NCBI RefSeq assembly: GCF_013044505.1
Contig: NZ_JABERD010000020.1
Coordinates: 1-64,000 of the forward strand
Direction: 5' to 3'
DNA: 64,000 nucleotides
Source of the DNA: Streptomyces sp. S3(2020)
GTDB lineage: Bacteria; Actinomycetota; Actinomycetes; Streptomycetales; Streptomycetaceae
The notes beneath the pieces are model-generated. The model searched no databases, was not told the DNA's origin, and was given only the letters and a program-made list of their open reading frames with translations. Made by a program: the position numbers and the translations under genes. This document shows, one piece after another, positions 1 to 64,000 of the stretch (the first letter of the stretch is position 1; every line of letters starts with the position of its first letter).

Positions 1-145
1 CTTTTCTCACTTTCTTGGTTTATTGATTGTCAGTCGCCTCTCCGGCGTTCTTTCTCTGTCCTCTTTGTTTTTTATACTCCTCTGGACCCCCCCGTGATCT
101 ATGGTTTGCAGGTCGTGGGCAGCTTCAGTTGTGTATAAGAGACCG
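1..145. other. Non-genomic contig-end sequence with Nextera adapter
   Basis: Positions 1-112 are T- and pyrimidine-rich, quite unlike the GC-rich DNA that follows. Positions 127-145 read AGTTGTGTATAAGAGACCG, matching the Tn5 mosaic end AGATGTGTATAAGAGACAG at 17 of 19 bases. Positions 113-126 (TCGTGGGCAGCTTC) match the preceding Read-1 part TCGTCGGCAGCGTC at 12 of 14. Further left, 92-104 resembles the end of the P5 adapter, leaving exactly 8 bases (105-112) where an i5 index would sit. Normal Streptomyces coding sequence begins by about 153. I read this as assembled adapter at a contig end rather than biology. Confidence 0.85.
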
Positions 146-152
146 GCGATAG

Positions 153-416
153 CCTGAGGGCACTGCCTTCGGCTTCAACCGGATCCGGCTGACCCTCGGC
201 CGTTTCCTGGCCCTGGGTCTTGAGTTCCAGCTCGCCGGAGACATCCTGCGTACGGCGATCGCGCCCTCGTACACGGAGATCGGCCAGCTGGCCGCGATCG
301 CCGCGATCCGGACCGGGCTGAACTACTTCCTCGGCCGGGAGATCGAACAGGAGCGCCAGGAGATCGAGCGGCTCTCCCCTCAGGCCGGCCCGACGGCTTC
401 CGGAACCGCCCCGTGA
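153..416 (+). CDS. DUF1622 membrane protein, 5'-truncated
   Basis: This is the C-terminal part of a DUF1622 (PF07784) inner-membrane protein of unknown function. The readable frame contains RLTLGRFLALGLEFQLAGDI followed by a second hydrophobic stretch, IGQLAAIAAIRTGLNYFL, and an acidic tail REIEQERQEIE. This is the usual DUF1622 arrangement of two membrane helices and a short charged tail. An in-frame TAG at 150-152 and the adapter-like sequence to the left show that the 5' end is lost at the contig boundary, not mutated. The stop codon overlaps the GTG of the next gene (GTGA), so the two are probably translationally coupled. Confidence 0.75.
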   Translation, partial: PEGTAFGFNRIRLTLGRFLALGLEFQLAGDILRTAIAPSYTEIGQLAAIAAIRTGLNYFLGREIEQERQEIERLSPQAGPTASGTAP

Positions 417-682
417 CCGGGCTGATGACTCAGGCCGCCGTTCTGACCACGGCGTTCGGACTGGTCAGCGCGGTCTGCGTGAGCCTGCGGCGCCGCCGGG
501 TGCAGCCCGGCGTGGCGGTGCTGACGGACTTCCTCGTGGCCGCCGGCCTCATCCGCCTCGCAGGCCAGCCCTCGTGGGCTTCCCTCGCCACCGCCGCGGC
601 CGTCATCGGCGTACGGATACTGGTCAACGCAGGCCTGCGAACGGGACCGAACCGGCAGCAGGTACGGCCAGGTTCCCCGTGA
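413..682 (+). CDS. Small two-helix membrane protein
   Basis: This 89-residue protein starts at GTG 413, overlapping the stop of the DUF1622 gene by the GTGA arrangement; an alternative start is ATG 425. It has hydrophobic segments around residues 8-24 and 33-72 separated by a basic loop (RRRRVQPG), and a short polar tail. I do not recognise a named family. The position, size and overlap suggest an accessory membrane partner of the DUF1622 protein. Function is unknown. Confidence 0.6.
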   Translation: MTGLMTQAAVLTTAFGLVSAVCVSLRRRRVQPGVAVLTDFLVAAGLIRLAGQPSWASLATAAAVIGVRILVNAGLRTGPNRQQVRPGSP

Positions 683-803
683 CAGTCCGCGGCCCCGTGC
701 CCGGACCGGGTAACGCCTCCGCACGGTGCCCGACCGGCCCCTGACGGCGGCGGTCGCGAACAAGGTGGGGTCAGCGCAAGGCGGGCGTAAGACAGACCGC
801 GGA

Positions 804-855
804 CCGGAAGCCGTCGACTTCATCGCCCTGGACGACAGGTGTCGTCGGCTTCCGG
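804..855. terminator. Bidirectional hairpin terminator
   Basis: Arms CCGGAAGCCGTCGAC (804-818) and GTCGTCGGCTTCCGG (841-855) pair at 14 of 15 positions around a 22-base loop. The hairpin lies between two convergent genes, the small membrane protein and the heme protein, and there is no U tract on either side. It is a reasonable shared terminator. Confidence 0.6.
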
Positions 856-871
856 ACTCAGGTGTCGCCCC

Positions 872-1126
872 TCACGGCCGCCAGTAGTTGTTGGCGGCCG
901 CGATCGTCTGGAACTCGATGGCCACCACCTGCGTGGCGTGCATGAGGCTTTCCGGGGTGGTGGAGTAATTCGGTCGGCCACCCTTCAGCACGTCCAGATC
1001 GGGCTGGATGTTGTGAACGGTGTGACGGGCCAGCGTCAGAGCCAGTGCCCGTCCCTCTTCCGGAGAACTCGTGATCAGGGAGTTGCCGGGGACCAGGACC
1101 AAGCCCTCTTCGGGTACGCGGTCCAT
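872..1126 (-). CDS. Hexameric tyrosine-coordinated heme protein (HTHP)
   Basis: This 84-residue protein matches the HTHP family (PF11534), founded by a small heme protein from Silicibacter pomeroyi with weak peroxidase/catalase activity in which a tyrosine ligates the heme iron. The C-terminal signature EFQTIAAANNYW is very close to the family pattern. The segment GRPNYSTTPESL places Tyr54 where the heme-ligating tyrosine is expected. I chose ATG 1126 because a GGAGG lies 13 bases upstream and the length then fits the family; a GTG at 1171 would add 15 residues with no family match. There is no signal peptide, so it should be cytoplasmic. It stands alone, convergent with the membrane protein gene and separated from the downstream SDR gene. 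Confidence 0.85.
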   Translation of the reverse strand: MDRVPEEGLVLVPGNSLITSSPEEGRALALTLARHTVHNIQPDLDVLKGGRPNYSTTPESLMHATQVVAIEFQTIAAANNYWRP

Positions 1127-1238
1127 GACGCCACTGCGGCCTCCGACCTGAGCCCGGACGGGCCCTGACACGCTTCACGGAGACGAAGGAGTGACCGAAC
1201 CGAATCAGGAGTCCACCGCGCGCCGGATTGAGGAGGGG

Positions 1239-1952
1239 TCAGAAACCGACTGTGGTCTCAAAAGAGTCGCGGTCCCGCGCCAACTGGTACCAGCGATCGG
1301 CGAGTACGTCGGGGTCTCCCTCACCCGTGCCGGGCACGATCGGCAGACCGATGGACAGGTGCCCGACCCAGACGCCCTCACCTGCGAGATCAGCGTGGAG
1401 TCCGCGCGCCCAGGAACGCAGGCCGGACAGCGCGATGCCGCTGTTGCTCATGCCCGGTATGGGCAGTACGGCGGTGGTGCCGGTGGTGAACAGCAGCGCG
1501 CCGTCGCCGGCTTCGCGCATGCCCGGCAGGACCGCCGCGGCGGCGGTGAGCGCGCCGCCGACGAGCATGTCGAACATCGGGCGCACCGATTCGGCAGTGG
1601 TTTCCGCCGCGGCGGTGAAGCCCAGCGCCTTGAGGTCCGGGACCTCACCTGCCGTCGCGGGGAAGGTGGGGGCCGGGCTGTAGGACAGGACGCCGATCCT
1701 GCCCAGATCGGCTGCCGCCTTGTCCAGCGCGCTCGTCAGGGAGTCCGCGTCGGTCACGTCGGCGGGATAGGCGCGTGCCGAGACGCCCTCGGCGTCCAGG
1801 CCGTCGCGGATGCCCTCCAGCTTGTCGGCGTTACGGGAGATCAGGGCGACAGGGTGCCCGGCGGTGCCGAAGCGGCGGGCGATTGCCCGGCCCAGACCGG
1901 GACCGGCGCCGACTACTGCGACGGCGGGAAGGGCGGGAACGGCGGAAGACAT
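1239..1952 (-). CDS. SDR-fold protein lacking the catalytic Tyr/Lys
   Basis: This 237-residue Rossmann protein begins AVVGAGPGLGRAIARRFG, the glycine-rich dinucleotide site of short-chain dehydrogenases, and has the family length. The usual Y-x-x-x-K active site is absent: where it should be, the sequence reads NSGIALSGLRSW, giving Ser and Leu at the Tyr and Lys positions. It may therefore bind NAD(P) without normal SDR catalysis, or belong to an atypical subgroup that senses or reduces by another route. It starts at ATG 1952 behind a GAGG. It diverges from an HxlR regulator across a 78-bp gap, a common pairing in which the regulator controls the neighbouring oxidoreductase. Confidence 0.8.
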   Translation of the reverse strand: MSSAVPALPAVAVVGAGPGLGRAIARRFGTAGHPVALISRNADKLEGIRDGLDAEGVSARAYPADVTDADSLTSALDKAAADLGRIGVLSYSPAPTFPATAGEVPDLKALGFTAAAETTAESVRPMFDMLVGGALTAAAAVLPGMREAGDGALLFTTGTTAVLPIPGMSNSGIALSGLRSWARGLHADLAGEGVWVGHLSIGLPIVPGTGEGDPDVLADRWYQLARDRDSFETTVGF

Positions 1953-1969
1953 GCCTCTACCTCGATTGC

Positions 1970-1986
1970 TTACGATGAGTGCGTAA
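1970..1986. promoter_or_regulatory. Candidate HxlR operator
   Basis: TTACG (1970-1974) and CGTAA (1982-1986) form an inverted repeat with a 7-base spacer in the gap between the divergent SDR and HxlR genes. Short TTAC/GTAA-type inverted repeats are used by several HxlR/DUF24 regulators. The assignment rests on position and symmetry only. Confidence 0.4.
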
Positions 1987-2030
1987 CCCCACCGTAGGGA
2001 TGTATCGGCAACCTCACAAAAGGCACATTG

Positions 2031-2438
2031 ATGTTCGCAAAGCACACCGGCCATCCTGACCAGATCTCCGACATCACGCCGCACCCGTGCGAAACCTGGC
2101 CCGACAACGGCCGCGGATTCCGGGAGACCCTCGACCGGATCGGTGACAAGTGGTCGGTCCTGGTCATCGGCATCCTCAGCCAGGGACCCCTGCGCTTCGG
2201 CATCCTGCACCAGCGTGTCCCCGGCGTCTCCCAACGCATGCTCACTCTGACCCTGCGCCACCTCGAACGCGACGGCATCGTCTCCCGCACCGTCTACGCC
2301 GAAGTCCCCCCGCGCGTCGAATACCAGCTCACCCCGCTCGGAGAGAGCCTGCGCGAGACCGTCCGCGCCCTGGCCCAGTGGGTCACCGACCACAACGACG
2401 AGATCGAGGACTCGCGCCGCAACTACGACACCCGCTGA
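2031..2438 (+). CDS. HxlR-family transcriptional regulator
   Basis: This 135-residue winged-helix protein (HxlR/DUF24, PF01638) carries the family core GDKWSVLVIGILSQGPLRF followed by the recognition helix VSQRMLTLTLRHLERDGIV and wing EVPPRVEYQLTPLG. A conserved-position N-terminal cysteine sits at residue 20 (HPCETW). In YodB/HypR-type members such a cysteine senses quinones, aldehydes or disulfide stress, so an electrophile-responsive role is plausible but not shown. ATG 2031 is preferred over the TTG one codon upstream because the AAAAGG at 2018-2023 is well spaced. It probably controls the divergent SDR gene. Confidence 0.85.
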   Translation: MFAKHTGHPDQISDITPHPCETWPDNGRGFRETLDRIGDKWSVLVIGILSQGPLRFGILHQRVPGVSQRMLTLTLRHLERDGIVSRTVYAEVPPRVEYQLTPLGESLRETVRALAQWVTDHNDEIEDSRRNYDTR

Positions 2439-2504
2439 CCCCACGCCCACTCCGGCAGGACACCCGGGACCGAGCGCATCCCTTCCCCAGGACGACTGCG
2501 GGCA

Positions 2505-2640
2505 GTCGGCAAAGCTGTAGCGGCCCGGGCAGTTGAGGTTGACGTGCTTGAACGGGGAGGGGCAGGCCACGTCCTAGTCCAGCGCAGGGTTCTGGCGATC
2601 CGTCCGTACTCCGTGAACGCCTGCCCCAAGAGCGTGCGGT
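2505..2640 (-). pseudogene. Tn3-family transposase (TnpA) remnant
   Basis: Two C-terminal TnpA motifs survive in the right order but different frames. LGQAFTEYGRIARTL is encoded near 2595-2638, and PFKHVNLNCPGRYSF near 2515-2562. In intact Tn3-family transposases about 100 residues separate these motifs, whereas here they are only about ten codons apart with a frame change near 2575. An internal deletion has therefore removed most of the end of the catalytic domain. No terminal inverted repeats or resolvase were seen, so this is a dead relic rather than a mobile element. Confidence 0.6.
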
Positions 2641-2905
2641 GCCCCTCGCGCCGCCGGCACCAACGAGCGATCAAAGGGCAAATGTTGACGGTCGAAGGCG
2701 CCGAACCGCGGCCCTCGTCGAAGAGACCTCGAAGGTCTGGTGCCAACGAGGCATCCGCCCGGCACGCGCGCGACCGTCACCGTCCCGTGAGGCCTGCTGC
2801 CGGGCGACGGATCAGCGGGCTCGGCTCGATGCCGACAGGACGGGAGCGCGACGACCACCGGAGAGCCGCAGCCGCAGCCGCAGCCGCAGCTGCCCGCGCG
2901 GACGC
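2641..2905. other. Intergenic stretch with GCCGCA tandem repeat
   Basis: No credible gene is visible. Four perfect copies of GCCGCA occupy 2865-2888, immediately downstream of the MarR gene stop on the opposite strand. The rest may be further transposon debris, but I cannot identify it. Confidence 0.5.
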
Positions 2906-3409
2906 TCAGGGAGAGTTCTCGCTGTCGGGGTGGTACTTGCGCAGTTCCTCATGGTCGGGGGCCAGATCGGCGATGACGGCCCCGAACGCGGAGGCGATGG
3001 CCTTGACCTGCTCCGGGGTGATGAGGGAGACGAAGTGGTCGCTGACATCCGCCAGGTAGTGGGGCCGAGCCTGTTCGAGTGCCGTCAGGCCCTCGTCGGT
3101 GAGGATCACGTACCAGGAGCGGCGGTCGGTGGCGAGGCGTTCCCGGATGACCAGTCCACGGCTTTCCAGCCCGTCGACCAGCCTGGTCAGGCCGCTCCGG
3201 CTGTACACCACGGAGCGGGCCAGCGCCGCCATCAGCAGTCGGCGCTCAGGCGTCTGCGCCAGTTCGGCGAGGATGCCGTAGTCGATCAGGGACAGGTTCG
3301 AGCGTTCTCGCAGACCGGCGTCGAGATGGTTCACGAGCAATGGGTGACCCTTCAGCAGTGCGAGCCAGGCGTGCTCTTGCGCGGCATCCAGGGGGCGGTT
3401 CTCATCCAT
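2906..3409 (-). CDS. MarR-family transcriptional regulator
   Basis: This is a 167-residue MarR protein. The winged-helix core runs from LSLIDYGILAELAQ through the recognition helix SGLTRLVDGLESRGLV to the wing RLATDRRSWYVILTDEG, and a C-terminal helical dimerisation region follows. The start ATG 3409 gives the usual family length; no strong ribosome site is visible, so the exact start is moderately certain. A near-ideal 20-bp inverted repeat lies just upstream, indicating autoregulation. Its natural target was probably the oxidoreductase gene on the same strand upstream, now a pseudogene. Confidence 0.88.
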   Translation of the reverse strand: MDENRPLDAAQEHAWLALLKGHPLLVNHLDAGLRERSNLSLIDYGILAELAQTPERRLLMAALARSVVYSRSGLTRLVDGLESRGLVIRERLATDRRSWYVILTDEGLTALEQARPHYLADVSDHFVSLITPEQVKAIASAFGAVIADLAPDHEELRKYHPDSENSP

Positions 3410-3430
3410 GCCGGGATGATACGTCACTGG

Positions 3431-3450
3431 ATGATTGTCGTTACAATCAT
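3431..3450. promoter_or_regulatory. MarR operator, perfect 8-bp inverted repeat
   Basis: ATGATTGT (3431-3438) and ACAATCAT (3443-3450) are exact inverted copies with a 4-base spacer, starting 22 bp upstream of the MarR start codon. The size and AT-rich symmetry match typical MarR binding sites. This is an AT-rich island in GC-rich DNA, so chance is unlikely. Confidence 0.7.
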
Positions 3451-3649
3451 TGTCCGCATGTTCTGTTCCCTCGGCTCCACCGTGGCTACCCCTGATCGTT
3501 CCCTTGTTCCGGAGCCGGTGGATCAGTGCGTCGGCACTACACCGAGACCCACAGGCCGCACCCGGTTCGCCCGCCGACGCGTCCTCGTCGAGATCGTCAC
3601 GGAAGGGCTGGACAGTCCGCTGTACGAGGCCGAGGCTGGGTCGGGGCGC

Positions 3650-4176
3650 GCCTCCGGCACGGACGATCTCCACGGCGAGGTCACGCAGTTCGGCATCCTC
3701 GACGTCGATCAGGGCCAGTTGGCGCCGGTAGTCGCCCGCTACGCGCGGAACGACAACGTCTTCTCGACCGCCTGCTGCTGAGAACCGACGGTCGACAGAG
3801 TTCGGTCGGTGACCTCCTTCATGGACGGCCCGTTGCCGTGTACGGCGGAGTCGTCGAAGTGGACTGCTCCGTGCTTTCCGGGGAACGGATCGAGCCGTGC
3901 CAGACAAAGGGGGGTGCGGGACCAAGGCGAAGCCATGCAGGGGCGTTCGAAACCTGCCTTCTCAGCCCACGACTTCCTCCCGCCACAGTCGGTGCAGGAG
4001 CGCGTAGTTCTCGATGGTGAGGACGACGCCCTCACGGATGTCCTTGCCGTGAGATAGCCGAGTACCGCGGTCGGGGAGGAGGCCACGAACGGCAGGCTGT
4101 GGTGCTCGACCGTGGCGAAGACGTCCAGATCTGCCTTCTCGGCCTGCTGTGCTTTCGCTGCCATGGTCTTGAACCG
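3650..4176 (-). pseudogene. LLM-class flavin-dependent oxidoreductase, decayed
   Basis: Fragments of one luciferase-like monooxygenase (PF00296) are scattered over at least three frames in the correct order. They are MAAKAQQAEKADLDVFATVE then HHSLPFVASSPTAVLGYL (about 4045-4164), GVVLTIENYALLHRLWRE (about 3970-4040), AVHGNGPSMKEVTDRTL then STVGSQQQAVEKTLSF (about 3745-3860), and AGDYRRQLALID (about 3700-3740). Intact relatives are about 340 residues long. Large internal deletions, including the central flavin-binding region, and at least two frame changes make it non-functional. The MarR gene next to it likely regulated it. Confidence 0.75.
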
Positions 4177-4277
4177 TTCGGGCTCGGTGGACGCGGGGAT
4201 CGCCGGCCTGATGGGGAGTGTGCGTCGTGTCCCTCGGCAGGGGCACGAGTCCGGTAGGCGCGCGGACTGGGCGTGGA

Positions 4278-4529
4278 TCACCGGTCGTAGGCGAGCCTGG
4301 CCTGGCGGGGCACCTTGCCGAACAGGCCGGGACGCAGCCACCCGTCCGGGCCCGAGTCCGACATCGTCGCGTCTTCGGGCGGAGCGGCTCCGGTGAAGTC
4401 CATGTCACGGATCACGCTGTCCTCGACCAGGACCATTCCGGGTCCGCCGACGTCGGTTCCGTCGAAGACATGTCCCGCCCGTTGCGCGTGAAAGCCGTTC
4501 TGCACGGCTGTCACCGCCAAGAGACGCAT
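4278..4529 (-). pseudogene. Amidohydrolase N-terminal fragment
   Basis: The frame reads HVFDGTDVGGPGMVLVEDSV and then GPDGWLRPGL, which is the N-terminal beta-sandwich of imidazolonepropionase-like amidohydrolases. In intact proteins that motif runs directly into the metal-binding I-D-x-H-x-H segment. Here the similarity stops at LRPGL and the metal-binding sequence and whole barrel are missing, so only the first ~75 residues remain. It lies upstream of the oxidoreductase pseudogene on the same strand and may have been part of the same lost operon. Confidence 0.5.
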
Positions 4530-4838
4530 GCCGTGGGAGGAGATCTGGTGGTCATCGAGGCGGGGCACATGCAGCGCTGAGGGCGGTGACGAGTTGACCG
4601 GTGCACGCGGTACGCGCGTACTCGCGGAAGAGCCCCGTGGGCTTGGACCGGTGCCGACCTCCATGGCGCGAGTCGCAGTACCTCCGAGGGTGCTGGCGAG
4701 TCGTCAGTTCTGTGAACGCGGCCTCGGGGTGACGACCCCACCCTTTTCGCTCCCGAAAACAATGAGGTCGGTTTAATGCTAATCGCGGTATGCCTTGTGC
4801 TAATTCCCCTGTTGGTGGAGTGGAAGCATGCGATTGAT
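4530..4838. other. Gene-free stretch
   Basis: No open frame here shows a recognisable family or convincing codon bias. The first half is GC-rich and could be further eroded coding sequence. From about 4750 the DNA becomes AT-rich and leads into the promoter region of the rhamnosidase gene. Confidence 0.5.
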
Positions 4839-4984
4839 TCATTCCCGCCCTATTGACACCGCGTCGCGGAACTTAATAGCCTGATCAAAATTCCTGGATT
4901 TAAACGATTCAATCATTCCCTGACGCGTTAGGTGACGTCTGTGGATCGCATAGATGAATCGTTTCATAAATCCCGCTCATTCCC
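4839..4984 (+). promoter_or_regulatory. Rhamnosidase promoter region with repeats
   Basis: A sigma-70-like promoter is visible: TTGACA at 4853-4858 and TAGCCT at 4877-4882 with an 18-bp spacer. Around it are an inverted pair, AAACGATTCA (4902-4911) and TGAATCGTTT (4955-4964), and three direct copies of TCATTCCC at 4839, 4913 and 4977. The second arm is itself nearly palindromic (TGAATCGTTTCA). The inverted pair lies downstream of the promoter, as a repressor or looping site would. The direct repeats resemble the half-site pattern of AraC-type activators, and an AraC gene follows the rhamnosidase. Confidence 0.55.
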
Positions 4985-5005
4985 TCCCGCACAGAGGATG
5001 CCGCA

Positions 5006-8000
5006 ATGAATCATCTTCACGAACACCCCGGGTCTGACAACGGACCCCGCAGGTACAGTCGCCGAGCAGTGACTTCCATGGCGCTGGGGCTCGTTGGGGC
5101 AACCGTGGTGAACAGCGTCGTGTCCGCGGGCCCGGCCTCGGCCGCACCGTCGGCGAGCGCACGCTGGATCTGGTCCCCGGCCAGCTCCCCCAACCAGTGG
5201 GTGGCGTTCCGCAAGACGTTCACCCTGGACGGGGCGCCCGGCTCCGCCGTCACGGCGATCGCCGTGGACAGCAAGTACTGGCTGTGGGTCAACGGGCAGC
5301 TGGTCACGTTCGAGGGCGGTCTCAAGCGGGGTCCTGCGCCGAACGACACGTACTACGACGAGATCGACCTGGCCCCGTACCTGAGCAGTGGCAGGAACAC
5401 CGTCGCGATCCTCGCCTGGTACTTCGGCAAGAGCGCCTTCTCGCACAAGGACAGCGGACAGGGCGGCCTGTTGTTCTCGTCCTCGATCACGGCCGGCGCT
5501 TCGACCACCACCTTGGTCAGCGACACCTCGTGGCGGGTCACACCGCACGCCGGATACAAGAACAACACCGCTGGGGGCCAGCCGAGTTACCGCATCCCCG
5601 AAGGCAACGTGTACTACGACGCGCGCGACGCCACAGGCATGAAGGACTGGACTCTGCCGACGTTCTCCGACGCGGGCTGGCCGACCGCGACGGACAAGGG
5701 CGCACTCGGAGCCGCGCCATGGAACGCCCTCGCCAAGCGGCCCATCCCACCCTTCAGGTTCGGCTCCCTGACCAGGTACACCAATGACACGTCACTGCCG
5801 TCGGCCGGTCAGGGCGGTACTCCGATCGTCGCCCGGCTGCCCACCAACATCCAGATCACGCCGTACCTCAAGGTGGATGCCCCCGCCGGCGAGACCATCG
5901 GTATCCAGACCGACCACTACAACAACGACAACGGCGGCAACTCCGTCCGCGCCACCTACATCACCACCGGCGGTGTGCAGGAGTTCGAGGCGCTCGCCTG
6001 GATGAACGGCACCACCGTCGAGTACACGATCCCCGGCTCGGTGACGATCCTGGAGCTGTCCTACCGGGAGAGCGGGTATCCGACGGACTTCGTCGGTTCG
6101 TTCCGGAGCAGCGACCCGTACTTCGACGTCCTGTGGCAGAAGGCAGCCCGCACCATGTACGTCAACCTGCGCGACACCTACCTGGACTGCCCGGACCGGG
6201 AGCGTGGGCAGTGGTGGGGCGATGCCGTCCACCAGTTCCGGCAGGGCTTCTACACCTTCGACACCCGCGTGTACGCCATGACCAGGAAGGCGATCGACAA
6301 CCTGGTCGCCTGGCAGAAGCCCAACGGTCCGCTGTTCTCGCCGATACCGGGCACCTGGGCGTCGGAGCTGCCGTTGCAGTCGCTGGCCGCCATCTGGTCG
6401 TTCTGGGAGTACTACACGTACACGGGTGACGCCGACGCGATCACCCACACCTACCCGGCGGTCAAGAAGTACCTCGACCTCTACACACTGGACTCCGCCG
6501 GGCTCGTCAACCACCGTGCCGGCGACTGGGACTGGCCCGACTGGGGCAACAACTTCGACAAGCGCGTCCTGGACAACGCCTGGTACTACATGGCCCTGGA
6601 CACCACCATCAAGCTGGCCGCCCTCAGCGGCAACGACGCCGATGTGGCCGGCTGGGAGGCGCGGAAGAAGAGCATCTCCGACAACTTCAACCGGGTCCTG
6701 TGGGACACCGCGCGCCAGGAGTACCGCTCACCGGGATACACCGGGGACACCGACGACCGGGGCAACGCCCTGGCCGTCGTGGCCGGACTCGCGAGGGCCG
6801 CCGACCACCAGGCGATCAACACGGTCCTCACCAGACACTTCAACTCCAGCCCGTACATGGAGTTCTACGTGCTGGAGGCGCTGTACCGGATGGGCTTCCC
6901 GCACACCGCCGAGGCCCGGATGAAGACCCGGTGGGCCGCCCAGGTGTACGACCCCGGACACACACTGTGGGAGTACTGGACCAAGGGCGGCGGCGGCACA
7001 CAGAACCACGCCTGGAGCGGCGGGCCCCTGTTCGCGCTGTCCGCCTATGCCGCCGGCGTCAGGCCCACGGATCCCGGTTACACCACGTACCAGGTCGTCC
7101 CCCGGATGGGCAGCCTCACAGCCCTCACGACGAAGGTGCCCAGCGTCAAAGGGATGATCACCGTCGACCTCGACCGAAAGACCAACAACCGCCTGACCAT
7201 GGCGGTCACCTCGCCGTCCGGAACCCGCGCGAAGGTCGGTGTCCCCACCTTCTCGATGTCCGGTGTCACGATCAAGGCGGGCGGTACCACCGTCTACACC
7301 GGGGGGTCATCGACCGGCAGCGTCAGCGGCCTGACCTACTCCGGTAAGGACACCGACTACGTGTACTTCACCGTCGAGCCCGGCACGTGGAACTTCGACT
7401 CCACCGGATCGGGTGCCACCGCGCCGGACAATCTGGCCGAGCGCAGGACCGTCACCTCGAACAACTCCCTGGAGAACAGGGACTGGGGTGTCAACCGCCT
7501 CACGGACGGTGTCATCGCCGGTGTCTCCGGCGCGAAGGGCTACACCAGCAACCACGTCACCGCGGCGGACGTGACCGCCTCGCCCATCTGGGTCCAGGCC
7601 GATCTGGGCGCGGACTCGTTCATCGACGCAGTGCGTCTGATGCCCCGCAGCGACACCCCCGCGGTCGGTGGCGGCACGGCCGGCTTCCCGGTCGACTTCA
7701 CCATTCAGACCCGGCCCGGCACCACCAGCGACTGGACGACGGTACGCACGGTCACCGGGCAGGCCAACCCCGACGGAACACCGCAGACCTACGGCTTCAG
7801 GCCCACCACCGCGCGCCATGTGCGCGTCCACGCCACCAGGCTGGGCAGCCCCGCCAACGACGAGCCGGAGAAGTACCGCCTGCAACTCGCCGAACTGCAG
7901 GTGCCACCCGTGGCTCGGACAGTGACGGCCGACAACCCCCTCTTCAACAATGACTGGCACCCGATGTACGTCCTGGACGGGAACACCACGAGCGTCGCCG

Positions 8001-8380
8001 GCGCCCGTGGCTACACCAGTAACCCCGTGAAGTCCGCGGACATCAGCGGCAACCCCACCTGGTTGCAGGTCGACCTCGGGGCCGACCGGCCGATCCGCAG
8101 TCTCGTCCTGTACCCGCGCACCGGCACCGGGGGAGTCGGTGGCGGCAGCGCGGGGTTCCCGGTCGACTTCGCGGTCCAGACGCGGCCGCACGGCAGTGGT
8201 GACTGGACCACGGTACGGGCGGTCACCGGGCAGGCGAATCCGGCTGGAGTCGCACAGACCTACACCCTCACCGACAGTACGGCCCGTCATCTCCGCATCC
8301 TGGTGACCCGGTTGGGCGCCCCGGCTGCGGACGAGACGACCAACTACCGGTTGCAGCTCGCGGAGTTGCGCGTCGGCTGA
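5006..8380 (+). CDS. Secreted GH78 alpha-L-rhamnosidase
   Basis: This 1124-residue enzyme should release terminal alpha-L-rhamnose from plant glycosides or polysaccharides outside the cell. A twin-arginine signal (RRYSRRAVTSMALG, then a hydrophobic core ending near ASAAPSA) opens it, followed by the N-terminal beta domains and an (alpha/alpha)6 catalytic barrel. The GH78 signature LDCPDRERGQWWGD places Asp397, Glu399 and Asp406 in the active site; Glu399 is the expected general acid, and Glu656 in GHTLWEYW the expected base. Two tandem ~155-residue beta-sandwich modules start near 812 and 971, each with a GYTSN motif, and look like F5/8-type carbohydrate-binding domains. ATG 5006 has an AGAGG ribosome site. 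A strong hairpin follows the stop. Confidence 0.92.
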   Translation: MNHLHEHPGSDNGPRRYSRRAVTSMALGLVGATVVNSVVSAGPASAAPSASARWIWSPASSPNQWVAFRKTFTLDGAPGSAVTAIAVDSKYWLWVNGQLVTFEGGLKRGPAPNDTYYDEIDLAPYLSSGRNTVAILAWYFGKSAFSHKDSGQGGLLFSSSITAGASTTTLVSDTSWRVTPHAGYKNNTAGGQPSYRIPEGNVYYDARDATGMKDWTLPTFSDAGWPTATDKGALGAAPWNALAKRPIPPFRFGSLTRYTNDTSLPSAGQGGTPIVARLPTNIQITPYLKVDAPAGETIGIQTDHYNNDNGGNSVRATYITTGGVQEFEALAWMNGTTVEYTIPGSVTILELSYRESGYPTDFVGSFRSSDPYFDVLWQKAARTMYVNLRDTYLDCPDRERGQWWGDAVHQFRQGFYTFDTRVYAMTRKAIDNLVAWQKPNGPLFSPIPGTWASELPLQSLAAIWSFWEYYTYTGDADAITHTYPAVKKYLDLYTLDSAGLVNHRAGDWDWPDWGNNFDKRVLDNAWYYMALDTTIKLAALSGNDADVAGWEARKKSISDNFNRVLWDTARQEYRSPGYTGDTDDRGNALAVVAGLARAADHQAINTVLTRHFNSSPYMEFYVLEALYRMGFPHTAEARMKTRWAAQVYDPGHTLWEYWTKGGGGTQNHAWSGGPLFALSAYAAGVRPTDPGYTTYQVVPRMGSLTALTTKVPSVKGMITVDLDRKTNNRLTMAVTSPSGTRAKVGVPTFSMSGVTIKAGGTTVYTGGSSTGSVSGLTYSGKDTDYVYFTVEPGTWNFDSTGSGATAPDNLAERRTVTSNNSLENRDWGVNRLTDGVIAGVSGAKGYTSNHVTAADVTASPIWVQADLGADSFIDAVRLMPRSDTPAVGGGTAGFPVDFTIQTRPGTTSDWTTVRTVTGQANPDGTPQTYGFRPTTARHVRVHATRLGSPANDEPEKYRLQLAELQVPPVARTVTADNPLFNNDWHPMYVLDGNTTSVAGARGYTSNPVKSADISGNPTWLQVDLGADRPIRSLVLYPRTGTGGVGGGSAGFPVDFAVQTRPHGSGDWTTVRAVTGQANPAGVAQTYTLTDSTARHLRILVTRLGAPAADETTNYRLQLAELRVG

Positions 8381-8385
8381 CCGGT

Positions 8386-8416
8386 GTGTGGGGGCCGTCG
8401 TGGACGGCCCCCACAC
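8386..8416 (+). terminator. Strong hairpin terminator after GH78
   Basis: GTGTGGGGGCCGTC (8386-8399) and GACGGCCCCCACAC (8403-8416) form a perfect 14-bp stem with a 3-base loop, starting six bases after the rhamnosidase stop. There is no U tract, as is common in Streptomyces. Confidence 0.85.
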
Positions 8417-8488
8417 CACAGCCCGGGCCCGGGCCACGGATCCGCAGAGAAGCGGCAGAGGAACAACGAGGAACGACGGTGTATATCA

Positions 8489-9385
8489 GTGCGCATGGAA
8501 CAGCCACCAGTGGCCCGAGCGCGGGGCCTGTTCTTCCTCACTCACGGAGCGCAGGCGTATGCCGGGCCCTACCTCCACGAGGGCGACTTCGCGCTGCACA
8601 CCCACAGCTATGTGGAGGTCGTCGTCGTCATCGAGGGTGAGGGGGTCCATCTCTCTCCGGCCGGGCGCCGGACGCTACAGGTCGGGGACGTACTCGTGCT
8701 GCGTCCCGGGCTGTGGCACGGCTACGAGGGCTGCCGTCAGCTCACCGTCTACAACTGCTGCTTCAGTGCGGACCTCCTGCTGCGGGAACTCGCGTGGATG
8801 CGGGAGGACCCGTTGCTCGGCCATCTGCTGTGGCGGGGCCCACGCGCTGTGGACCGAAAGGGTCTGTTGAGCTTCCGTCTCGGGGCGCCCGCCCTGCAGG
8901 AGTGCCTGCCGCATCTGGACGCCCTGAACGCGCTGCGGCACGCGCCCGTCCGGCTGCGTCGAGGGGACCTCGTCGGCCGTCTGACCCTTCTTCTCAGCGC
9001 CCTGGCGCGCGTGGCGGTCGTGACACTGCCGAACGGCGCGCAGGAGAGCGCCCGGACGCACCCGGCGGTGGCCCAGGCCATGCGGTTGCTGGAGTCCCGG
9101 CCCGCGCAGCCCTGGACGGTGTCCGAACTGGCCGCCGATCTGCATGTGTCGGCGGGGTACCTGGCCCGGCGCTTCAAGTCGGTCACCGGCCTGCCGCCGA
9201 TGGCCTATCTGTCCCAGCACCGAGCCGCGATGGCCTCGGACCTGCTGCTGCACACCGATCTGTCCGTCAGCCACGTCGGCCGTGAGGTCGGCTGGCCGGA
9301 CGCGAACCTGTTCGCCCGCCGCTTCCGTGCCCACACCGGCATGAGTCCGTCCGACTACCGCAGGCGTTTTATGGACGCATCGTGA
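8489..9385 (+). CDS. AraC-family regulator, cupin sensor domain
   Basis: This is a 298-residue AraC/XylS regulator. The N-terminal cupin-like effector domain (residues ~20-110) contains LHTHSYVEVVVVIEGEG and VGDVLVLRPGLWHGYEG. The C-terminal double helix-turn-helix includes WTVSELAADLHVSAGYLARR and VGREVGWPDANLFARRFRAH. GTG 8489 and ATG 8495 are both possible starts; a GAGGA lies about 15 bases upstream of the GTG. It follows the rhamnosidase in the same direction but behind a terminator, so it has its own promoter. The layout matches RhaS/RhaR-type activators of rhamnose genes, so rhamnose is my best guess at the ligand. Confidence 0.85.
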   Translation: MRMEQPPVARARGLFFLTHGAQAYAGPYLHEGDFALHTHSYVEVVVVIEGEGVHLSPAGRRTLQVGDVLVLRPGLWHGYEGCRQLTVYNCCFSADLLLRELAWMREDPLLGHLLWRGPRAVDRKGLLSFRLGAPALQECLPHLDALNALRHAPVRLRRGDLVGRLTLLLSALARVAVVTLPNGAQESARTHPAVAQAMRLLESRPAQPWTVSELAADLHVSAGYLARRFKSVTGLPPMAYLSQHRAAMASDLLLHTDLSVSHVGREVGWPDANLFARRFRAHTGMSPSDYRRRFMDAS

Positions 9386-9525
9386 ACCTCCGTGGACAGC
9401 CGGGACTCGTGTGCCCGCAGCCGGTTCCTAGCACCCGACGCACCAGGGCTAGCACGAAACAGACCTTGCCCAAGCTCACTCGGTGGAAACGGCAGTACCC
9501 ATAGGCACTCTTCCGATCTCCTCCA

Positions 9526-9990
9526 AGTGACCGAGGGCCTCCACCTGTGGGTTCCGCGCGTGGCAGGCACGTGGGGCTTCGCCAATGCCTGCTCGTGGCC
9601 TCCGGCGCGGAGGCGGCTCTGGTGGACACTCCGTACGGCGAGCCACTCACCCGGCAGTTGCTGGACGCGGCGCAGGGCGGGTCCTGCCGGCCGGGACGAC
9701 GCCGCAGACCGTGGTGCTCACGCACGCCAACGGCGACCACTCTGCACGGGAGCGGGAGCGGGAGCGCCTACCTCGACGGCGCGGAAGTGATCAGCACCGA
9801 GGCGAGCCTCGCCCATCTGTGCGCCGAGCCGACGTCGCAGCAGATGCGTCAGCTCACCCACCACACGTCCACGCAGGAGCCGCTCGGCTGGTACATGCGC
9901 CGTCACTTCGGCAGCTTCCCAGAGCGAGCTCCTCAACGGGACACCTCGGAACCGGACCCGGTCGGTCTCGCCCGGCAAGCCGCGCAGTGG
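9526..9990 (+). pseudogene. Metallo-beta-lactamase-fold hydrolase, frameshifted
   Basis: Pieces of one MBL-fold protein occur in all three forward frames in order. They are LQVTEGLHLWVPRVAGTWGF (from about 9526), LLVASGAEAALVDTPYGEPL (about 9590), TTPQTVVLTHANGDHS (about 9694) and YLDGAEVISTEASLAHL (about 9770 on). The metal motif is reduced to HANGDHS. At least three frame changes in ~460 bases rule out a working product. It sits in a decayed strip together with the SnoaL-like fragment downstream. Confidence 0.75.
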
Positions 9991-10104
9991 GCCTACGACC
10001 ACCGCCGCACGGCGACGGTTCCGCCTCCGTGAACCGCGCCGTTCTCAGTGAAGTCGGTGGGTGCCTTGGGCGTTCCGGTCGCGAAGTGGGGTGAGGACGC
10101 ACGG

Positions 10105-10260
10105 CCCGGCCGGATGAGGGTCAGAACGCTCGACGATCAGGCCGTTACGGACCCGGAAGAGGTCCACGACGGCGTTGGCCCGGTCGTCGGGGCTGGCCCT
10201 GTCGTTGTTGTTGACGGCGACGAGGTCGCCCTCGGCGATGACGCGCTTGGGGAACTGTGA
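10105..10260 (-). pseudogene. SnoaL/NTF2-like protein fragment
   Basis: On the minus strand the frame reads KRVIAEGDLVAV followed by DDRANAVVDLFRVRNGLIVE, the C-terminal half of a SnoaL-like (NTF2 superfamily) small protein. The N-terminal half, with the family's first helices and strand, is missing and replaced by unrelated low-quality frame. I read it as a truncated remnant, with no evidence of expression. Confidence 0.6.
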
Positions 10261-10333
10261 CGGCGTTCGGGAACTGCTCGAAGTAGGGCGTGTGGACGCG
10301 CTCACCTGAACGGCGACGGGCGCGCCCGTACGG

Positions 10334-11905
10334 TCAGGTGCCGAGTGCCTTGAGCTGAAGGGCCAGTACCAGCCGTACGTCGGAGTCGCCCAGGTCGATT
10401 CCCGCCGCCTCCTCGATCTTGCCCAGGCGGTAGCGCAGGGTGTTGGTGTGGACGTGCAGTTCCTCAGCCGCACCACGGACATTGCCCTGGTGCTTCAGCC
10501 AGGCGCTCAGTGTCGGCACGTACTCGGTGCCGTGGGCGGCGTCCTGTTCCTTCAGGCGCCGCAGGGGCGTGACGCTCTCCAGGTCGGCCACGACCGCCGG
10601 TTCCAGGACCCGGACGAGGGCCGCGCGGGCCCAGCAGTCGTCGAAGGCGAGCGGATCGCCGGGCCCGGGGGTCAGCCGGGCGACGGCCAGAGCCCGTTCG
10701 GCCTCCTTCCGGGAGCGCGGCAGCTCACTCTGGCCGTGCGCCACCGCGCCGACGCCCGCGTGCACCGGCATACGGTCACGGCCCGCACCGCCGAGCAGAT
10801 CCCGCAGCCAGGAGAGGACCAGTTCGGCGGAGGACTCGCGGGGCCGGGCGACCGTGAGGACGAGATACCAGAGGTTGGACAACTGGCCCGCGTGGACGGT
10901 GAGTTCGGGCCCCCTTTGGGTCAACGCGAGCCCTTGCTCAAGGCGGGAGCGGGTCACCGCCCGTTCGGCCGGGTCGTGCGGGGCGAGGGCCAGCGCCGCG
11001 ACCCAGTGGGCTCCGGGCGGCAGCTCCACCGCGTCGGCGGCGCCTGTCACCGCGGGGCTGCCGTGCAGCAGCACGGCCAGCTGCTCCATCTCGACGCGAT
11101 GGCCCCGGTAGTCCTCGGTGCGGCGGCGCATGAGCTGGAGGGAGACCCGGTGCGCGACCTGGGCGAAGGCGGTCGTCCCGCGCTCGTCGGGCCGGTCGAC
11201 CACGGCCCACATCGTGCCCAGCGCGAAGCTTCCGGCGCGCAGCCCCACCGCGAGCCGGTCGGCGGCGCCCTCGCCGATTCCCCGGACGGGGACGGGGGAG
11301 TCACTGCGGGCGATCTCCTGGGGGACGCCGTGCGCGGCGAGAGCACGGCCGAAGTCGGCCGGGGCCCGCCGGTTCATCAGGGTCTCGGTCCGTACGGCGT
11401 CGCCGCCCCGCTGGTCGCTGGAGTAGGCCAGAAGCCAGCCGCGCGTGTCCTCGACGGTCACCGGACCCCCGACGGCCGTGGCCGCGAGATCGGCGAGCGC
11501 GAAGAGGTCACCGGTCCGGTCGTCGTCGGTCTCGGACCGTCCGGCGTGTTCGGTGATCGTGCCCTGGACCAGTGCCGCCGCCTGTAGCCAGTCGATGCCG
11601 TCGTCCAGGATCAGCACCCCGCAGCCGTGTTCGGCGGCGGCGCCGAGCACCTCGGTGTCGTCCTCCACCCGGCACTTGACGGCCAGCGCGGCGACGCTGC
11701 CGCGCAGGGTGCGCAGCAGGTTGGTGATCGGCGCCGCCTCGTGCGTGCCGACGGCCAGGACGACCTCGCCGAGCGCCGGGGACTGCGCGTCCGAGGGCTC
11801 GTGGATGCGCACGCTGTCGACCGCGAGCGAGGGCTCGGGGAGCAGTACGGCGCGCAGCACGTCGCTGCCCAGGGCCGTGGCCAGTGAGTCGAGGGTGCCG
11901 CTCAT
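10334..11905 (-). CDS. PucR/CdaR-type transcriptional regulator
   Basis: This 523-residue regulator has an N-terminal PucR-like domain (~10-130), a central GGDEF-like/CdaR regulatory region, and a C-terminal HTH_30 DNA-binding helix pair, LHVHTNTLRYRLGKIEEAAG (~485-505). Such proteins usually activate catabolic genes in response to a pathway metabolite. ATG 11905 follows an AGGAG nine bases upstream. It is the second gene of a leftward pair behind an SDR. The twin palindromes between the two divergent SDRs are plausible binding sites. The likely regulon is the pair of SDRs and the permease. Confidence 0.88.
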   Translation of the reverse strand: MSGTLDSLATALGSDVLRAVLLPEPSLAVDSVRIHEPSDAQSPALGEVVLAVGTHEAAPITNLLRTLRGSVAALAVKCRVEDDTEVLGAAAEHGCGVLILDDGIDWLQAAALVQGTITEHAGRSETDDDRTGDLFALADLAATAVGGPVTVEDTRGWLLAYSSDQRGGDAVRTETLMNRRAPADFGRALAAHGVPQEIARSDSPVPVRGIGEGAADRLAVGLRAGSFALGTMWAVVDRPDERGTTAFAQVAHRVSLQLMRRRTEDYRGHRVEMEQLAVLLHGSPAVTGAADAVELPPGAHWVAALALAPHDPAERAVTRSRLEQGLALTQRGPELTVHAGQLSNLWYLVLTVARPRESSAELVLSWLRDLLGGAGRDRMPVHAGVGAVAHGQSELPRSRKEAERALAVARLTPGPGDPLAFDDCWARAALVRVLEPAVVADLESVTPLRRLKEQDAAHGTEYVPTLSAWLKHQGNVRGAAEELHVHTNTLRYRLGKIEEAAGIDLGDSDVRLVLALQLKALGT

Positions 11906-12021
11906 CGGAGGGCTCCTGTCGGATGCGTTGTCTGCGAGGTCGGGAGTCTCGGCCGGGTCTGTCGGCCGGGTTTGTCGGCACGGTCATCGAGACCGTCATC
12001 GGGACGGCCTCGCCGGGGGTG

Positions 12022-12783
12022 TCAGATCGCTGTCATGCCGCCGTCGGCGACCACCGCGGACCCGGTCATGAACGTCGAGAGGTCGGAGGCGAGGAACAGG
12101 GCGACCGACGCGATCTCGTCCGGTCTGCCCTCGCGTCCGATGGGCTGCCAGTCCGGCAGTCCGTCGCGGACGGCCTCGATACCGCCCATGCGCTCGGCGT
12201 GCGCGAGGTTGATGGGGGTGTCGACCCAGCCGGGGCAGACGCAGTTGCAGCGCACGCCCCGGGTGGCGAAGTCGCGGGCGACGGCCTTGGTCAGCATCAG
12301 CACACCGCCCTTGCTCGCGGTGTACCCGGCCAGAACGGGTTCGGCGACCAGGCTGTTGACTGAGCCCATGTTGATGATCGAGCCGCCGCCGGCCCGCAGC
12401 AGCGCGGGTACGGCGTACTTGCAGCCGAGGAAGACCCCGCGCAGGTTGACCGCCAGCATGCGGTCGAAATCCTCGACCGACGTCTCCAGGACGTTGCCGG
12501 GGATGGAGACGGCCGCGTTGTTGACCATGGTGGTGAGCCGGCCCCAGGTCCGCTCGGCCGTCTCGACGGCCGCGGCGACATCGGCCGGATCGGAGACGTC
12601 CGCGCGCAGCGGCACCACCGCCCCCGGATCCGTGCACAGCTCGGCCGTACGGGCCGCCCCCGCCTCGTCGATGTCCGCCGCCACGACCCTCGCCCCGGCC
12701 GCCACGAAACCACGGGTGATGGCCCGGCCGATCCCGCTGGCGGCGCCGGTGACGACGGCGACCTTCCCGGTCAGGTCGATCAC
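12022..12783 (-). CDS. SDR-family oxidoreductase
   Basis: This 253-residue classical short-chain dehydrogenase has the cofactor site VVTGAASGIGRA, the NNAAVS structural motif, a catalytic Ser in NMGSVNS, and the active-site Y-x-x-x-K in GYTASKGG. The Asp after the second strand (VAADIDEAG) favours NAD(H) over NADP(H). It ends VVADGGMTAI, close to the divergent SDR's VAVDGGMTSQ. The two proteins also share the motif GWVDTPIN, so they are probably duplicated genes with related substrates. Substrate is unknown. Confidence 0.88.
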   Translation of the reverse strand: MIDLTGKVAVVTGAASGIGRAITRGFVAAGARVVAADIDEAGAARTAELCTDPGAVVPLRADVSDPADVAAAVETAERTWGRLTTMVNNAAVSIPGNVLETSVEDFDRMLAVNLRGVFLGCKYAVPALLRAGGGSIINMGSVNSLVAEPVLAGYTASKGGVLMLTKAVARDFATRGVRCNCVCPGWVDTPINLAHAERMGGIEAVRDGLPDWQPIGREGRPDEIASVALFLASDLSTFMTGSAVVADGGMTAI

Positions 12784-12832
12784 TCCGGACCACCCATCCG
12801 TTCAGAACATTCCACGGCGCGGGCCAGAGAGT

Positions 12833-12850
12833 ATTGGGCAATTGTCCAAT
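12833..12850. promoter_or_regulatory. Palindromic operator between divergent SDRs
   Basis: ATTGGGCAATTGTCCAAT is an 18-bp palindrome with a single mismatched pair, placed centrally in the 178-bp gap between the two divergent SDR genes. It is a strong operator candidate for the PucR regulator encoded nearby. Confidence 0.65.
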
Positions 12851-12852
12851 GA

Positions 12853-12881
12853 CACGATGCTGTGCTCACCGCAGCATTGTG
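12853..12881. promoter_or_regulatory. Second inverted repeat, SDR intergenic region
   Basis: CACGATGCTG (12853-12862) and CAGCATTGTG (12872-12881) pair at 9 of 10 positions with a 9-base spacer, starting three bases after the first palindrome. Its sequence is unrelated to the first, so two different regulators, or a promoter-overlapping hairpin, may act here. Confidence 0.5.
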
Positions 12882-12961
12882 GCATCCCCGGTCGGACACA
12901 GAGGCCTGTGGACCGACCGTGATTGGGGAATCGACCAAAGAGCACAACCGGAAGAGGCTCC

Positions 12962-13753
12962 ATGACCACCCCACCTCCCCGCACGACCGAGGGCCGGGTC
13001 GCCGGCAAGGTCTGCATCGTCACCGGCGCCGGCTCCGGTATCGGCAGGGCCACCGCCCACCGGCTGGCCGAGGAGGGCGGACGGGTGCTGTGCGCGGACC
13101 TGTCGGCCGACGCCGCCGCGCACACCGCGGCCGAGATCACCGAGGCCGGCGGGACAGCCGAGCCCCACACGGTCGACGTGTCCTCCAGCGCCGCCGTGGA
13201 CGGCATGGTCCGGGCCACCGTCGCGCTGTGGGGACGGGTCGACGTGCTGGTCAACAACGCCGGAGTGAATCTGCCGGGGCTGCTGCACGAGGTCCCGGAC
13301 GACATCATCGACCGGACGCTGGACGTGAACGTCAAGGGCCAGCTGTACGGCTGCCGGGCGGTCATCCCGCACATGCTGGCGCAGGGCGGCGGGTCGATCG
13401 TCAACATCTCCAGCGTGAACGGGCTTGTCAGCGAGCCCTTCCTCACGGTCTACTCTGCGTCCAAAGGTGCGAGCGTGATGCTGACCAAGGGTGTCGCGCT
13501 CGACTACGCCAAGCAGAACATCCGCTGCAACGTCATCTGCCCGGGCTGGGTCGACACCCCCATCAACCACGCCCACGCCGAACTCCTCGGTGGGCTCCAA
13601 CAGGTGTACGACACCATCGACTCCTTCCAGCCGATCGGCCGGCCCGGCGAGCCACGCGAGATCGCCAACGTGGCACTCTTCCTCGCCTCCGACGAGGCCA
13701 GCTTCATGACGGGCAGCGTCGTCGCCGTCGACGGCGGCATGACCTCCCAGTAG
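12962..13753 (+). CDS. SDR-family oxidoreductase
   Basis: This 263-residue classical SDR has the cofactor motif IVTGAGSGIGRA, NNAGVN, the catalytic Ser in NISSVNG, and Y-x-x-x-K in VYSASKGA. The acidic residue in LCADLSAD again favours NAD(H). ATG 12962 follows GGAAGAGG. It is the first gene of a rightward pair with an amino acid/choline-type permease 69 bp downstream, so it likely acts on a transported hydroxy or amino-alcohol compound. It is a close paralogue of the divergent SDR. Confidence 0.88.
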   Translation: MTTPPPRTTEGRVAGKVCIVTGAGSGIGRATAHRLAEEGGRVLCADLSADAAAHTAAEITEAGGTAEPHTVDVSSSAAVDGMVRATVALWGRVDVLVNNAGVNLPGLLHEVPDDIIDRTLDVNVKGQLYGCRAVIPHMLAQGGGSIVNISSVNGLVSEPFLTVYSASKGASVMLTKGVALDYAKQNIRCNVICPGWVDTPINHAHAELLGGLQQVYDTIDSFQPIGRPGEPREIANVALFLASDEASFMTGSVVAVDGGMTSQ

Positions 13754-13822
13754 CCCTCCGTCCTCACCCGCAGCCGTACCCCCGTCCCCCTCTCCTCCGG
13801 CACACCAGAACAAGGGGTTTCC

Positions 13823-15379
13823 ATGGCTTCCGACACAGCAGGGCAGGGCGAGCCGACCCTGGACAGACCGCACGAGGCGAGCGACGACGAGGCCCGCCTC
13901 CACGCCCTGGGCTATGCCCAGGAGCTGGAGCGCAGCATGTCGCCGTTCTCCAACTTCGCCGTCTCCTTCACCATCATCTGCATCCTCTCCGGGTGCATGA
14001 CGCTGTACGGCTTCGGCATGAACACCGGCGGCCCGGCCGTCATGGTGTGGGGCTGGCCGATCGTCGGCCTGCTCACCCTCACCGTGGGCCTCGGCATGGC
14101 GGAGGTCTGCTCCAGCTATCCGACCGCCGGCGGCCTCTACTACTGGGCCGCCAAGCTCGCCAAGAGCAACGGCCCGGCCTGGGCCTGGTTCACCGGCTGG
14201 TTCAACTTCCTCGGCCAGGTCGCCGTCACCGCCGGCATCGACTTCGGTCTCGCCCAGTTCCTCAACGCCTTCCTGGACCTCCAGTTCGGCTTCGCCGCCA
14301 CCCCCGGCCACACCGTCCTGCTGTTCGGCATCGTCCTGCTCGTCCACGCCCTGCTGAACGTGCGCGGGGTCAGGGTCGTCGCCCTGCTCAACAACATCAG
14401 CGTCTGGTGGCAGGTCATCGGCGTCGCCGTCGTCGTCCTGGCGTTGGTCGTCTTCCCCGGCAAGCACCAGTCCGCGGGCTTCGTCTTCGGCCACTTCGTC
14501 AACAACACGGGCTGGGGCTCGGGCCTCTACGTCTCGCTCCTGGGCCTGCTGCTCGCCCAGTACACCCTCACCGGCTTCGACGCCTCCGCCCACATGACCG
14601 AGGAGACCCATGACGCCGCCCGCTCCGGGCCGCGCGGCATCGTCAACTCCATCATCGTGTCGCTGGTCGCGGGCTGGATCCTGCTCATCGGCGTCACCTT
14701 CGCCATCCAGTCCTACGACGGCGCACTCGGCAGCAGCACCGGAGTGCCCCCGGTGCAGATCTTCCTCGACGCGCTCGGCGCGACCGGCGGCAAGCTGCTC
14801 CTGCTCATCGTCATCGGCGCCCAGTTCTTCTGCGGCATGTCGTCGGTGACCGCCAACTCCCGCATGATCTACGCCTTCTCCCGCGACGGGGCCCTGCCCG
14901 GCTCCCGCATCTGGCACAAGATCAGCGACCACACCCGCACCCCGACCAACGCGGTCTGGCTCGCCTCCGGCGGCGCCTTCCTGCTCGGCCTGCCCTACCT
15001 GATCAACCCCACCGCGTACGCCGCCGTGACGTCCATCGCCGTCATCGGACTGTTCATCGCGTACGTCATCCCCATCTACCTGCGGCTGCGCCAGGGCGAC
15101 GACTTCGAACCCGGCCCCTGGCAGCTGGGCCGCTGGAGCAAGCCCATCTCGGTCATCGCCGTCGGCTGGGTCGGCTTCGTCACCGTCCTGTTCATGCTCC
15201 CGCAGGTCAGCCCGGTCACGACGAAGACCTTCAACTACGCGCCCGTGGCGGTGCTGGTGGTCCTGGGGTTCGCCGGGGTCTGGTGGCTGGTGTCGGCCCG
15301 CAACTGGTTCAACGGCCCGAAGGTCCAGGGCTCCGCGGACGAACTCGCCGCCATCGAGCGCGACCTCAAGGGCAGCTGA
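13823..15379 (+). CDS. APC-family amino acid/choline-type permease
   Basis: This is a 518-residue, roughly 12-helix APC-superfamily permease. The N-terminal ELERSMSPFSNFAVSFTII leader and the CSSYPTAGGLYYW motif in helix 2-3 match the ACT (amino acid/choline transporter) branch that includes GABA and choline permeases. It probably imports an amino acid, polyamine or amino alcohol by proton symport. It is co-oriented with the upstream SDR and is followed by a long terminator hairpin. Confidence 0.85.
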   Translation: MASDTAGQGEPTLDRPHEASDDEARLHALGYAQELERSMSPFSNFAVSFTIICILSGCMTLYGFGMNTGGPAVMVWGWPIVGLLTLTVGLGMAEVCSSYPTAGGLYYWAAKLAKSNGPAWAWFTGWFNFLGQVAVTAGIDFGLAQFLNAFLDLQFGFAATPGHTVLLFGIVLLVHALLNVRGVRVVALLNNISVWWQVIGVAVVVLALVVFPGKHQSAGFVFGHFVNNTGWGSGLYVSLLGLLLAQYTLTGFDASAHMTEETHDAARSGPRGIVNSIIVSLVAGWILLIGVTFAIQSYDGALGSSTGVPPVQIFLDALGATGGKLLLLIVIGAQFFCGMSSVTANSRMIYAFSRDGALPGSRIWHKISDHTRTPTNAVWLASGGAFLLGLPYLINPTAYAAVTSIAVIGLFIAYVIPIYLRLRQGDDFEPGPWQLGRWSKPISVIAVGWVGFVTVLFMLPQVSPVTTKTFNYAPVAVLVVLGFAGVWWLVSARNWFNGPKVQGSADELAAIERDLKGS

Positions 15380-15384
15380 CCGCA

Positions 15385-15447
15385 CACCGCCGTCGGGCCC
15401 GGGTTGCAGGGAAGGAGACCTCCTGCGCCCGGGCCCGACGAGCGGTG
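15385..15447 (+). terminator. Long GC hairpin terminator
   Basis: CGTCGGGCCCGGG (15391-15403) pairs perfectly with CCCGGGCCCGACG (15428-15440), and the stem is extended by CACCGC/GCGGTG outside a one-base bulge. It follows the permease stop and faces the end of the convergent binding-protein gene, so it may serve both. Confidence 0.85.
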
Positions 15448-15479
15448 TTCACTGCACCGGCCAGGACCCGCAACAGGCC

Positions 15480-16610
15480 CTAGCGTCCGGGATGGAGACC
15501 GAGCCATCCCGGCGACGGCGCCCCGGTCACCTCACCGACGTAGAGGGTGACCTGCTGGCGGAAACGCTCGACGAGGGCACGGTCGGCCATGAAGTGGGCG
15601 AAGCCGTCGAGGTTGGCGTTGGGGTAGTCCCAGATGGGGCGGTAACCGGTGTGCGGGGCCACGTCGGTGCGGACGGACCACATGTAGAAGTCGGACTGGG
15701 TCTGCTTGGACAGCCACCAGTTGAGGTAGAGCTTGGCGGCGGCCGGGTGCTTCGCGCCCTTGAAGATGGCGGCACGCTGGGCCCACGCCATGAAGGGGTC
15801 GTGCTTCGGGACGACGAAGCGGGTCTTGACCCCGGCGGCCGGGGTGAGCATGCCGTCGGTGCCGAGGGCGACCGCCTTGGTGCCCGCCTCGACCTCGTCG
15901 GCGGGTTCCTGCGTACCGCGTACCCAGTGCACGTCCTGGGCGACGAACCGGCGCAGCCAGTCCCAGCCGTACTTGTCCACGATCAGCTTGTACAGGTAGA
16001 GGACGGCGTCGTCGTCGTTCGGGAACGTCGAGACGATCTTCCCCTTCCACTGTGGGTCGAGCAGCGCCCCGGCCGTAGTGGGCGGCTTGGCGCCCGCCTT
16101 GTCGACGTTGTAGATGGTCGAGAACGCGTCGACGAAGATGCCCGTCCAGGCGCCGTCGGGGTCCTTGAAGGCGGGGTGGACCCGGGAGAACCCGGCGGGC
16201 TTGTAGGGCAGCAGTACGCCTTCGCGCTTCCAGCGCGGGAAGTCCTGGAGGGTCTGGAGCTGGACGACGTCGGGGACGAGGGTGCCCGTGTCGAGCTGGT
16301 TGTCGATGCGGGCGTCGTGGAACTTGCTGTAGTCGACGACGATGTTCAGCGTGACGCCGGGGAACGCCTTCTCGAAGGCCGCCTTGTTGCCGTCCTGCTG
16401 GGTGGCGGTGTCGCCGCCCGCGTAGACGGTGAGGGTGCCGCCCTCCGCCTTCGCCTCGCGGTACAGCCGCTGAAGGCTCCTGGTCTCCTCGGTGACCTCG
16501 GGCGGATGCCCGCCCCGGGCGGTGGCCGCATGTCCGGCTGTGGTGCCGATGGCGATTCCGGCCGCCGTGAGCGAGCCCCCGACGAGTACCTGGCGTCGTC
16601 CTACTGGCAT
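15480..16610 (-). CDS. ABC transporter substrate-binding protein, orphan
   Basis: This 376-residue periplasmic-type binding protein resembles the family-1 iron(III)/thiamine/spermidine group (AfuA/IdiA-like): GTLTVYAGGDTATQQDGNKA, then VDYSKFHDARIDNQLDTG. The N-terminus MPVGRRQVLVGGSLTAAG looks like a Tat signal. I chose ATG 16610, which has GAAGGAA six bases upstream. No permease or ATPase gene is adjacent, so its transporter must be elsewhere or it acts as a sensor partner. It diverges from a MarR regulator. Confidence 0.82.
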   Translation of the reverse strand: MPVGRRQVLVGGSLTAAGIAIGTTAGHAATARGGHPPEVTEETRSLQRLYREAKAEGGTLTVYAGGDTATQQDGNKAAFEKAFPGVTLNIVVDYSKFHDARIDNQLDTGTLVPDVVQLQTLQDFPRWKREGVLLPYKPAGFSRVHPAFKDPDGAWTGIFVDAFSTIYNVDKAGAKPPTTAGALLDPQWKGKIVSTFPNDDDAVLYLYKLIVDKYGWDWLRRFVAQDVHWVRGTQEPADEVEAGTKAVALGTDGMLTPAAGVKTRFVVPKHDPFMAWAQRAAIFKGAKHPAAAKLYLNWWLSKQTQSDFYMWSVRTDVAPHTGYRPIWDYPNANLDGFAHFMADRALVERFRQQVTLYVGEVTGAPSPGWLGLHPGR

Positions 16611-16710
16611 GTCCGTTCCTTCGGTGCGGTGGATGTTCCGCGGGAAATTTAGCTGCTGCGGCAGGTTTATTTCAACCTTCAAGAACAGGGATGTGCCAGA
16701 TGAGAGCCAG

Positions 16711-16734
16711 ATGGTCACCTGATCGGTCGACCAT
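16711..16734. promoter_or_regulatory. Candidate MarR operator
   Basis: ATGGTC (16711-16716) and GACCAT (16729-16734) form a perfect 6-bp inverted repeat with a 12-base spacer between the divergent binding-protein and MarR genes. It is suggestive but short. Confidence 0.4.
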
Positions 16735-16755
16735 TACTGCTGTACTGTCAGCTAT

Positions 16756-17223
16756 ATGAGTGACCTGGTTCACCACGAGGCGGTCGTGCTGTACGGCGAC
16801 GTGCTGCGGTTGACGGACACCATCGGCGGGCGTGCCGAGCGGGTGATCCGGGAGGCGTCGGGGCTGGGCGGTTCGGAGTTCGAGGTGCTGCTGCGCCTGG
16901 CTCGGTACCCCGGGCAGCGCACCACCGGTGCCCGCCTGGCCGAGGACCTGTCCTTCACCTCGGGCGGGCTCACCCGACTCATCTCCCGCATGGAGGAAGC
17001 GGGCCTCCTGGTCCGCCACCCCCACCCCGACGACCGTCGGGCCGTCCTGCTGGAGGCGACCGAGCACGGCAGGACCCTGCTGGACCGGGCCCTCGCCGCG
17101 CATGTGCCCCAGCTGACCGGCGATCTGTTCGCCCCCCTCACCCCGGTCGAGCGGCTGATCCTGCGCGAGCTGGTGACGAAGCTGCTGGCGAGCACCCCGC
17201 GCGGGACGACGCAGGGCCCGTGA
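16756..17223 (+). CDS. MarR-family transcriptional regulator
   Basis: This 155-residue MarR protein has recognition-helix region FTSGGLTRLISRMEEAGLLV and the wing HPHPDDRRAVLLEATEHG. No Shine-Dalgarno sequence precedes ATG 16756, so the transcript may be leaderless, which is common in actinobacteria. It diverges from the orphan binding protein, the most likely target, and converges with the amidohydrolase gene. Confidence 0.88.
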   Translation: MSDLVHHEAVVLYGDVLRLTDTIGGRAERVIREASGLGGSEFEVLLRLARYPGQRTTGARLAEDLSFTSGGLTRLISRMEEAGLLVRHPHPDDRRAVLLEATEHGRTLLDRALAAHVPQLTGDLFAPLTPVERLILRELVTKLLASTPRGTTQGP

Positions 17224-17270
17224 AGGCCGCGTCCGATCCACTTCCTCCGAGCTCGGAGCCGGTTCCGCGC

Positions 17271-19082
17271 TCAGAGCCGGTTCGCTCCCGTCAACAAGGG
17301 TGAATAGGACGGCTGTACGGCAGGCAGCGGGGGATTCAGCTTGCCGAACTCCGCGCCCGCGTGCACGATCCGGCCGTCGACCATGGTGAGCACCGACTCG
17401 ATTCCGGGGATGCGTGAGTCCGGGACCCTGAGGTAGTCCTCCGTGAGCACCGCGAGGTCGGCGAGGGCTCCGGGGGCGAGCGTTCCCTTGTCCTTGCTCT
17501 CCTTCGACAGGGTCGCGCTGCCCTGCGTGAGCAGCCGCAGGGCTTCGACACGGTCCAGCGTGTTGTCCGACCGGTAGAGCCGGGTGCCGCCGAGGGTGCG
17601 GCCCGTCGTGATCCAGTACAGCGCGATCCAGAGGTTGTCGCTGGCGGCGCGGGTGGCGTCGGTGCCGAGGCCGACCGGGACTCCGCTGTGCAGGATGCGG
17701 CGGACCGGGGGAGTGTGCGCGGCGGCGCGTGCTCCGTATCGCTGCTGGAACGTCTCGCCCACGAACGCCATCCGGTGCTGGACGGCGATCGAGCCGCCGA
17801 GTCCCGCGATCCGGTCGATGGTCGCGTCGGTGAGCGTCTCGCCGTGATCGATGATGAAGCCGCTCTCGGGGCCGGTGGGACCGTAGACCTGCTCGATGTT
17901 GTTCAACAGCCGTGTGGCGGACTCGTCGTACGTGGAGTGGAGCCGGAACGGCCATTCGTGCTCGGCGAACAGCGCCAGGATGTCCCGCAGCCGGGCGTCC
18001 ATGGTGGAGGGCAGATTCGGCCGGGGTTCCTCGAAGTTCTCGAAGTCGACCGCGTCGAACACCACGACTTCGCCCGCTCCGGCCATCTTGAGGAAGCCGT
18101 CGCCCCCTACCTTCTGCGTCGCGACGAACTCCCGGAAGTTGTCGAACTCGGTGCCGGGTGCGCGCGGGTAGAGGTGGTAGCCGATGCGGACCGTCAACTC
18201 GCCTTGTGCGTGGAGCTGGTTGACGACGCTGTAGTGGTCCGGGTAGAGGGTTCCGCCGCCCGCCGCGTCGGTGATGCTGGTGACGCCTCTCGCGTTCAGG
18301 TGACGCATGTAGAGCCTGGTGGAGAGGACTTGGCTCTCCGGATCAAGTGCGGGCAGCCGTGCCAGGGTGGCGTTGAGTATGACCGGACTGGGCTTGGCCA
18401 GCAGCAGACCGGTCGGGTTGCCCGCCGCGTCCACCTCGATCTGGCCCCCGGGCGGAGCCGGAGTGCTGGCGGTGATCCCCAGGAGGCGTACCGCGGTCTG
18501 GTTCAGCAGGGCACGGTCGTACAGGTGCAGCAGCAGTACGGGCTTGTCCGGAACGGCGGCGTTGAGCTCGGCCAGCGTCGGTAGACGCTGCTCGCGGAAC
18601 TGCCACTTGGTGAAGCTGCCGACGACACGGATCCACTGCGGCGCCGGTGTGCGGTCGGCCTGGAACTTGATCAGGCGCAGGGCGTCGGCCACCGAGGTGA
18701 CGCCGGCCAGGGACAGCTCACTCGTGTAGACGAGGCCTTCGCGGATCATGTGGGTGTGGGAGTCGTTCAGACCGGGAACGACCCGCCGGCCACGCAGGTC
18801 GATCACCCGCGTGCCGCGCCCGGCGAATCGGCGTACCTCGAAGTCGCTGCCGGTGGCGAGGATCCGTCCGCCGCTCACCGCGAGTGCGGACACCGAGGGT
18901 TTTCTCCGGTCCAGCGTGGTGACACGGCCGTTGACGAGGATCACGTCCGCCACCCGCCGCGCCGCCGTCGCGGTCTGCGGCGCGGACAGCTGGACCCCGG
19001 TGGCAGCGACCACACCCGCGCCGGCGACGGCCAGCGCACCCCGTCGGGAAAGGTGCCGCCCAGAGGCTGTCTCATCGGTCAT
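17271..19082 (-). CDS. Tat-exported YtcJ-like amidohydrolase
   Basis: This 603-residue metal-dependent amidohydrolase belongs to the YtcJ/amidohydrolase_3 group. A Tat signal (HLSRRGALAVAGAG) is followed by the N-terminal sandwich (VILVNGRVTTLDRRKP), the metal motif LNDSHTHMIREG and the C-terminal metal Asp in VGLGTDATRA. It should hydrolyse an amide or C-N bond of a small molecule outside the membrane. ATG 19082 is the likely start; the ribosome site is weak. It lies 58 bp behind a Tat-exported metallo-hydrolase gene in the same direction, so the two probably form an operon. Confidence 0.85.
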   Translation of the reverse strand: MTDETASGRHLSRRGALAVAGAGVVAATGVQLSAPQTATAARRVADVILVNGRVTTLDRRKPSVSALAVSGGRILATGSDFEVRRFAGRGTRVIDLRGRRVVPGLNDSHTHMIREGLVYTSELSLAGVTSVADALRLIKFQADRTPAPQWIRVVGSFTKWQFREQRLPTLAELNAAVPDKPVLLLHLYDRALLNQTAVRLLGITASTPAPPGGQIEVDAAGNPTGLLLAKPSPVILNATLARLPALDPESQVLSTRLYMRHLNARGVTSITDAAGGGTLYPDHYSVVNQLHAQGELTVRIGYHLYPRAPGTEFDNFREFVATQKVGGDGFLKMAGAGEVVVFDAVDFENFEEPRPNLPSTMDARLRDILALFAEHEWPFRLHSTYDESATRLLNNIEQVYGPTGPESGFIIDHGETLTDATIDRIAGLGGSIAVQHRMAFVGETFQQRYGARAAAHTPPVRRILHSGVPVGLGTDATRAASDNLWIALYWITTGRTLGGTRLYRSDNTLDRVEALRLLTQGSATLSKESKDKGTLAPGALADLAVLTEDYLRVPDSRIPGIESVLTMVDGRIVHAGAEFGKLNPPLPAVQPSYSPLLTGANRL

Positions 19083-19140
19083 CCTGCTGCCCTTCTGCGC
19101 GCGGTGGGGGTTGTCGAAGAGGTCGGGGAGACGGGCTCGG

Positions 19141-20280
19141 TCACCGGTTCGGATCGTTCGGACCACCCGGGAACGGGGCGTAGTCGGTCCAAAAGCTGTA
19201 CAGCAGGACGCGGGCGCTGCCCTCGACGTAGAGGTCGGCCCCCGCGAGTTCGGTGAGCCAGTGCTTCGGCATCTGCTCGGCGGTCTGCCGCGCGAGCGTT
19301 CCGTAGAACAGCTGGGATCCGCCCCAGGCGTTGCCGGGTTCGAGCTGCGAGAAGTCGACCCTGCCTTCGAGGAAGACCTTGCGGGCCGTGTTGTAGAGAT
19401 CGTCGAGGTACTTGCCGTAGGTCGCGATGTCCTGCCGGGTGCCGTAGTGGTGGGCGTGGCCGCCGATGAAGGTGCGGAAGTCGTAGCGCAGGACGACGTC
19501 CGACACGGTCATGTAGAGCGGAATGTCAGGCGTGTGCCCGAGCTGGAAGTACGGCGCGTAGCGCGGGGCGATCACGTCCACCAGCATCAGCACCTTCTGC
19601 CGGGGAGCGAAGACGAAGAGGTCGCCCGGCGAGTGGAAGTTGCCGTGGTAGTCGAGGTAGATCCGCTCGCCGCCGGTCCTGAGCACGTAACGGTCGCCCC
19701 GGACCGTCTTGGTGGGGACGGGTCGGCGCGGATCGGCGGCGCGCTTGATCCGCGCGGCGGCCTGCTCGTGCGCGATGTAGACCGGGCTGGTGCCCTTCCG
19801 GTTCGAGGTCAGGAAGGTGGCCGCGCCGCCGGTGTGGTCGCCGTGCGAGTGGCTGTAGATGAAGTGGGTCACGGGCAGCTTCGTCACCTCGGCGATGGCG
19901 GCCTTGACCAGTGCGCCGTTCGGCGCGTCCACGACGACGACGCCCTCCCCGGTGACCAGGAACATGGAGTTCGACCCGCCCGCGGTGCGCACGCCGTAGG
20001 CTCCGCCGCCCAGGTTGTCGAGGAGGTAGCCCTTCGCGGGGTACTCCGGCATCCGGGCCGCCGCCGGGAGCCGCAGGTAGCTGGAGGCGTCCAGCCCGTC
20101 GACGACGTAGCCGGGGTGCTCGACGTTCGCCTGCGCGGCCGTGGCGACGCCCCTTGAGCCGGTGGCGACGCTCCCCGAGGCCGCGGCACTGCCCGCAGGA
20201 AGCATTCCTGCGGCCGTGGCACCGCCTGCCACGGCGATGGCCCCGCGGAGCATCTTCCTGCGAGTCAGCTTCTGGCCCAT
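19141..20280 (-). CDS. Tat-exported MBL-fold metallo-hydrolase
   Basis: This 379-residue metallo-beta-lactamase-fold hydrolase has a Tat signal (LTRRKMLRGAIAVAGG) and the zinc motif YSHSHGDHTGG; further candidate ligands are in NFHSPGD and GGHAHHYG. Such proteins hydrolyse lactones, esters or phospho- or sulfo-esters, and substrate cannot be read from sequence. It is the first gene of a leftward pair with the YtcJ-like amidohydrolase. Two exported metal-dependent hydrolases suggest stepwise degradation of one extracellular compound. Confidence 0.85.
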   Translation of the reverse strand: MGQKLTRRKMLRGAIAVAGGATAAGMLPAGSAAASGSVATGSRGVATAAQANVEHPGYVVDGLDASSYLRLPAAARMPEYPAKGYLLDNLGGGAYGVRTAGGSNSMFLVTGEGVVVVDAPNGALVKAAIAEVTKLPVTHFIYSHSHGDHTGGAATFLTSNRKGTSPVYIAHEQAAARIKRAADPRRPVPTKTVRGDRYVLRTGGERIYLDYHGNFHSPGDLFVFAPRQKVLMLVDVIAPRYAPYFQLGHTPDIPLYMTVSDVVLRYDFRTFIGGHAHHYGTRQDIATYGKYLDDLYNTARKVFLEGRVDFSQLEPGNAWGGSQLFYGTLARQTAEQMPKHWLTELAGADLYVEGSARVLLYSFWTDYAPFPGGPNDPNR

Positions 20281-20398
20281 CTGTCCTCCTCCTCGCGTTC
20301 ACCAGGGGTGCGTCGCGATGTTCCATCTCGGGCTCTCCGTCATCCGAGCCCGAATCCCTCGCGGCCCGGATGGTCCGCGTGCAAATGATTCTGACACG

Positions 20399-20421
20399 AA
20401 CTATCGGCGGTCGCAATAGTT
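20399..20421. promoter_or_regulatory. Inverted repeat upstream of MBL gene
   Basis: AACTAT (20399-20404) and ATAGTT (20416-20421) form a perfect inverted repeat with an 11-base spacer, about 120 bp upstream of the metallo-hydrolase start in a locally AT-rich segment. It is a possible operator for the hydrolase pair. Confidence 0.4.
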
Positions 20422-20499
20422 GGCCTGGCTGTCGGCAGGGTGCGAGGGGCGCGTATCCGGGGTCGCCGACCTGACTGGGCCGTCCGGCAAGGCTCCTGG

Positions 20500-20893
20500 G
20501 GCTGGACGAGCGGACCGCGCTGGCCGACTTGCTGGACGTCTCCGCCGATGCGGGGATCACGTGCGGTGCCCGGGTTCCCTGGCCGGCACCGACCCCGACG
20601 CCCCCGACCTCACCCGGCTCGTCGGCGAACTGCTCGTGAAGAGCCCGGACTTCGCCGGTCTGTGGGAGCGCTACGACGTCACCGGCCGCAAGATCACCAC
20701 GAAGACGTTCCAGCACCCTCGGGTCGGCAGGGTGACCCTCGGCTTCCAGGGCATGGCGCTGGAAGGCACCCCTGGGCATCGTCTCGGCGTCTACACCGCG
20801 GAACCCGGCACGCCCGACCACGACGCCATGCTCCTGCTCGACCTGACCGCCCCCAGCACTCGACCGCGACGACCGTCCGAGCAACAGGGATAA
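20500..20893 (+). pseudogene. MmyB-like XRE regulator, C-terminal remnant
   Basis: The frame around 20604-20845 reads LTRLVGELLVKSPDFAGLWE, then DVTGRKITTKTFQHPRVG and AEPGTPDHDAMLLLDL, the typical end of the MmyB-type ligand-binding domain (PF17765) in Streptomyces XRE regulators. A short upstream piece, GLDERTALADLLDVSADA, lies in another frame. The N-terminal helix-turn-helix domain is missing. At least one frameshift and the large 5' deletion make this a pseudogene. Confidence 0.75.
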
Positions 20894-20924
20894 GCCGTCC
20901 GCTCGTAACTGAACGTGCGGTACA

Positions 20925-21080
20925 CGTCCGTCCTGGGCCTTGGTGTTGGCGGTCTTCAGGCCCATCCCCTCGATCAGGTTGCCTGTCGGCACGTCCGGTG
21001 CGTACAGGCCGTACAGCGCCCCGGCGGCGCCGGCAATGGCAGTCACCGGAATCAGCGTTCTTGCTGTGCCGGCCCCCGTG
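20925..21080 (-). pseudogene. Remnant of a GH39-like hydrolase paralogue
   Basis: On the minus strand the frame reads AGALYGLYAPDVPTGNLIEG and then MGLKTANTKAQDG. The secreted hydrolase at 27.9 kb has the matching N-terminal stretch SGSLYGIYGDGAPSRNLLEG and MHLRTVSTKAQDG. A signal-like stretch, TLIPVTAIAGAAGA, precedes it. Nothing downstream continues the family, so only the first ~45 residues survive. It lies just behind the GH63-like gene, showing that a second copy of this enzyme type once stood at the other end of the sugar locus. Confidence 0.7.
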
Positions 21081-21109
21081 CCGGACGTGTGTGGGTTCTC
21101 GCTCGCTGG

Positions 21110-22870
21110 TCAGGCGACCGTGGTGACGGTCCCGGCGTCCGCGTGGCGGCGGTGGTGGTCGCGGGCGAGGAGGAGGTAGCTCGCGGCGGTCCAGGTGTAG
21201 GCGCGGTCGCGCAGGCCCTGGCCGGTCAGGGCGTCGAAGTTCTCGGCGAAGCCCGAGGTCTCGCACAGGGCTCGGAAACGGGCGCTGATCTCGTCCGCGA
21301 GACGGTCGTGCCCGGCGCGACGCAGGCCGTCCTCGATGAGGACCGTGGCGGGGGCCCAGATCGGGCCGCGCCAGTAGCCGTCGGAACGGTAGTGGGGCGA
21401 GGCGGGCAGTTCGGTGGCGAGCCCGTACGGCGTGAGGTGGGCCTCGATCCGGTCGGCCAGCACGCTGCTGACGTCGTCCGGCAGGTGCTCACCCAGGACG
21501 ACGGGCATCAGGTCCAGCAGGCTGGAACTGGTCCAGGTGTCCTGACCGTCCACGCCACGGGCGACGAACCGCTCGCCGTTCCAGAGCTGGTCGAACATCG
21601 CGGCCTGGATCGCGTCAGCCGTGTGCGTCCAGCGGCGGGCGTCGTCCGGCCGATCCAGTTCCGCGGCCAGGTCGGCGAGTTCGCGCATCTGGAGGACGAG
21701 GAAGGCGGCCAGGTCGGCGGTGACGATGACGCGTCCGGGGTCGAAGCTGGTGGCGTTGTCCCAGCCGCTGTCGTTGCCGTGCTGGTAGTGGGGCAGGGCC
21801 GCGCCGGGCGCCCGGCGCGCGGTGAGCCAGAAATCGGTCCAGCGCGCCAGCATCGCGTACGACTCGGACAGTCGCGCCGGGTCGAGCGGTTCGGGCAGCC
21901 GTCCGCGGAGGTGGCCGAAGGTCCAGCCGTGGATGGGCGGTTTGACGAAGTTGTAGAGGACCTCGGAGTGCGTGACCGAGTCGGGCAGCGCCCCGCCGGT
22001 GTCCTGGTGGTCGAAGGGGAGCGCGAACTGGTCCCAGGCGAGGTCGGGGCAACCGGGCGCCAGGGCAAGGGCGTTGAAGCAGTGGTCCCAGCTCCACACC
22101 TTGTCCATCCAGTGTTTGGACATCAGGACGGCGGGCCGCGTGACGAGACCCGCCGGGCGCACGGTCGCCGACCACACCACATACGCGGCGAGTTCGGCGG
22201 CCGGGGTGTCGGCCGAGCGCCATGGAGCGGCGGCTTCCACGAACTCGGAGAACGCCTGCCGCGCGGCCTCCGTGACCTCGTCGAAGGTCGCCGCCGAGTG
22301 GTAGGGCGGGCGGGCGCTGTCGAGTTCCTCGACCACGGTCTCCCATGTCCCGCCGGGCTCGGCGGTGACTGTGAGGCCACGGTCACCGGCGCCCAGCGCC
22401 TGGGCGCCGGACACCTCGGCGACCGTGCCGGACAGCACCGTGATCCGGTAGCGGCGTCCGGTCTCGTAGGAGGTGAACACATGCGCGCCGTCCACCGGGT
22501 CGCGGTAGAAGTAGGTCCCGCTGAACGGGGTCAGGGTGTGAGCCGCGGCGCTGATACCGAATCCGAGACCGGTGCCCCGCACGCGCACGGTGTCCGGTGA
22601 CTCGTAGGCGAGGTCGATCCGTCCGCTCCCGCCGGTCCAACTGAGCCGGCTCGGGCTCGCCGCCACCTGTGTCTCCGCCCGCTCGCCCGTTGCCGGGTCC
22701 AGGGGGACGAACCGTACGACGGCGTGCATGCCGTTCTGGTGCGAGACGAGATGGAGGTCCTCGGCACGCGTCTTCTCCGCGAGCACCGGAGAGATACCGA
22801 ACCAGGAACCATGGGTGCTGAAGGGGATGTCCTGGACGGAGAAGGCCGGGCCGGACGGTGCGGCGGTCAT
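21110..22870 (-). CDS. GH63-like glycoside hydrolase, cytoplasmic
   Basis: This 586-residue (alpha/alpha)6-barrel hydrolase is of the GH63/MGH1-like type. An N-terminal beta-sandwich (~1-200) is followed by barrel motifs HWMDKVWSWDHCFNALAL, HGNDSGWDNATSF and SDGYWRGPIWAPATVL, which contain the acidic active-site residues. No signal peptide is present, so it should cleave oligosaccharides after import. ATG 22870 is preferred because upstream residues from a GTG at 22936 are low-complexity. It is the last gene of the LacI-ABC locus, 103 bp after the second permease. Confidence 0.82.
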   Translation of the reverse strand: MTAAPSGPAFSVQDIPFSTHGSWFGISPVLAEKTRAEDLHLVSHQNGMHAVVRFVPLDPATGERAETQVAASPSRLSWTGGSGRIDLAYESPDTVRVRGTGLGFGISAAAHTLTPFSGTYFYRDPVDGAHVFTSYETGRRYRITVLSGTVAEVSGAQALGAGDRGLTVTAEPGGTWETVVEELDSARPPYHSAATFDEVTEAARQAFSEFVEAAAPWRSADTPAAELAAYVVWSATVRPAGLVTRPAVLMSKHWMDKVWSWDHCFNALALAPGCPDLAWDQFALPFDHQDTGGALPDSVTHSEVLYNFVKPPIHGWTFGHLRGRLPEPLDPARLSESYAMLARWTDFWLTARRAPGAALPHYQHGNDSGWDNATSFDPGRVIVTADLAAFLVLQMRELADLAAELDRPDDARRWTHTADAIQAAMFDQLWNGERFVARGVDGQDTWTSSSLLDLMPVVLGEHLPDDVSSVLADRIEAHLTPYGLATELPASPHYRSDGYWRGPIWAPATVLIEDGLRRAGHDRLADEISARFRALCETSGFAENFDALTGQGLRDRAYTWTAASYLLLARDHHRRHADAGTVTTVA

Positions 22871-22973
22871 GGCGGCGGTACTCGTTTCTCGAGCTGGGGC
22901 GGTCGGCGGTCTGCCAGTGGGGGAGTGTGCTCGCACGGCGGCTCGTGGAGAGCACGGTGCACGCGCGGCCGGG

Positions 22974-23795
22974 TCAGTCCTTGACGGCGCCGGCGGTGAC
23001 TCCGGCGGCGACGTAGCGCTGGGCGAGGACGAGGATCACCGTGGCGGGAAGGGAGGCCACGACGGCGGTCGCCATGATGGCGTTCCACTGCTGGTTGTTG
23101 TTGCCGATGTAGTGGTAGATGCCGAGGGTGATCGGCTCATGGGCGCCGCCGCCCGCGAGGGTGCTGGCGAAGACGAAGTCGGACCAGGACCACAGGAACG
23201 CGAACAGGGACACCGTGACGATCGAGTTGCGGCTCATGGGCAGGACGATCGACCAGAACGTGCGCAGTGCCCTCGCTCCGTCCATCTGCGCGGCCTGGAT
23301 CAGTTCGCCGGGGATGCCGGACATGAACGCGGTGAAGATGAGGACGGCGAAGGGGACGGCCAGGGTGGAGTCGGCGACGATCAGGCCGGGGACGGACTGG
23401 AGCAGACCGAGGTTGAGGTAGATGGCGTAGAAGCCCATCGCCATGATGATGCCGGGGACCATCTGGGCGACCAGGAGGAGGAAGCCGAGCACACCCCCGC
23501 CGCGTGGGCGGAGTTTCGCCAGCGCGTAGCCGGCGGGCGCGGCCAGCGCCACGGTCAGGACGACGGTGCCCAGGCCGATGACGAGGCTGGTGGCGAGGTA
23601 GGGCAACTGGTCGTCCAGGACGGCCCGGTAGCCCTCGAAGGTGGGATTGGCCGGGAACAGGTCCGGCGGGGACTTGCGCATGTCCTGGTCGCGGGTGAAG
23701 GACACGTTGAGCATCCAGTAGACCGGGAAGAGCATCACCGCGGTCAGCAGCAGGCCGATGGCCGTCTTCCACCACGTACCGATACGGAGGTTCAT
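22974..23795 (-). CDS. Sugar ABC transporter permease (MalG-like)
   Basis: This 273-residue inner-membrane permease of the carbohydrate uptake CUT1 type has six predicted helices. It carries the EAA-loop QAAQMDGARALRTFWSIVLP, which contacts the ATPase. ATG 23795 overlaps the stop of the first permease (ATGA), so the two are translationally coupled. No ATPase gene is present in the locus. Streptomyces CUT1 importers commonly use the shared ATPase MsiK, which I assume here. Confidence 0.92.
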   Translation of the reverse strand: MNLRIGTWWKTAIGLLLTAVMLFPVYWMLNVSFTRDQDMRKSPPDLFPANPTFEGYRAVLDDQLPYLATSLVIGLGTVVLTVALAAPAGYALAKLRPRGGGVLGFLLLVAQMVPGIIMAMGFYAIYLNLGLLQSVPGLIVADSTLAVPFAVLIFTAFMSGIPGELIQAAQMDGARALRTFWSIVLPMSRNSIVTVSLFAFLWSWSDFVFASTLAGGGAHEPITLGIYHYIGNNNQQWNAIMATAVVASLPATVILVLAQRYVAAGVTAGAVKD

Positions 23796-24709
23796 GACAG
23801 CGCCTGCTTCCGCTGGACCCGGACGTAGATGAGGCCGAAGACGAGCGCGGTGACGACGAGCAGGTTGCCGACGGCGGCGCCGGGCCCGAAGGCGGGCAGC
23901 ATGCTGCCGAAGCCGAGCTGGTAGGACCAGGTGGCGAAGGTGGTGGACGAGTCCGCCGGACCGCCCTTGGTCATGATCCAGATGATGTCGAAGACCTTGA
24001 GCGTGTAGACGAGGCCCAGCAGCAGGGTGATCGCGGACACGGGGCGCAGCAGCGGGAAGGTGATGCGCCGGAACCGCTGCCAGGCGTTCGCCCCGTCGAG
24101 CGCGGCGGCCTCGTACAGGCTGGTGGGGATCGACTGGAGGCCGCTGTAGAGGACGACCAGGTTGAAGGGGACACCCACCCAGATGTTCGCGATGATCACC
24201 GAGGTCAGTGACCAGGTCGGTGAGGTCAGCCAGTTCACCGGGTCGATGCCGACGGCGCCCAGTGCGGCGTTGACGATCCCCGAGTCGCTGTTGAGCATCC
24301 ACGACCAGGTGGACGCCGACACGATCAGCGGCAGCAGCCACGGGACGAGGTACAGGCCCCGCAGGGTGGCGGAGAGCCGGAAGTTCTGGTTGAAGAAGAC
24401 CGCGAGCGCCAGTCCGATCATGTACTGGAAGACCAGGCAGACGACCGTGAATACCACGGTGTGCAGCAGCGCCGGAGCGAACGTCGGGTCGTCGAAGACG
24501 GTCCGGAAGTTGTCCAGGCCGGCGAACGGGGCGTCGCCCTGGACGAAGGAGCGGACGGTGTAGTTCCGCAGGCTCAGATCGATGTTGCGGTACAGCGGAT
24601 ACGCGTAGAAGAGGGCGAGGTAGAGGGTGACCGGGGCGAGGAAGGCCCAGGCCGCCCAGTTTCGGTGGGGCACCCGCCGGTCGCCCGGCGGGTGTGTCGT
24701 GCGGTTCAT
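23792..24709 (-). CDS. Sugar ABC transporter permease (MalF-like)
   Basis: This 305-residue CUT1-type permease has six membrane helices and the EAA-loop YEAAALDGANAWQRFRRITF. ATG 24709 has an AGGGG ribosome site. It lies 19 bp after the binding-protein gene and overlaps the second permease by four bases. It forms the membrane channel together with that protein. Confidence 0.92.
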   Translation of the reverse strand: MNRTTHPPGDRRVPHRNWAAWAFLAPVTLYLALFYAYPLYRNIDLSLRNYTVRSFVQGDAPFAGLDNFRTVFDDPTFAPALLHTVVFTVVCLVFQYMIGLALAVFFNQNFRLSATLRGLYLVPWLLPLIVSASTWSWMLNSDSGIVNAALGAVGIDPVNWLTSPTWSLTSVIIANIWVGVPFNLVVLYSGLQSIPTSLYEAAALDGANAWQRFRRITFPLLRPVSAITLLLGLVYTLKVFDIIWIMTKGGPADSSTTFATWSYQLGFGSMLPAFGPGAAVGNLLVVTALVFGLIYVRVQRKQALS

Positions 24710-24728
24710 CAACGGCCCCTGGCGCTGG

Positions 24729-25973
24729 TTACTTGACGGCGGACTGGGCCGAGCCGAGTGCGTCCTTCGGTGACGCCGACCCGCTGAGCGCGGACTGGAC
24801 CGCCTTCCACAACTGCTCGGAGATCTTCGGGTACTTGGTGCCGAGGTCGTCACTGGTACGTCCCTTGGCGGCCTGGACCGCGTCGACCCAGGGCTTCAGC
24901 TCGGCGTTCGCCGCGATCTGCTTGCCCTGGACCTCGGTGGTGGGGGCCACGTAGGAGAGCGTCGTGTCGGTCTTGAGGAGGTTGTCGGCGCTGGTCAGAC
25001 AGGCCACGATCTTCTGCGAGGTGGCGTAGCGTCCGCTGTCGTCCTGGACCGGCATCGTGACGAACTCGCCACCGGTCGGGGCCGCCGCGTTGCCTCCCGA
25101 GGCGCCCGGGACGGGGATGACCCCGTACTCGAAGCCGGCCTTCTCGGCGTTGGCGAGCTGCCAGGTGCCGTTCTCGCTGAACGCGTAGTCGCCGGTCGCG
25201 AACTCCGCCCAACTGGTCGTCTGGGTGTTGTTGATGACGGAGTTGGGGGCGTAGCCCTTGTCCAGCCAGCCCTTCCACAGCGACAGCGCGGACACCGCCT
25301 GGTCGGAGTCGAGGGCGGTCAGTCGGGCTCCGGAACCCCAGAACCAGGGCAGGAACTGGAAACTGCCCTCCTCCGTACCGACCGCGGAGAACGTGATGCC
25401 CTTCTTGCCCGCCGCCTTGACCTTCGCCAGCGCGGCGGTCAGCGACGGCCAGTCCTTCACCGAGGCGATGTCGACCCCGGCCTCCTTCAGCACCGCCTTG
25501 TTGTAGTAGAGAGCCAGCGTGTTCGCGCCGATCGGCGTGCCGTACGTCTTTTCGCCGACCTGGCCGGCCGCGAGGAGGTTCGGGCTGACCTTCGAGACGT
25601 CCAGCTTGCTGTCGTCGGTCGAGGTCAGCACGCCGCCCTCGGCCAGGGTCGACACCACCGGGTTGTCGACGATGAGGACGTCCGCGGAGTTGCCCTGCTG
25701 CGCCGCCAGCAGCACCTTGTTCGTCAGGTCGCTGGTGTCGAAAGCGGTCCGCTTGATCTTCACCCCGGCCTCGGTGCCACAACTGTCCAGCAGCTTCGCC
25801 CACTCCGAGCTCTTGTCGAACTGCGGATAGGGGTCCCAGATCGTGTAAGTACCGCCGTCCTCAGCCTTCGTGGAGGTGCCGCTTCCGCCGGACGAGCACG
25901 CGGTGGCACTGGTGGTGACAGCGACGACGGTCAGGGCGGCGGCGGTGAGACGCCGTCTGGCAGGTCGGTTCAT
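24729..25973 (-). CDS. Sugar-binding lipoprotein (ABC importer)
   Basis: This 414-residue extracellular solute-binding protein (SBP_bac_1) has a lipoprotein signal: RPARRRLTAAALTVVAV followed by a lipobox ending TSATAC, with Cys26 as the lipidated residue. The mature part has the two-lobe pattern of oligosaccharide binders (TFSAVGTEEGSFQFLPWFWG, then FSENGTWQLANAEKAGFEYG). It captures the oligosaccharide for the adjacent permeases. The ligand is unknown; the linked hydrolases suggest fragments of a plant or microbial heteropolysaccharide. Confidence 0.9.
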   Translation of the reverse strand: MNRPARRRLTAAALTVVAVTTSATACSSGGSGTSTKAEDGGTYTIWDPYPQFDKSSEWAKLLDSCGTEAGVKIKRTAFDTSDLTNKVLLAAQQGNSADVLIVDNPVVSTLAEGGVLTSTDDSKLDVSKVSPNLLAAGQVGEKTYGTPIGANTLALYYNKAVLKEAGVDIASVKDWPSLTAALAKVKAAGKKGITFSAVGTEEGSFQFLPWFWGSGARLTALDSDQAVSALSLWKGWLDKGYAPNSVINNTQTTSWAEFATGDYAFSENGTWQLANAEKAGFEYGVIPVPGASGGNAAAPTGGEFVTMPVQDDSGRYATSQKIVACLTSADNLLKTDTTLSYVAPTTEVQGKQIAANAELKPWVDAVQAAKGRTSDDLGTKYPKISEQLWKAVQSALSGSASPKDALGSAQSAVK

Positions 25974-26160
25974 GGCGTGTTCCTCAAGGTTTTCGGCACA
26001 GGTGTGCCCTGGGATCGGCGCAGGCGTGCGCGGGAAGAAGTGATCGGCGGCTGCCGGGCTCGCCGGAGAGGCCGGGCGGTGAGCTGTTCAGCCGGCCGGT
26101 ACGGGGTGTGGCGAGTGAAGGGAGGACGAAGGAGGGCGAAGGGAGAGTGCGGGGTGACGG

Positions 26161-27216
26161 TCAGAGGTGTGTGGGAGTGCCGAAGTCCGTAGTGGGGTCG
26201 GCGGGCCTGATGCCGACGGGTGCGGTGCTCGCCCGCAGGGAGATCGGCGGCGCGAGCAGGTGGTGCCGAGCCGGTGTGTCGGGGTGGTCGAGCCGCTCCA
26301 CAAGCAGATCGACGGCGAGGCGGCCCATCTGTTCCGCCGGCACGTCAGCGGCGGTGAGCTGCGGGGTCACCGTCTCCGCCCACCTGCTGGCCACCACCCC
26401 GGTGACGGAGAAGTCGCGCGGCACATGGCGGCCGGCCTGGGCCAGCCCCCGGTAGAGGCCGCCGAGCGCGGCCTCGTTCAGCGTGACCAGCGCCGTGGTG
26501 GCGGGATCGTCGTGCAGGATCCGCTCCAGACAGGCCAGGCCCGAGGCGGCGTCGTCCCCACAGCAGTACGTCCGTACGGTCAGACCGCGCTCCGCCGCCG
26601 CCTTGGTGAAACCGTCCAGACCCCGGTGGGCCGACTCGTACCCGGCTCGCAGCAGTTGCTCGGGCCGGTTGACGAAGGCGACCCGGCGGTGCCCCAGATC
26701 GGCGAGGTGGTGCACACAGGCCGCCGCCAGTGCCGTGTGGTCCAGGCCCACCCACCAGCTGCCTTCCGGGCGGGCGGTGCGGCCGATGGCGACGGACGGG
26801 AAGTCCACCGCGGCGAGATGGTCGAGCCGGTCGTCCTCCAGCCGGATCTCCATCAGGATCGCGCCGTCGACCCGCCGCTCGCCCAGCAGCCGCTGGAACG
26901 AGCGGTCGCTGTCCGCGCCGCTCGGAGAGAGCAGCACGTCGTAGTCGTAGGCCGCGGCGGCCTCGGTGACACTGCCGATGAAGTCCAGCTGCATGCCGGT
27001 GTAGTGGTTACCGGCCGGCGGGAAGACCAGACCGATGGTGTTGGTCCGGCCGTTGGCCAGGGCCCGCGCACTCGCGTTGGGCTGGTAGCCCAGCTCGTCG
27101 ATGACCCGCTGGATCCTCTGGCGGGTGTCCTCGGACACGGGGCGCTTCCCGCTCAGCGCGTAGGACACGGTGCTCCGCGAGACACCGGCCCGCCTGGCGA
27201 TCTCACCGATGTTCAC
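26161..27216 (-). CDS. LacI-family repressor
   Basis: This 351-residue LacI-type regulator has the N-terminal helix-turn-helix NIGEIARRAGVSRSTVSYAL, hinge helix NASARALANGRTNTIGLVFP, and a sugar-binding periplasmic-protein-like domain. The recognition-helix residues SRSTVSYAL are of the type that binds palindromes with a central CG step. Two perfect CGAACCGGTTCG boxes lie just upstream and a third upstream of the divergent secreted hydrolase. It probably represses itself, the ABC importer, the GH63-like gene and the secreted enzyme until the imported sugar is bound. Confidence 0.92.
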   Translation of the reverse strand: MNIGEIARRAGVSRSTVSYALSGKRPVSEDTRQRIQRVIDELGYQPNASARALANGRTNTIGLVFPPAGNHYTGMQLDFIGSVTEAAAAYDYDVLLSPSGADSDRSFQRLLGERRVDGAILMEIRLEDDRLDHLAAVDFPSVAIGRTARPEGSWWVGLDHTALAAACVHHLADLGHRRVAFVNRPEQLLRAGYESAHRGLDGFTKAAAERGLTVRTYCCGDDAASGLACLERILHDDPATTALVTLNEAALGGLYRGLAQAGRHVPRDFSVTGVVASRWAETVTPQLTAADVPAEQMGRLAVDLLVERLDHPDTPARHHLLAPPISLRASTAPVGIRPADPTTDFGTPTHL

Positions 27217-27229
27217 GGAGGGCTCCTTG

Positions 27230-27261
27230 CTGTAAACGATCGAAGCTGTAAACCATCGAAC
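27230..27261. repeat. 16-bp imperfect tandem repeat at LacI leader
   Basis: CTGTAAACGATCGAAG (27230-27245) is followed directly by CTGTAAACCATCGAAC (27246-27261), 14 of 16 identical. The second copy runs into the first LacI box, so the first copy carries a degenerate half-site. This looks like a local duplication that could add a weak binding site just upstream of the LacI start codon. Confidence 0.6.
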
Positions 27262-27270
27262 CGGTTCGAT
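27255..27270. promoter_or_regulatory. LacI operator 1
   Basis: ATCGAACCGGTTCGAT is a perfect 16-bp palindrome 38 bp upstream of the LacI start codon. It contains the CGAACCGGTTCG core shared with the two other boxes. Confidence 0.85.
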
Positions 27271-27306
27271 GATTTCAGGGAACGAAATCGACCCAGTGTC
27301 GATTGT

Positions 27307-27318
27307 CGAACCGGTTCG
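27307..27318. promoter_or_regulatory. LacI operator 2
   Basis: CGAACCGGTTCG, centred 50 bp from operator 1. This spacing is close to five helical turns and would suit cooperative binding or a short loop over the LacI promoter. Confidence 0.85.
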
Positions 27319-27569
27319 CGTGAAGTGAAGGTAGGAGCAACCCGGACGGGTGTCAACGCCTCATGCCGACTTTCTCGTAACGGCCCGGAAACGTCACCGC
27401 GCGAGGGGCGAGGTCCGGCCGGGCCGGGTTCTCCTGCGCTCACGGGCAGGTCGGCTGCCGTATTCACCGGGCGACGGCACCCGCCCCCTGTCTGGAGTGT
27501 CCGGCCGTGCGTGGCCGGAGGCAGCTGTGTTCGGGGTATTGCTGGCCGGTTTCCCCGATGCTAGCTTTC

Positions 27570-27583
27570 TCGAACCGGTTCGA
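27570..27583. promoter_or_regulatory. LacI operator 3, secreted hydrolase side
   Basis: TCGAACCGGTTCGA is a perfect palindrome with the same core as operators 1 and 2, about 360 bp upstream of the secreted hydrolase start. It ties that gene to the LacI regulon. Confidence 0.8.
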
Positions 27584-27910
27584 CGGGGTGCCGGAGGATC
27601 CTGGCCGGGATCGATACGTCACGCATGCGCCGACGCGTCGCCCGGAGCCCGGCATCCTCATCCGGCCTCGGGCCGGAGGGCACTGCCGGACGGGACACGG
27701 CGGCTGCCGACCGAGCGACCGGCGCGCTCCTCGGCGGCGGCGAGTGAGCCGCCGATCCGGCACACCCGCCACAACAGCGTGCGTTTCGGATCCCGAACGA
27801 CCGGCCGGGTGCGTCCGAAACCCGGAACGCGAACGCCACTGAACACAGACGGCTCTCGTCGCTCCACGTGAAATCGACCGGTTCCCCCTTCGGAACCAGC
27901 GTTCGAGATG

Positions 27911-27937
27911 CCACGGAACCCACGGAACCCACGGAGA
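27911..27937 (+). repeat. 9-bp tandem repeat at ribosome site
   Basis: CCACGGAAC occurs twice (27911-27919, 27920-27928) followed by the variant CCACGGAGA (27929-27937). The last copy supplies the GGAG ribosome site. Changes in copy number would not move the GTG relative to its ribosome site, but they would alter the leader. Confidence 0.6.
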
Positions 27938-27942
27938 CCTCA

Positions 27943-30627
27943 GTGAGACAACGACACAGAACGACGGGAACCGGCGTCATCATGGCCACAGTCCTCGCCA
28001 CCATGCTCACCGTGCCTTCCGCGGGCACGGCCAAGGCGGCCGATCCGGAACGGCTCGTCATCGATCTCGCCACCGACACCGGCGCCTTCCACGGCGGCGC
28101 CAGCGGCTCGCTCTACGGGATCTACGGCGACGGAGCACCGAGCCGCAACCTCCTCGAGGGCATGCACCTGCGCACGGTGTCCACCAAGGCACAGGACGGT
28201 CCGCAACACCCTGGTGCGGACGCGCTGGAGATCCTGCCGCCGTTCGTGGACTCGGGCGGCAAGGACGTCTACATCTACATGACCGACATCTACCGCGGCT
28301 TCCCGTACCAGTGGCCGGGCGCCAACGGCCCTGAGCGGCTCGCGGACTTCAAGGAGAAGATCAAGAAGCAGGTCGCCCAGGTCAAGACGGTCGGCGACTA
28401 CAAGGACCACGTCGTCTACGTCCCCTTCAACGAGCCCGAGGGGAACATGTTCGGCTCGGGCGCGTGGAGTTACAACAACGTCAACTGGCTGAACGATCCG
28501 CAGTACTTCTTCGCTGCCTGGAAGGAGACCTACCACCTCATCAAGAGCCTGGACCCGGACGCGCGGATCGCGGGCCCGAACACCTCCCTCCTCTTCGACC
28601 AGGTCAAGGGCTTCCTCCAGTACGCCAAGGCCAACGACGTCGTCCCGGACGTGATGACCTGGCACGAGCTGTCCAGCCCCGCCGCGGTCCGCACCAGCGT
28701 CGCCAAGTACCGGCAGTGGGAGCAGGAACTCGGCATCGGCCCGCTGCCGATCAACGTCAACGAGTACGGCCACAACTACCACCTCTCCGTGCCCGGCCAG
28801 GTCATCCAGTGGGTCTCCGCCATCGAGGAGTCCAAGATCGACGCCGACCTGGCGTACTGGAACATCGACGGAAACCTCAACGACTCGGCCGTCGACGCCA
28901 ACAAGGGCAACGGCCAGTGGTGGCTGTTCAACGCCTACGGCCAGATGTCCGGGCGCACGGTGAAGGTGACCGCCCCGCACCCGAACCAGCAGTACACGCT
29001 CCAGGGCGTGGCCACACTCGACAAGGGGAAGAAGCAGTCCCGGGCGATCTTCGGTGGCAAGAGCGGTGACGCGGACGTCGTCTTCGACAACATCGACCCG
29101 AAGCTGTTCGGGAAGACGGTGCACGCCACCGTGCAGGAGATCCCGTGGACCGGCCAGGTCGGCGACTCGGCAGAGCCACTGCGGCTGGCCGACCAGGAAG
29201 TCACCGTAGGCGCTGACGGCACGGTGACCCTGCCGATGACCGGCATGAACGAGATGTCCGCCTACCAGGTCATCCTTTCCCCCGGCGGGAACGGCGGCGA
29301 GCCGGCCGAGCCCTCTGTCAGCTGGCGGAAGACCTACGAGGCGGAGAACGCCACCTACACCGGCGGCGGTTACTCCAAGAACGGACCAGAGGGCACACCC
29401 TCCAACGTCGGGGGTTTCGCGACCTCCGGCAGCTACAACGTCGGCGGCCTGCGCACCGGCTCCGACGGTGTGCTCTCCTTCGACGTGGACGTCCCGCAGA
29501 CCGGCACCTACGACCTCAGCGTGTTCGCCAACTCCTACAACCTGTACGACCTGGTCAAGGAACAGGGACCCACCAACGTCTTCCTGCGCGTCGACGGCAA
29601 GGACCCGCAGGAACTGCGCCTGCCGCTCGGCTACAAGTGGGTCGTCTGGGGCCACACCGACACCACGGTGAAGCTGACCGCCGGCCAGCACAAGATCACG
29701 CTCGCCGCCAAGGACGCGGACCTCGGTGTCACCAAGGGCGACGCGATCATCGACAAGATCGACCTGGCGCTGCGTGACGCGCTCGTGACCCAGCCGGCGA
29801 TCTACGAGGCGGAGTACGCCACCCTCACCGGAAGCCGGCCCGGCTACACCTACCCCGAAGCCTCGGGACCGGGTGCGGTGCCGCTGCCCAAGGGCGCCTC
29901 GGCGACCTTCTGGGTCCACTCCGCCACCGACGGAGAGGCCACGCTCTCCCTCGACCATCTCGGCGGCGGCAAGGCGAAGGTGTCGCTCAACGGCGACACG
30001 CTCGACATCCCCAAGGTGGGCTCGGGCAAGAAGGGCACGGACGTCGTACGGGTCTTCCTGTCCGCGGGTATCAACAAGATCACCGTCACCGGCGCCAAGA
30101 AGAAGCTGGTGGTCGACCGGCTGCGGGTAGCGGCGTCGAGCGGAAACCTGGCGACGAAGGTGTACCAGGCGGAGGCCGGCACCCTGACCGGCGCCGCCAA
30201 GGCCACCGAGGCGTACACCTTCGCCACCGGAGGCAAGTCGGTCACCGACATCGGCGACGGAAAGGCCAACGCCCTCACCGTCGACGTCGTCGCCAAGCGT
30301 GCCGGGCGGCACGCGGTGACCATCCGCTACTCCAACGCCGAACAGGCACCCGCGACCCACTACAACCCCGACCCGATCGCCCGCCACGCCGACCTCTCGG
30401 TCAACGGCGGACCGGTCCGCCGGGTGCTGTTCCCGACCACCTTCCACTTCAACAGCTTCCGTGATCTGACGGTCCCGGTCACCTTGAAGAAGGGGACGAA
30501 CCGGCTCACCTTCACAGCCGAAGAACTGGCCGACTTCAACGGCGACACCTACAACCAGTACGACCAACGCTCCCCGTACGCACCGGTGATCGACCAGATC
30601 GCCGTCACACCCCTGACGGAGGGTTAG
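27943..30627 (+). CDS. Secreted GH39-like hydrolase with three CBM modules
   Basis: This 894-residue secreted enzyme has a Sec signal ending near GTAKA, a clan GH-A catalytic domain (~30-400), and three carbohydrate-binding-like modules (CBM6/35 type) starting YEAEN (465), YEAEY (621) and YQAEA (741). VPFNEPEGN supplies the expected acid/base Glu164 and NVNEYGH the nucleophile Glu274, spaced as in GH39-type retaining enzymes. Substrate is not evident. GTG 27943 is chosen for the GGAG six bases upstream and the clean signal peptide. A LacI box lies upstream. It probably cuts a polysaccharide whose fragments enter through the neighbouring importer. A terminator hairpin follows. Confidence 0.8.
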   Translation: MRQRHRTTGTGVIMATVLATMLTVPSAGTAKAADPERLVIDLATDTGAFHGGASGSLYGIYGDGAPSRNLLEGMHLRTVSTKAQDGPQHPGADALEILPPFVDSGGKDVYIYMTDIYRGFPYQWPGANGPERLADFKEKIKKQVAQVKTVGDYKDHVVYVPFNEPEGNMFGSGAWSYNNVNWLNDPQYFFAAWKETYHLIKSLDPDARIAGPNTSLLFDQVKGFLQYAKANDVVPDVMTWHELSSPAAVRTSVAKYRQWEQELGIGPLPINVNEYGHNYHLSVPGQVIQWVSAIEESKIDADLAYWNIDGNLNDSAVDANKGNGQWWLFNAYGQMSGRTVKVTAPHPNQQYTLQGVATLDKGKKQSRAIFGGKSGDADVVFDNIDPKLFGKTVHATVQEIPWTGQVGDSAEPLRLADQEVTVGADGTVTLPMTGMNEMSAYQVILSPGGNGGEPAEPSVSWRKTYEAENATYTGGGYSKNGPEGTPSNVGGFATSGSYNVGGLRTGSDGVLSFDVDVPQTGTYDLSVFANSYNLYDLVKEQGPTNVFLRVDGKDPQELRLPLGYKWVVWGHTDTTVKLTAGQHKITLAAKDADLGVTKGDAIIDKIDLALRDALVTQPAIYEAEYATLTGSRPGYTYPEASGPGAVPLPKGASATFWVHSATDGEATLSLDHLGGGKAKVSLNGDTLDIPKVGSGKKGTDVVRVFLSAGINKITVTGAKKKLVVDRLRVAASSGNLATKVYQAEAGTLTGAAKATEAYTFATGGKSVTDIGDGKANALTVDVVAKRAGRHAVTIRYSNAEQAPATHYNPDPIARHADLSVNGGPVRRVLFPTTFHFNSFRDLTVPVTLKKGTNRLTFTAEELADFNGDTYNQYDQRSPYAPVIDQIAVTPLTEG

Positions 30628-30645
30628 CCCCGGGCATGCGCCGTG

Positions 30646-30690
30646 GGACACCGGGTGCCGACCAGGAACGCTGGTCAGCGCTTGGTGTCC
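30646..30690 (+). terminator. Two-tier hairpin terminator
   Basis: GGACACC (30646-30652) pairs with GGTGTCC (30684-30690), and inside it GACCAG (30660-30665) pairs with CTGGTC (30671-30676). It begins 19 bases after the secreted hydrolase stop. Confidence 0.7.
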
Positions 30691-31050
30691 TACGGTCTGC
30701 GGGTCCAAGGGGAGTGACCTGTTCGGCATCGTGTGATGGTCATCGAGCGGGGGTGTCCCTATCTGCCCACTGGCACGACGGGGACTGGCAGTGTCGGAAG
30801 GCGAGACGTTTCGACGGTCTTCGAAAAGTTGGCACTTCACTCCGGACGCGTCCTACGTTGAAATCGGGTCGTCACCCTCTCTCCTGCACAGAGGGAACGG
30901 GGTTGGCAGCTGGGCCAGTACAGGGGAATCACGCCGGCTGGATGTGGGGCACCGAGGTCAGGTGGCGCGGCGAGTGCCCCGGTCCCCGCGGGATGCCGTA
31001 GGAACTGTCTCACCGAACACCATGCCGTCATGACAGGGAAGGAACCTGCT
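30691..31050. other. Intergenic region before I36 gene
   Basis: No gene is seen. The segment from about 30810 is relatively AT-rich and contains a loose promoter-like pair (TTGGCA then TACGTT about 19 bases later). The last bases hold a strong GGAAGGA ribosome site for the I36-like gene. Confidence 0.4.
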
Positions 31051-31425
31051 GTGCGCAAGCGCGCCATCAGCACACTGGCCGGAGCCGCCGCCTTCGCGGC
31101 CGTCGTCGTCGCCGCTCCCACGGCCACCGCCGAGCCCAACCCGCCGAACTGTCCCAAGGGGTACTTCTGCGCCTACTCGGAACCGGACCAGCGCGGCGCA
31201 CAGCTGCTCAGGACAGCCGGCAACTGGTCGGGCGAGATCCACAACGTCGGCTCCGTGTTCAACAACGGCTACGTCGCCCCCGGCGTCGACCACATCGAAC
31301 TCCTCTACGCCTACACCACATCCGTCCACGTCATCTGCCTGCACTACAACCCCGGCCCCGGCCAGTACAAGGCCAACATCACCTACGCCACCATCGGGAA
31401 AGCCACCTGGCGAGGCGAATGCTGA
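31051..31425 (+). CDS. Secreted I36-type peptidase inhibitor-like protein
   Basis: This 124-residue protein has a Sec signal (KRAISTLAGAAAFAAVVVAA, cleavage after TATA) and a mature domain with CPKGYFCAYSEPDQRGAQLL, the beta/gamma-crystallin-like fold of peptidase inhibitor family I36 (founded by the Streptomyces metalloproteinase inhibitor SMPI). Four cysteines suggest two disulfides. GTG 31051 has GAAGGA well placed. A second I36-like gene follows, so this may be a small extracellular inhibitor pair. Many I36-annotated proteins have no tested inhibitory activity. Confidence 0.75.
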   Translation: MRKRAISTLAGAAAFAAVVVAAPTATAEPNPPNCPKGYFCAYSEPDQRGAQLLRTAGNWSGEIHNVGSVFNNGYVAPGVDHIELLYAYTTSVHVICLHYNPGPGQYKANITYATIGKATWRGEC

Positions 31426-31600
31426 ACCGCCGCGAATCACGGGATATGTCGGCACCCTCGTACTCTGTTCCACCAGTTCACGTCCGACGACCACGCCACA
31501 CCTTCCGAGCCCGTGTGCTCGACCTCGGCCTTCAAAGGCGAGGAACCGTCAACCGCTCGCTCTGGGACGCCAGTTGACAGGCGCAGTTAGGGGATTTCTC

Positions 31601-32062
31601 ATGGCTCGACGCAAACTGGCCGCGGCGCTGTTCGCAGCGGCGGCGATCGCCACCTCGACCATCGGGATCAACGGTACGGCCGCCGCCCACACCGACGGCA
31701 CCACCGGAGCCACCGGCATCCTCTCCTCCGAGGCGGCCCGGCAGCCGTCGCTGACGGCAGATCAGATGGCAAACGCCGTCGCCCCCAAGACGGCAAGGTC
31801 CGCCTCGGCCGCCGCCTCGCTGAACTGCGCCTACTACTACGTGTGCGGCATGGGCGCGAACGGCAACAGGTTCGACTACACCACGTGCGGCACGACCTAT
31901 ACCCTCCCCAACCTCGTCGGCTGGGGCTCCCTCCACAACAACCAGACACCCGGCACCAGGGCCCATTTCTACGACGTCAACGGAGCCTGGATGTTCTCCA
32001 TCGACGCCCCCAACAAGAACGACGTGTACTGGACCCCGGTCTGGTACGTCATCGCCTGCTGA
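31601..32062 (+). CDS. Secreted I36-type protein with propeptide
   Basis: This 153-residue secreted protein has a Sec signal (ARRKLAAALFAAAAIATST), then a ~50-residue alanine-rich pro-region, then the I36-like domain NCAYYYVCGMGANGNRFDY and a tail ending YVIAC. The cysteines in that domain are arranged as in the neighbouring protein. ATG 31601 has AGGGG eight bases upstream. The extra region between signal and domain, absent from the upstream paralogue, may be removed by proteolysis. It is a divergent tandem duplicate. Confidence 0.7.
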   Translation: MARRKLAAALFAAAAIATSTIGINGTAAAHTDGTTGATGILSSEAARQPSLTADQMANAVAPKTARSASAAASLNCAYYYVCGMGANGNRFDYTTCGTTYTLPNLVGWGSLHNNQTPGTRAHFYDVNGAWMFSIDAPNKNDVYWTPVWYVIAC

Positions 32063-32128
32063 ACCTGCAACTCCGCCCCGCCTCAATATCGCGGGCGTCC
32101 TACCGGCTGGACCGCACCGGACGGCTGT

Positions 32129-32526
32129 CTACCCCTTCGCCTCTCCCAGCCGCTGGGCCGCCGTGTCGCCGCGTCGGCCGACCGGTACGACGCCCGTCGC
32201 GGCGGCGAGGCCGTACGCGGGCATGTCGACGTACACCGATTCGTAGGAACCTGCCGGGACGATGAACGTCTCGTGGCAGATACCCACGTGCCCGTTTCCG
32301 GCGTGTGCACGTCCCATCAGCAGGACAAGGAGCACCGTCCGGCATGGACGGCGTTCAACCGACTCATTTCCTGTGACAGCTCGCGCAGCATGCGCGGCAT
32401 CGACATGAACGCCGGAAACCAACTGGAGAATGCGCGCAGCCGGTTGATCCGAAGTCCGATGTGGAAGACGACGACATCGCCTTCGGCGGCGGCAGTGTTG
32501 CGACCCGGCACTACTTTGTCGGACAT
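32129..32526 (-). pseudogene. DUF4188 (monooxygenase-like) pseudogene
   Basis: The N-terminal part reads MSDKVVPGRNTAAAEGDVVV, then NRLRAFSSWFPAFMSMPRML. The C-terminal part, in another frame, reads CHETFIVPAGSYESVYVDMP and then GLAAATGVVPVGRRGD. Both are characteristic of DUF4188 proteins, which are ~160 residues long. The central third, normally reading on from the MPRML helix, is deleted and the frame shifts near 32300. The gene is therefore dead. Confidence 0.75.
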
Positions 32527-32559
32527 GATCCTCCCTCTGGTCTCCCGAAATGGTTCAGA

Positions 32560-32769
32560 TCACGGTCGGACGAATGAGCGGGACTTCGAGCGAACCGCCC
32601 AGAAGTGGATCGCGAGGCCGATGCCCCAGCCCAGAATCGACCACAAGGGCCAGAAGAAGTGGTCCGGAGTGAGGATCCCCCACAGCAGCACCTGGGCGAG
32701 ATTGGCGATGACGTACCAGAACAGATGGATCCGCAGGCCCCACTTCAGGGCCTTTTCGCTCTTGTGCAT
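32560..32769 (-). CDS. Small 2TM-domain membrane protein
   Basis: This 69-residue protein has two membrane helices (HLFWYVIANLAQVLLWGIL and WPLWSILGWGIGLAIHFWAV) separated by a short TPDHFF loop with charged ends. It fits the 2TM domain family (PF13239). GGGAGGG lies five bases before ATG 32769. Function is unknown. It reads toward the DUF4188 pseudogene, perhaps a former operon partner. Confidence 0.8.
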   Translation of the reverse strand: MHKSEKALKWGLRIHLFWYVIANLAQVLLWGILTPDHFFWPLWSILGWGIGLAIHFWAVRSKSRSFVRP

Positions 32770-32819
32770 TTTCCCTCCCAGAGATTATTGGATCGATGCA
32801 CGTGCGGTGCGCGGCGCTG

Positions 32820-33539
32820 TCATCGCGGGAGTGCCTGTTCCTGTACGGCTGTCTCGATGAGGGCCACCGTCGCGCCCGGCCGGGAGACGAACACCATGTG
32901 TGAAGCACCCTCGACCACCTGCGTCTTCGCGCCGGAGCGCTGGGCCATGAACTCCTGTGTCGCCGGTGGGATGATCCTGTCCTCGCCGCTGATGAGGTTG
33001 TAGTTCGGGATCGTGTGCCAGGCCTGCGGACCGGTGGCGGGCTCGCCCAGGGCGGCACCGGTGGCCGGGCGTTGCGCGATCGAGTAGAGGGCGGCTTCCT
33101 CCGCGGACACGTCGGCCGCGAAATGGGGATGGAAGACCTTGGGGTCGATGTACAGGTCCACCTGTCCGTCGGGCAGCGGCACAGGCTTCAGGGACTCGCC
33201 CACGGTGCTGCCCGGAAACTTCTCGACCAGTGCTTGCGCGCTCTCGCCTGTTTCCGGCACGAACGCCGCGAGGTAGACCAGTGCCTTCACGTTCGCGTTT
33301 CCCGCGGCGGCGGCGGAGATGACCGCGCCGCCGTACGAGTGCCCGACCAGGACGATCGGTCCCTCGATGCTTTCCAGCAGTGCCCTGACGTTGGCCGCGT
33401 CAAAGGCGAGGCCACGCAGGGGATTCGGCGCGGCGAGCACGGGATGGCCGTCGGCTACAAGCCGTTTGACGACGGCGTTGAAGCCGCTGCTGTCGGCAAA
33501 AGCTCCGTGTACGAGCACGATCGTCGGATTCTCGCTCAC
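32820..33539 (-). CDS. Alpha/beta hydrolase
   Basis: This 239-residue cytoplasmic alpha/beta hydrolase has the oxyanion strand IVLVHGAFADSSGF, nucleophile elbow VGHSYGG, and a late His in GASHMVFV. It is clearly related to the exported hydrolase at 42.7 kb, which shares VLVHGAFADASGW and VAHSYGG, and also PNPLRG. GTG 33539 gives the natural N-terminus VSENPT; further upstream the frame only encodes AVS repeats from a tandem repeat. It diverges from the saturase-reductase fusion gene. Substrate is unknown. Confidence 0.85.
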   Translation of the reverse strand: MSENPTIVLVHGAFADSSGFNAVVKRLVADGHPVLAAPNPLRGLAFDAANVRALLESIEGPIVLVGHSYGGAVISAAAAGNANVKALVYLAAFVPETGESAQALVEKFPGSTVGESLKPVPLPDGQVDLYIDPKVFHPHFAADVSAEEAALYSIAQRPATGAALGEPATGPQAWHTIPNYNLISGEDRIIPPATQEFMAQRSGAKTQVVEGASHMVFVSRPGATVALIETAVQEQALPR

Positions 33540-33564
33540 CCTTGACCAACCTCTCCTCTGCACG

Positions 33565-33609
33565 ACGGCAGACACGGCAGACACGGCAGAAACGGCCGAC
33601 ACGGCCGGC
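33565..33609. repeat. 9-bp tandem repeat, five units
   Basis: ACGGCAGAC occurs at 33565 and 33574, followed by the variants ACGGCAGAA, ACGGCCGAC and ACGGCCGGC, each exactly nine bases apart. It lies in the divergent promoter region between the hydrolase and the fusion gene. Confidence 0.75.
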
Positions 33610-33842
33610 ATCGGGTTTCGGTTTCGGGTTCTCCCGCACCGCCCGGCCGGCGACCACTTCCTCGAACCGTGATGGCACAGCTGCACACCGTTGCGTTCGA
33701 CGCAAAGCTAGGGCGTCGCACTGGACGGAAAGGGAACACGGCCGGGATGCGGTTCCCGAGGGCCTTCACGGATCATTCAGTCGTCGTCAAGCCGGTGCGG
33801 CCAGCCTGAGCATCCGCTGGACGGACGAATGGGGGCTTGCAG

Positions 33843-36410
33843 ATGGCGCCGCACGAGGAAGCCGATGTGGTGGTGATCGGGTCGGGCATGGGCGGTCTCG
33901 CGGCGGCGCGCGCCATCGCGCAGTTCGGCGGGAAGCGGGTTCTCGTCCTCGAACAGCACTACACGCTCGGCGGGATGACGCACGAGTTCTCCCGCGCGGG
34001 GCGATACCGGTTCGGTACCGGGCTGCACTACGTCAGCGCGAGCGCGGGCCCGTTCCTCGGATTCATGACGGACGGGCGGGCGCAACTCTCTCCGCTGCCG
34101 GACGAGTACGACGCACTGCATTTTCCGGAGTTCGACTTCGCCGTCCCTGCGACGAAGGACCGGTTTCGTGCGCGCCTGAAGGAACGCTTCCCTGCCGAGG
34201 CCGACGCCATCGACGGATTCTTCCGGACCACGCGCTGGGCCATGGCCGGACTGACCGCACGCAATGTCATCGCGTCGTTCCCCTCCGGCGTACGAAAAGC
34301 GGGTGCGCCCCTTGTCCGGCTGCTCTTTCCGTCCGCGTACCGGTCGGTGCGGGACCAGGTTTCCCGCAGCTTCCGCGATCCGCGGCTGCGGGCCGTCCTG
34401 GCCGCGCGATGGGGGCTCTACGGCACTGAGCCGGCAGCCAGCGCGTTCGGCTATCACGCGGCGGTCCCGCTGACCTACTTCATGGAAGGCACCGCACACC
34501 CCGTGGGCGGCCCGCAGGAGCTCAACCGGGTCGTCCTGGAGATCCTCCAACGACACGGCGTGGAGCTGCGCGCCCGGCAGAGGGTCCATGAAGTCGTCGT
34601 CGAGGACGGCAGGGTGGCCGGCGTCGACGTCGAGGACACCGCCACCGGCCGCCGCTACCGGGTACGGACGAACACGGTCGTCTCGGCGACCGGAGTGCGC
34701 AACACGTACGCCCTGATAGGGAAGAGTCACGAACTGGCGGATCTGCCCGAGGAACGGTCGGCGGTCATGCTGTTCCTCGGACTGGACCGGTCTCCGGCCG
34801 AGTTCGGGCTGCGCGGCGAGAACCACTGGTTCATGCCGGACCTCGACGAGCACGGCAGCTTCCACCGGCCCCCGGGGGAAGGCACGCTGTACGTCTCCTT
34901 CGCCTCGCTCAACAACCCGGCCGCCCGCTTCCACACGGTGGAGCTGCTGGAACTGATCGATCCGAAGGTGGTCGACCGGTGGCGCGGGACGTCCGAGGAC
35001 GAACGGCCGGACAGCTACCGCAAGTTCAAGGACGAGCTGACCGAACGGTTGCTCGCCCGCCTGGAGGAACGCTGGCCCGGCTTCCGGGAGACGGTCGCCT
35101 TCGCAGAACTGGCGACGCCACTGTCGTTCGAGACCTATCAGCGCAGCGTGCGGGGATCCTTCTACGGACTCGCGGCGACTCCCCAAAGGCTGCGGTCGGC
35201 GCGAGCGGGATGCCGTACACCGGTCAAGGGCCTGTTCGTGGCCGGACAGGACGCCTGGGGTTCCGGCGTGGTGGGGGCGCTCGCGGGCGGGCTCATGGCG
35301 GCGAACGCGGTCCTGAAACCTCGGCAGTTGGGGACGATGTGGCAGGCCATCCGTGCCGGCGGGGTGACCCGGGAACCCGCCACGCCCTGGGAGGGGTATC
35401 TGCGGGTGGCCGGCACCGAGGCGGTGACCCCGACGGTCCGCAGGATCCGCCTGGAGCCCCTGACCGGGAACGCGATGCCGTTCTCGTTCGCCGCCGGGCA
35501 GTACGTGAAGATCGAGCTGCCCGTCGCCGTCGAGCCGATCGAACGGTCGTACTCGATCTGCAGCGGCCCCGGTGAGGACGGCTTCGTCGAGATCGCTGTG
35601 AAGCACGAGCCGGACGGGCTCGGCTCGGGATTCCTGCACGAGGAACTGGAGGCCGGGCCGGCATTGCGGGTGAGCGGCCCGCACGGCGAGTTCACCTGGG
35701 ATCCGGGCACCGAGGAGAGCACACTCCTGCTCATCGCCGGGGGAGTGGGCGTCACCCCGCTGATGAGCGTCCTGCTCGCGGCCGCCGACGCCGGTCACAC
35801 GGGGCGGATCGTCCTGCTGGCGAGCTACCGGACCGAGGACGAGGTGCTGTTCGGGCCGGAGATCGCGGCGCTGCGGTCCCGGCTGCCCGGGCTGGAGGTG
35901 TCGGTCTTCATCACCGACCGGACAGGGCGGATCGGGTTCGACGCACTGCTGCCTCATGCCGGCCCCACGACCCGCGTGCACCTGTGCGGGCCGGCGCCCA
36001 TGATGCAGGACCTGATCGGCTGCCTGAGGGAACTGGGGGTGCCGCGAGAGGCGATCCGCACCGAGGCGTTCGTGTCGGGCCGGAGCAAGGAGACCCGCCG
36101 CGAAAGGGCGCACGCTATCGCCCTCGCCGCGGCGGAAGCGGGTGTCACCGAGTTCCGGATCGGCACGGCCGGCGATACCCCGGCGTTCCCTTGCAACCCC
36201 GGGCAGTCGATCCTCGACGCCGCCAACGCCGTCGGCGTCGCCATGCCCCAGTCGTGCGGCGAAGGCGCGTGCGGTACCTGCCGGGTGAGGGTGCTCTCCG
36301 GCCGCTACGAGACCGACGATCGGGGGATGTTCTCCGCGGACGAGTTGGCGGCGGGCTGGCGGCTGGCCTGCCAGACACTGCCCACCGGGGACCTGGTGAT
36401 CGGCCAGTAG
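33843..36410 (+). CDS. Retinol-saturase/carotenoid-isomerase-like flavoprotein fused to 2Fe-2S reductase
   Basis: This 855-residue fusion has residues ~8-490 as a RetSat/CrtISO-type FAD protein: VVVIGSGMGGLAAA, then VLEQHYTLGGMTHEF, RFGTGLHYVS and the C-terminal FVAGQDAWGSGVVGALAGG. Residues ~510-855 are a complete phthalate-dioxygenase-reductase-type module. It has flavin site R568-S-Y570-S, NAD(P) site G633-G-V-G-V-T-P639, and a C-terminal plant-type ferredoxin with Cys805-x4-Cys810-x2-Cys813-x29-Cys843. Enzymes of the first type act on polyene double bonds, and isomerases of this group need reduced flavin, so the tail could feed electrons from NAD(P)H within one chain. No membrane helices or signal are evident. 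ATG 33843 has GGGGG seven bases upstream. It heads a 13-kb rightward block. Confidence 0.85.
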   Translation: MAPHEEADVVVIGSGMGGLAAARAIAQFGGKRVLVLEQHYTLGGMTHEFSRAGRYRFGTGLHYVSASAGPFLGFMTDGRAQLSPLPDEYDALHFPEFDFAVPATKDRFRARLKERFPAEADAIDGFFRTTRWAMAGLTARNVIASFPSGVRKAGAPLVRLLFPSAYRSVRDQVSRSFRDPRLRAVLAARWGLYGTEPAASAFGYHAAVPLTYFMEGTAHPVGGPQELNRVVLEILQRHGVELRARQRVHEVVVEDGRVAGVDVEDTATGRRYRVRTNTVVSATGVRNTYALIGKSHELADLPEERSAVMLFLGLDRSPAEFGLRGENHWFMPDLDEHGSFHRPPGEGTLYVSFASLNNPAARFHTVELLELIDPKVVDRWRGTSEDERPDSYRKFKDELTERLLARLEERWPGFRETVAFAELATPLSFETYQRSVRGSFYGLAATPQRLRSARAGCRTPVKGLFVAGQDAWGSGVVGALAGGLMAANAVLKPRQLGTMWQAIRAGGVTREPATPWEGYLRVAGTEAVTPTVRRIRLEPLTGNAMPFSFAAGQYVKIELPVAVEPIERSYSICSGPGEDGFVEIAVKHEPDGLGSGFLHEELEAGPALRVSGPHGEFTWDPGTEESTLLLIAGGVGVTPLMSVLLAAADAGHTGRIVLLASYRTEDEVLFGPEIAALRSRLPGLEVSVFITDRTGRIGFDALLPHAGPTTRVHLCGPAPMMQDLIGCLRELGVPREAIRTEAFVSGRSKETRRERAHAIALAAAEAGVTEFRIGTAGDTPAFPCNPGQSILDAANAVGVAMPQSCGEGACGTCRVRVLSGRYETDDRGMFSADELAAGWRLACQTLPTGDLVIGQ

Positions 36411-36440
36411 GACGGAACCGGTCCCCGTGGCACTCGGTGA

Positions 36441-36482
36441 ATTGCCCCTGGTGCATTGCCCCCGGTGTATTGCCACCGGTAG
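36441..36482. repeat. Three 14-bp tandem repeats upstream of SARP gene
   Basis: ATTGCCCCTGGTGC, ATTGCCCCCGGTGT and ATTGCCACCGGTAG follow one another at 36441, 36455 and 36469, sharing ATTGCC-x-C-x-GGT. They lie ~150 bp upstream of the SARP-like regulator. SARP proteins bind tandem direct repeats, though usually heptamers at 11- or 22-bp period, so the 14-bp period is unusual. Confidence 0.7.
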
Positions 36483-36551
36483 GAATCTGCTGCGACTACG
36501 GCTGTCATCCTTGGTCGTTTCTGGTTGTTTGCTTTGCATTTCTGTCCAGCA

Positions 36552-36563
36552 ATTACCGGTAAT
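36552..36563. promoter_or_regulatory. Palindrome ATTACCGGTAAT
   Basis: This perfect 12-bp palindrome lies 70 bp upstream of the SARP-like gene in an AT-rich promoter-like stretch. It is a candidate operator for a dimeric regulator other than the SARP itself. Confidence 0.55.
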
Positions 36564-36633
36564 CGCTTTCTCTGGCAGGGGACTTGAGCCACCATGGACG
36601 GCGGAGGGCGGCGAAGGCTGACCAGGACTGGGA

Positions 36634-39600
36634 ATGGGAAAAGGAATGGCTTCCTCCGGCGCTTCACCGCGTCTGCAGATCCTCGGTCCATTGCGGATCT
36701 GGCGGGACGGCGTCGAACTGGACCCCGGGCCTCGGCAGCAGTCGCACCTGCTCGCGATCCTGCTCGCCCGCGCCGGCAGGCCGATCAGCACGAGCGAGCT
36801 GGTCGACCTGATCTGGGCCGAGGACGTCCCGGCGTCGGCCGTGAACATTCTCCAGAAGTACGTCGGTGCGTTGCGGCGGCTGTTCGAGCCTCTGCTGCCC
36901 GCCCGTGAGGCCGGCTCGTTCCTCCACCGGCGCGGCAATTCCTACCTTCTCGACGTCGACTCCGCCACGTTGGACCTCGTCGCTTTCCGAGAACTCGTCG
37001 ATGCCGCCAGGGCCGCGCTGACTCGCCACGATCACGAGACGGCCCTCGGCCACTACGTCGGAGCGCTCGGGCTCTGGCACGGCGCGGCGGGCGACGGCAT
37101 CGCCGACGGGACGGTCGCCACGCCGGTCTTCGCCGCACTCGACCATGAGTTCTACGACGCGTGCACGGCGGCGGCGGAGCTCGCCGTGTCGATCGGCCGA
37201 CCGGAGCGGGTGCTCGCGGCACTGCAACTGGCCGCGTCGATGGCACCGTTCGACGAACCCGTGCTGGCCGCCCTCATCGGCGTTCTCGGCGCTACCGGAC
37301 GGCAGGCGGAGGCGCTGTCGGTGTTCCGTCAGGCCCGCGACCGGCTCGCCGAGGAGCTGGGCATCGACCCGGGTCCGGCGCTGGAGGACTCACAGCGGCG
37401 GATTCTCACGCAGGCCCCGGCGTCGCAGCTGGTACGGGAGAGCGAAGAGGAGGCCGGGCGGACCACGGCGGCCACCTTGATCGGCCGCACCGAGGAACTC
37501 GCCACGCTGCGACGCATGGTGGAGCGCGCACTCGCCGGCGACACCGCGATCGGCGTTGTCGAAGGCGAGCCGGGCGCGGGCAAGACCCGGCTGCTGGAGG
37601 AGGCCGCCGCCGTGGCGGGCCGACTGGGCGCACTCACCGTCTGGGGCTCCTGCCTGGAGGGCGAGGGAACACCGGCGATGTGGCCATGGGAGCAGGCGCT
37701 GAGCCAGGTCGTCCACAGTCTGCCCGCTCCGGCGGGCGAACAGTGGCTCACGGGCGGCCTGGGAAGCCTCCTCGCGGCGCGGGACGACGCGACCCGGGAG
37801 GTTCCCGACGCCAACGCCCAGTTCCGGCTGTTCGAACAGGTCGTCGCCCTCCTCGGACACGCCTCGGCGCGGCGGCCGACACTCCTGATACTCGACGACC
37901 TGCAATGGGCCGACGCCACCTCCCTGCAGCTGTTGCAGCACCTGGCGGGACGGCTGCCCCAGGGCACCGCGCTCATCGGTGCGTTGCGTGACCGCGCTCC
38001 CACACTCAGCCCGGACCTCTCCCGGGTGCTGGCCGCCGCCAGCCGGCGGCCCGGTCACCGCAGGTTCCGGCTCGGCCCGCTCGGTCCGGCCGACGTGGCC
38101 GAACTCATCCGCCACGAGGCCGGCCAGGATCCCGGCGACGCCGTCGCCCGCGCCATACACGCCCGCACCTCGGGCAATCCGTTCTTCGTCCGCGAACTGT
38201 CCAGGCTCCTCAGCGGGACCGGCGCGATCGAGGACGGCGACACGCCCGCACCGGCCGGGGTCCCCTCCACCGTCCATGACGTCGTCCGCGACCGGATGGC
38301 GGGGCTCGACGACCGCGCCCGCGACCTGCTGCGTGTGGCCGCGCTCATCGGCCGCGACGTCGATCTCAGACTTCTGTCCCGTGCCACCGGAGTGGGCGTC
38401 GCGGACTGTCTCCATCGCCTGGAACCACTGCACACCCTCGGGCTGCTGGAACCCGGGCCGCAGGACCCGTCCTCGCTCCGCTTCGCCCACGACCTCGTAC
38501 GCGAGTCGGTCTCCCAGACCGCGACGACACAGCAGGTCACCCGCGTGCATCTGCGCGTCGCGGACGCGCTCGAACAGATCCACGCCGACGACGAGGACGT
38601 CGCCGAACGCCTCGCGTACCACCTGTGGGCCGCCGGCCCCCTCGCCGAGCCCGTTCGCGTCGCGGAGGCACTGATCCGCGCCGGCCGCCGTGCCGCGGCC
38701 AAACTCGCCTTCGAGTCCGCCAACCGACAGCTGCGCTCCGCCATACAGGTCGCCCGGGCCACCGGACTCATGGAGCTCGAGTTCTCCGCCCTCACGCTGC
38801 TCGCCATCGTCGTCAGACGAGAGGCGGGGTACGACGCCTCGACCTTCGACCTGCTGGAGCGGGCCGAATACCTGGCCCGCACCCTCGGCCGGGAGGCGGA
38901 GGCCGCCGACTTCCTCTTCATCCGTGTGATGGGTGCCTACACCTCCATGGAGAAGGGCCGCGGGCAGTTGGCCCGCCGTATGCACGAGCTCGGTCAGGTG
39001 TCGTCGGATCCGGCCGTCCGACGCTACGGCCGGCACGTCTGGGGCCTGCGTCAGTGGGACGTCGGCAACATCGGCGAGGCGTACCGGTCCTTCGTCAAAG
39101 AGGATGTCGCCATCGCCGGCGGCGCCGTCGCCCCGGACGAGGAGACACCGCTCCGGCGGGACGGCAGCATTCCCGGGGAAGGGCCCGGCTGGCGGGCCGT
39201 CATGACCGCGCTGCACGGCGATGTCGAGGTGGCACTGGCTTTCGTCGACACCTGGGACAGCCCGGGTGACCCCTACGCGGCCGCGGTCTGGGTCTACTAC
39301 ACGACCATGATCGCTTCCATGGCCGGGGACGCCGAAGCGGCACGGCGAGCCGGCGAGCGGTGGGTCGCCGCAGGCCTCGACCGTCTCCGCACCCTGATCG
39401 ACCACTACGTCCGCCAGTACTGGTGCTGGGCACGCGCCCTCACCGGCGAGGATCCGGCCGGCGCCGCCGCCGAGGCCGAGGAACTCCTGGTCGGCAACCT
39501 GCTCCACCCGCCGCAATGGGGCATCGCCTACCACTACGCGCTGATCGCCGAGATGTGGCTGGCGGCCGGACTGCCCGATCGGGCCGACGCCGCTCTCGAC

Positions 39601-39813
39601 CGGGCCGACCAGGCGGTGTGGGACTACGGCCAGCGCTACGCCGAAGGACTGCTCCTGCTGCTGAGGGCGCGCCTGCTTCAGGCCCGCGGCGCACCCCTCA
39701 TCGCTGTCCGGGCCGCCGCCGAACGGGCCTACACGCAATCCACCGCATGCGAGGCGCACCTCTTCGCGCGACGTGCTGAACGACTCCTCTCACGACTCGG
39801 AGGCAATGCGTGA
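36634..39813 (+). CDS. SARP/AfsR-like regulator: winged helix, BTAD, ATPase, TPR-like
   Basis: This 1059-residue multidomain regulator has an OmpR-type winged helix (~10-95, including ISTSELVDLIWAEDVP and NILQKYVGALRRLF) and a BTAD helical domain (~105-250, ending LAEELGIDPGPALED). An AAA/STAND ATPase follows, with Walker A G-E-P-G-A-G-K317-T and Walker B LLILDDLQWAD (Asp421/Asp422), and then long helical repeats to the end. Such proteins are large pathway activators in Streptomyces. No C-terminal LuxR helix-turn-helix was seen. ATG 36634 and ATG 36646 are both possible. The aminotransferase gene overlaps its stop (GTGA), so they are co-translated. It likely activates this block. Confidence 0.88.
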   Translation: MGKGMASSGASPRLQILGPLRIWRDGVELDPGPRQQSHLLAILLARAGRPISTSELVDLIWAEDVPASAVNILQKYVGALRRLFEPLLPAREAGSFLHRRGNSYLLDVDSATLDLVAFRELVDAARAALTRHDHETALGHYVGALGLWHGAAGDGIADGTVATPVFAALDHEFYDACTAAAELAVSIGRPERVLAALQLAASMAPFDEPVLAALIGVLGATGRQAEALSVFRQARDRLAEELGIDPGPALEDSQRRILTQAPASQLVRESEEEAGRTTAATLIGRTEELATLRRMVERALAGDTAIGVVEGEPGAGKTRLLEEAAAVAGRLGALTVWGSCLEGEGTPAMWPWEQALSQVVHSLPAPAGEQWLTGGLGSLLAARDDATREVPDANAQFRLFEQVVALLGHASARRPTLLILDDLQWADATSLQLLQHLAGRLPQGTALIGALRDRAPTLSPDLSRVLAAASRRPGHRRFRLGPLGPADVAELIRHEAGQDPGDAVARAIHARTSGNPFFVRELSRLLSGTGAIEDGDTPAPAGVPSTVHDVVRDRMAGLDDRARDLLRVAALIGRDVDLRLLSRATGVGVADCLHRLEPLHTLGLLEPGPQDPSSLRFAHDLVRESVSQTATTQQVTRVHLRVADALEQIHADDEDVAERLAYHLWAAGPLAEPVRVAEALIRAGRRAAAKLAFESANRQLRSAIQVARATGLMELEFSALTLLAIVVRREAGYDASTFDLLERAEYLARTLGREAEAADFLFIRVMGAYTSMEKGRGQLARRMHELGQVSSDPAVRRYGRHVWGLRQWDVGNIGEAYRSFVKEDVAIAGGAVAPDEETPLRRDGSIPGEGPGWRAVMTALHGDVEVALAFVDTWDSPGDPYAAAVWVYYTTMIASMAGDAEAARRAGERWVAAGLDRLRTLIDHYVRQYWCWARALTGEDPAGAAAEAEELLVGNLLHPPQWGIAYHYALIAEMWLAAGLPDRADAALDRADQAVWDYGQRYAEGLLLLLRARLLQARGAPLIAVRAAAERAYTQSTACEAHLFARRAERLLSRLGGNA

Positions 39814-41006
39814 CCCCAGGCCCTGAGGAACAGAGCGGGCTGACGACCCTGGCCCGTGGGCTCTCGGCGCCGAAGGGCTTCGTCGACGCCAGCCTGGCCG
39901 CCCCCGCCCCCGGAACGATTCGCCTGCTGGGTGGCATCCCCGCGCCCGCGGCTCTGCCGGTCGAGGCGATCGGCAAGGCATCGGCGCAGCTGTGGCAGGA
40001 CCCCGACGCCGCGGTCGCGAGCCTGCAGTACGCGCCCGCGCGCGGATCCGCCGCGCTGGGCGACTGGATCGCGAAACGGGAGGGCGTCGACCCGAGCCGG
40101 ATCGTGGTGACGAACGGTGGCATGCACGGCCTCGCACTGGCGGTGCTGACCGTCGTCGAGCGCGATGCCACCGTCGCGGTCGACGATCCGGTGTTCCCGG
40201 GCTTCCTGTGGGCCCTGGAGGTGTCGACGACACGGATCCTGCCGGTACCGGTCGTGGCCGACGGCTTCGATGTCGAACACCTCGCCCGGCGACTCGCCAC
40301 CGGCGCCCGGATCGCCGCGGCCTACACCGTGCCCGACTTCCACAACCCCGCCCAGGTCAGCCTCTCGGCGCCGAAGCGACAGGCACTGATCGAGCTCGCC
40401 GAGCGGTACGGCTTCTACGTGATCGTCGACAATCCGTACCGCGAACTGCGCTTCGGCGGCCAGGACCAGGGTGTCGGGGTGTTCAACCAGTCGGACCGGG
40501 CGATCCACGTCAACTCCTTCACCAAGACCCTCGGCCCCGGCTGGCGCGTGGGCTGGCTGGTGCTGCCCGACCACCTCGTGGACCCGGTGACGCGGCTGCG
40601 CAACCGCCTCGACGTACACACCTCCTCGGTGACCCAGGCGATCATCGAACGGCTGCTCACCGACGACGACCAATGGTTCGACCGGACCGTGGAAAGCGCC
40701 GCCGCGCTGTACCGAGAACGCGCCGGCGTGCTGATCGACGCCCTGGAGGAACAACTCCCGGGCGCCCTCGACATCGTGGCCCCCGAAGGCGGGCTGTTCC
40801 TGTGGCCTCGGCTCACCGACGACGCTGTGGACCCGGCGGCACTGTTCCAGCGGGCGGCCGCCCACGGCGTGATCTACCAGCCGGGCGAGTTCTTCGCGGC
40901 GGACCCCCGGCAGCGGTCCTCGGCCCGGCACCTGCGGTTGTCCTACAGCGACCGCACCCCGGAAGAACTGCGAGAGGCCGTACGCCGGTTGGCGCTGGCC
41001 TTCTGA
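39810..41006 (+). CDS. PLP-dependent class I/II aminotransferase
   Basis: This 398-residue fold-type I aminotransferase resembles the MocR-domain/2-aminoadipate aminotransferase group. It has RIVVTNGGMHGLAL, the cofactor-stacking region VDDPVFPGF, VDNPYRELRFG with the PLP-nitrogen Asp, and the Schiff-base lysine K239 in VNSFTKTLGPGWRVGWL; the substrate Arg is in RHLRLSY. No N-terminal GntR helix-turn-helix is present, so it is an enzyme rather than a regulator. GTG 39810 overlaps the regulator stop. It probably supplies or consumes an amino acid for the pathway in this block. Confidence 0.85.
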   Translation: MTPGPEEQSGLTTLARGLSAPKGFVDASLAAPAPGTIRLLGGIPAPAALPVEAIGKASAQLWQDPDAAVASLQYAPARGSAALGDWIAKREGVDPSRIVVTNGGMHGLALAVLTVVERDATVAVDDPVFPGFLWALEVSTTRILPVPVVADGFDVEHLARRLATGARIAAAYTVPDFHNPAQVSLSAPKRQALIELAERYGFYVIVDNPYRELRFGGQDQGVGVFNQSDRAIHVNSFTKTLGPGWRVGWLVLPDHLVDPVTRLRNRLDVHTSSVTQAIIERLLTDDDQWFDRTVESAAALYRERAGVLIDALEEQLPGALDIVAPEGGLFLWPRLTDDAVDPAALFQRAAAHGVIYQPGEFFAADPRQRSSARHLRLSYSDRTPEELREAVRRLALAF

Positions 41007-41058
41007 GGACGGCTCACCAGCAGCGACAGCCCCATGGTGGATTCCCGGAAGGCGGCTC

Positions 41059-42411
41059 ATGACCAACGTTCGGCTCCCTCTGCGCGCACTCGTCCCGTTC
41101 GCCGCCGGCTCGGTCGGCATGGGCATCTGGGTCACCGTGCCGGGCATCTTCCTGCTGTACTTCCTCACCGACGTGCTGGCCGTCCCGCCGTACACGGCCG
41201 GTCTCGCGCTGCTGCTGCCGAACGTCGCCGACATCGTGACGCACCCGTGGGTGGGCCGGATCTCCGATGCCGGCCTGGCCGCCGGCGGACACCGTCGGCC
41301 ACTGATGCTGGCCGGCTGCGTCGTGGTGCTCGCCTTCGTGGCCCTGTTCGCCGTGCCGTCGGACCTGCACGGGACGAGTGCCGCGATATGGGTCGCGGTG
41401 GCGCTGGTCGCCGGCAACCTGCTCTACTCGTGCTACCAGGTCTCCTACCTCGCCACACCGGCCGACCTGGGCATCGGCTACCACGAGCGGACCCGTCTCA
41501 TGGGCTACCGCAGCGTCGTGATCATCGTGAGCGTCCTGCTCGCCGGTGTGGCCGCGCCGCTGGTCGCCGGGGACGATCCGGGCGTCGGCGACTACACGAG
41601 AATGGCCCTGCTGCTCGGCGTGGTCATGCTCGCGGCGATGCTGGTCGGCATCAACGGCGTCGCCCGCCTCAACCGGGCCGCGCCGGGGACTCCGGCCGAA
41701 CCGGGGCACCGGGGCGGGCTGCTGGTGGCGCTGCGCGACCGGCAGTTCCGTGCGCTGACCGCGTCCTATCTGACCGTCGCGATCGCGATGAACCTCGTAC
41801 TGGCCGCCATGCCGTACTTCGCCGAGTACGAGCTCGGCCGCGCCTCCCTCACGACCGTGCTCATCGCGGCGTTCATGGCGCCGGCGGTCCTGACCACACC
41901 CCTGTGGGTACTGGTGGCCCGGCGTCTCGGCAAGCAACGCAGCCTGCTCGGCGCTCAGGCGGCGTTCGTGGCCGGCTCGCTGGTGCTGGCCCTGGGGGCC
42001 GCGGCGGGCCTGCCCCTGCTGATCGCAGCCGTGGCCGTGCTGGGCGTGGCGTTCGCCGCGATGCAACTGATGCCGCTGTCGATGGTGCCCGACGTCATCG
42101 CCGCCGCCGGGCCGGCCGGTACCGCCAACGCGGGCAGCTACACCGGCCTGTGGACCGCCGCCGAGGCCACCGGCGGCGCACTGGGGCCGTACATCTACTC
42201 GGCCTGCCTGGCCGCGGGCGGATTCGTGGCCAGTACCGCAGGCGAACACACCACACAGTCCTCCGGCGCGCTGGCGGCCGTTCGCTACGGCTTCACCTTG
42301 GTGCCGGCCGCGCTCATGACGATCGCCATCGTGTTGCAGCGCCGGTACACCTTGGACAAGAACGCCCACACCGCGCCGCCTGCCGTCGCCCAGGAGAAGG
42401 CAGTGGGATGA
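41059..42411 (+). CDS. GPH-type MFS symporter
   Basis: This 450-residue 12-helix transporter of the glycoside-pentoside-hexuronide (MelB-like) branch of MFS has the N-terminal LVPFAAGSVGMGIW, the cytoplasmic acidic motif HPWVGRISDAG and the loop GIGYHERTRLMGYRSVV. GPH members are cation symporters for sugars or related polar compounds, but bacterial clusters also use them to move other products. GGAAGG lies before ATG 41059. It follows the aminotransferase by 52 bp in the same direction. Confidence 0.82.
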   Translation: MTNVRLPLRALVPFAAGSVGMGIWVTVPGIFLLYFLTDVLAVPPYTAGLALLLPNVADIVTHPWVGRISDAGLAAGGHRRPLMLAGCVVVLAFVALFAVPSDLHGTSAAIWVAVALVAGNLLYSCYQVSYLATPADLGIGYHERTRLMGYRSVVIIVSVLLAGVAAPLVAGDDPGVGDYTRMALLLGVVMLAAMLVGINGVARLNRAAPGTPAEPGHRGGLLVALRDRQFRALTASYLTVAIAMNLVLAAMPYFAEYELGRASLTTVLIAAFMAPAVLTTPLWVLVARRLGKQRSLLGAQAAFVAGSLVLALGAAAGLPLLIAAVAVLGVAFAAMQLMPLSMVPDVIAAAGPAGTANAGSYTGLWTAAEATGGALGPYIYSACLAAGGFVASTAGEHTTQSSGALAAVRYGFTLVPAALMTIAIVLQRRYTLDKNAHTAPPAVAQEKAVG

Positions 42412-42661
42412 AGTAGCAGAAGGTGCGGTGCTTGCGCGGGTGGCGGCGTTGCCGAACGTGATCCGGCGCGCGGCCTGGCTCTCGCAGATACCTGTATCGG
42501 CTTCTTCCGCAGGCTGGTTCGACGTGCTTGACGACAACGGAACTGACGGTGAATCGACCCCGGGAGGGAGCCGAATTCCTGTTCAGTGCCCGTCAAGTGA
42601 CCGGTTTTACGCTGAGCCGCGATCACCACCGAGAGCACCGGATATCGAAGGGCATATATCG
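42412..42661. other. Intergenic region before exported hydrolase
   Basis: No gene is visible in these 250 bases. A GAAGGG ribosome site stands nine bases before ATG 42662. A TTGACG at about 42528 could be a -35 element, but no convincing -10 follows at normal spacing. Confidence 0.4.
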
Positions 42662-43465
42662 ATGACGACAACTCGCCGGGGGCTGTTGGCCGGCTCCGCC
42701 GCCGTCGTGGTGGGTGCCGCACTCGACGCGCCCGCTGCACAGGCACACACCGGAAGCGGCAGTGGCAGCGGCCGGAAGCCCACCGTGGTACTCGTGCACG
42801 GCGCGTTCGCCGACGCCTCCGGCTGGAACGGGGTCGCCTCCCGGCTCATCCGCGACGGCTATCCGGTCATCGCGCCGCCCAACCCGCTGCGCGGCGTGGC
42901 CTCCGACTCCGCCTATCTGGCAAGCATCCTCGCGACCCTCAGCGGCCCGCTCGTCCTCGTCGCGCACTCCTACGGCGGGATCGTCGTCACGAACGCCGCG
43001 ACCGGCAACCCGAATGTGAAGGCGCTGGTCTACGTCAACGCGTTCGTGCCCGATCAAGGCGAGACACTTCTCGGCCTGCAGACGAAATACCCGGGAAGCA
43101 GGCTCAGCGAGGCGGCGCTGGATTTCCGTCCCTACGGAGAGGGCCTCGTCGACGGATACATCAAGAAGGAGTTCTTCCACGACGTGTTCGCCGGGGACCT
43201 GCCGAGGACGACCACCGAACTGATGTGGGCCGGCCAGCGGCCGGCGGACGTGCGCGCCCTCGGGGAGCCGTCCGGCGCCCCGGCCTGGAAGACCGTTCCC
43301 TCCTGGTACCTCGTGGGCCGCGACGACCAGGTGCTGCCCCCGGCGGCCCAGCGGTTCATGGCGCGCCGGGCCGGCGCCCACACCTTCGAGGCCGACACCT
43401 CGCACGTCGCGATGATCGCGCGGCCCGCCGCGACGGCCGCCCTCGTCAAGCGCGCCGCGCGCTGA
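42662..43465 (+). CDS. Exported alpha/beta hydrolase
   Basis: This is a 267-residue alpha/beta hydrolase with an N-terminal export signal (TTTRRGLLAGSAAVVVGAAL, Tat-like RR, cleavage near AQA). It carries VVLVHGAFADASGW, nucleophile Ser in VAHSYGG, and the late His in DTSHVAMIA. It is a paralogue of the cytoplasmic hydrolase at 32.8-33.5 kb, sharing the PNPLRG and VYxxAFVP motifs. The two paralogues flank the saturase-SARP block, one inside the cell and one outside. It is followed within 18 bp by the MMPL transporter gene. Confidence 0.85.
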   Translation: MTTTRRGLLAGSAAVVVGAALDAPAAQAHTGSGSGSGRKPTVVLVHGAFADASGWNGVASRLIRDGYPVIAPPNPLRGVASDSAYLASILATLSGPLVLVAHSYGGIVVTNAATGNPNVKALVYVNAFVPDQGETLLGLQTKYPGSRLSEAALDFRPYGEGLVDGYIKKEFFHDVFAGDLPRTTTELMWAGQRPADVRALGEPSGAPAWKTVPSWYLVGRDDQVLPPAAQRFMARRAGAHTFEADTSHVAMIARPAATAALVKRAAR

Positions 43466-43483
43466 CACCAGGAGGGGGCGGCC

Positions 43484-45676
43484 ATGTCGATGTTCGAGAG
43501 GCTGGGGCGGACGATGGTCCGCCGACGGTGGTGGGTGATCGGTCTTGCCGTGGCCTTCCTGGCACTCGGCGGCATCTGGGGCACCAAGGTCTTCGGCTCG
43601 CTGACCACCGGGGGGTTCGACGACCCGGCAGGCCAGAGCTCGCGCGCGGTCGCCCGTGCCGAGGCGACGCTGGGCCGGACCGGCAACGACGTGGTGGTCC
43701 TGTACACCAGCCCCGATACGACAGTTGACGACCCGGCATTCCAGCGAGCCGTCACGCAGACGCTCCGAGCGCTCCCGTCCGACGTGGTGACCCGGACCGT
43801 CACCCATTGGAGCACCGGCAGCCCGGCCCTGGTCAGCCACGACCGGCACGCCACCTACGCGGTGCTGACCCTGGCCGGTGACGACGAGGCGCAGCGCGGC
43901 GAAGCGCTGGACGGGATCGAGGACGAACTGGCCGCGCCCGGCCTGCGGACGCAGGTCGGCGGCGTCACCACGGTCGACCGTGACATCCGCGAGCGGGTCG
44001 CGTCGGACATCGCCTTCGCCGAGACGATCTCCGTACCGGTGCTGCTCGTGCTCCTGGTCGTCGTCTTCGGCAGCGTGGCCACGGCGAGCCTGCCGCTCGC
44101 GCTCGGCGCCCTGGCCATCCTCGGAGCGTTCACCGCCCTGCGCGTGATGACCTATCTGACCGACGTCTCGGTCTTCTCGGTCAACGTGGTGACGATTCTC
44201 GGACTGGGCCTGGCGATCGACTACGGCCTGTTCATGGTCGGCCGGTTCCGCGAGGAGATCGCCCGCGGGTTCGGGGTCGAGGACGCCGTAGCCCGCACGA
44301 TGGCCACCGCCGGCCGTACCGTCGCGGTCTCCGGTGTCACCGTCGCCGTCTCGTTGGCCGGACTGCTGATCTTCCCGATGACCTTCCTCCGCTCGATGGG
44401 CCTCGGCGGGCTGTCGGCGGTCGTGGTGGCGATGGTGGCGGCACTGACGGTGCTGCCCGCGCTGCTCGCCGTCCTCGGCCCACGGGTCGAGGCACTCTCG
44501 GTGCGGCGGCTGTTCCGCCGCCCGCCGTCGGCGCTCCCGCGGGACGAGGTCGCGCACGGCTTCTGGTACCGCCTCGCGCACAGCATCATGCGGCGCCCGA
44601 TCGTGTACGCGACCGGGGTGGTCACGGTCCTGTTGCTGGCCGCCGCGCCGTTCCTGCGCGTCGAGTTCGGCGGTATCGACCCGAGGGTGCTGCCGGCGAG
44701 CACCGAGAGCCGGGTGGTGTCGGAAACCGTCGACCGGGACTTCGTCCGCAACAGCCAGGTGCCCGTCGAGGCGATCGTGACCTCGTCGGACCGGACCGGT
44801 CTGGAGCGCTACGTCGCCACCGTCCAGACCGTCGACGGGGTGTCCGGAGCCGAGGTCACGGGTCGGTCCGGCGAGGTCGCCCGGGTCACGATCACCTACG
44901 AGGGCGACCCCATATCGCCCGAGTCACGGGATCTCGTGAGCCGGATACGGGCCGTACCGGCACCTCCGGGCGGTGAGACGCTGGTGGGCGGCGAGACAGC
45001 TCAGCTGGCCGACCAACTCGACGCCGTGGGCCATCTGTTGCCCTGGATGGCGCTGGTCATCGGCGGCGCGAGCTTCGTCCTGCTGTTCCTCGCCTTCGGC
45101 TCCGTCGTGCTGCCGGTCAAAGCGATCGTGATGAACGTCCTGTCGCTCGGCGCCTCGTTCGGAGCACTGGTCCTGATCTTCCAGGACGGCCATCTGTCCG
45201 GCCTGTTGGACTTCACCTCCACCGGGACGCTGGAGGCGACCCAGCCGATCCTGGTCCTCGCGGTCGTGTTCGGGCTGTCGATGGACTACGAGGTCTTCCT
45301 GATGTCCCGGATCCGCGAGGAGTACGACCGGACCGGCGACAACACCGCGGCGGTAGCGGTCGGCCTGCAGCGCAGCGGGCGGATCATCACCAGCGCCGCG
45401 GTGCTCATCCTGGTCGTGATCGGGCTGTTCTCCATCTCCGGCATCACGTTCATCAAGCTGATCGGGGTGGCGATGCTCATCGCCGTCCTGGTGGACGCGA
45501 CAGTCGTCCGCGCGCTGCTGGTACCGGCCACGATGCGCCTGCTCGGCAACGCGAACTGGTGGGCACCGGGACCCCTTCGGCGCTTCTACGCCCGCCACGG
45601 CCTCCGGGAAGGCGACGACCCGCCCCCCTCCACACCCGATCCCCGTTCCGCACCGGCCCGTACGCCGTCCAACTGA
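43484..45676 (+). CDS. MMPL-family RND transporter
   Basis: This 730-residue MMPL exporter (PF03176) has two copies of an RND half, each with a porter domain and six helices. The proton-relay region LGLGLAIDYGLFMVGRFREE in the first half is mirrored by VFGLSMDYEVFLMSRIREEY in the second. Actinobacterial MMPL proteins export lipids, lipopeptides and other hydrophobic products. A strong AGGAGG precedes ATG 43484. It lies between an exported hydrolase and an MFS exporter, consistent with secretion of a hydrophobic product. Confidence 0.9.
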   Translation: MSMFERLGRTMVRRRWWVIGLAVAFLALGGIWGTKVFGSLTTGGFDDPAGQSSRAVARAEATLGRTGNDVVVLYTSPDTTVDDPAFQRAVTQTLRALPSDVVTRTVTHWSTGSPALVSHDRHATYAVLTLAGDDEAQRGEALDGIEDELAAPGLRTQVGGVTTVDRDIRERVASDIAFAETISVPVLLVLLVVVFGSVATASLPLALGALAILGAFTALRVMTYLTDVSVFSVNVVTILGLGLAIDYGLFMVGRFREEIARGFGVEDAVARTMATAGRTVAVSGVTVAVSLAGLLIFPMTFLRSMGLGGLSAVVVAMVAALTVLPALLAVLGPRVEALSVRRLFRRPPSALPRDEVAHGFWYRLAHSIMRRPIVYATGVVTVLLLAAAPFLRVEFGGIDPRVLPASTESRVVSETVDRDFVRNSQVPVEAIVTSSDRTGLERYVATVQTVDGVSGAEVTGRSGEVARVTITYEGDPISPESRDLVSRIRAVPAPPGGETLVGGETAQLADQLDAVGHLLPWMALVIGGASFVLLFLAFGSVVLPVKAIVMNVLSLGASFGALVLIFQDGHLSGLLDFTSTGTLEATQPILVLAVVFGLSMDYEVFLMSRIREEYDRTGDNTAAVAVGLQRSGRIITSAAVLILVVIGLFSISGITFIKLIGVAMLIAVLVDATVVRALLVPATMRLLGNANWWAPGPLRRFYARHGLREGDDPPPSTPDPRSAPARTPSN

Positions 45677-45699
45677 CCCTTGCCACAGAGGACTTGACG

Positions 45700-46941
45700 A
45701 TGCATCAGCGCGCGTACGACGGCCAGTGCACCGCGGAGGAACAGCGGCACACCAACGCGAAGTCACCCATCAGGAACCCCAAACTGACCTTGTTCGCACT
45801 GGCGTTGGGCACCTTCGCGATCGGCGCCGGCGAGTTCGGCAGCAACGGCATCATCCAGCTGTTCGCGTCCGACCTGGGCGTGTCCGTTCCGGTCGCCACC
45901 TACGCGATCACCGCATACGCGTTCGGGGTGATGATCGGCTCCCCGGCCATCACCCTGCTCGCCGCCCGCATCAACCGGCGCACGCTGCTGCTCGGCCTGA
46001 TCGGGCTGTTCCTCGTCGGCAACGCCCTCTCCGCCCTGGCGCCGAACATCGTGCTGTTCGTCGTCTTCCGGTTCGTCACGGGCAGCGTGCAGGGTGCCTT
46101 CTTCGGCGCCGGGGCCGTCGTCGCCGCGTACGTGTACGGGCCGGGCAAGGGCGGCAAGGCGTTCGCCACCGTGATGGGAGGACTCACCCTCGCCACCATC
46201 GCAGGGTCGCCGCTCGGCACCTTCGTCGGCCAGCACGCCGGCTGGCGCGTCATGTACGGGACCGTGGTCGCCGTCGGCCTGCTCGCCGGAGCCGCCCTGG
46301 TGGCCTGGCTGCCGCGCACCGACGACCTGCGCGGCAGCTCCCTCACCGGCGAACTGGGCGCTCTGCGGCGGCGGGGCGTCTGGCTGATGGTCACCGTCGC
46401 GGCGCTCGGCATCTCCAGCATCTTCGCCGTCTACACGTTCATCGGTCCGTTCGTCACCGACGCGGCGCTGCGGGACGCCTCGCTCATCCCGGTCGCGCTC
46501 GCCGTCTTCGGCCTGGGCATGGCGGTCGGCAACCACATCGGCGGACGTGTCGCCGACCGGTACGACAACCGCGGTCTGACCTGGGGCTACGGCGGTGTTC
46601 TGGCGTTCCTGGTGCTGATCGGTGTGGCGGGCGACAACCTGGTCATCCTGCTGCCCTGCCTGTTCGGCGTCGGCGCGACCATGATGTTCGCGATCCCCAC
46701 CATCCAGGTCCGCTTGACCGCGTTCGCACCGGACGCCCCGACCCTGATGGGAACACTCAACCTGGCCGCCCTCAACCTGGCCAACTGCCTCGGCGCGATC
46801 GGCGGCGCCGTCGCCCTCGACGCCGGCTGGGGGACCCTGTCCACCGTCTGGGCCGGCTTCGCCCTCACCACCGCCGGTCTGCTCCTGTACGTCATGACCG
46901 TCGCCCGGGTGAAGCCGGCGCCCCTTCTGGTCCGCTCCTGA
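45700..46941 (+). CDS. MFS efflux transporter (DHA1-like)
   Basis: This 413-residue, 12-helix major facilitator of the drug:proton antiporter DHA1/AraJ-like group has a helix-1 motif LGTFAIGAGEFGSNGIIQLF, loop ARINRRTLLLGLIGL and FRFVTGSVQGAFFGAGA. ATG 45700 is chosen for the AGAGGA seven bases upstream; the preceding frame runs back through the MMPL gene without a family match. It is the last gene of the rightward block and probably exports the product or an intermediate. Confidence 0.87.
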   Translation: MHQRAYDGQCTAEEQRHTNAKSPIRNPKLTLFALALGTFAIGAGEFGSNGIIQLFASDLGVSVPVATYAITAYAFGVMIGSPAITLLAARINRRTLLLGLIGLFLVGNALSALAPNIVLFVVFRFVTGSVQGAFFGAGAVVAAYVYGPGKGGKAFATVMGGLTLATIAGSPLGTFVGQHAGWRVMYGTVVAVGLLAGAALVAWLPRTDDLRGSSLTGELGALRRRGVWLMVTVAALGISSIFAVYTFIGPFVTDAALRDASLIPVALAVFGLGMAVGNHIGGRVADRYDNRGLTWGYGGVLAFLVLIGVAGDNLVILLPCLFGVGATMMFAIPTIQVRLTAFAPDAPTLMGTLNLAALNLANCLGAIGGAVALDAGWGTLSTVWAGFALTTAGLLLYVMTVARVKPAPLLVRS

Positions 46942-47239
46942 ACGGTCACGAACCCCGGGTGCCCGACTCGGCAAGCAGACCGCGTTGCCCGGACGGCCAA
47001 AGGCATCCTGACGTTCCCGACGGTCACCAAGTCGCGTGGCCCGACGGGGAGGGCCGCTGCCACTGGGAAGGACAGGCCGAGGAGAGGCATCGGGAGTCAC
47101 AGCCTCAGCTGTGGCTGCCACCCGGGGGAGCACCCTGTCGGGATCTGGACGACCGAGCTCTGATCGTTGTCGCCGCTGGATGCAATGATCACCGTTGCCG
47201 GCGTGAGCACGCCGGTTCCACGACTCGGGGAAGGCCCAT
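46942..47239. other. Intergenic region with two small hairpins
   Basis: No gene is recognised. CACAGC (47098-47103) and GCTGTG (47108-47113) form a short hairpin. CCGGCGT (47198-47204) and ACGCCGG (47209-47215) form another with a 4-base loop, 24 bases before the next ATG. The second could occlude the following ribosome site or be an operator. Confidence 0.4.
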
Positions 47240-47851
47240 ATGGACACGTGGCAGGAGCTTTCAGAGCTGGTGGAGGAGCGGCTGGAGGCCGTCTCGCCCG
47301 GGGAACGCGGCGTGTTCGCTGCCGGTGTCGCGGAACGGCTCATGAGCCGGCACGAGGAACTCCCCACGGACGAGCAGGCGCCGTTCACCGTGGGCCTTCG
47401 GCCCCTGTTGGACTCCGTGTGGGAGGGCGTTCTCGGTGACTCGACGGCCTTCTCGACGGTGAAGCGCGGTATCGCCGAGTACATGCTCAGCGAGTACTGC
47501 CACAACGACGGCCAGGACGGACCCGATGACGCGGACGAGTCTGCGGCGGCGGCGACGTTGTATGCCGCGCACGCCTATCTGTTCGGCTGCCACGACTTCG
47601 CCGGCTGGACCAGTCGCCGGGCAGTGGAGGCCGTCGACCAACACCTTGAGTTCCTGGCCGAGCAGGAAGAAGACGAGCTCGTCCCTGATGTGGACGAAGC
47701 GTTGACCTCTGAGTTGCAGCGGCAACTGCGGGACCTCGACCTCATCGCGAACTACGCGAAAGATCTTCGCCGTTCCAGCCTGGGACTGCCCATCGACACC
47801 TCGATCCGACTGCGCGTGGAACTTCGAGTTCCCCTCTCCAGCAGGGCATGA
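47240..47851 (+). CDS. Hypothetical helical protein, possibly DUF416-like
   Basis: This 203-residue acidic, mostly helical protein has no signal peptide. The segment ATLYAAHAYLFGCHDFAGWT followed by SRRAVEAVDQ resembles the core of DUF416-type proteins, but the match is from memory and weak. It converges with a HEAT-repeat gene 30 bp away. Function unknown. Confidence 0.65.
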   Translation: MDTWQELSELVEERLEAVSPGERGVFAAGVAERLMSRHEELPTDEQAPFTVGLRPLLDSVWEGVLGDSTAFSTVKRGIAEYMLSEYCHNDGQDGPDDADESAAAATLYAAHAYLFGCHDFAGWTSRRAVEAVDQHLEFLAEQEEDELVPDVDEALTSELQRQLRDLDLIANYAKDLRRSSLGLPIDTSIRLRVELRVPLSSRA

Positions 47852-47881
47852 CTGTCCGAGACCGGAAACCCCTTGCGCTTG

Positions 47882-49378
47882 TCAGTTGTCGGCGCGGTGG
47901 TCCAGGGCCCGCAGCGTGTCGGCTGCCGCCTTGCGTACGGATTCGAATGGGTCCGATCCCAGGGCGGTGAGCCGATCACGCAGCCGCCCCTGGCCCGGGG
48001 GGAATGTGCCCGTCTCCTCCAGCCAGTGCGTGATTCCCTCCGCGGCGGCCTGGCGCACCAACGCATCCGCGTCGTCCAAGTGCCGTACGAAGAGCGGCAG
48101 ATCGTGCGGGGTGCCGGCGTCTGTCGCGTTGTGCGGGTCAAGCAGGGACAGAACGGCGGCCCGGACAAGGGGAGAGGTCGTGCGGTCCGCCAGCTTCCGC
48201 AGATCGGGCAGGGCTTCCACCAGGCCCGCGAGGACCCTTTCTGCCACCCCGACGAGAGTGGCGTTGACGCCGAGACGGGCCACCACAGCCCGGGCGACGG
48301 CCGCCCGCTCCCACGGCCGGAACCCCGTGTCCGCCATGGCGTCCAGGCCGCGCAGCGCTCCCTCGGACACCGCGGGCGAGGCATGCTCCAGCAGGGGCAA
48401 CAGCAGCCACACGGCGTCCCATCTGCCCATATCGCCGTAGGCCGTAGCAGCCGCCGCGAGTGTGCGAGCGGTGGTTTCCGGGTCGGTGAGACGAGCCCGC
48501 AGGAGCCTGGTGGCGACCCTGCCGCCGACGGACCCCAGCGCAGTGGCGGCCGACGGCCCCGCCCGCTCGTCGCTCAGCCAGCGCGAGGCCGGCCCCAGCA
48601 GCCGTTCGTCACCCGATCGCCCGAGCAGAAACAGCAGTTGTACCGCCACCTCGGCGTCCCGCTCCACCTCCAGGGCAGCGAACAGCGAGTCCTTCGTCTG
48701 CGGGCGGTCCACGCGCGCCAGTCGGAACACCACGGCGCAGCGCACCTCGGTAGCAGGGCCGCCCGTCAGATCTCTCAGTAGCGATGGCATCAGCCGGTCG
48801 ACGTGCTGGTCCGGCAGCATCAACAGAGCGTGCACGCGGGCCGCGTCCTCGCCCCACTGGGCCGTACGGACCAGCTCCGCCTCGACGCGTGGGTCCTTCT
48901 CGAACAAGAAGACCATGGCCCGTGCCCGACCCCAGACGCCGTATGCCGGATCACCCAGCAGCCGGACGAGCGCGGGAACATCACCGGGCACGCCCAGTTC
49001 CCGCAGCGCATCCAGGGCGTTGATCCGCAGGCGATGGTCCGGATCACCGAGCAGTCTCCCGTAGGCGTCCACGATCTCGCGATCGCGCAGCCCGAGCCGG
49101 GCGGACGCCAAAGAGGCCTGTCTGCGCACCCACGGATCGTCGTCGTCCATCAGCGCGGGCAGGGCCTTCGCCCCGGCCGCGGAGACCCCCAGCCTGCCCA
49201 GGCCCACCGCCGCGCCCTCCCGCACCTCGGGCGCGCGGTCGCCGGCCGCCCGGACGAGCACCGCGGCGTGCTCGCCGTCCCCGAGTTTGCCGAGGCCCTT
49301 GGCCGCTGCTGCCCGTCGCCAGGTGTCGCCTGTCTCCAGTTCCCTGAGGAAGAAGGCGATCTGATGGTCTGTCGTCAT
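47882..49378 (-). CDS. HEAT-repeat protein
   Basis: This 498-residue protein consists of HEAT/armadillo-like repeats of about 30 residues (e.g. LVRAAGDRAPEVREGAAVGL, ALPALMDDDDPWVRRQASLA). Repeats at the start and end are clearer than in the middle. It has no catalytic motif, signal or membrane helix and should be a cytoplasmic protein-binding scaffold. A palindrome lies ~50 bp upstream. It has no obvious functional link with the catabolic operon on the same strand. Confidence 0.85.
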   Translation of the reverse strand: MTTDHQIAFFLRELETGDTWRRAAAAKGLGKLGDGEHAAVLVRAAGDRAPEVREGAAVGLGRLGVSAAGAKALPALMDDDDPWVRRQASLASARLGLRDREIVDAYGRLLGDPDHRLRINALDALRELGVPGDVPALVRLLGDPAYGVWGRARAMVFLFEKDPRVEAELVRTAQWGEDAARVHALLMLPDQHVDRLMPSLLRDLTGGPATEVRCAVVFRLARVDRPQTKDSLFAALEVERDAEVAVQLLFLLGRSGDERLLGPASRWLSDERAGPSAATALGSVGGRVATRLLRARLTDPETTARTLAAAATAYGDMGRWDAVWLLLPLLEHASPAVSEGALRGLDAMADTGFRPWERAAVARAVVARLGVNATLVGVAERVLAGLVEALPDLRKLADRTTSPLVRAAVLSLLDPHNATDAGTPHDLPLFVRHLDDADALVRQAAAEGITHWLEETGTFPPGQGRLRDRLTALGSDPFESVRKAAADTLRALDHRADN

Positions 49379-49426
49379 GTGCACCCCGGGGAGTAAGACT
49401 GCCGAACCGACGGGAGGTTGCGCAGA

Positions 49427-49442
49427 CGGACACCTGTGTCCG
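49427..49442. promoter_or_regulatory. Palindrome upstream of HEAT-repeat gene
   Basis: CGGACAC-CT-GTGTCCG is a perfect 7-bp inverted repeat with a 2-base centre, too tight for a stable terminator loop, so an operator is more likely. It lies 49 bp upstream of the HEAT-repeat start and downstream of the catabolic operon. Confidence 0.45.
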
Positions 49443-49557
49443 GTCGATGTGTCGGGTCGAACGGGGCGTCGCGGGCTTCCGCAACTTGCGGATCCGAGGC
49501 AGGTCCGCCGTCGAGGCGGCTTCAAGGAGTTGCTTGCTGCGCCAGCCGCTCCGCCGT

Positions 49558-49653
49558 CTACTCCAGGGGCTCCCGGCCCAGGTCGGCCCAGAGGCGGGTG
49601 TACTCGGCCGCGGTACCGGGCTTGACCAGGTACTCGCGTTCTTCCACGATCAC
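49558..49653 (-). pseudogene. Truncated NIPSNAP-family ORF
   Basis: This 31-codon frame starts at GTG 49653, overlapping the hydroxylase stop (GTGA). It reads VEEREYLVKPGTAAEYTRLW then ADLGREPLE, the beginning of a NIPSNAP-family (PF07978) protein, normally ~105 residues. A TAG ends it before the second half of the ferredoxin-like fold. It is either a nonsense or deletion remnant, or a short translated relic that still ends the operon. Confidence 0.6.
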
Positions 49654-51356
49654 GACGCGCCTCGCAGGGTTTCGAGGAGGGACGGGAACGAGGGCAGGTC
49701 CTTGGTCTCCGGGTCCTTGGTCTCCCGGTTCCGCCGAGGGGCGAGCAGGCGCTCGAACTCGACGCTGACGGATGCCAGTTGCAGCGGTTCGGTCACCGCC
49801 GCCACATAGCGGTCGGGGCGGATCACCGCCACCGTGCCCGGCTGGGTGGCGAACCAGTCGCGCAGGGAGCCGTCGATGTCCTCGACCACGGCCGAGTCCG
49901 TCGAGGAGGCCGGTCGTTCGGTCCGGGAGCGGCCGGAGCGGGACTCGGCCACGGTGACGTAGCGGGTGCCGATACGGTCCCAGAAGGCGCGGGACCCGGC
50001 GTCGAGATGGATCAGCGGATCGGTGCCGTAACCGATCAGGGTGAACCAGGTGCCGAGGGCGTCGTCCAGGAGGACCGCCCGGCCGTCGGAGGTCTCGACG
50101 TTCGGCTGGACCAGCATGCGGCCCACGGCACTTGTCTTCCGCGGGTGCTGCCCGTGATGCAGGACGATGCCGCCCTCGTCGTAGCGGGGCATCGGCTTGA
50201 ACCGCATCTGCAACAGCCAGTCGCGCACCGCCGGGGCCAGACCGAGACCGCGGAACAGGGTGTCGCGGGGGCGTGCGACCCAGCTTCGGGTCGGGGAGAG
50301 GACGCGGCCGAGGGTGTCCGAGAGGTCCACCATCGCCTTCGCGTGCGCACGGCGTTCGGAGTCGTACGTCGACAGGATGCGCGGGTGGGCCCGGCCGGTC
50401 ACCGCGGCGGCCAGCTTCCACGCCACGTTGGTCGCGTCGCGGATGCCGGTGTTCATGCCCTGCCCGGCCCACGGCGGCATCAGATGGGCCGCGTCCCCGA
50501 CGAGGGCGATCCGGCCCTCGACGAAACGGCTCGCCACCCGCGAGTGGTGGGTGTAGACGCGGGCGCGGATGATGTTGAGGGCGGTGGGGTCCGGGACGTG
50601 CCCGGTGAGCAGTTCGCGGACCTTCTCGGGGCGCAGCATCGCCTCGGCGTCCTCACCGGGGAAGAGCATGAACTCCCAGCGGCGGTAGTTGTAGGGCAGG
50701 TCGATGCAGACGTACGGCCGTTTCGGATCGCAGTGCAGGGCGGTGTACGGGGCGTCGAGGGGGTCGTTGTCGCACTCGACGACCACCCACTTGTGGGGGT
50801 GGGTGTCGCCGACCAGCGGGATGTCCAGCTGGGTGCGGATCGTGCTGCGTCCGCCGTCGGCCGCGACCACGTACTCGGCGCGGACCAGGACGCGTGCGCC
50901 GTCCGGGCCGGTGAGGTGCAGCCGGACCTCGGTGCCGTCCTGTTCCAGACGGACGAGTTCATGGTCGTACAAGGGCTGGACGTGCGGGTAGCGCTCCAGG
51001 CCGCCCCGCAGGGTCGCCTCGGCGAGCTGCTGCATGAAGATGTTCCGCCGGGGCCAGCCGAACTCCCTGGTGGCCGGGCGGATGTCGGCGAAGCAGCGGC
51101 CGTCCGCGCCGAACATCTTCAGCGGGATGTTCTGGAGCATGTCGGCGAGCATCTCGTCGGCGAGGCCGACGCCCTGGAAGCTGCGCAGGCACTCGTCGTC
51201 CATGCCGACCGCCCGGGGATAGTCGACGATGTCCGTGGCGCGGTCGATCAGCAGGCTCTCCACGCCGTACAGGCCGAGGTAGTTGGCGACGGTGGTTCCG
51301 ACGGGGCCGGCGCCGACGACCGCCACCTGCGTGCGGAGTTCTGTGGGTGCGCTCAT
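49650..51356 (-). CDS. FAD-dependent aromatic hydroxylase (MhpA-like)
   Basis: This 568-residue class A flavoprotein monooxygenase has GxGxxG in VAVVGAGPVGTTVANYLG, the DG motif in VVAADGGRSTIR, and the GD motif in LVGDAAHLMPPWAGQGMNTG, plus a C-terminal thioredoxin-like domain. MhpA-type enzymes hydroxylate phenolic rings before extradiol cleavage. ATG 51356 overlaps the hydrolase stop (ATGA). In this operon it probably prepares the ring for the VOC dioxygenase-like protein. Substrate is not identifiable from sequence. Confidence 0.87.
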   Translation of the reverse strand: MSAPTELRTQVAVVGAGPVGTTVANYLGLYGVESLLIDRATDIVDYPRAVGMDDECLRSFQGVGLADEMLADMLQNIPLKMFGADGRCFADIRPATREFGWPRRNIFMQQLAEATLRGGLERYPHVQPLYDHELVRLEQDGTEVRLHLTGPDGARVLVRAEYVVAADGGRSTIRTQLDIPLVGDTHPHKWVVVECDNDPLDAPYTALHCDPKRPYVCIDLPYNYRRWEFMLFPGEDAEAMLRPEKVRELLTGHVPDPTALNIIRARVYTHHSRVASRFVEGRIALVGDAAHLMPPWAGQGMNTGIRDATNVAWKLAAAVTGRAHPRILSTYDSERRAHAKAMVDLSDTLGRVLSPTRSWVARPRDTLFRGLGLAPAVRDWLLQMRFKPMPRYDEGGIVLHHGQHPRKTSAVGRMLVQPNVETSDGRAVLLDDALGTWFTLIGYGTDPLIHLDAGSRAFWDRIGTRYVTVAESRSGRSRTERPASSTDSAVVEDIDGSLRDWFATQPGTVAVIRPDRYVAAVTEPLQLASVSVEFERLLAPRRNRETKDPETKDLPSFPSLLETLRGAS

Positions 51357-52201
51357 GGGGCGGCCTCCAGAGTGGTCAGGAACTGTTCGAGTTCGTGGTG
51401 GAAGGCGTCGGGCGCGTCGTCGTGGACGTAGTGGCCGGCTCCGGGTATCTCCACGACGCGCACGAGTGGATTGCGTACGGCCATCTCCGCGGCCGTGGCG
51501 GGGGGCAGGAAATCTGAGGCACCGCCGCGCACGACGAGCGTCGGGCAGCGCAGCGCCTCCACACTGGGCCAGAGGTCCACCTGCCGGGCCGGGTCGGCGT
51601 CGAGACGGGCCTTGGCGATTCCGGCGAGGTCGAACTTCCACAGCCGGCGGCCGCAGGTGCCGGGCCGCAGCGTGTGCCGGATGCGGGACTCCAGGGCGTC
51701 CGCGGAGATGCCGGGCCGGATGCCACGCCAGTACGCGCGGGCCGCGTCCAGGGACGCGAACTCGGCCGGAGTCTGGGCGACTTCGCGTTTGACGCGCTCG
51801 GCCCCGGCCCCGCTGAGGGACGATCCCGGGCCGATGTCCTCGACGACGGCCCCGATGACCCGCTCGGGGTGGCGGGCCGCGTAGACGTAGGCGGTGGCGC
51901 CGCCCATGGAGTGGCCGAGGAGGACGAAACGGTCGAGGGCCAGGTGGTCCGCGAACTCTTCGAGGTCGGCGACGTAGGACGGGGTGTAGTACGCCGCCTC
52001 CGGATCCCAGGCGCTGTCGCCCCGGCCCCGGGCGTCCAGCGCGAGGACCCGGTAGCGGTCCGCGAGACGGGCGGCGAGCGGTCCGAACGTCTCGGCGTAG
52101 CTGCGCAGGCCGTGCAGCATGACGATGGCCGGGCTGTCCGGCGCGCCCCACTCGACGTAGTGGGCGCGCAGGCCGCTGAGGGTGGTGAAGCGGTCGTGCA
52201 T
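51353..52201 (-). CDS. Alpha/beta hydrolase (meta-cleavage type)
   Basis: This 282-residue alpha/beta hydrolase has IVMLHGLRSYAETFG, nucleophile Ser in LLGHSMGGATAYVYA, acid Asp near VVRGGASDFLPP and His in PGAGHYVHDD. Its size and position between a ring hydroxylase and a VOC protein fit a C-C hydrolase acting on a ring-opened product, by analogy with meta-cleavage pathways. Esterase activity is the alternative. It overlaps the hydroxylase gene by four bases. Confidence 0.82.
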   Translation of the reverse strand: MHDRFTTLSGLRAHYVEWGAPDSPAIVMLHGLRSYAETFGPLAARLADRYRVLALDARGRGDSAWDPEAAYYTPSYVADLEEFADHLALDRFVLLGHSMGGATAYVYAARHPERVIGAVVEDIGPGSSLSGAGAERVKREVAQTPAEFASLDAARAYWRGIRPGISADALESRIRHTLRPGTCGRRLWKFDLAGIAKARLDADPARQVDLWPSVEALRCPTLVVRGGASDFLPPATAAEMAVRNPLVRVVEIPGAGHYVHDDAPDAFHHELEQFLTTLEAAP

Positions 52202-52202
52202 C

Positions 52203-52814
52203 TCAGTGCAGTCCGTCCTGGCCCTGGACCTGGTCGGCGCGGATACCGCCGAGCCGGGCGTGCAGACGGCCGCGGGTGGCGAAGGCGAAGATGACGACGA
52301 CCTCGTCCGGGTTCGGGGTGTCGGTGAACGTGGCGGTGACGGTGTCGTAGTGGGAGCGGACGTACAGCGCGTCCTTGTGCGCGAGCGGGATGTCGATGGC
52401 GGTGCCGGGCGCGCCGCGCTTGCCGGTCGAGGGCACCCAGGACTCGCCGCCGCCCACCGCGTCGCGCACCGGATCGGCGAAGATCGCGGTGAGGAAGGCG
52501 TTGCCGTGTTCGTACTCGCCGTTGGCACCGACCAGGCAGGCCTTGCCGTAGCTCTCGATCGGGCGGCCTCCGGCGGCCTCGGCTATACGGCGGCCGAACT
52601 CCTCACCGAGCTTGGGTGATTCGGCGACGATGAGGCCGAGATCCTCGCTGAAGCGGCCCGCGTACGGGTTGTGGATCGCGGCGGCGACGACGATCTTGCG
52701 GACCGGGTCGCCGTCGGCGAGCGCTCCGGTCTCGTTGGCGAGGGTGTCCTCGACCTGGGTGAACCATTTGCGGACGTGGTAGGCCGCGAAGTTGGGCTGG
52801 GGGGAGTCGGGCAT
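52203..52814 (-). CDS. AA_synth/DUF1185 family protein
   Basis: This 203-residue protein of the 'amino acid synthesis' family (PF06684, DUF1185) reads VRKIVVAAAIHNPYAGRFSE, AEAAGGRPIESYGKACLVG and NGEYEHGNAFLTAIFADPVR. The family has no firmly assigned chemistry and often sits in aromatic catabolic or decarboxylase operons. AGGAG precedes ATG 52814. It lies one base from the hydrolase start, so it is tightly co-translated. It may handle a ring-opened or keto acid intermediate. Confidence 0.85.
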   Translation of the reverse strand: MPDSPQPNFAAYHVRKWFTQVEDTLANETGALADGDPVRKIVVAAAIHNPYAGRFSEDLGLIVAESPKLGEEFGRRIAEAAGGRPIESYGKACLVGANGEYEHGNAFLTAIFADPVRDAVGGGESWVPSTGKRGAPGTAIDIPLAHKDALYVRSHYDTVTATFTDTPNPDEVVVIFAFATRGRLHARLGGIRADQVQGQDGLH

Positions 52815-52840
52815 GGTGTGCTCCTGGACCGGGGGAGGGG

Positions 52841-53404
52841 TCAGCTGTAGAGGGGTTCGATGTCGAAGGGTTCGCTGGGGGCGCCGTAGAGGCCGAGGAT
52901 GCGCTTGCCCTCCTCGTCGTCGGTGACCGTCTCGTGGAAGAACTCGAAGCGGTTGCCGTCGGGGTCGGTGAAGTACAGGCCGAAGCCCACCTTGTGGTCG
53001 GTGGTCTTGACGACGGGCACGCCCTTGGTCAGGAGCATTCCGTAGAGCCGCCGCCACTCGTCGAGGTCGCCGGCGACCTCAAGGCCGTAGTGCTGGAGGC
53101 CGATGCCGCTCGCCGCCGCGCCCTCCTCGGCGCGGATCAGGGCGATGTCGTGGTGCTTCTGGCCGAAGGACAGGAAGACCCACTGGGGGCCGCGCGCGGT
53201 GACCTCCATGCCGAGCACGTCCTGGTACCAGGGGGCCGAGGCCTCCGGGTCGCGGACGAAGAGGGAGAGGTGGGTGCGGATGACGCGTGGCGTGATGGTG
53301 CGGGTGCCCTCGTCGATGAGCGGGGTCGGCGGCTGGTGCTCGGCCAGGGCGAGCTCGTCGGGGTCGATGCCGGTGGGCCGGGGGTTGTGCGGGTTGCTGC
53401 TCAT
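52841..53404 (-). CDS. VOC-fold extradiol dioxygenase-like protein
   Basis: This 187-residue vicinal-oxygen-chelate protein has the family's metal triad in place: His45 (THLSLFV), His105 (QHYGLEV) and Glu154 (DPDGNRFEFF). A ~35-residue polar N-terminal extension precedes the first module. The two beta-alpha-beta modules resemble single-domain extradiol dioxygenases and catechol 2,3-dioxygenase-like enzymes. Placed between the hydroxylase/hydrolase pair and the propeller, ring cleavage is the natural inference. Isomerase or glyoxalase chemistry remains possible. Confidence 0.83.
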   Translation of the reverse strand: MSSNPHNPRPTGIDPDELALAEHQPPTPLIDEGTRTITPRVIRTHLSLFVRDPEASAPWYQDVLGMEVTARGPQWVFLSFGQKHHDIALIRAEEGAAASGIGLQHYGLEVAGDLDEWRRLYGMLLTKGVPVVKTTDHKVGFGLYFTDPDGNRFEFFHETVTDDEEGKRILGLYGAPSEPFDIEPLYS

Positions 53405-54426
53405 CAGTGTCCTTCCGGGGCCGGGGCGACGGCGGGCGTCCACGCCACGTCGGTGATCTCGCTGAACTCGCGCCACTCCTTGGCCCAGGTGCGGCCCGCG
53501 TCGGTGGAGCGGAAGAGATGGCCGTACTTGGTTCCGGCGAAGGCCAGTTGGGGGTCGGCGGGGTGCACGCCGAAGGCCCAGACGGTGGAGTTGGCGGGGG
53601 TGTCGAGGGTCGACTCCTGCCAGGTCCGAGCGAGGTCCGTGGAGCGGAAGATCTTCGTGAGGGTGCCGGGGGTGGCGTCGCCGATGCCGAGCAACAGGTT
53701 GTCGGTGCCGGGGAGTTGCTTGATCAGACGGGTGTAGTAGATGCCCCACTCCTTGCGGGTGTCCGTGCGGGTCCAGGTCGTTCCGTCGTCCTGGCTGACG
53801 AACAGCGCGTTGACCACGGCGACCACGATCGTCTTGGGCGGTCCTTCGAGTACGACCACGCAGTGGATGTCGGAGTTGGTGACGCCCTGCGGGAGGCTCG
53901 CGGGCGTGCCGTCGATCCGGGTCCAGGTGTCGCCGCGGTCACCGCTGCGCCACAGCCCACCCTCCTCGATGCCGAACCAGAGGTTCTTCGGGTCGTGGCG
54001 GTCGACGGTGGCGGTGAGGATCCGGGGCCTGCTGACGCCCGCGCAGAACTCCGGTATCTCCGGCGGGAGGTGGTCCCAGGTCACGCCCGCGTCGGTGGTG
54101 CGGTACACGGCGGCTCGGGAGGGAGCGCCGGTGCCGACGACGATGAAGTCCGGGTCGGTGGGGTCGATGGCCAGGGACCAGACGGTCCGGCCGTTGAACG
54201 GTGAGTCGACGCGGTGCCAGGTCGCGCCGGCGTCGTCGCTGCGGACGAGGCCCGCGTCGGCGCCCGCGTAGACGACGTTCGGCTGCTGGGGGTGGACGGC
54301 GAGGCAGCGGACGACGGCGTCGAACTCGATGTCCTGGCCGAGGCCGAGACGGTGCCAGGTCCGGCCGTCGTCACTGCTGCGCAGCACCGCCTGACCGGCG
54401 GTGGCGACGAGGATGGTTCCTTGCAT
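53404..54426 (-). CDS. Asp-box beta-propeller protein (BNR/VPS10-like)
   Basis: This 340-residue protein is built from repeated Asp-box motifs of the S-x-D-x-G-x-T-W type: SSDDGRTWHR, SDDAGATWHR, TTDAGVTWDH, SGDRGDTWTR, SQDDGTTWTR, STDLARTWQE and STDAGRTWAK. Seven boxes suggest a seven-bladed propeller. It has no signal peptide, although most such proteins are secreted, and it shares one base with the VOC gene (TGATG). A cytoplasmic propeller inside a degradation operon is unusual. It may be a lactonase-like enzyme or a scaffold. Confidence 0.82.
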   Translation of the reverse strand: MQGTILVATAGQAVLRSSDDGRTWHRLGLGQDIEFDAVVRCLAVHPQQPNVVYAGADAGLVRSDDAGATWHRVDSPFNGRTVWSLAIDPTDPDFIVVGTGAPSRAAVYRTTDAGVTWDHLPPEIPEFCAGVSRPRILTATVDRHDPKNLWFGIEEGGLWRSGDRGDTWTRIDGTPASLPQGVTNSDIHCVVVLEGPPKTIVVAVVNALFVSQDDGTTWTRTDTRKEWGIYYTRLIKQLPGTDNLLLGIGDATPGTLTKIFRSTDLARTWQESTLDTPANSTVWAFGVHPADPQLAFAGTKYGHLFRSTDAGRTWAKEWREFSEITDVAWTPAVAPAPEGH

Positions 54427-54468
54427 GGGTGGGGCTCCTGTCAGGAAGGGGCGGGTGGTTCGGACGGT

Positions 54469-55263
54469 TCAGAGGAAGACGCCTCGGGTCAGCCCGCCGT
54501 CGATGCCCAGCGACTCCCCGGTGATCGCCGCCGCCCTGGGTGAGGCGAGGAAGGCGATGGTCTCGGCGACCTCCTCGGCCGTCAGGACCCGGCGGATCGG
54601 GGTCCGGGCCACGAAGTCGGCCTCGACCTCGGCCGCCGTGATGCCGCGCTTGGCAGCCTCCTTCTCGTACAGCTCGTGGATGTGCTCGGTCTCCACGACC
54701 CCGGGGTGCACGGTGTTGACGGTGATCCCGGACGGGCCCAGCTGGTCGGAGAGGGCCTTGGTCATGTGGACGACGGCGAGGTTGCGCATCCCGGACAGCG
54801 CGTGGCTGGAACGGCCGGTCAGGCCGCCGATGTTGACGATCCGGCCGTAGCCGTTCGCCTTCATGTGGGGGGTGACGGCCTGGGCGCAGCGGAAGTAGCC
54901 GACGACCTTGGTGTCGATGTCGGAGAGCAGCAGCTCGGGGTCGGCCTCCTCGACGGAGTTGCGGACCAGCCCGGAGGGGGCGGCGGCGCCGTTGACGAGG
55001 ATGTCGACGCGGCCCAGCTCGGTGACGGTCGAGGCCACCATGGCCCGTACGGACCCGGTGTCGGTGGTGTCCGAGGTGAGCGGGACGACACGGCTGCCGG
55101 TCTCGGCCTCGATCTCCTTCGCGGTGGCTTCCAGAGCGGCCTGACGACGGGCGGTGATCACCACGTTGACGCCCTCGCGGGCGAGTTCACGGGCGACCGC
55201 CCTGCCGATACCGAGGCTGCCGCCGGTGACGACGGCGACCCGGCCGGTGAGTTCGAGATCCAT
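54469..55263 (-). CDS. SDR-family oxidoreductase
   Basis: This 264-residue classical SDR has VVTGGSLGIGRA, the Arg-containing NADP-type strand end VITARRQAAL, and NGAAAPSG replacing the usual NNAG. The Ser-x-Tyr region reads GRSSHALSGMRNLAVVHMTKAL. The expected Y-x-x-x-K is absent: Ser and Met-Arg-Asn lie where Tyr is expected, as in some divergent SDRs. Catalysis is therefore uncertain. It lies between the propeller and the aldehyde dehydrogenase in the leftward operon. Confidence 0.78.
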   Translation of the reverse strand: MDLELTGRVAVVTGGSLGIGRAVARELAREGVNVVITARRQAALEATAKEIEAETGSRVVPLTSDTTDTGSVRAMVASTVTELGRVDILVNGAAAPSGLVRNSVEEADPELLLSDIDTKVVGYFRCAQAVTPHMKANGYGRIVNIGGLTGRSSHALSGMRNLAVVHMTKALSDQLGPSGITVNTVHPGVVETEHIHELYEKEAAKRGITAAEVEADFVARTPIRRVLTAEEVAETIAFLASPRAAAITGESLGIDGGLTRGVFL

Positions 55264-55304
55264 ACGACGCTCCTGAGGGAAGAAGATCAGTGGCTGACGG
55301 GGTG

Positions 55305-56831
55305 TCAGTCGAGGTTGACCCAGACGCTCTTGACCTCGGTGTAGAGGTCGAGCACCTTGCGGCCCATCTCGCGGCCCCAGCCGGACTGCTTGAAGCCGCC
55401 GAAGGGGGAGGCCGGGTCGGTGAGGTTGAAGCAGTTGATCCAGACCGTGCCGGCCTGGAGTTCGTCGGCGATGCGGTGGGCGTGGCCGAGGTCGGAGGTC
55501 CAGATACCGGCCGCGAGCCCGAACGGCGAGTCGTTCGCCTTGGCCACGAGGTCATCGACGTCACTCCAGCGCAGCGCGGCAAGGACCGGTCCGAAGATCT
55601 CCTCGCGCACGATCCGCATGCCGTGGTCGGCCTCCGCGAACACCGTGGGCCGCAGGAAGTAGCCGTCCGCGTACCGCTCGTCCAGGTCGGGGCGACCGCC
55701 CCCGGCGGCGAGCCGCGCGCCCTGTCGCCGTCCCGCCTCGATGAAGGAGCGGACCCGCTCGTGGTGGCGTGCGGAGACCAACGGGCCCATCTCGCTGGCC
55801 GGGTCACTGCCCGGTCCGACGACGATCTTCTCGGCCCGCGCGGCGACCGCGTCCACCACGTCGTCGTAGAGCGCATCATGGACGTAGAGCCGGGAGCCCG
55901 CCGTGCAGGTCTGCCCCTGGTTGAAGAAGATCGCCTCGGCAGCGGCCTCCGCGACCGCCTCCGGGTCGGCGTCCGGCAGCACGATGTTCGGTGACTTGCC
56001 GCCGAGTTCGAGGGAGACCTTCTTGAGGTTGCCCGCCGCCGCGTGCACGATGGCGCGACCGGTCTCGGTGGAGCCGGTGAACGCGATCTTGTCGACGTCG
56101 TCGTGGGCCGCCAGGGCCGCTCCGGCGGTCGCGCCGCGCCCGGTGACCACGTTGACCACTCCGTCCGGCACCCCGGCCTCGACCAGGATCTCCGCCAGCC
56201 GCAGCGTGGACAGCGGGGTCTCCTCGGCGGGCTTCAGGACCACCGTGCAGCCGGTGGCCAGCGCGGGCGCCAGCTTCCAACAGGCCATCGACATCGGGAA
56301 GTTCCACGGCACGATCAGGCCGACGACGCCGACCGGCTGGTGGGTCGTGTAGTTCAGCACGCGCAGTCCGCCGCGCGGCGAGACCGGGATCGTGCTGCCC
56401 TCGAACTTGCTGGGCCAGCCGGCGAAGTAGCGGAACAGCTTGACGCTGGTGCCGACGTCGACGGCGCGGGCCACCGAGACCGGCTTGCCGTTGTCCCGGG
56501 ACTCCAGCAGCGCGAGTTCGTCGGCGTTGGCCTCGATGAGGTCGGCGACCCGGTGCAGCAACTGGCCCCGGTCCAGGGGGCTCAGGCGTCGCCAGCCGGG
56601 GTCGTCGAAGGCGCGGCGGGCGGCGGCGACGGCCCGGTCGATGTCCTGGCCGTCGCCGTCGGCGACCTGGGTGAGGACGGTGCCGGTCGCGGGGTCGACG
56701 GTGTCGAAGACCTGGCCGGAGGCGGCGGCGACCCAGGCGCCGCCGATCAGCAGGGGGCGGGGCGAGGAGAGGAAGCCGCGCACCTTGTCCTCTGCGGAGG
56801 TGGAGGCGGAGGTGATGGCGTGGGAGGACAT
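55305..56831 (-). CDS. NAD(P)-dependent aldehyde dehydrogenase
   Basis: This 508-residue ALDH has cofactor motif FTGSTETGRAIV, catalytic Glu in LELGGKSPNIV, catalytic Cys in NQGQTCTAGSRLYV, and the ending FGGFKQSGWGREMG, all intact. It oxidises an aldehyde to its acid, most simply the product of the ThDP decarboxylase encoded immediately upstream (11-bp gap) or of the nearby amine oxidase. AAGGAA precedes ATG 56831. Confidence 0.92.
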   Translation of the reverse strand: MSSHAITSASTSAEDKVRGFLSSPRPLLIGGAWVAAASGQVFDTVDPATGTVLTQVADGDGQDIDRAVAAARRAFDDPGWRRLSPLDRGQLLHRVADLIEANADELALLESRDNGKPVSVARAVDVGTSVKLFRYFAGWPSKFEGSTIPVSPRGGLRVLNYTTHQPVGVVGLIVPWNFPMSMACWKLAPALATGCTVVLKPAEETPLSTLRLAEILVEAGVPDGVVNVVTGRGATAGAALAAHDDVDKIAFTGSTETGRAIVHAAAGNLKKVSLELGGKSPNIVLPDADPEAVAEAAAEAIFFNQGQTCTAGSRLYVHDALYDDVVDAVAARAEKIVVGPGSDPASEMGPLVSARHHERVRSFIEAGRRQGARLAAGGGRPDLDERYADGYFLRPTVFAEADHGMRIVREEIFGPVLAALRWSDVDDLVAKANDSPFGLAAGIWTSDLGHAHRIADELQAGTVWINCFNLTDPASPFGGFKQSGWGREMGRKVLDLYTEVKSVWVNLD

Positions 56832-56842
56832 ACGGGTTCCTT

Positions 56843-58420
56843 TCACAGGACCATCTCGATGAGGTGGGGTCCGCCCTCGTCGAGAGCCCGGCGCAGGGCC
56901 CCGACCAACTCCCCGCCCGTCTCGGCGCGTTGCGCGGGTACGCCGTAACCCGCCGCAAGGGCAGCCCAGTTCAGGGACGGGTCGTCCAGGCTGGTCAGAG
57001 CGGCCGACGCGGATCCGGCCGCGCTCCCGCCGTGTCGGTCCAACTCGGTGCGGAGGATGCCGTACCGGCGGTTGGACGCGATGAGGGTGATGACGGAGGC
57101 CTGTTCGCGGGCCATCGTCCACAGCGCCTGGATGGTGTACTGCGCGCTGCCGTCCGACTGGAGGGCGATCACCTGGCGGTCGGGCGCGGCGAGCGCGGCG
57201 CCGAGCGCGGCGGGGAGTCCCTGGCCGATCGCTCCGCCGGTGTTCGTCAGCGTGGTGTGCCGGGCGGCGTTCGCCGATGCCGTGAAGAAGGGGTACCCGC
57301 AGGTGCCGCCCTCGACGGAGACGACGGCCCTCTCGGGCAGGAGGGCGGAGACGATCAGGCCGATGGCGGCCGGGGTCAGCGGTCCGCCGGACGGCAGGTC
57401 GGAAACGTTCAGGATGTCCGAGGCGCGGTCGGTCGAGGCGACCGGCGCCGCCCCGAGCGCCTCGGCCAGGTCCTCCAGTGCCCGCTCCACGTCCTCTGCC
57501 GGTTCTGCGAGCACCCGCACAGCCGAAGGCTCCGCCAACTCGCTGGGCGTTCCCGCGTAACCGAAGTACGCGACCGGCGCGAGCGCCCCGGCGAGCACCA
57601 CGGTCCCCGCACCCGCCAGTGCCTTGATCGCCACCTCGGGGAAGTACGGCAGCCGGTCCAGGGCGGGCAGGCCGCCACCGCGCTCGGCGGCGGCGGGGAA
57701 GGTCTCGCTGTACAGCGTGGCGCCGGTCGCGTCGGCGATGCGCGCGGCGGCCCGCTGCCCCCGCTCGGTGAGCGCGCCGGCGCCGAGCAGCAGCACGGCG
57801 GACGAGCCGTCGCGCAGGCGTCCGGCGACCGCCTCCACCGTCGCCGCGTCGACGCGCGCCGGAGCCGGCGGGGGCGCTACGGCGGCCAGGGGGCCGGTGA
57901 CCGTCTGCTGCTGGAAGTCGGCCGGGACGATCAGCGTGGCACCGCGGCCGGGCGGCCGCCGGGCGGCGGCGAGGGCCTCGGCGGTGACCGCGCTCGTCCG
58001 CGCGGCGGAGTCGACGGTACCGACCCAGCCCGACACAGGGGTGGCCAGCGAGACGATGTCGCTGGTCAGCGGAGCGTCATAGGGGAGATGCCAACTGGCG
58101 TGGTCCCCGACGACGTTGAGGACGGGGGAGTGGGCCCGGCGGGCGTTGTGGAGGTTGGCGATGCCGTTGGCGAAGCCCGGACCCAGGTGCAGCAGGGTCA
58201 TGGCGGGCTTGCCCGCGATCCGCGCGTAGCCGTCCGCCGCGCCGGTGCACACCCCCTCGAAGAGCCCGAGGACGGGACGTATGGCGGGTACCTCGTCCAG
58301 CGCCGTCACCAGCGGCATCTCCGTGGTGCCGGGGTTGGCGAAACAGACCTCGACGCCTCCGGCGGCGGCCGTCTCGACCAGCGCCCGTGCGCCGGTGACA
58401 CCGGCGGTGCGCTCTGTCAT
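56843..58420 (-). CDS. ThDP-dependent decarboxylase (benzoylformate decarboxylase-like)
   Basis: This 525-residue thiamine-diphosphate enzyme has the N-terminal Glu motif FANPGTTEMPLVTAL (the Glu activates ThDP), GPGFANGIANLHNARRAHSP, and a C-terminal metal/ThDP site LQSDGSAQYT running to ASNRRYG. The short length and SDGS/NRRYG pattern fit the benzoylformate/phenylpyruvate decarboxylase side more than acetolactate synthase. It probably decarboxylates a 2-keto acid to an aldehyde for the next gene. AGGAG precedes ATG 58420. It is the first gene of the operon, divergent from the IclR regulator. Confidence 0.85.
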   Translation of the reverse strand: MTERTAGVTGARALVETAAAGGVEVCFANPGTTEMPLVTALDEVPAIRPVLGLFEGVCTGAADGYARIAGKPAMTLLHLGPGFANGIANLHNARRAHSPVLNVVGDHASWHLPYDAPLTSDIVSLATPVSGWVGTVDSAARTSAVTAEALAAARRPPGRGATLIVPADFQQQTVTGPLAAVAPPPAPARVDAATVEAVAGRLRDGSSAVLLLGAGALTERGQRAAARIADATGATLYSETFPAAAERGGGLPALDRLPYFPEVAIKALAGAGTVVLAGALAPVAYFGYAGTPSELAEPSAVRVLAEPAEDVERALEDLAEALGAAPVASTDRASDILNVSDLPSGGPLTPAAIGLIVSALLPERAVVSVEGGTCGYPFFTASANAARHTTLTNTGGAIGQGLPAALGAALAAPDRQVIALQSDGSAQYTIQALWTMAREQASVITLIASNRRYGILRTELDRHGGSAAGSASAALTSLDDPSLNWAALAAGYGVPAQRAETGGELVGALRRALDEGGPHLIEMVL

Positions 58421-58470
58421 GGGCGGGACTCCTCTCGTGGATCGCCCGGGACCTCCGCCGAAGTGTCGAT

Positions 58471-58510
58471 GTGCGCTTAGTGCACTCATGGCGTGCGGAG
58501 AGTGCACTCA
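58471..58510. promoter_or_regulatory. IclR operator: two AGTGCACTCA boxes
   Basis: AGTGCACTCA occurs at 58479-58488 and 58501-58510, exactly 22 bp (two helical turns) apart. The second lies inside the perfect palindrome GAGTGCACTC. A related GTGCGC at 58471 precedes the first. The boxes lie between the divergent decarboxylase operon and the IclR gene, so they should let the regulator control both directions. Confidence 0.75.
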
Positions 58511-58581
58511 GCTTGAGCGTGCGGATGCCGCTACGTCAAGGGCTGATGTCATGGATTCCGGCCCGTGGATAGACTTCCGGC

Positions 58582-59328
58582 ATGAGTGGAAGTGCGCAGA
58601 GCGCAACTCGCGAGGGCGATTCCGGTGCGACCGAGGCGGCGAAACGTCCCAGCCAGCCGGCCGCCCAGACCCTCATCCGCGGCCTCGCGGTCCTGCGCGC
58701 CGTGGCACAGCGCCCACAGGGGCTGACGGCGACCGAGATCGCGACCCAGACAGGCCTGCACCGCACCGTCGTCCACCGTCTCGTCAACACGCTCATGACG
58801 GAGGGCTTCGTCTCCAAGGACGCGGCGGGGTACTACCGGCCCGGACGCGAGCTGCACAGCCTCGCCAACATGTCGCAGCCCACGCTCGTGGAGTTCGTCC
58901 AGCCCCATCTCCAGCGGCTGGCTGACGAGCACGGTGGCACCGCCGTGGTCTTCGTGGCCGAGCACGACAGCGTCGTCGCGGTGGCGACCGCCGTGCCCGC
59001 CGAGGGCGACTACCACCTCGCCTACCGCAAGGGCAGCCGCCAGCCCCTCGACCGGGGCGCCGCGCCCTGCGCGATCCAGGCCGGACGTCCAGCCACCGCC
59101 GAGGACTCCGAAGCCGTTCGGGAAGCCCGGCGCCGGGGGTGGGCCGTCAGCCACGGAGCGGTGGAGCCGGGCGCGCACGCCGTCGCCGCGCCGCTGGCCA
59201 GGGACGGCGACGTCGTGGACGCCTGCGTCACGTTCATCTCCCACCGCCGAGACCGCGTCGAGGACGCGACACGCGACGTCCTGACGGTGGCCGAGGCGAC
59301 CCGGGCCTTCTGCCTCGGAGCCAGATGA
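58582..59328 (+). CDS. IclR-family transcriptional regulator
   Basis: This 248-residue IclR protein has N-terminal winged helix TATEIATQTGLHRTVVHRLV and a C-terminal effector domain with DRGAAPCAIQAGRP and a tail rich in the usual IclR beta strands. ATG 58582 is likely. An inverted motif GTGCGC-AGA-GCGCAA lies just inside the gene (58592-58606), like one before the amine oxidase. It most likely governs the divergent nine-gene catabolic operon. Confidence 0.88.
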   Translation: MSGSAQSATREGDSGATEAAKRPSQPAAQTLIRGLAVLRAVAQRPQGLTATEIATQTGLHRTVVHRLVNTLMTEGFVSKDAAGYYRPGRELHSLANMSQPTLVEFVQPHLQRLADEHGGTAVVFVAEHDSVVAVATAVPAEGDYHLAYRKGSRQPLDRGAAPCAIQAGRPATAEDSEAVREARRRGWAVSHGAVEPGAHAVAAPLARDGDVVDACVTFISHRRDRVEDATRDVLTVAEATRAFCLGAR

Positions 59329-59345
59329 AGCCGCTGGTCAAGCGA

Positions 59346-60296
59346 CTAACGGGCGGCTCGTGACTGCTCGTACGAGAACACGTCGACCGGATCGCCGCCG
59401 TCCCCGTTCCACGGCCAGGCGGTGACCACGCCCTCCAGCGCGGTGAAGACGGGGGCGGCCTCGCTCCTCCGCTCGGCCGCGCCGAGGGCGTAGGCGAGGA
59501 GGTTGAGGTCCGCCCGGGCCGCTGCATGACGCAGGAACCCGGGCTTGGGCCAGGTCGCGGCGGCCCGGTCCAGGGCGTGGAGCACGGGCGGGTGCCTCCA
59601 GAAGTCACGGGCCATGAGGGCTTCGACACCCCCGCGGGCCACGACAGCCTGGTACTGGCGTACGGCGGCCGTCAGCTCCACCGCCGCCGTGGGCGCGTCG
59701 GCAGGGGTGCCGGCACGCACCGAGTCGACGAAATCGAGAACCTGAACGCGCGATCCGCCTTCCTCGGGCGAGAGATAGCCGAGCAGTTGCAGGTGTGCCT
59801 CGCGGTTCCAGCGGTCACGGGCCAGCGCCTCACGCCAGACCGCGAGCACGCTGCCGCGGTCGTAGCGCTCCAGCCGGGCCACGCCGAGGACGATCACCCA
59901 GGGTGTCGGGTCCTCGGGACTCAACTCGGCCGCGCGATAACAGGACCTGACGAGCGAGTCCGCGTCGCTGAGCCCTCCGGACCTGCGCCCCTGGACGAGT
60001 TGGGCCCAGGCGTGCAGGAGCAGCGCGTCTGTGTTTCCGGGTTCCCGGGCCGTCCACGCGGACGGCACCCGGGAACCGGCCGTCGTAGCGGCCAGCACCG
60101 ACAGCCGGTGTGTACGACGGTCCCAGTCCGTGCCGGTGTGCTTCAACAGGTCGGTCACGCGCACCACATGGAGATCCGTCATGCCGATCATGCCCGGCCT
60201 GGGCACCTCCAGCAGGGACTTCACGGTACGGCCCAGCTCCACGTCGTCGAGCGCGGGAGCGAGGCGGGGCTTGCGGCGGACGGAGAAGAGAGCCAT
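59346..60296 (-). CDS. TPR-like hypothetical protein
   Basis: This 316-residue soluble protein has no signal peptide and a helical, TPR-like centre (DSLVRSCYRAAELSPEDPTP, LERYDRGSVLAVWREALARD). It resembles conserved Streptomyces proteins of unknown function, but I cannot name a family. It converges with the IclR gene across 17 bp. No functional link to its neighbours is visible. Confidence 0.7.
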   Translation of the reverse strand: MALFSVRRKPRLAPALDDVELGRTVKSLLEVPRPGMIGMTDLHVVRVTDLLKHTGTDWDRRTHRLSVLAATTAGSRVPSAWTAREPGNTDALLLHAWAQLVQGRRSGGLSDADSLVRSCYRAAELSPEDPTPWVIVLGVARLERYDRGSVLAVWREALARDRWNREAHLQLLGYLSPEEGGSRVQVLDFVDSVRAGTPADAPTAAVELTAAVRQYQAVVARGGVEALMARDFWRHPPVLHALDRAAATWPKPGFLRHAAARADLNLLAYALGAAERRSEAAPVFTALEGVVTAWPWNGDGGDPVDVFSYEQSRAAR

Positions 60297-60348
60297 GCGG
60301 CGGAATCGTACGACCCGTCGAACGCCTAGCCAATCCCTCAGCCACTAC

Positions 60349-61308
60349 CTACGGCCGGCCCCCGGCCAGCACCCGCCTCCGGAAGTCCCGCGGCGTCTCG
60401 CCGTACGCCGTCTTGAACACCCGGCTGAAGTGCCGGCAGTCGAGCAGCCCCCAGCGCGCGGCGACCATGCCGATCGGCTGGTCGGCCGTGGCCGCGCTGG
60501 ACAGGTCGCGGGCACAGCGTTCCAGACGCCGGGTGCGGATCCAGCCGGCGACGGTCGTGCCGTCGGCGGCGAACAGCTTGAACAGGTAGCGGCGGGAGAT
60601 GCCGTGCGCCTCGGCGATAGCGTCCGGGGTGAGGTCCGGATCGGAGAGCCGCTGCTCGATGTACGTGCGGATGCGCAGCGTCATCGCCTCCTGCGGAGCC
60701 GTCGGCGCGGCCAGCGCCAGGCGCTCCGTGACCAGAGCGGTGACCAGGGAGACAGCACCGTCCATCAGGCTCCTGGCGGCCAGCCCCGTACAGTCACGGG
60801 CCTGCTCGCCCAGTGACCGCAGGAACGGTGCGACCACCGCTCCGACACCGGCGTCCGGGGCGATCCGCCGGGCGGTGAGCTCGCGCAGGGCCTCGGGACG
60901 CACCGGCAGCATCGGACGCGGCACCAGCATCAACACGGTGCTGAAGTCGCTCTCGTAGGTGAAGGAGTACGGGCGCGAGGTGTCGCAGATCGCGATGTCC
61001 CCGGGACGCAGGACGCTGCACGTGCCGTCCTGTTCGATCGCCGACATGCCCGCCACCTGGAGCGCGACCTTGTAGAAGTCCTCCTCGTACCGGTCGACCA
61101 GCCGCTGGGTGCGCAGCACGCGCAGCGGCCCCGCGCTGACGGAACTCAGCTGGAGCAGGCCGATGTCACCGCTGGTGGCCTGTCCGTGGAAGGGGATCGG
61201 TGAGGCCGGCCGGGTGTCCAGACCGGTGAAGACCTTGGACATCTCGGCTGTCCAGTGGTCGAAGCGTTCCGTCCGGGCGACGGAGTCGGTGGTCACGATC
61301 GTTCGCAT
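60349..61308 (-). CDS. FeaR-like AraC-family regulator
   Basis: This 319-residue AraC/XylS protein has an AraC-binding-like domain (PF14525 type; FHGQATSGDIGLLQLSS, LRPGDIAICDTSRPYSFTYE) and a C-terminal double helix-turn-helix (LTPDAIAEAHGISRRYLFKL, RWGLLDCRHFSRVFKTAYGE). Its architecture matches FeaR, which in Escherichia coli activates the amine oxidase tynA and aldehyde dehydrogenase feaB. Here it diverges from a permease and a copper amine oxidase, so the same role is likely. GGAG precedes ATG 61308. Confidence 0.88.
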   Translation of the reverse strand: MRTIVTTDSVARTERFDHWTAEMSKVFTGLDTRPASPIPFHGQATSGDIGLLQLSSVSAGPLRVLRTQRLVDRYEEDFYKVALQVAGMSAIEQDGTCSVLRPGDIAICDTSRPYSFTYESDFSTVLMLVPRPMLPVRPEALRELTARRIAPDAGVGAVVAPFLRSLGEQARDCTGLAARSLMDGAVSLVTALVTERLALAAPTAPQEAMTLRIRTYIEQRLSDPDLTPDAIAEAHGISRRYLFKLFAADGTTVAGWIRTRRLERCARDLSSAATADQPIGMVAARWGLLDCRHFSRVFKTAYGETPRDFRRRVLAGGRP

Positions 61309-61636
61309 GGTGTGCTCCACCTGCCGGAGGTCTCTCGAACAAGGTAGCCCACGGCCGTTCATCACGGGCTTCCCGAATGTTTCCCTGTGTTACGGACGAG
61401 AGGAAGGGGGCGGCCGTCCGCGGGGCGTGCATGGATTGGCGGGTACGGGTGCACTCTCAGGGCACTTCGGCGGCCCTGCGTGGGCGCACAGTACTCGACA
61501 CCAGGCGGGGGAGACCGGTGTCCGTCCCGCGGGCCGCCGATGCCGACGGCCCGTACCCGTGCTCCACGCCCGGCTCCCTCCGCCCTTCCGCTCCTCAGCG
61601 AGCGCTCGGCCTCCGCCGTATCCCCAGGGAGTTCCC
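61309..61636. other. Divergent promoter region, AraC/permease
   Basis: This 328-bp gap separates the FeaR-like gene from the permease. No gene is supported. GGGTACGGGTGC at about 61440 is mirrored by CCGTACCCGTGC near 61551, a loose long-range inverted pair that could hold AraC sites. GGGA precedes GTG 61637. Confidence 0.4.
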
Positions 61637-63118
61637 GTGACCCAGCAGTCCCCGCCCCCGGACCACCGCACCCACCTCCGGCAAGGAGCCGTGGGCGTGG
61701 CCGGGATCCTGTTCTTCGTCCTGTCCGCGCAGGCCCCGCTCACCGGTGTCGCCGGCACCCTTCCCGTCCCGTTGGGCCTCGGCAACGGAGGCGGCGCCCC
61801 CGCCGCCTACCTGGCGGTCGGCGCCATGATCGCCCTGTTCTCCGTGGGGTTCATCGCCATGAGCCGCCATGTGACCGACGCCGGTGCCTTCTACGCCTAC
61901 GTCTCCCGGGGACTCGGCAAACCCCTCGGCGTCGGCGCCTCCCAGGCGGCGGTGCTCTGTTACAGCGCGACCCAGGCCGGCATGTACGGCCTCTACGGCG
62001 TGACATGCCAGGCCCTGTTCCAGCGGTACGCCTCGGTCGACCTGCCCTGGTGGGTCTGGACGGTGGCCACGATCTTCCTCGTCCAGCTGCTCGGCTCCCT
62101 GAACATCGAGTTCGGGGCCAAGCTGCTCGCCGTCCTCGTGGTCGCGGAGACCTCGCTGCTGGTGGTGTTCGCGTTCTACGAGCTGCTGTCCGGCGGCGGC
62201 CCCCAGGGGCTGGACCTGGCGGGCTCGTTCTCCCCCTCGGCCTTCCTCTCCGGAGCACCCGGAGTCGCCCTGACGTTCTCCATCGCCTGCGTCATCGGCT
62301 TCGAGTCCACCGCGATCTACGCCAAGGAGGCGAAGGACCCGGCCCGTACCGTCCCCCGGGCCACCTACCTCTCCGTCGCCGTGATCTCGGTCTTCTTCGC
62401 CTTCGTGTCCTGGATGTTCGTCAGCTTCTACGGCTCGGACAAGGTGCAGGGCGTGGCGCTCCAGGCACTTCAGAACGGGGACGCCACGGCGGTCGTCTTC
62501 GACGCGGTGAGCGCGACGCTGGGCTCCTGGGCCACCGACGCCATGCAGATCCTGCTCGCCACCTCGCTGATCGCGGGCGTACTGGCCTTCCACAACGGCG
62601 TCAACCGCTACTTCCACTCCCTCGGCACCACCGGTGTCCTGCCCGGCTGGCTGTCCCGTACCAACCGCCAGGGCGCCCCGTACACCGCGAGCCTGGTCCA
62701 GACACTCGTCTCGCTCGCCATGGTCGTCCCCTTCGCCGTCGCCGGGGCGGACCCGGTGCTCACCCTGCTGACCTGGGGCGGCGGAGTCGGCGTTCTCGCA
62801 CTCATGCTGCTGTACCTGCTCACCTCGCTGTCCGTCGTGGTGTTCTTCCGCAGGACCGGCCTCGACACCCGCCGCTGGAACACGCTGATCGCGCCCCTGC
62901 TGTCCATCGCCCTGCTGCTCGGCGCCACCGTGATGGCACTGAACAACTTCACCACCCTGATCTCCGCGTCCGGCACCACCGCGCTGGTCCTCGAACTGAC
63001 CGTGGTCGCCGTGTTCGTGGGTGGCGTCGTCCTCGGGTACGTACGCGGCGGGGCGTCCGGCGCGTCCGGAGGGGACACCGCGGACCCGGTGCCGCGGAAC
63101 CCGTCGATCCGCCTCTGA
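61637..63118 (+). CDS. APC-family amino acid/amine permease
   Basis: This 493-residue permease of ~12 helices belongs to the APC superfamily: GAVGVAGILFFVLSAQAPLT, then VTDAGAFYAYVSRGLGKPLG and IGFESTAIYAKEAKDPARTV. The last motif is typical of amino acid/polyamine/amine APC permeases. GTG 61637 is preceded by GGGA. Downstream lies a copper amine oxidase, so an amine such as phenylethylamine, tyramine or a polyamine is the likely cargo. A hairpin follows the gene. Confidence 0.88.
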   Translation: MTQQSPPPDHRTHLRQGAVGVAGILFFVLSAQAPLTGVAGTLPVPLGLGNGGGAPAAYLAVGAMIALFSVGFIAMSRHVTDAGAFYAYVSRGLGKPLGVGASQAAVLCYSATQAGMYGLYGVTCQALFQRYASVDLPWWVWTVATIFLVQLLGSLNIEFGAKLLAVLVVAETSLLVVFAFYELLSGGGPQGLDLAGSFSPSAFLSGAPGVALTFSIACVIGFESTAIYAKEAKDPARTVPRATYLSVAVISVFFAFVSWMFVSFYGSDKVQGVALQALQNGDATAVVFDAVSATLGSWATDAMQILLATSLIAGVLAFHNGVNRYFHSLGTTGVLPGWLSRTNRQGAPYTASLVQTLVSLAMVVPFAVAGADPVLTLLTWGGGVGVLALMLLYLLTSLSVVVFFRRTGLDTRRWNTLIAPLLSIALLLGATVMALNNFTTLISASGTTALVLELTVVAVFVGGVVLGYVRGGASGASGGDTADPVPRNPSIRL

Positions 63119-63173
63119 GCGCACCACGGTCCGCCTTTCCGTGCACGGACCCGGGCCGCGCCGAGGAAAGTAC

Positions 63174-63195
63174 CGCCCGGTCCCTGGACCGGGCG
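63174..63195 (+). terminator. Hairpin between permease and amine oxidase
   Basis: CGCCCGGTCC (63174-63183) pairs perfectly with GGACCGGGCG (63186-63195), and GTAC flanks extend it. The written loop is two bases, so four bases would be unpaired in practice. It probably terminates or attenuates permease transcription before the oxidase gene. Confidence 0.6.
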
Positions 63196-63212
63196 TACAC
63201 CTGCCGTCTTTC

Positions 63213-63256
63213 CTCTACCCACGTAGAGAAAAAAAGAGGTGCGCCGCAGAGCGCAC
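63213..63256. promoter_or_regulatory. Regulatory inverted repeats before amine oxidase
   Basis: CTCTAC (63213-63218) and GTAGAG (63223-63228) form one inverted repeat, followed by an A tract. GTGCGC (63239-63244) and GCGCAC (63251-63256) form another just before the ribosome site. The second resembles the GTGCGC-AGA-GCGCAA motif inside the IclR gene. These may be operators linking the amine oxidase to the catabolic regulators. Confidence 0.5.
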
Positions 63257-63271
63257 GCCTGGAGGAGCACC

Positions 63272-64000
63272 ATGACCGCCACAGCCCACCCGCTCGCCCC
63301 CCTCACCGGCGACGAGATCGACCGCATCCGCCCGGTGCTGGACCGGGCCGGCCTGCTGCGGGACACCTCGCGGTTCGTCTACGTCGGTCTCGAAGAACCC
63401 ACCAAGGACGCCCTTTTCGCGTACGCGGCGGCAGGGTCGGAGGCACCCGACCGCCGCGCCCGGGTGTTCCTGCACGACATCGCGGGCGCCCCGGCACAGG
63501 ACGTCGTCGTCTCCCTCACCGACGCGGCCGTGGTCGCCGTACGGACCCTGGACCCCGTCACGGACGGCCAACTCCCGGTCCTGGAGGAGGAGATCGCCAC
63601 CGTCGAGGAACTGCTCACCCAGGACGAGGAGTGGCTCGCCGCCCTCAAGAGCCGCGGCCTCGACGTGACCCGGGTCCGGGTCGCCCCGCTGTCCGCCGGC
63701 GTCTACGCCGACGAGTACCCCGACGAGGCGGGCCGCCGGATCCTGCGCGGGCTGGCCTTCGTCCAGGAACACGACCGCGACCACGCCTGGGCCCACCCCG
63801 TGGACGGCCTCGTCGCCTACGTCGACATGATCAGCCGTACGGTCCACCGGATCGTCGACCTCGGCCCGGTCCCGCTCCCCACCGCGTCCTCCGGGAACTT
63901 CGACGACCCCGCCGTCACCGGACCCGCCCGCACCACCCAGCGGCCGATCGAGATCACCCAGCCCGAAGGCCCCAGCTTCACCCTCGACGGCAACCGACTG
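63272..64000 (+). CDS. Copper amine oxidase, N-terminal part
   Basis: The first 243 codons of a primary-amine oxidase run off the window. The sequence shows the two small N-terminal domains, including RVFLHDIAGAPAQDVVVSLT and AWAHPVDGLVAYVDMISRTV followed by VDLGPVPLP, as in actinobacterial phenylethylamine/histamine/tyramine oxidases. The copper ligands and the tyrosine that becomes topaquinone lie beyond 64000. GGAGGAG precedes ATG 63272. With the permease and FeaR-like regulator it forms an amine uptake and oxidation set giving aldehyde, ammonia and hydrogen peroxide. Confidence 0.88.
   Translation, partial: MTATAHPLAPLTGDEIDRIRPVLDRAGLLRDTSRFVYVGLEEPTKDALFAYAAAGSEAPDRRARVFLHDIAGAPAQDVVVSLTDAAVVAVRTLDPVTDGQLPVLEEEIATVEELLTQDEEWLAALKSRGLDVTRVRVAPLSAGVYADEYPDEAGRRILRGLAFVQEHDRDHAWAHPVDGLVAYVDMISRTVHRIVDLGPVPLPTASSGNFDDPAVTGPARTTQRPIEITQPEGPSFTLDGNRL

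Follow-up and report, generated by a model that had tools for sequence, protein, structure and literature searches.

Retinol saturases (RetSat) are stand-alone proteins without an electron donor module, and to our knowledge the natural source of reduced flavin for enzymes of the RetSat and carotenoid isomerase (CRTISO) types is often unclear. RetSat itself is described as converting all-trans-retinol to 13,14-dihydroretinol (PMC8950952). CrtI desaturases reportedly have no redox cofactor besides FAD and hand their electrons to oxygen or quinones, and the same account states that CRTISO needs reduced FAD and that CrtI isomerizes prolycopene when its FAD is reduced (PMC3382138). A characterized system that joins this superfamily to a ferredoxin and a reductase is the limonene dehydrogenase CtmAB of Castellaniella defragrans—described as acting on an allylic terpene position, with net oxidation of limonene—which is genetically linked to separate genes for CtmE, a 2Fe-2S ferredoxin, and CtmF, an NADH:ferredoxin oxidoreductase (PMC4109377). 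Outside the superfamily, the CYP116B P450s (e.g., 6kbh and 6laa) place a flavin/NAD(P)H/2Fe-2S reductase after the catalytic domain within a single polypeptide. Cyclization of the IkaB type is reportedly reductive, going by the title of one cited paper. IkaB, a phytoene-dehydrogenase homologue of tetramate macrolactam pathways, is described as forming the two outer rings; enzymes of its type are given as flavin-dependent, acting on polyene precursors in actinomycetes, and adjoining a PKS/NRPS gene (PMC11724479).

How does a locus from the soil actinomycete Streptomyces sp. S3(2020) compare with these systems? The stretch of DNA that we analyzed (64,000 nucleotides, hereafter the window) encodes a single chain that, like the ctm system, brings together a COG1233-type flavoenzyme, a 2Fe-2S ferredoxin, and an NAD(P)H reductase. 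Unlike that system of separate proteins with two catalytic subunits, it has one COG1233-type domain per locus, with the reductase fused to it. Its N-terminal domain (N-domain) belongs to the same superfamily as RetSat and is similar to CRTISO and CrtI in profile, in predicted fold, and putatively in reduced-FAD chemistry (PMC3382138), but fails both curated cut-offs. It shares with CYP116B the order of a catalytic domain and a reductase, but the catalytic domain is a flavin oxidoreductase in place of a heme P450, and no P450 occurs among the 13 Pfam families found. In contrast to IkaB, no PKS/NRPS gene was recognized among the fusion neighbors scanned. An earlier note on this DNA had held that RetSat and the isomerases depend on electrons or reduced flavin from elsewhere. 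The note also knew of no characterized counterpart, and none of a one-chain fusion turned up in the open-licence full-text literature, an absence that does not prove absence from print. As far as searched, the parts and the chemistry are known, and that literature does not describe a member of this superfamily with all of the parts in one chain.

Architecture of the Fusion

The gene and its parts are as follows.

33843..36410 (+): 855-aa fusion flavoenzyme gene; ATG start; 19 full-length relatives
33843..35312 (+): N-domain, residues 1-490, FAD oxidoreductase of the CrtI/CRTISO/RetSat superfamily; GSGMGG 13-18, EQH 37-39
34026..34028 (+): codon of His62, candidate covalent-flavin position by printed consensus only
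35313..35387 (+): junction/linker, residues 491-515; same length in 16/20 fusions
35403..35699 (+): FAD_binding_6 (Pfam), residues 521-619; RSYS 568-571
35730..36011 (+): NAD_binding_1 (Pfam), residues 630-723; GGVGVTP 633-639, CGP 715-717
36174..36386 (+): Fer2 (Pfam), plant-type 2Fe-2S, residues 778-848; C805, C810, C813, C843

Translation of 33843-36410 gives 855 amino acids and a terminal stop with no internal stops; an in-frame TTG lies 6 bp upstream of the ATG. FAD_binding_6, NAD_binding_1, and Fer2 all score above their Pfam gathering scores, and several FAD-type Rossmann families exceed their cut-offs at the N end. Translation, Pfam, and the frames of all 20 aligned fusions confirm what had been read from the letters alone: one 855-residue chain joining an FAD domain to a full reductase. 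The flavin site, the GGVGVTP site, and the four cluster cysteines were likewise rightly called intact, as the 18 tabulated reductase and cluster residues are present in 20/20 sequences.

The three domains and four cysteines place the C-terminal half (C-domain) among the FAD/NAD(P)/2Fe-2S reductases of PaaE/Hcr order. PaaE is the best NCBIfam profile of the C-domain, although PaaE itself (TIGR02160) is not indicated (162.5 bits against a cut-off of 420.8). Matches in the PDB include the self-sufficient CYP116B chains 6kbh and 6laa. An AlphaFold model built from 20 close sequences has a mean pLDDT of 67, highest in the reductase half; in this model, residues 512-746 are predicted to fold as FAD/NAD modules do (Z 27-30, rmsd 1.8-2.3), with confident matches to flavohemoglobin (4eh1; Z 30.1, rmsd 1.8 over 223 residues) and GcoB (5ogx; Z 28.3), and further ones to T4moF, benzoate dioxygenase reductase, and NqrF. 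The best 50 of 1000 VIA-align rows fall almost only on residues 511-746 and include no CrtI-type chain.

What kind of flavoenzyme is the N-domain? By sequence it belongs to the CrtI/CRTISO/COG1233 superfamily, with Rossmann families above their cut-offs at the start of a domain of ~490 residues and similarity to 4rep and 4dgk. Among the best 60 of 78 solved chains matched by sequence, gamma-carotene desaturase (4rep) and CrtI (4dgk) are the nearest and no RetSat chain occurs. Foldseek pairs the model with the same two structures (E 2.3e-18 and 1.3e-14, respectively), which is weak evidence of fold because the mean pLDDT is 67. True CRTISO or CrtI identity is rejected, as the CRTISO equivalog TIGR02730 (carot_isom) gives 100.7 bits (cut-off 586.9) and the CrtI family TIGR02734 gives 105.8 (cut-off 238.1). 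The earlier label of a RetSat/CrtISO-like domain thus holds for the superfamily and for the motifs, EQHYTLGG at residues 37-44 and GTGLHYVS at 58-65, and fails if read as CRTISO or CrtI proper. The GTGLHY region (G-x-H-Y) and an S-F-(A/P)-S stretch presumably resemble RetSat; no RetSat-named family appears among the best 25 of 72 profile matches or among the Pfam matches.

His62, within the second motif, is present in 38/39 aligned N-domains and missing in a CrtD-like outgroup. In delta24-desaturase, flavin is said to be bound covalently by a histidine close to the N terminus in the consensus G-F-L/R-X-N/S-T/L-H-A, which both subunits of CtmAB reportedly carry as well (PMC11061730). The residue before His62 is L in 18 fusions and V in 2, and the rest of its surroundings does not match the printed consensus. 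We consider His62 a possible covalent-flavin position. The N-domain alone does not distinguish among a reductase, an isomerase, and a dehydrogenase.

Conservation and Distribution

Is the fused gene maintained, and where does it occur? A scan of GTDB genomes with short query patterns yielded at least 18 full-length loci, a lower bound because such patterns reach only close relatives, and a search of relatives added one more, in the genome designated G068. The query and these 19 relatives (58-89% identity), drawn from 20 assemblies, form the alignment used throughout, in which 270 residues are invariant. The earlier note had named a frameshift or two separate genes at the junction as what would undo its reading; the relatives instead retain a single frame in 20/20 sequences. 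The gene is under purifying selection, with dN/dS below 0.45 for each domain in comparisons of the query with 9 of the 19 relatives (our own Nei-Gojobori script): 0.15-0.22 for the N-domain, 0.23-0.41 for the FAD/NAD part, and 0.22-0.42 for Fer2, with 0.13-0.74 for the 25-residue linker.

In the GTDB scan, carriers at 67-89% identity belong to Streptomyces, Actinacidiphila, Dactylosporangium, Paractinoplanes/Actinoplanes, Winogradskya, Acrocarpospora, Herbidospora, Nonomuraea, and Sphaerisporangium; Promicromonospora (64%) and Bradyrhizobium elkanii WSM2783 (58%) carry more divergent copies. Among relatives, the fusion is rare and patchy. It was recognized in 3 of 199 genomes searched, own genome included (G000, G068, and G022), and a best E-value of 0 was reached only by G000 and G068 among the 173 genomes listed. 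The G022 copy is decayed: only residues ~77-203 and ~768-838 are left and they abut, so the middle has been deleted. Even draws, with two candidates scored per genome, returned two genomes in each case: from 396 of the phylum (E ≤ 1e-100), the own genome and G234, and from 394 of the class (E ≤ 1e-60), again the own genome together with G013, whose match is a stand-alone N-domain. Plasmid records matched in 173 cases at E ≤ 1e-30, none with one place covering 80% of the query; each of the 25 matches listed covers one half of the fusion only.

Origin of the Fusion

Trees were built for the N-domain (39 rows) and the C-domain (35 rows), the comparison rows being the nearest matches in related genomes only. 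The 20 fusions form one group in both (bootstrap/SH-aLRT 90/89 for the N-domain; SH-aLRT 94 for the C-domain), so that each half is of common descent, and in every one of 200 bootstrap trees of the N-domain a single change accounts for the fused state. The simplest reading, given such comparison rows, is one fusion event. The Bradyrhizobium copy branches at the base of the fusion group, its order relative to Promicromonospora not being resolved in the N-domain tree. Transfer between phyla, in either direction, is plausible from these sequences, because the other carriers found are actinomycetes.

Shorter and unfused versions exist as well. In two Streptomyces genomes (G004, locus L060; G073, locus L061), each half has its own gene. 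The two genes lie side by side, with gaps of 18 and 20 bp, and their proteins are ~30% identical to each fusion half. For G004, the search of relatives gave both halves one open-frame length (1034 aa), but direct translation places a stop codon between them, and the translation is followed here. A more distant actinobacterium (G234, locus L071) encodes a 760-aa chain of N-domain and FNR module that ends before any Fer2. Among five genomes of its family searched at E ≤ 1e-60, this short form was found in that genome only. The pairing of an N-domain flavoenzyme with an NAD(P)H reductase therefore recurs, and the L071 chain indicates that the cluster is not always needed. Together, the adjacent halves and the L071 fusion give Rosetta-stone support for coupling of the N-domain to the reductase. 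Stand-alone N-domain homologues were examined through the few neighboring proteins available at 3 of 6 loci (L063, L065, and L066), which are of ABC transporter, FabA/ACC, and HxlR types and reveal no common theme there.

Neighborhood and Candidate Partner Hydrolase

The genes around the fusion, with their occurrence across fusion loci, are listed below. Counts refer to tblastn matches at E ≤ 1e-8 in 19 loci (18 from GTDB plus the G068 region), some cut by contig ends; the queries were window neighbors and genes of other loci, including a 2TM-domain protein from L044 and a cNMP-binding protein from L043, both of which are counted as hits.

32593..32838 (-): stretch behind abH1, 44% identical to the L044 2TM-domain (PF13239) protein; 13/19 loci
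32820..33611 (-): abH1, divergent alpha/beta hydrolase (Pfam Abhydrolase_6; tblastn); start codon uncertain
33612..33842 (no strand): divergent intergenic region; candidate promoter, its fusion-proximal part more conserved by eye
36634..39813 (+): SARP/BTAD-AAA regulator, 1059 aa (Pfam); match over 800 or more residues in 12/19 loci
39810..41006 (+): PLP-dependent aminotransferase, MocR-like; 4-bp overlap with the regulator; 6/19 loci
41059..42411 (+): GPH/MFS_2 transporter; 6/19 loci, one cut by the locus end
42659..43465 (+): abH2, second alpha/beta hydrolase, 50% identical to abH1; start uncertain; 4/19 loci

The hydrolase abH1 has a match in 15/19 loci, directly divergent from the fusion in 11, and is absent at this threshold from the available stretches of the other four (L036, L039, L045, and L048). 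The regulator also has some match in 15/19 loci, although part of these are remote. A cNMP-binding/thioredoxin-reductase-like gene accompanies the fusion in 6/19 loci and is unmatched in the window (E ≤ 1e-3). Profile search found no HTH family in the MocR-like aminotransferase, and abH2 is probably exported, judging by eye from its signal-like N end.

Which of these genes might share a pathway with the fusion? At E ≤ 1e-75, abH1 occurs in 3 of 120 relatives, which are exactly the genomes with the fusion gene (G000, G068, and G022); this co-occurrence makes it the best candidate partner. In G022, abH1 has one in-frame TGA and the fusion its internal deletion, so that both genes appear to decay together. 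The joint occurrence may, however, stem from the transfer of a single island and not from a common function; as the set forms one neighborhood, shared transfer explains part of it. Among solved structures, abH1 is closest to 8hfw, an alpha/beta-fold hydrolase (E 1.5e-10), followed by salicylic-acid-binding protein 2 (E 9e-9).

No polyene or carotenoid pathway was recognizable among the fusion neighbors scanned. Elsewhere in its own genome, no CrtI-family gene exceeds 238.1 bits (best 197.8). Two adjacent squalene/phytoene-synthase-family genes lie on contig C65, a weaker one on C202, and an RPE65-family gene on C34, none of them on the window's contig; these genes neither support nor exclude a link to carotenoids.

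Proposed Reaction and Alternatives

We propose, with a probability of roughly 0.55, that the chain is a catalytically self-contained flavoenzyme that would pass electrons from NAD(P)H through FAD and 2Fe-2S to a substrate-site flavin and saturate an unsaturated lipid. NAD(P)H would bind the C-terminal FNR module and reduce its FAD, and the 2Fe-2S domain would accept electrons one at a time from this FAD for delivery to the FAD of the N-domain. The reduced N-domain flavin would then act on a C=C bond in an unsaturated, lipophilic molecule (e.g., an isoprenoid, an apocarotenoid, or a polyketide polyene). The chemistry of the individual domains is established in their families; electron passage between the halves, its direction, and the substrate are inferred. 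Reduction is the most likely reaction, with stoichiometric use of NAD(P)H, and isomerization or oxidation less likely. The partner hydrolase abH1 probably belongs to the same pathway, where it would release or consume an ester or acyl form of the substrate or product. The earlier note had argued that a built-in reductase would make the enzyme self-sufficient; the complete, conserved single chain agrees with this insofar as its reductase could feed the N-domain flavin.

Could the reductase serve only to keep the N-domain flavin reduced, for a nonredox cis-trans or double-bond shift of the CRTISO kind? The reduced-FAD requirement of CRTISO and the prolycopene isomerization by reduced CrtI (PMC3382138) fit such a self-sufficient isomerase, and TIGR02730 is among the better N-domain profiles. 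The score nevertheless lies far under the CRTISO cut-off, and a permanently fused reductase would be a waste where the reaction uses up no electrons. A saturase better explains a permanent, stoichiometric electron supply, and we regard isomerization as unlikely.

Slightly more doubtful is the reverse flow, in which the enzyme would oxidize its substrate as an allylic dehydrogenase or a water-using hydroxylase and pass the electrons on to 2Fe-2S, FAD, and NAD(P)+, as if CtmAB, CtmE, and CtmF were one chain. The precedent of the ctm cluster (PMC4109377), the reported kinship of delta24-desaturase, an oxidizing enzyme, with CtmAB (PMC11061730), and the partial resemblance of the His62 motif to their covalent-flavin consensus would all suit it. 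CtmAB, however, is a heterodimer of two COG1233 chains, whereas searches for a second N-domain copy came up empty both within the window (E ≤ 1e-3) and across the 19 fusion loci (E ≤ 1e-8). Moreover, the hosts are mostly aerobic actinomycetes, and in modules of the FAD-NAD-2Fe-2S order electrons normally flow outward from NAD(P)H.

Reductase modules of this kind commonly have several partners, and stand-alone homologues are numerous in relatives (~28-38% identity), so one could picture the reductase half serving another protein in trans, such as a P450 or a Rieske oxygenase, with an independent N-domain. The adjacent unfused halves in two genomes and the second N-domain–FNR fusion speak against this, as does the lack of any oxygenase family (Pfam) among the eight neighboring window proteins scanned, and we judge it improbable. 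An artifact of sequencing or assembly joining two genes is ruled out by the frame common to all 20 sequences from 20 assemblies, and nothing was found in its favor. That the fusion turns up again in other bacteria, with the same genes at its side, argues that it is real.

Implications

Taken to its full extent, the reading of a saturase would make this enzyme the first in the RetSat/CrtI superfamily to be self-sufficient: a polyene or isoprenoid saturase driven by NAD(P)H within one chain, with two flavins and one 2Fe-2S cluster, possibly a His62-bound flavin, and a dedicated partner hydrolase, carried on a mobile actinomycete gene module. We advance this fuller picture tentatively, as a possibility. 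A chain supplied with electrons from NAD(P)H by its own reductase would make the chemistry of the superfamily testable in one protein and would show which electron donor that chemistry needs; if the enzyme is an NAD(P)H-driven saturase, the same would hold for how RetSat-type saturases obtain their electrons. The fusion could also serve as a biocatalyst for C=C reduction or isomerization, and the gene module—fusion, hydrolase, 2TM protein, and regulator—offers a concrete handle for a substrate search.

Two-gene, shorter and decayed relatives of the fusion

How are the two halves of the fusion arranged elsewhere? At two of the loci compared they are encoded as an unfused pair, a RetSat/CrtI-like gene followed by an FNR-Fer2 reductase gene:

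L060:7247-9898 (genome G004), unfused pair
L061:9491-12159 (genome G073), unfused pair

The genes of these pairs are separated by gaps of 18 or 20 bp, and identity to each fusion half is about 30%. P450-like genes, judged by eye from their translations, lie near the L061 pair.

A 760-residue chain (L071:1126-3408) in the 2.1-Mb genome G234 joins an N-terminal domain of the fusion's type to an FNR module and lacks the 2Fe-2S domain; four other genomes of the same family gave no match to this type of fusion at E <= 1e-60. By eye, a TetR-like gene is divergent from the gene for this 760-residue chain. The fusion copy in G022 (L062:9574-10141) is decayed, with a big internal deletion, and the gene for the partner hydrolase in that genome carries an in-frame stop. 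A stand-alone homologue of the N-terminal domain in G089 is surrounded by FabA-like dehydratase and acetyl-CoA-carboxylase-like genes (L066:8253-14108), a setting like that of a polyketide or fatty-acid type cluster.

Neighboring genes and the upstream region

One gene, which joins a cyclic-nucleotide-binding domain to a thioredoxin-reductase-like (Pyr_redox_2) domain, is present at 6 of the 19 loci with full-length relatives, including:

L034:6161-8068
L043:13015-14622

Genes in the window itself include:

31030-31425, small protein carrying a peptidase inhibitor I36 domain (Pfam search)
39810-41006, MocR-like aminotransferase domain, in a gene that shares 4 bp with that of the SARP regulator
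45721-46896, MFS transporter homologue, 79% identical to its counterpart at locus L040, with an MMPL gene upstream

The start of the small protein looks signal-like by eye, and a Pfam search found no DNA-binding family in the MocR-like aminotransferase protein.

Directly 5' of the fusion gene, window positions 33700-33842 are, by eye in a nine-locus alignment, more conserved than the remainder of the intergenic region. This segment is a candidate promoter or operator.
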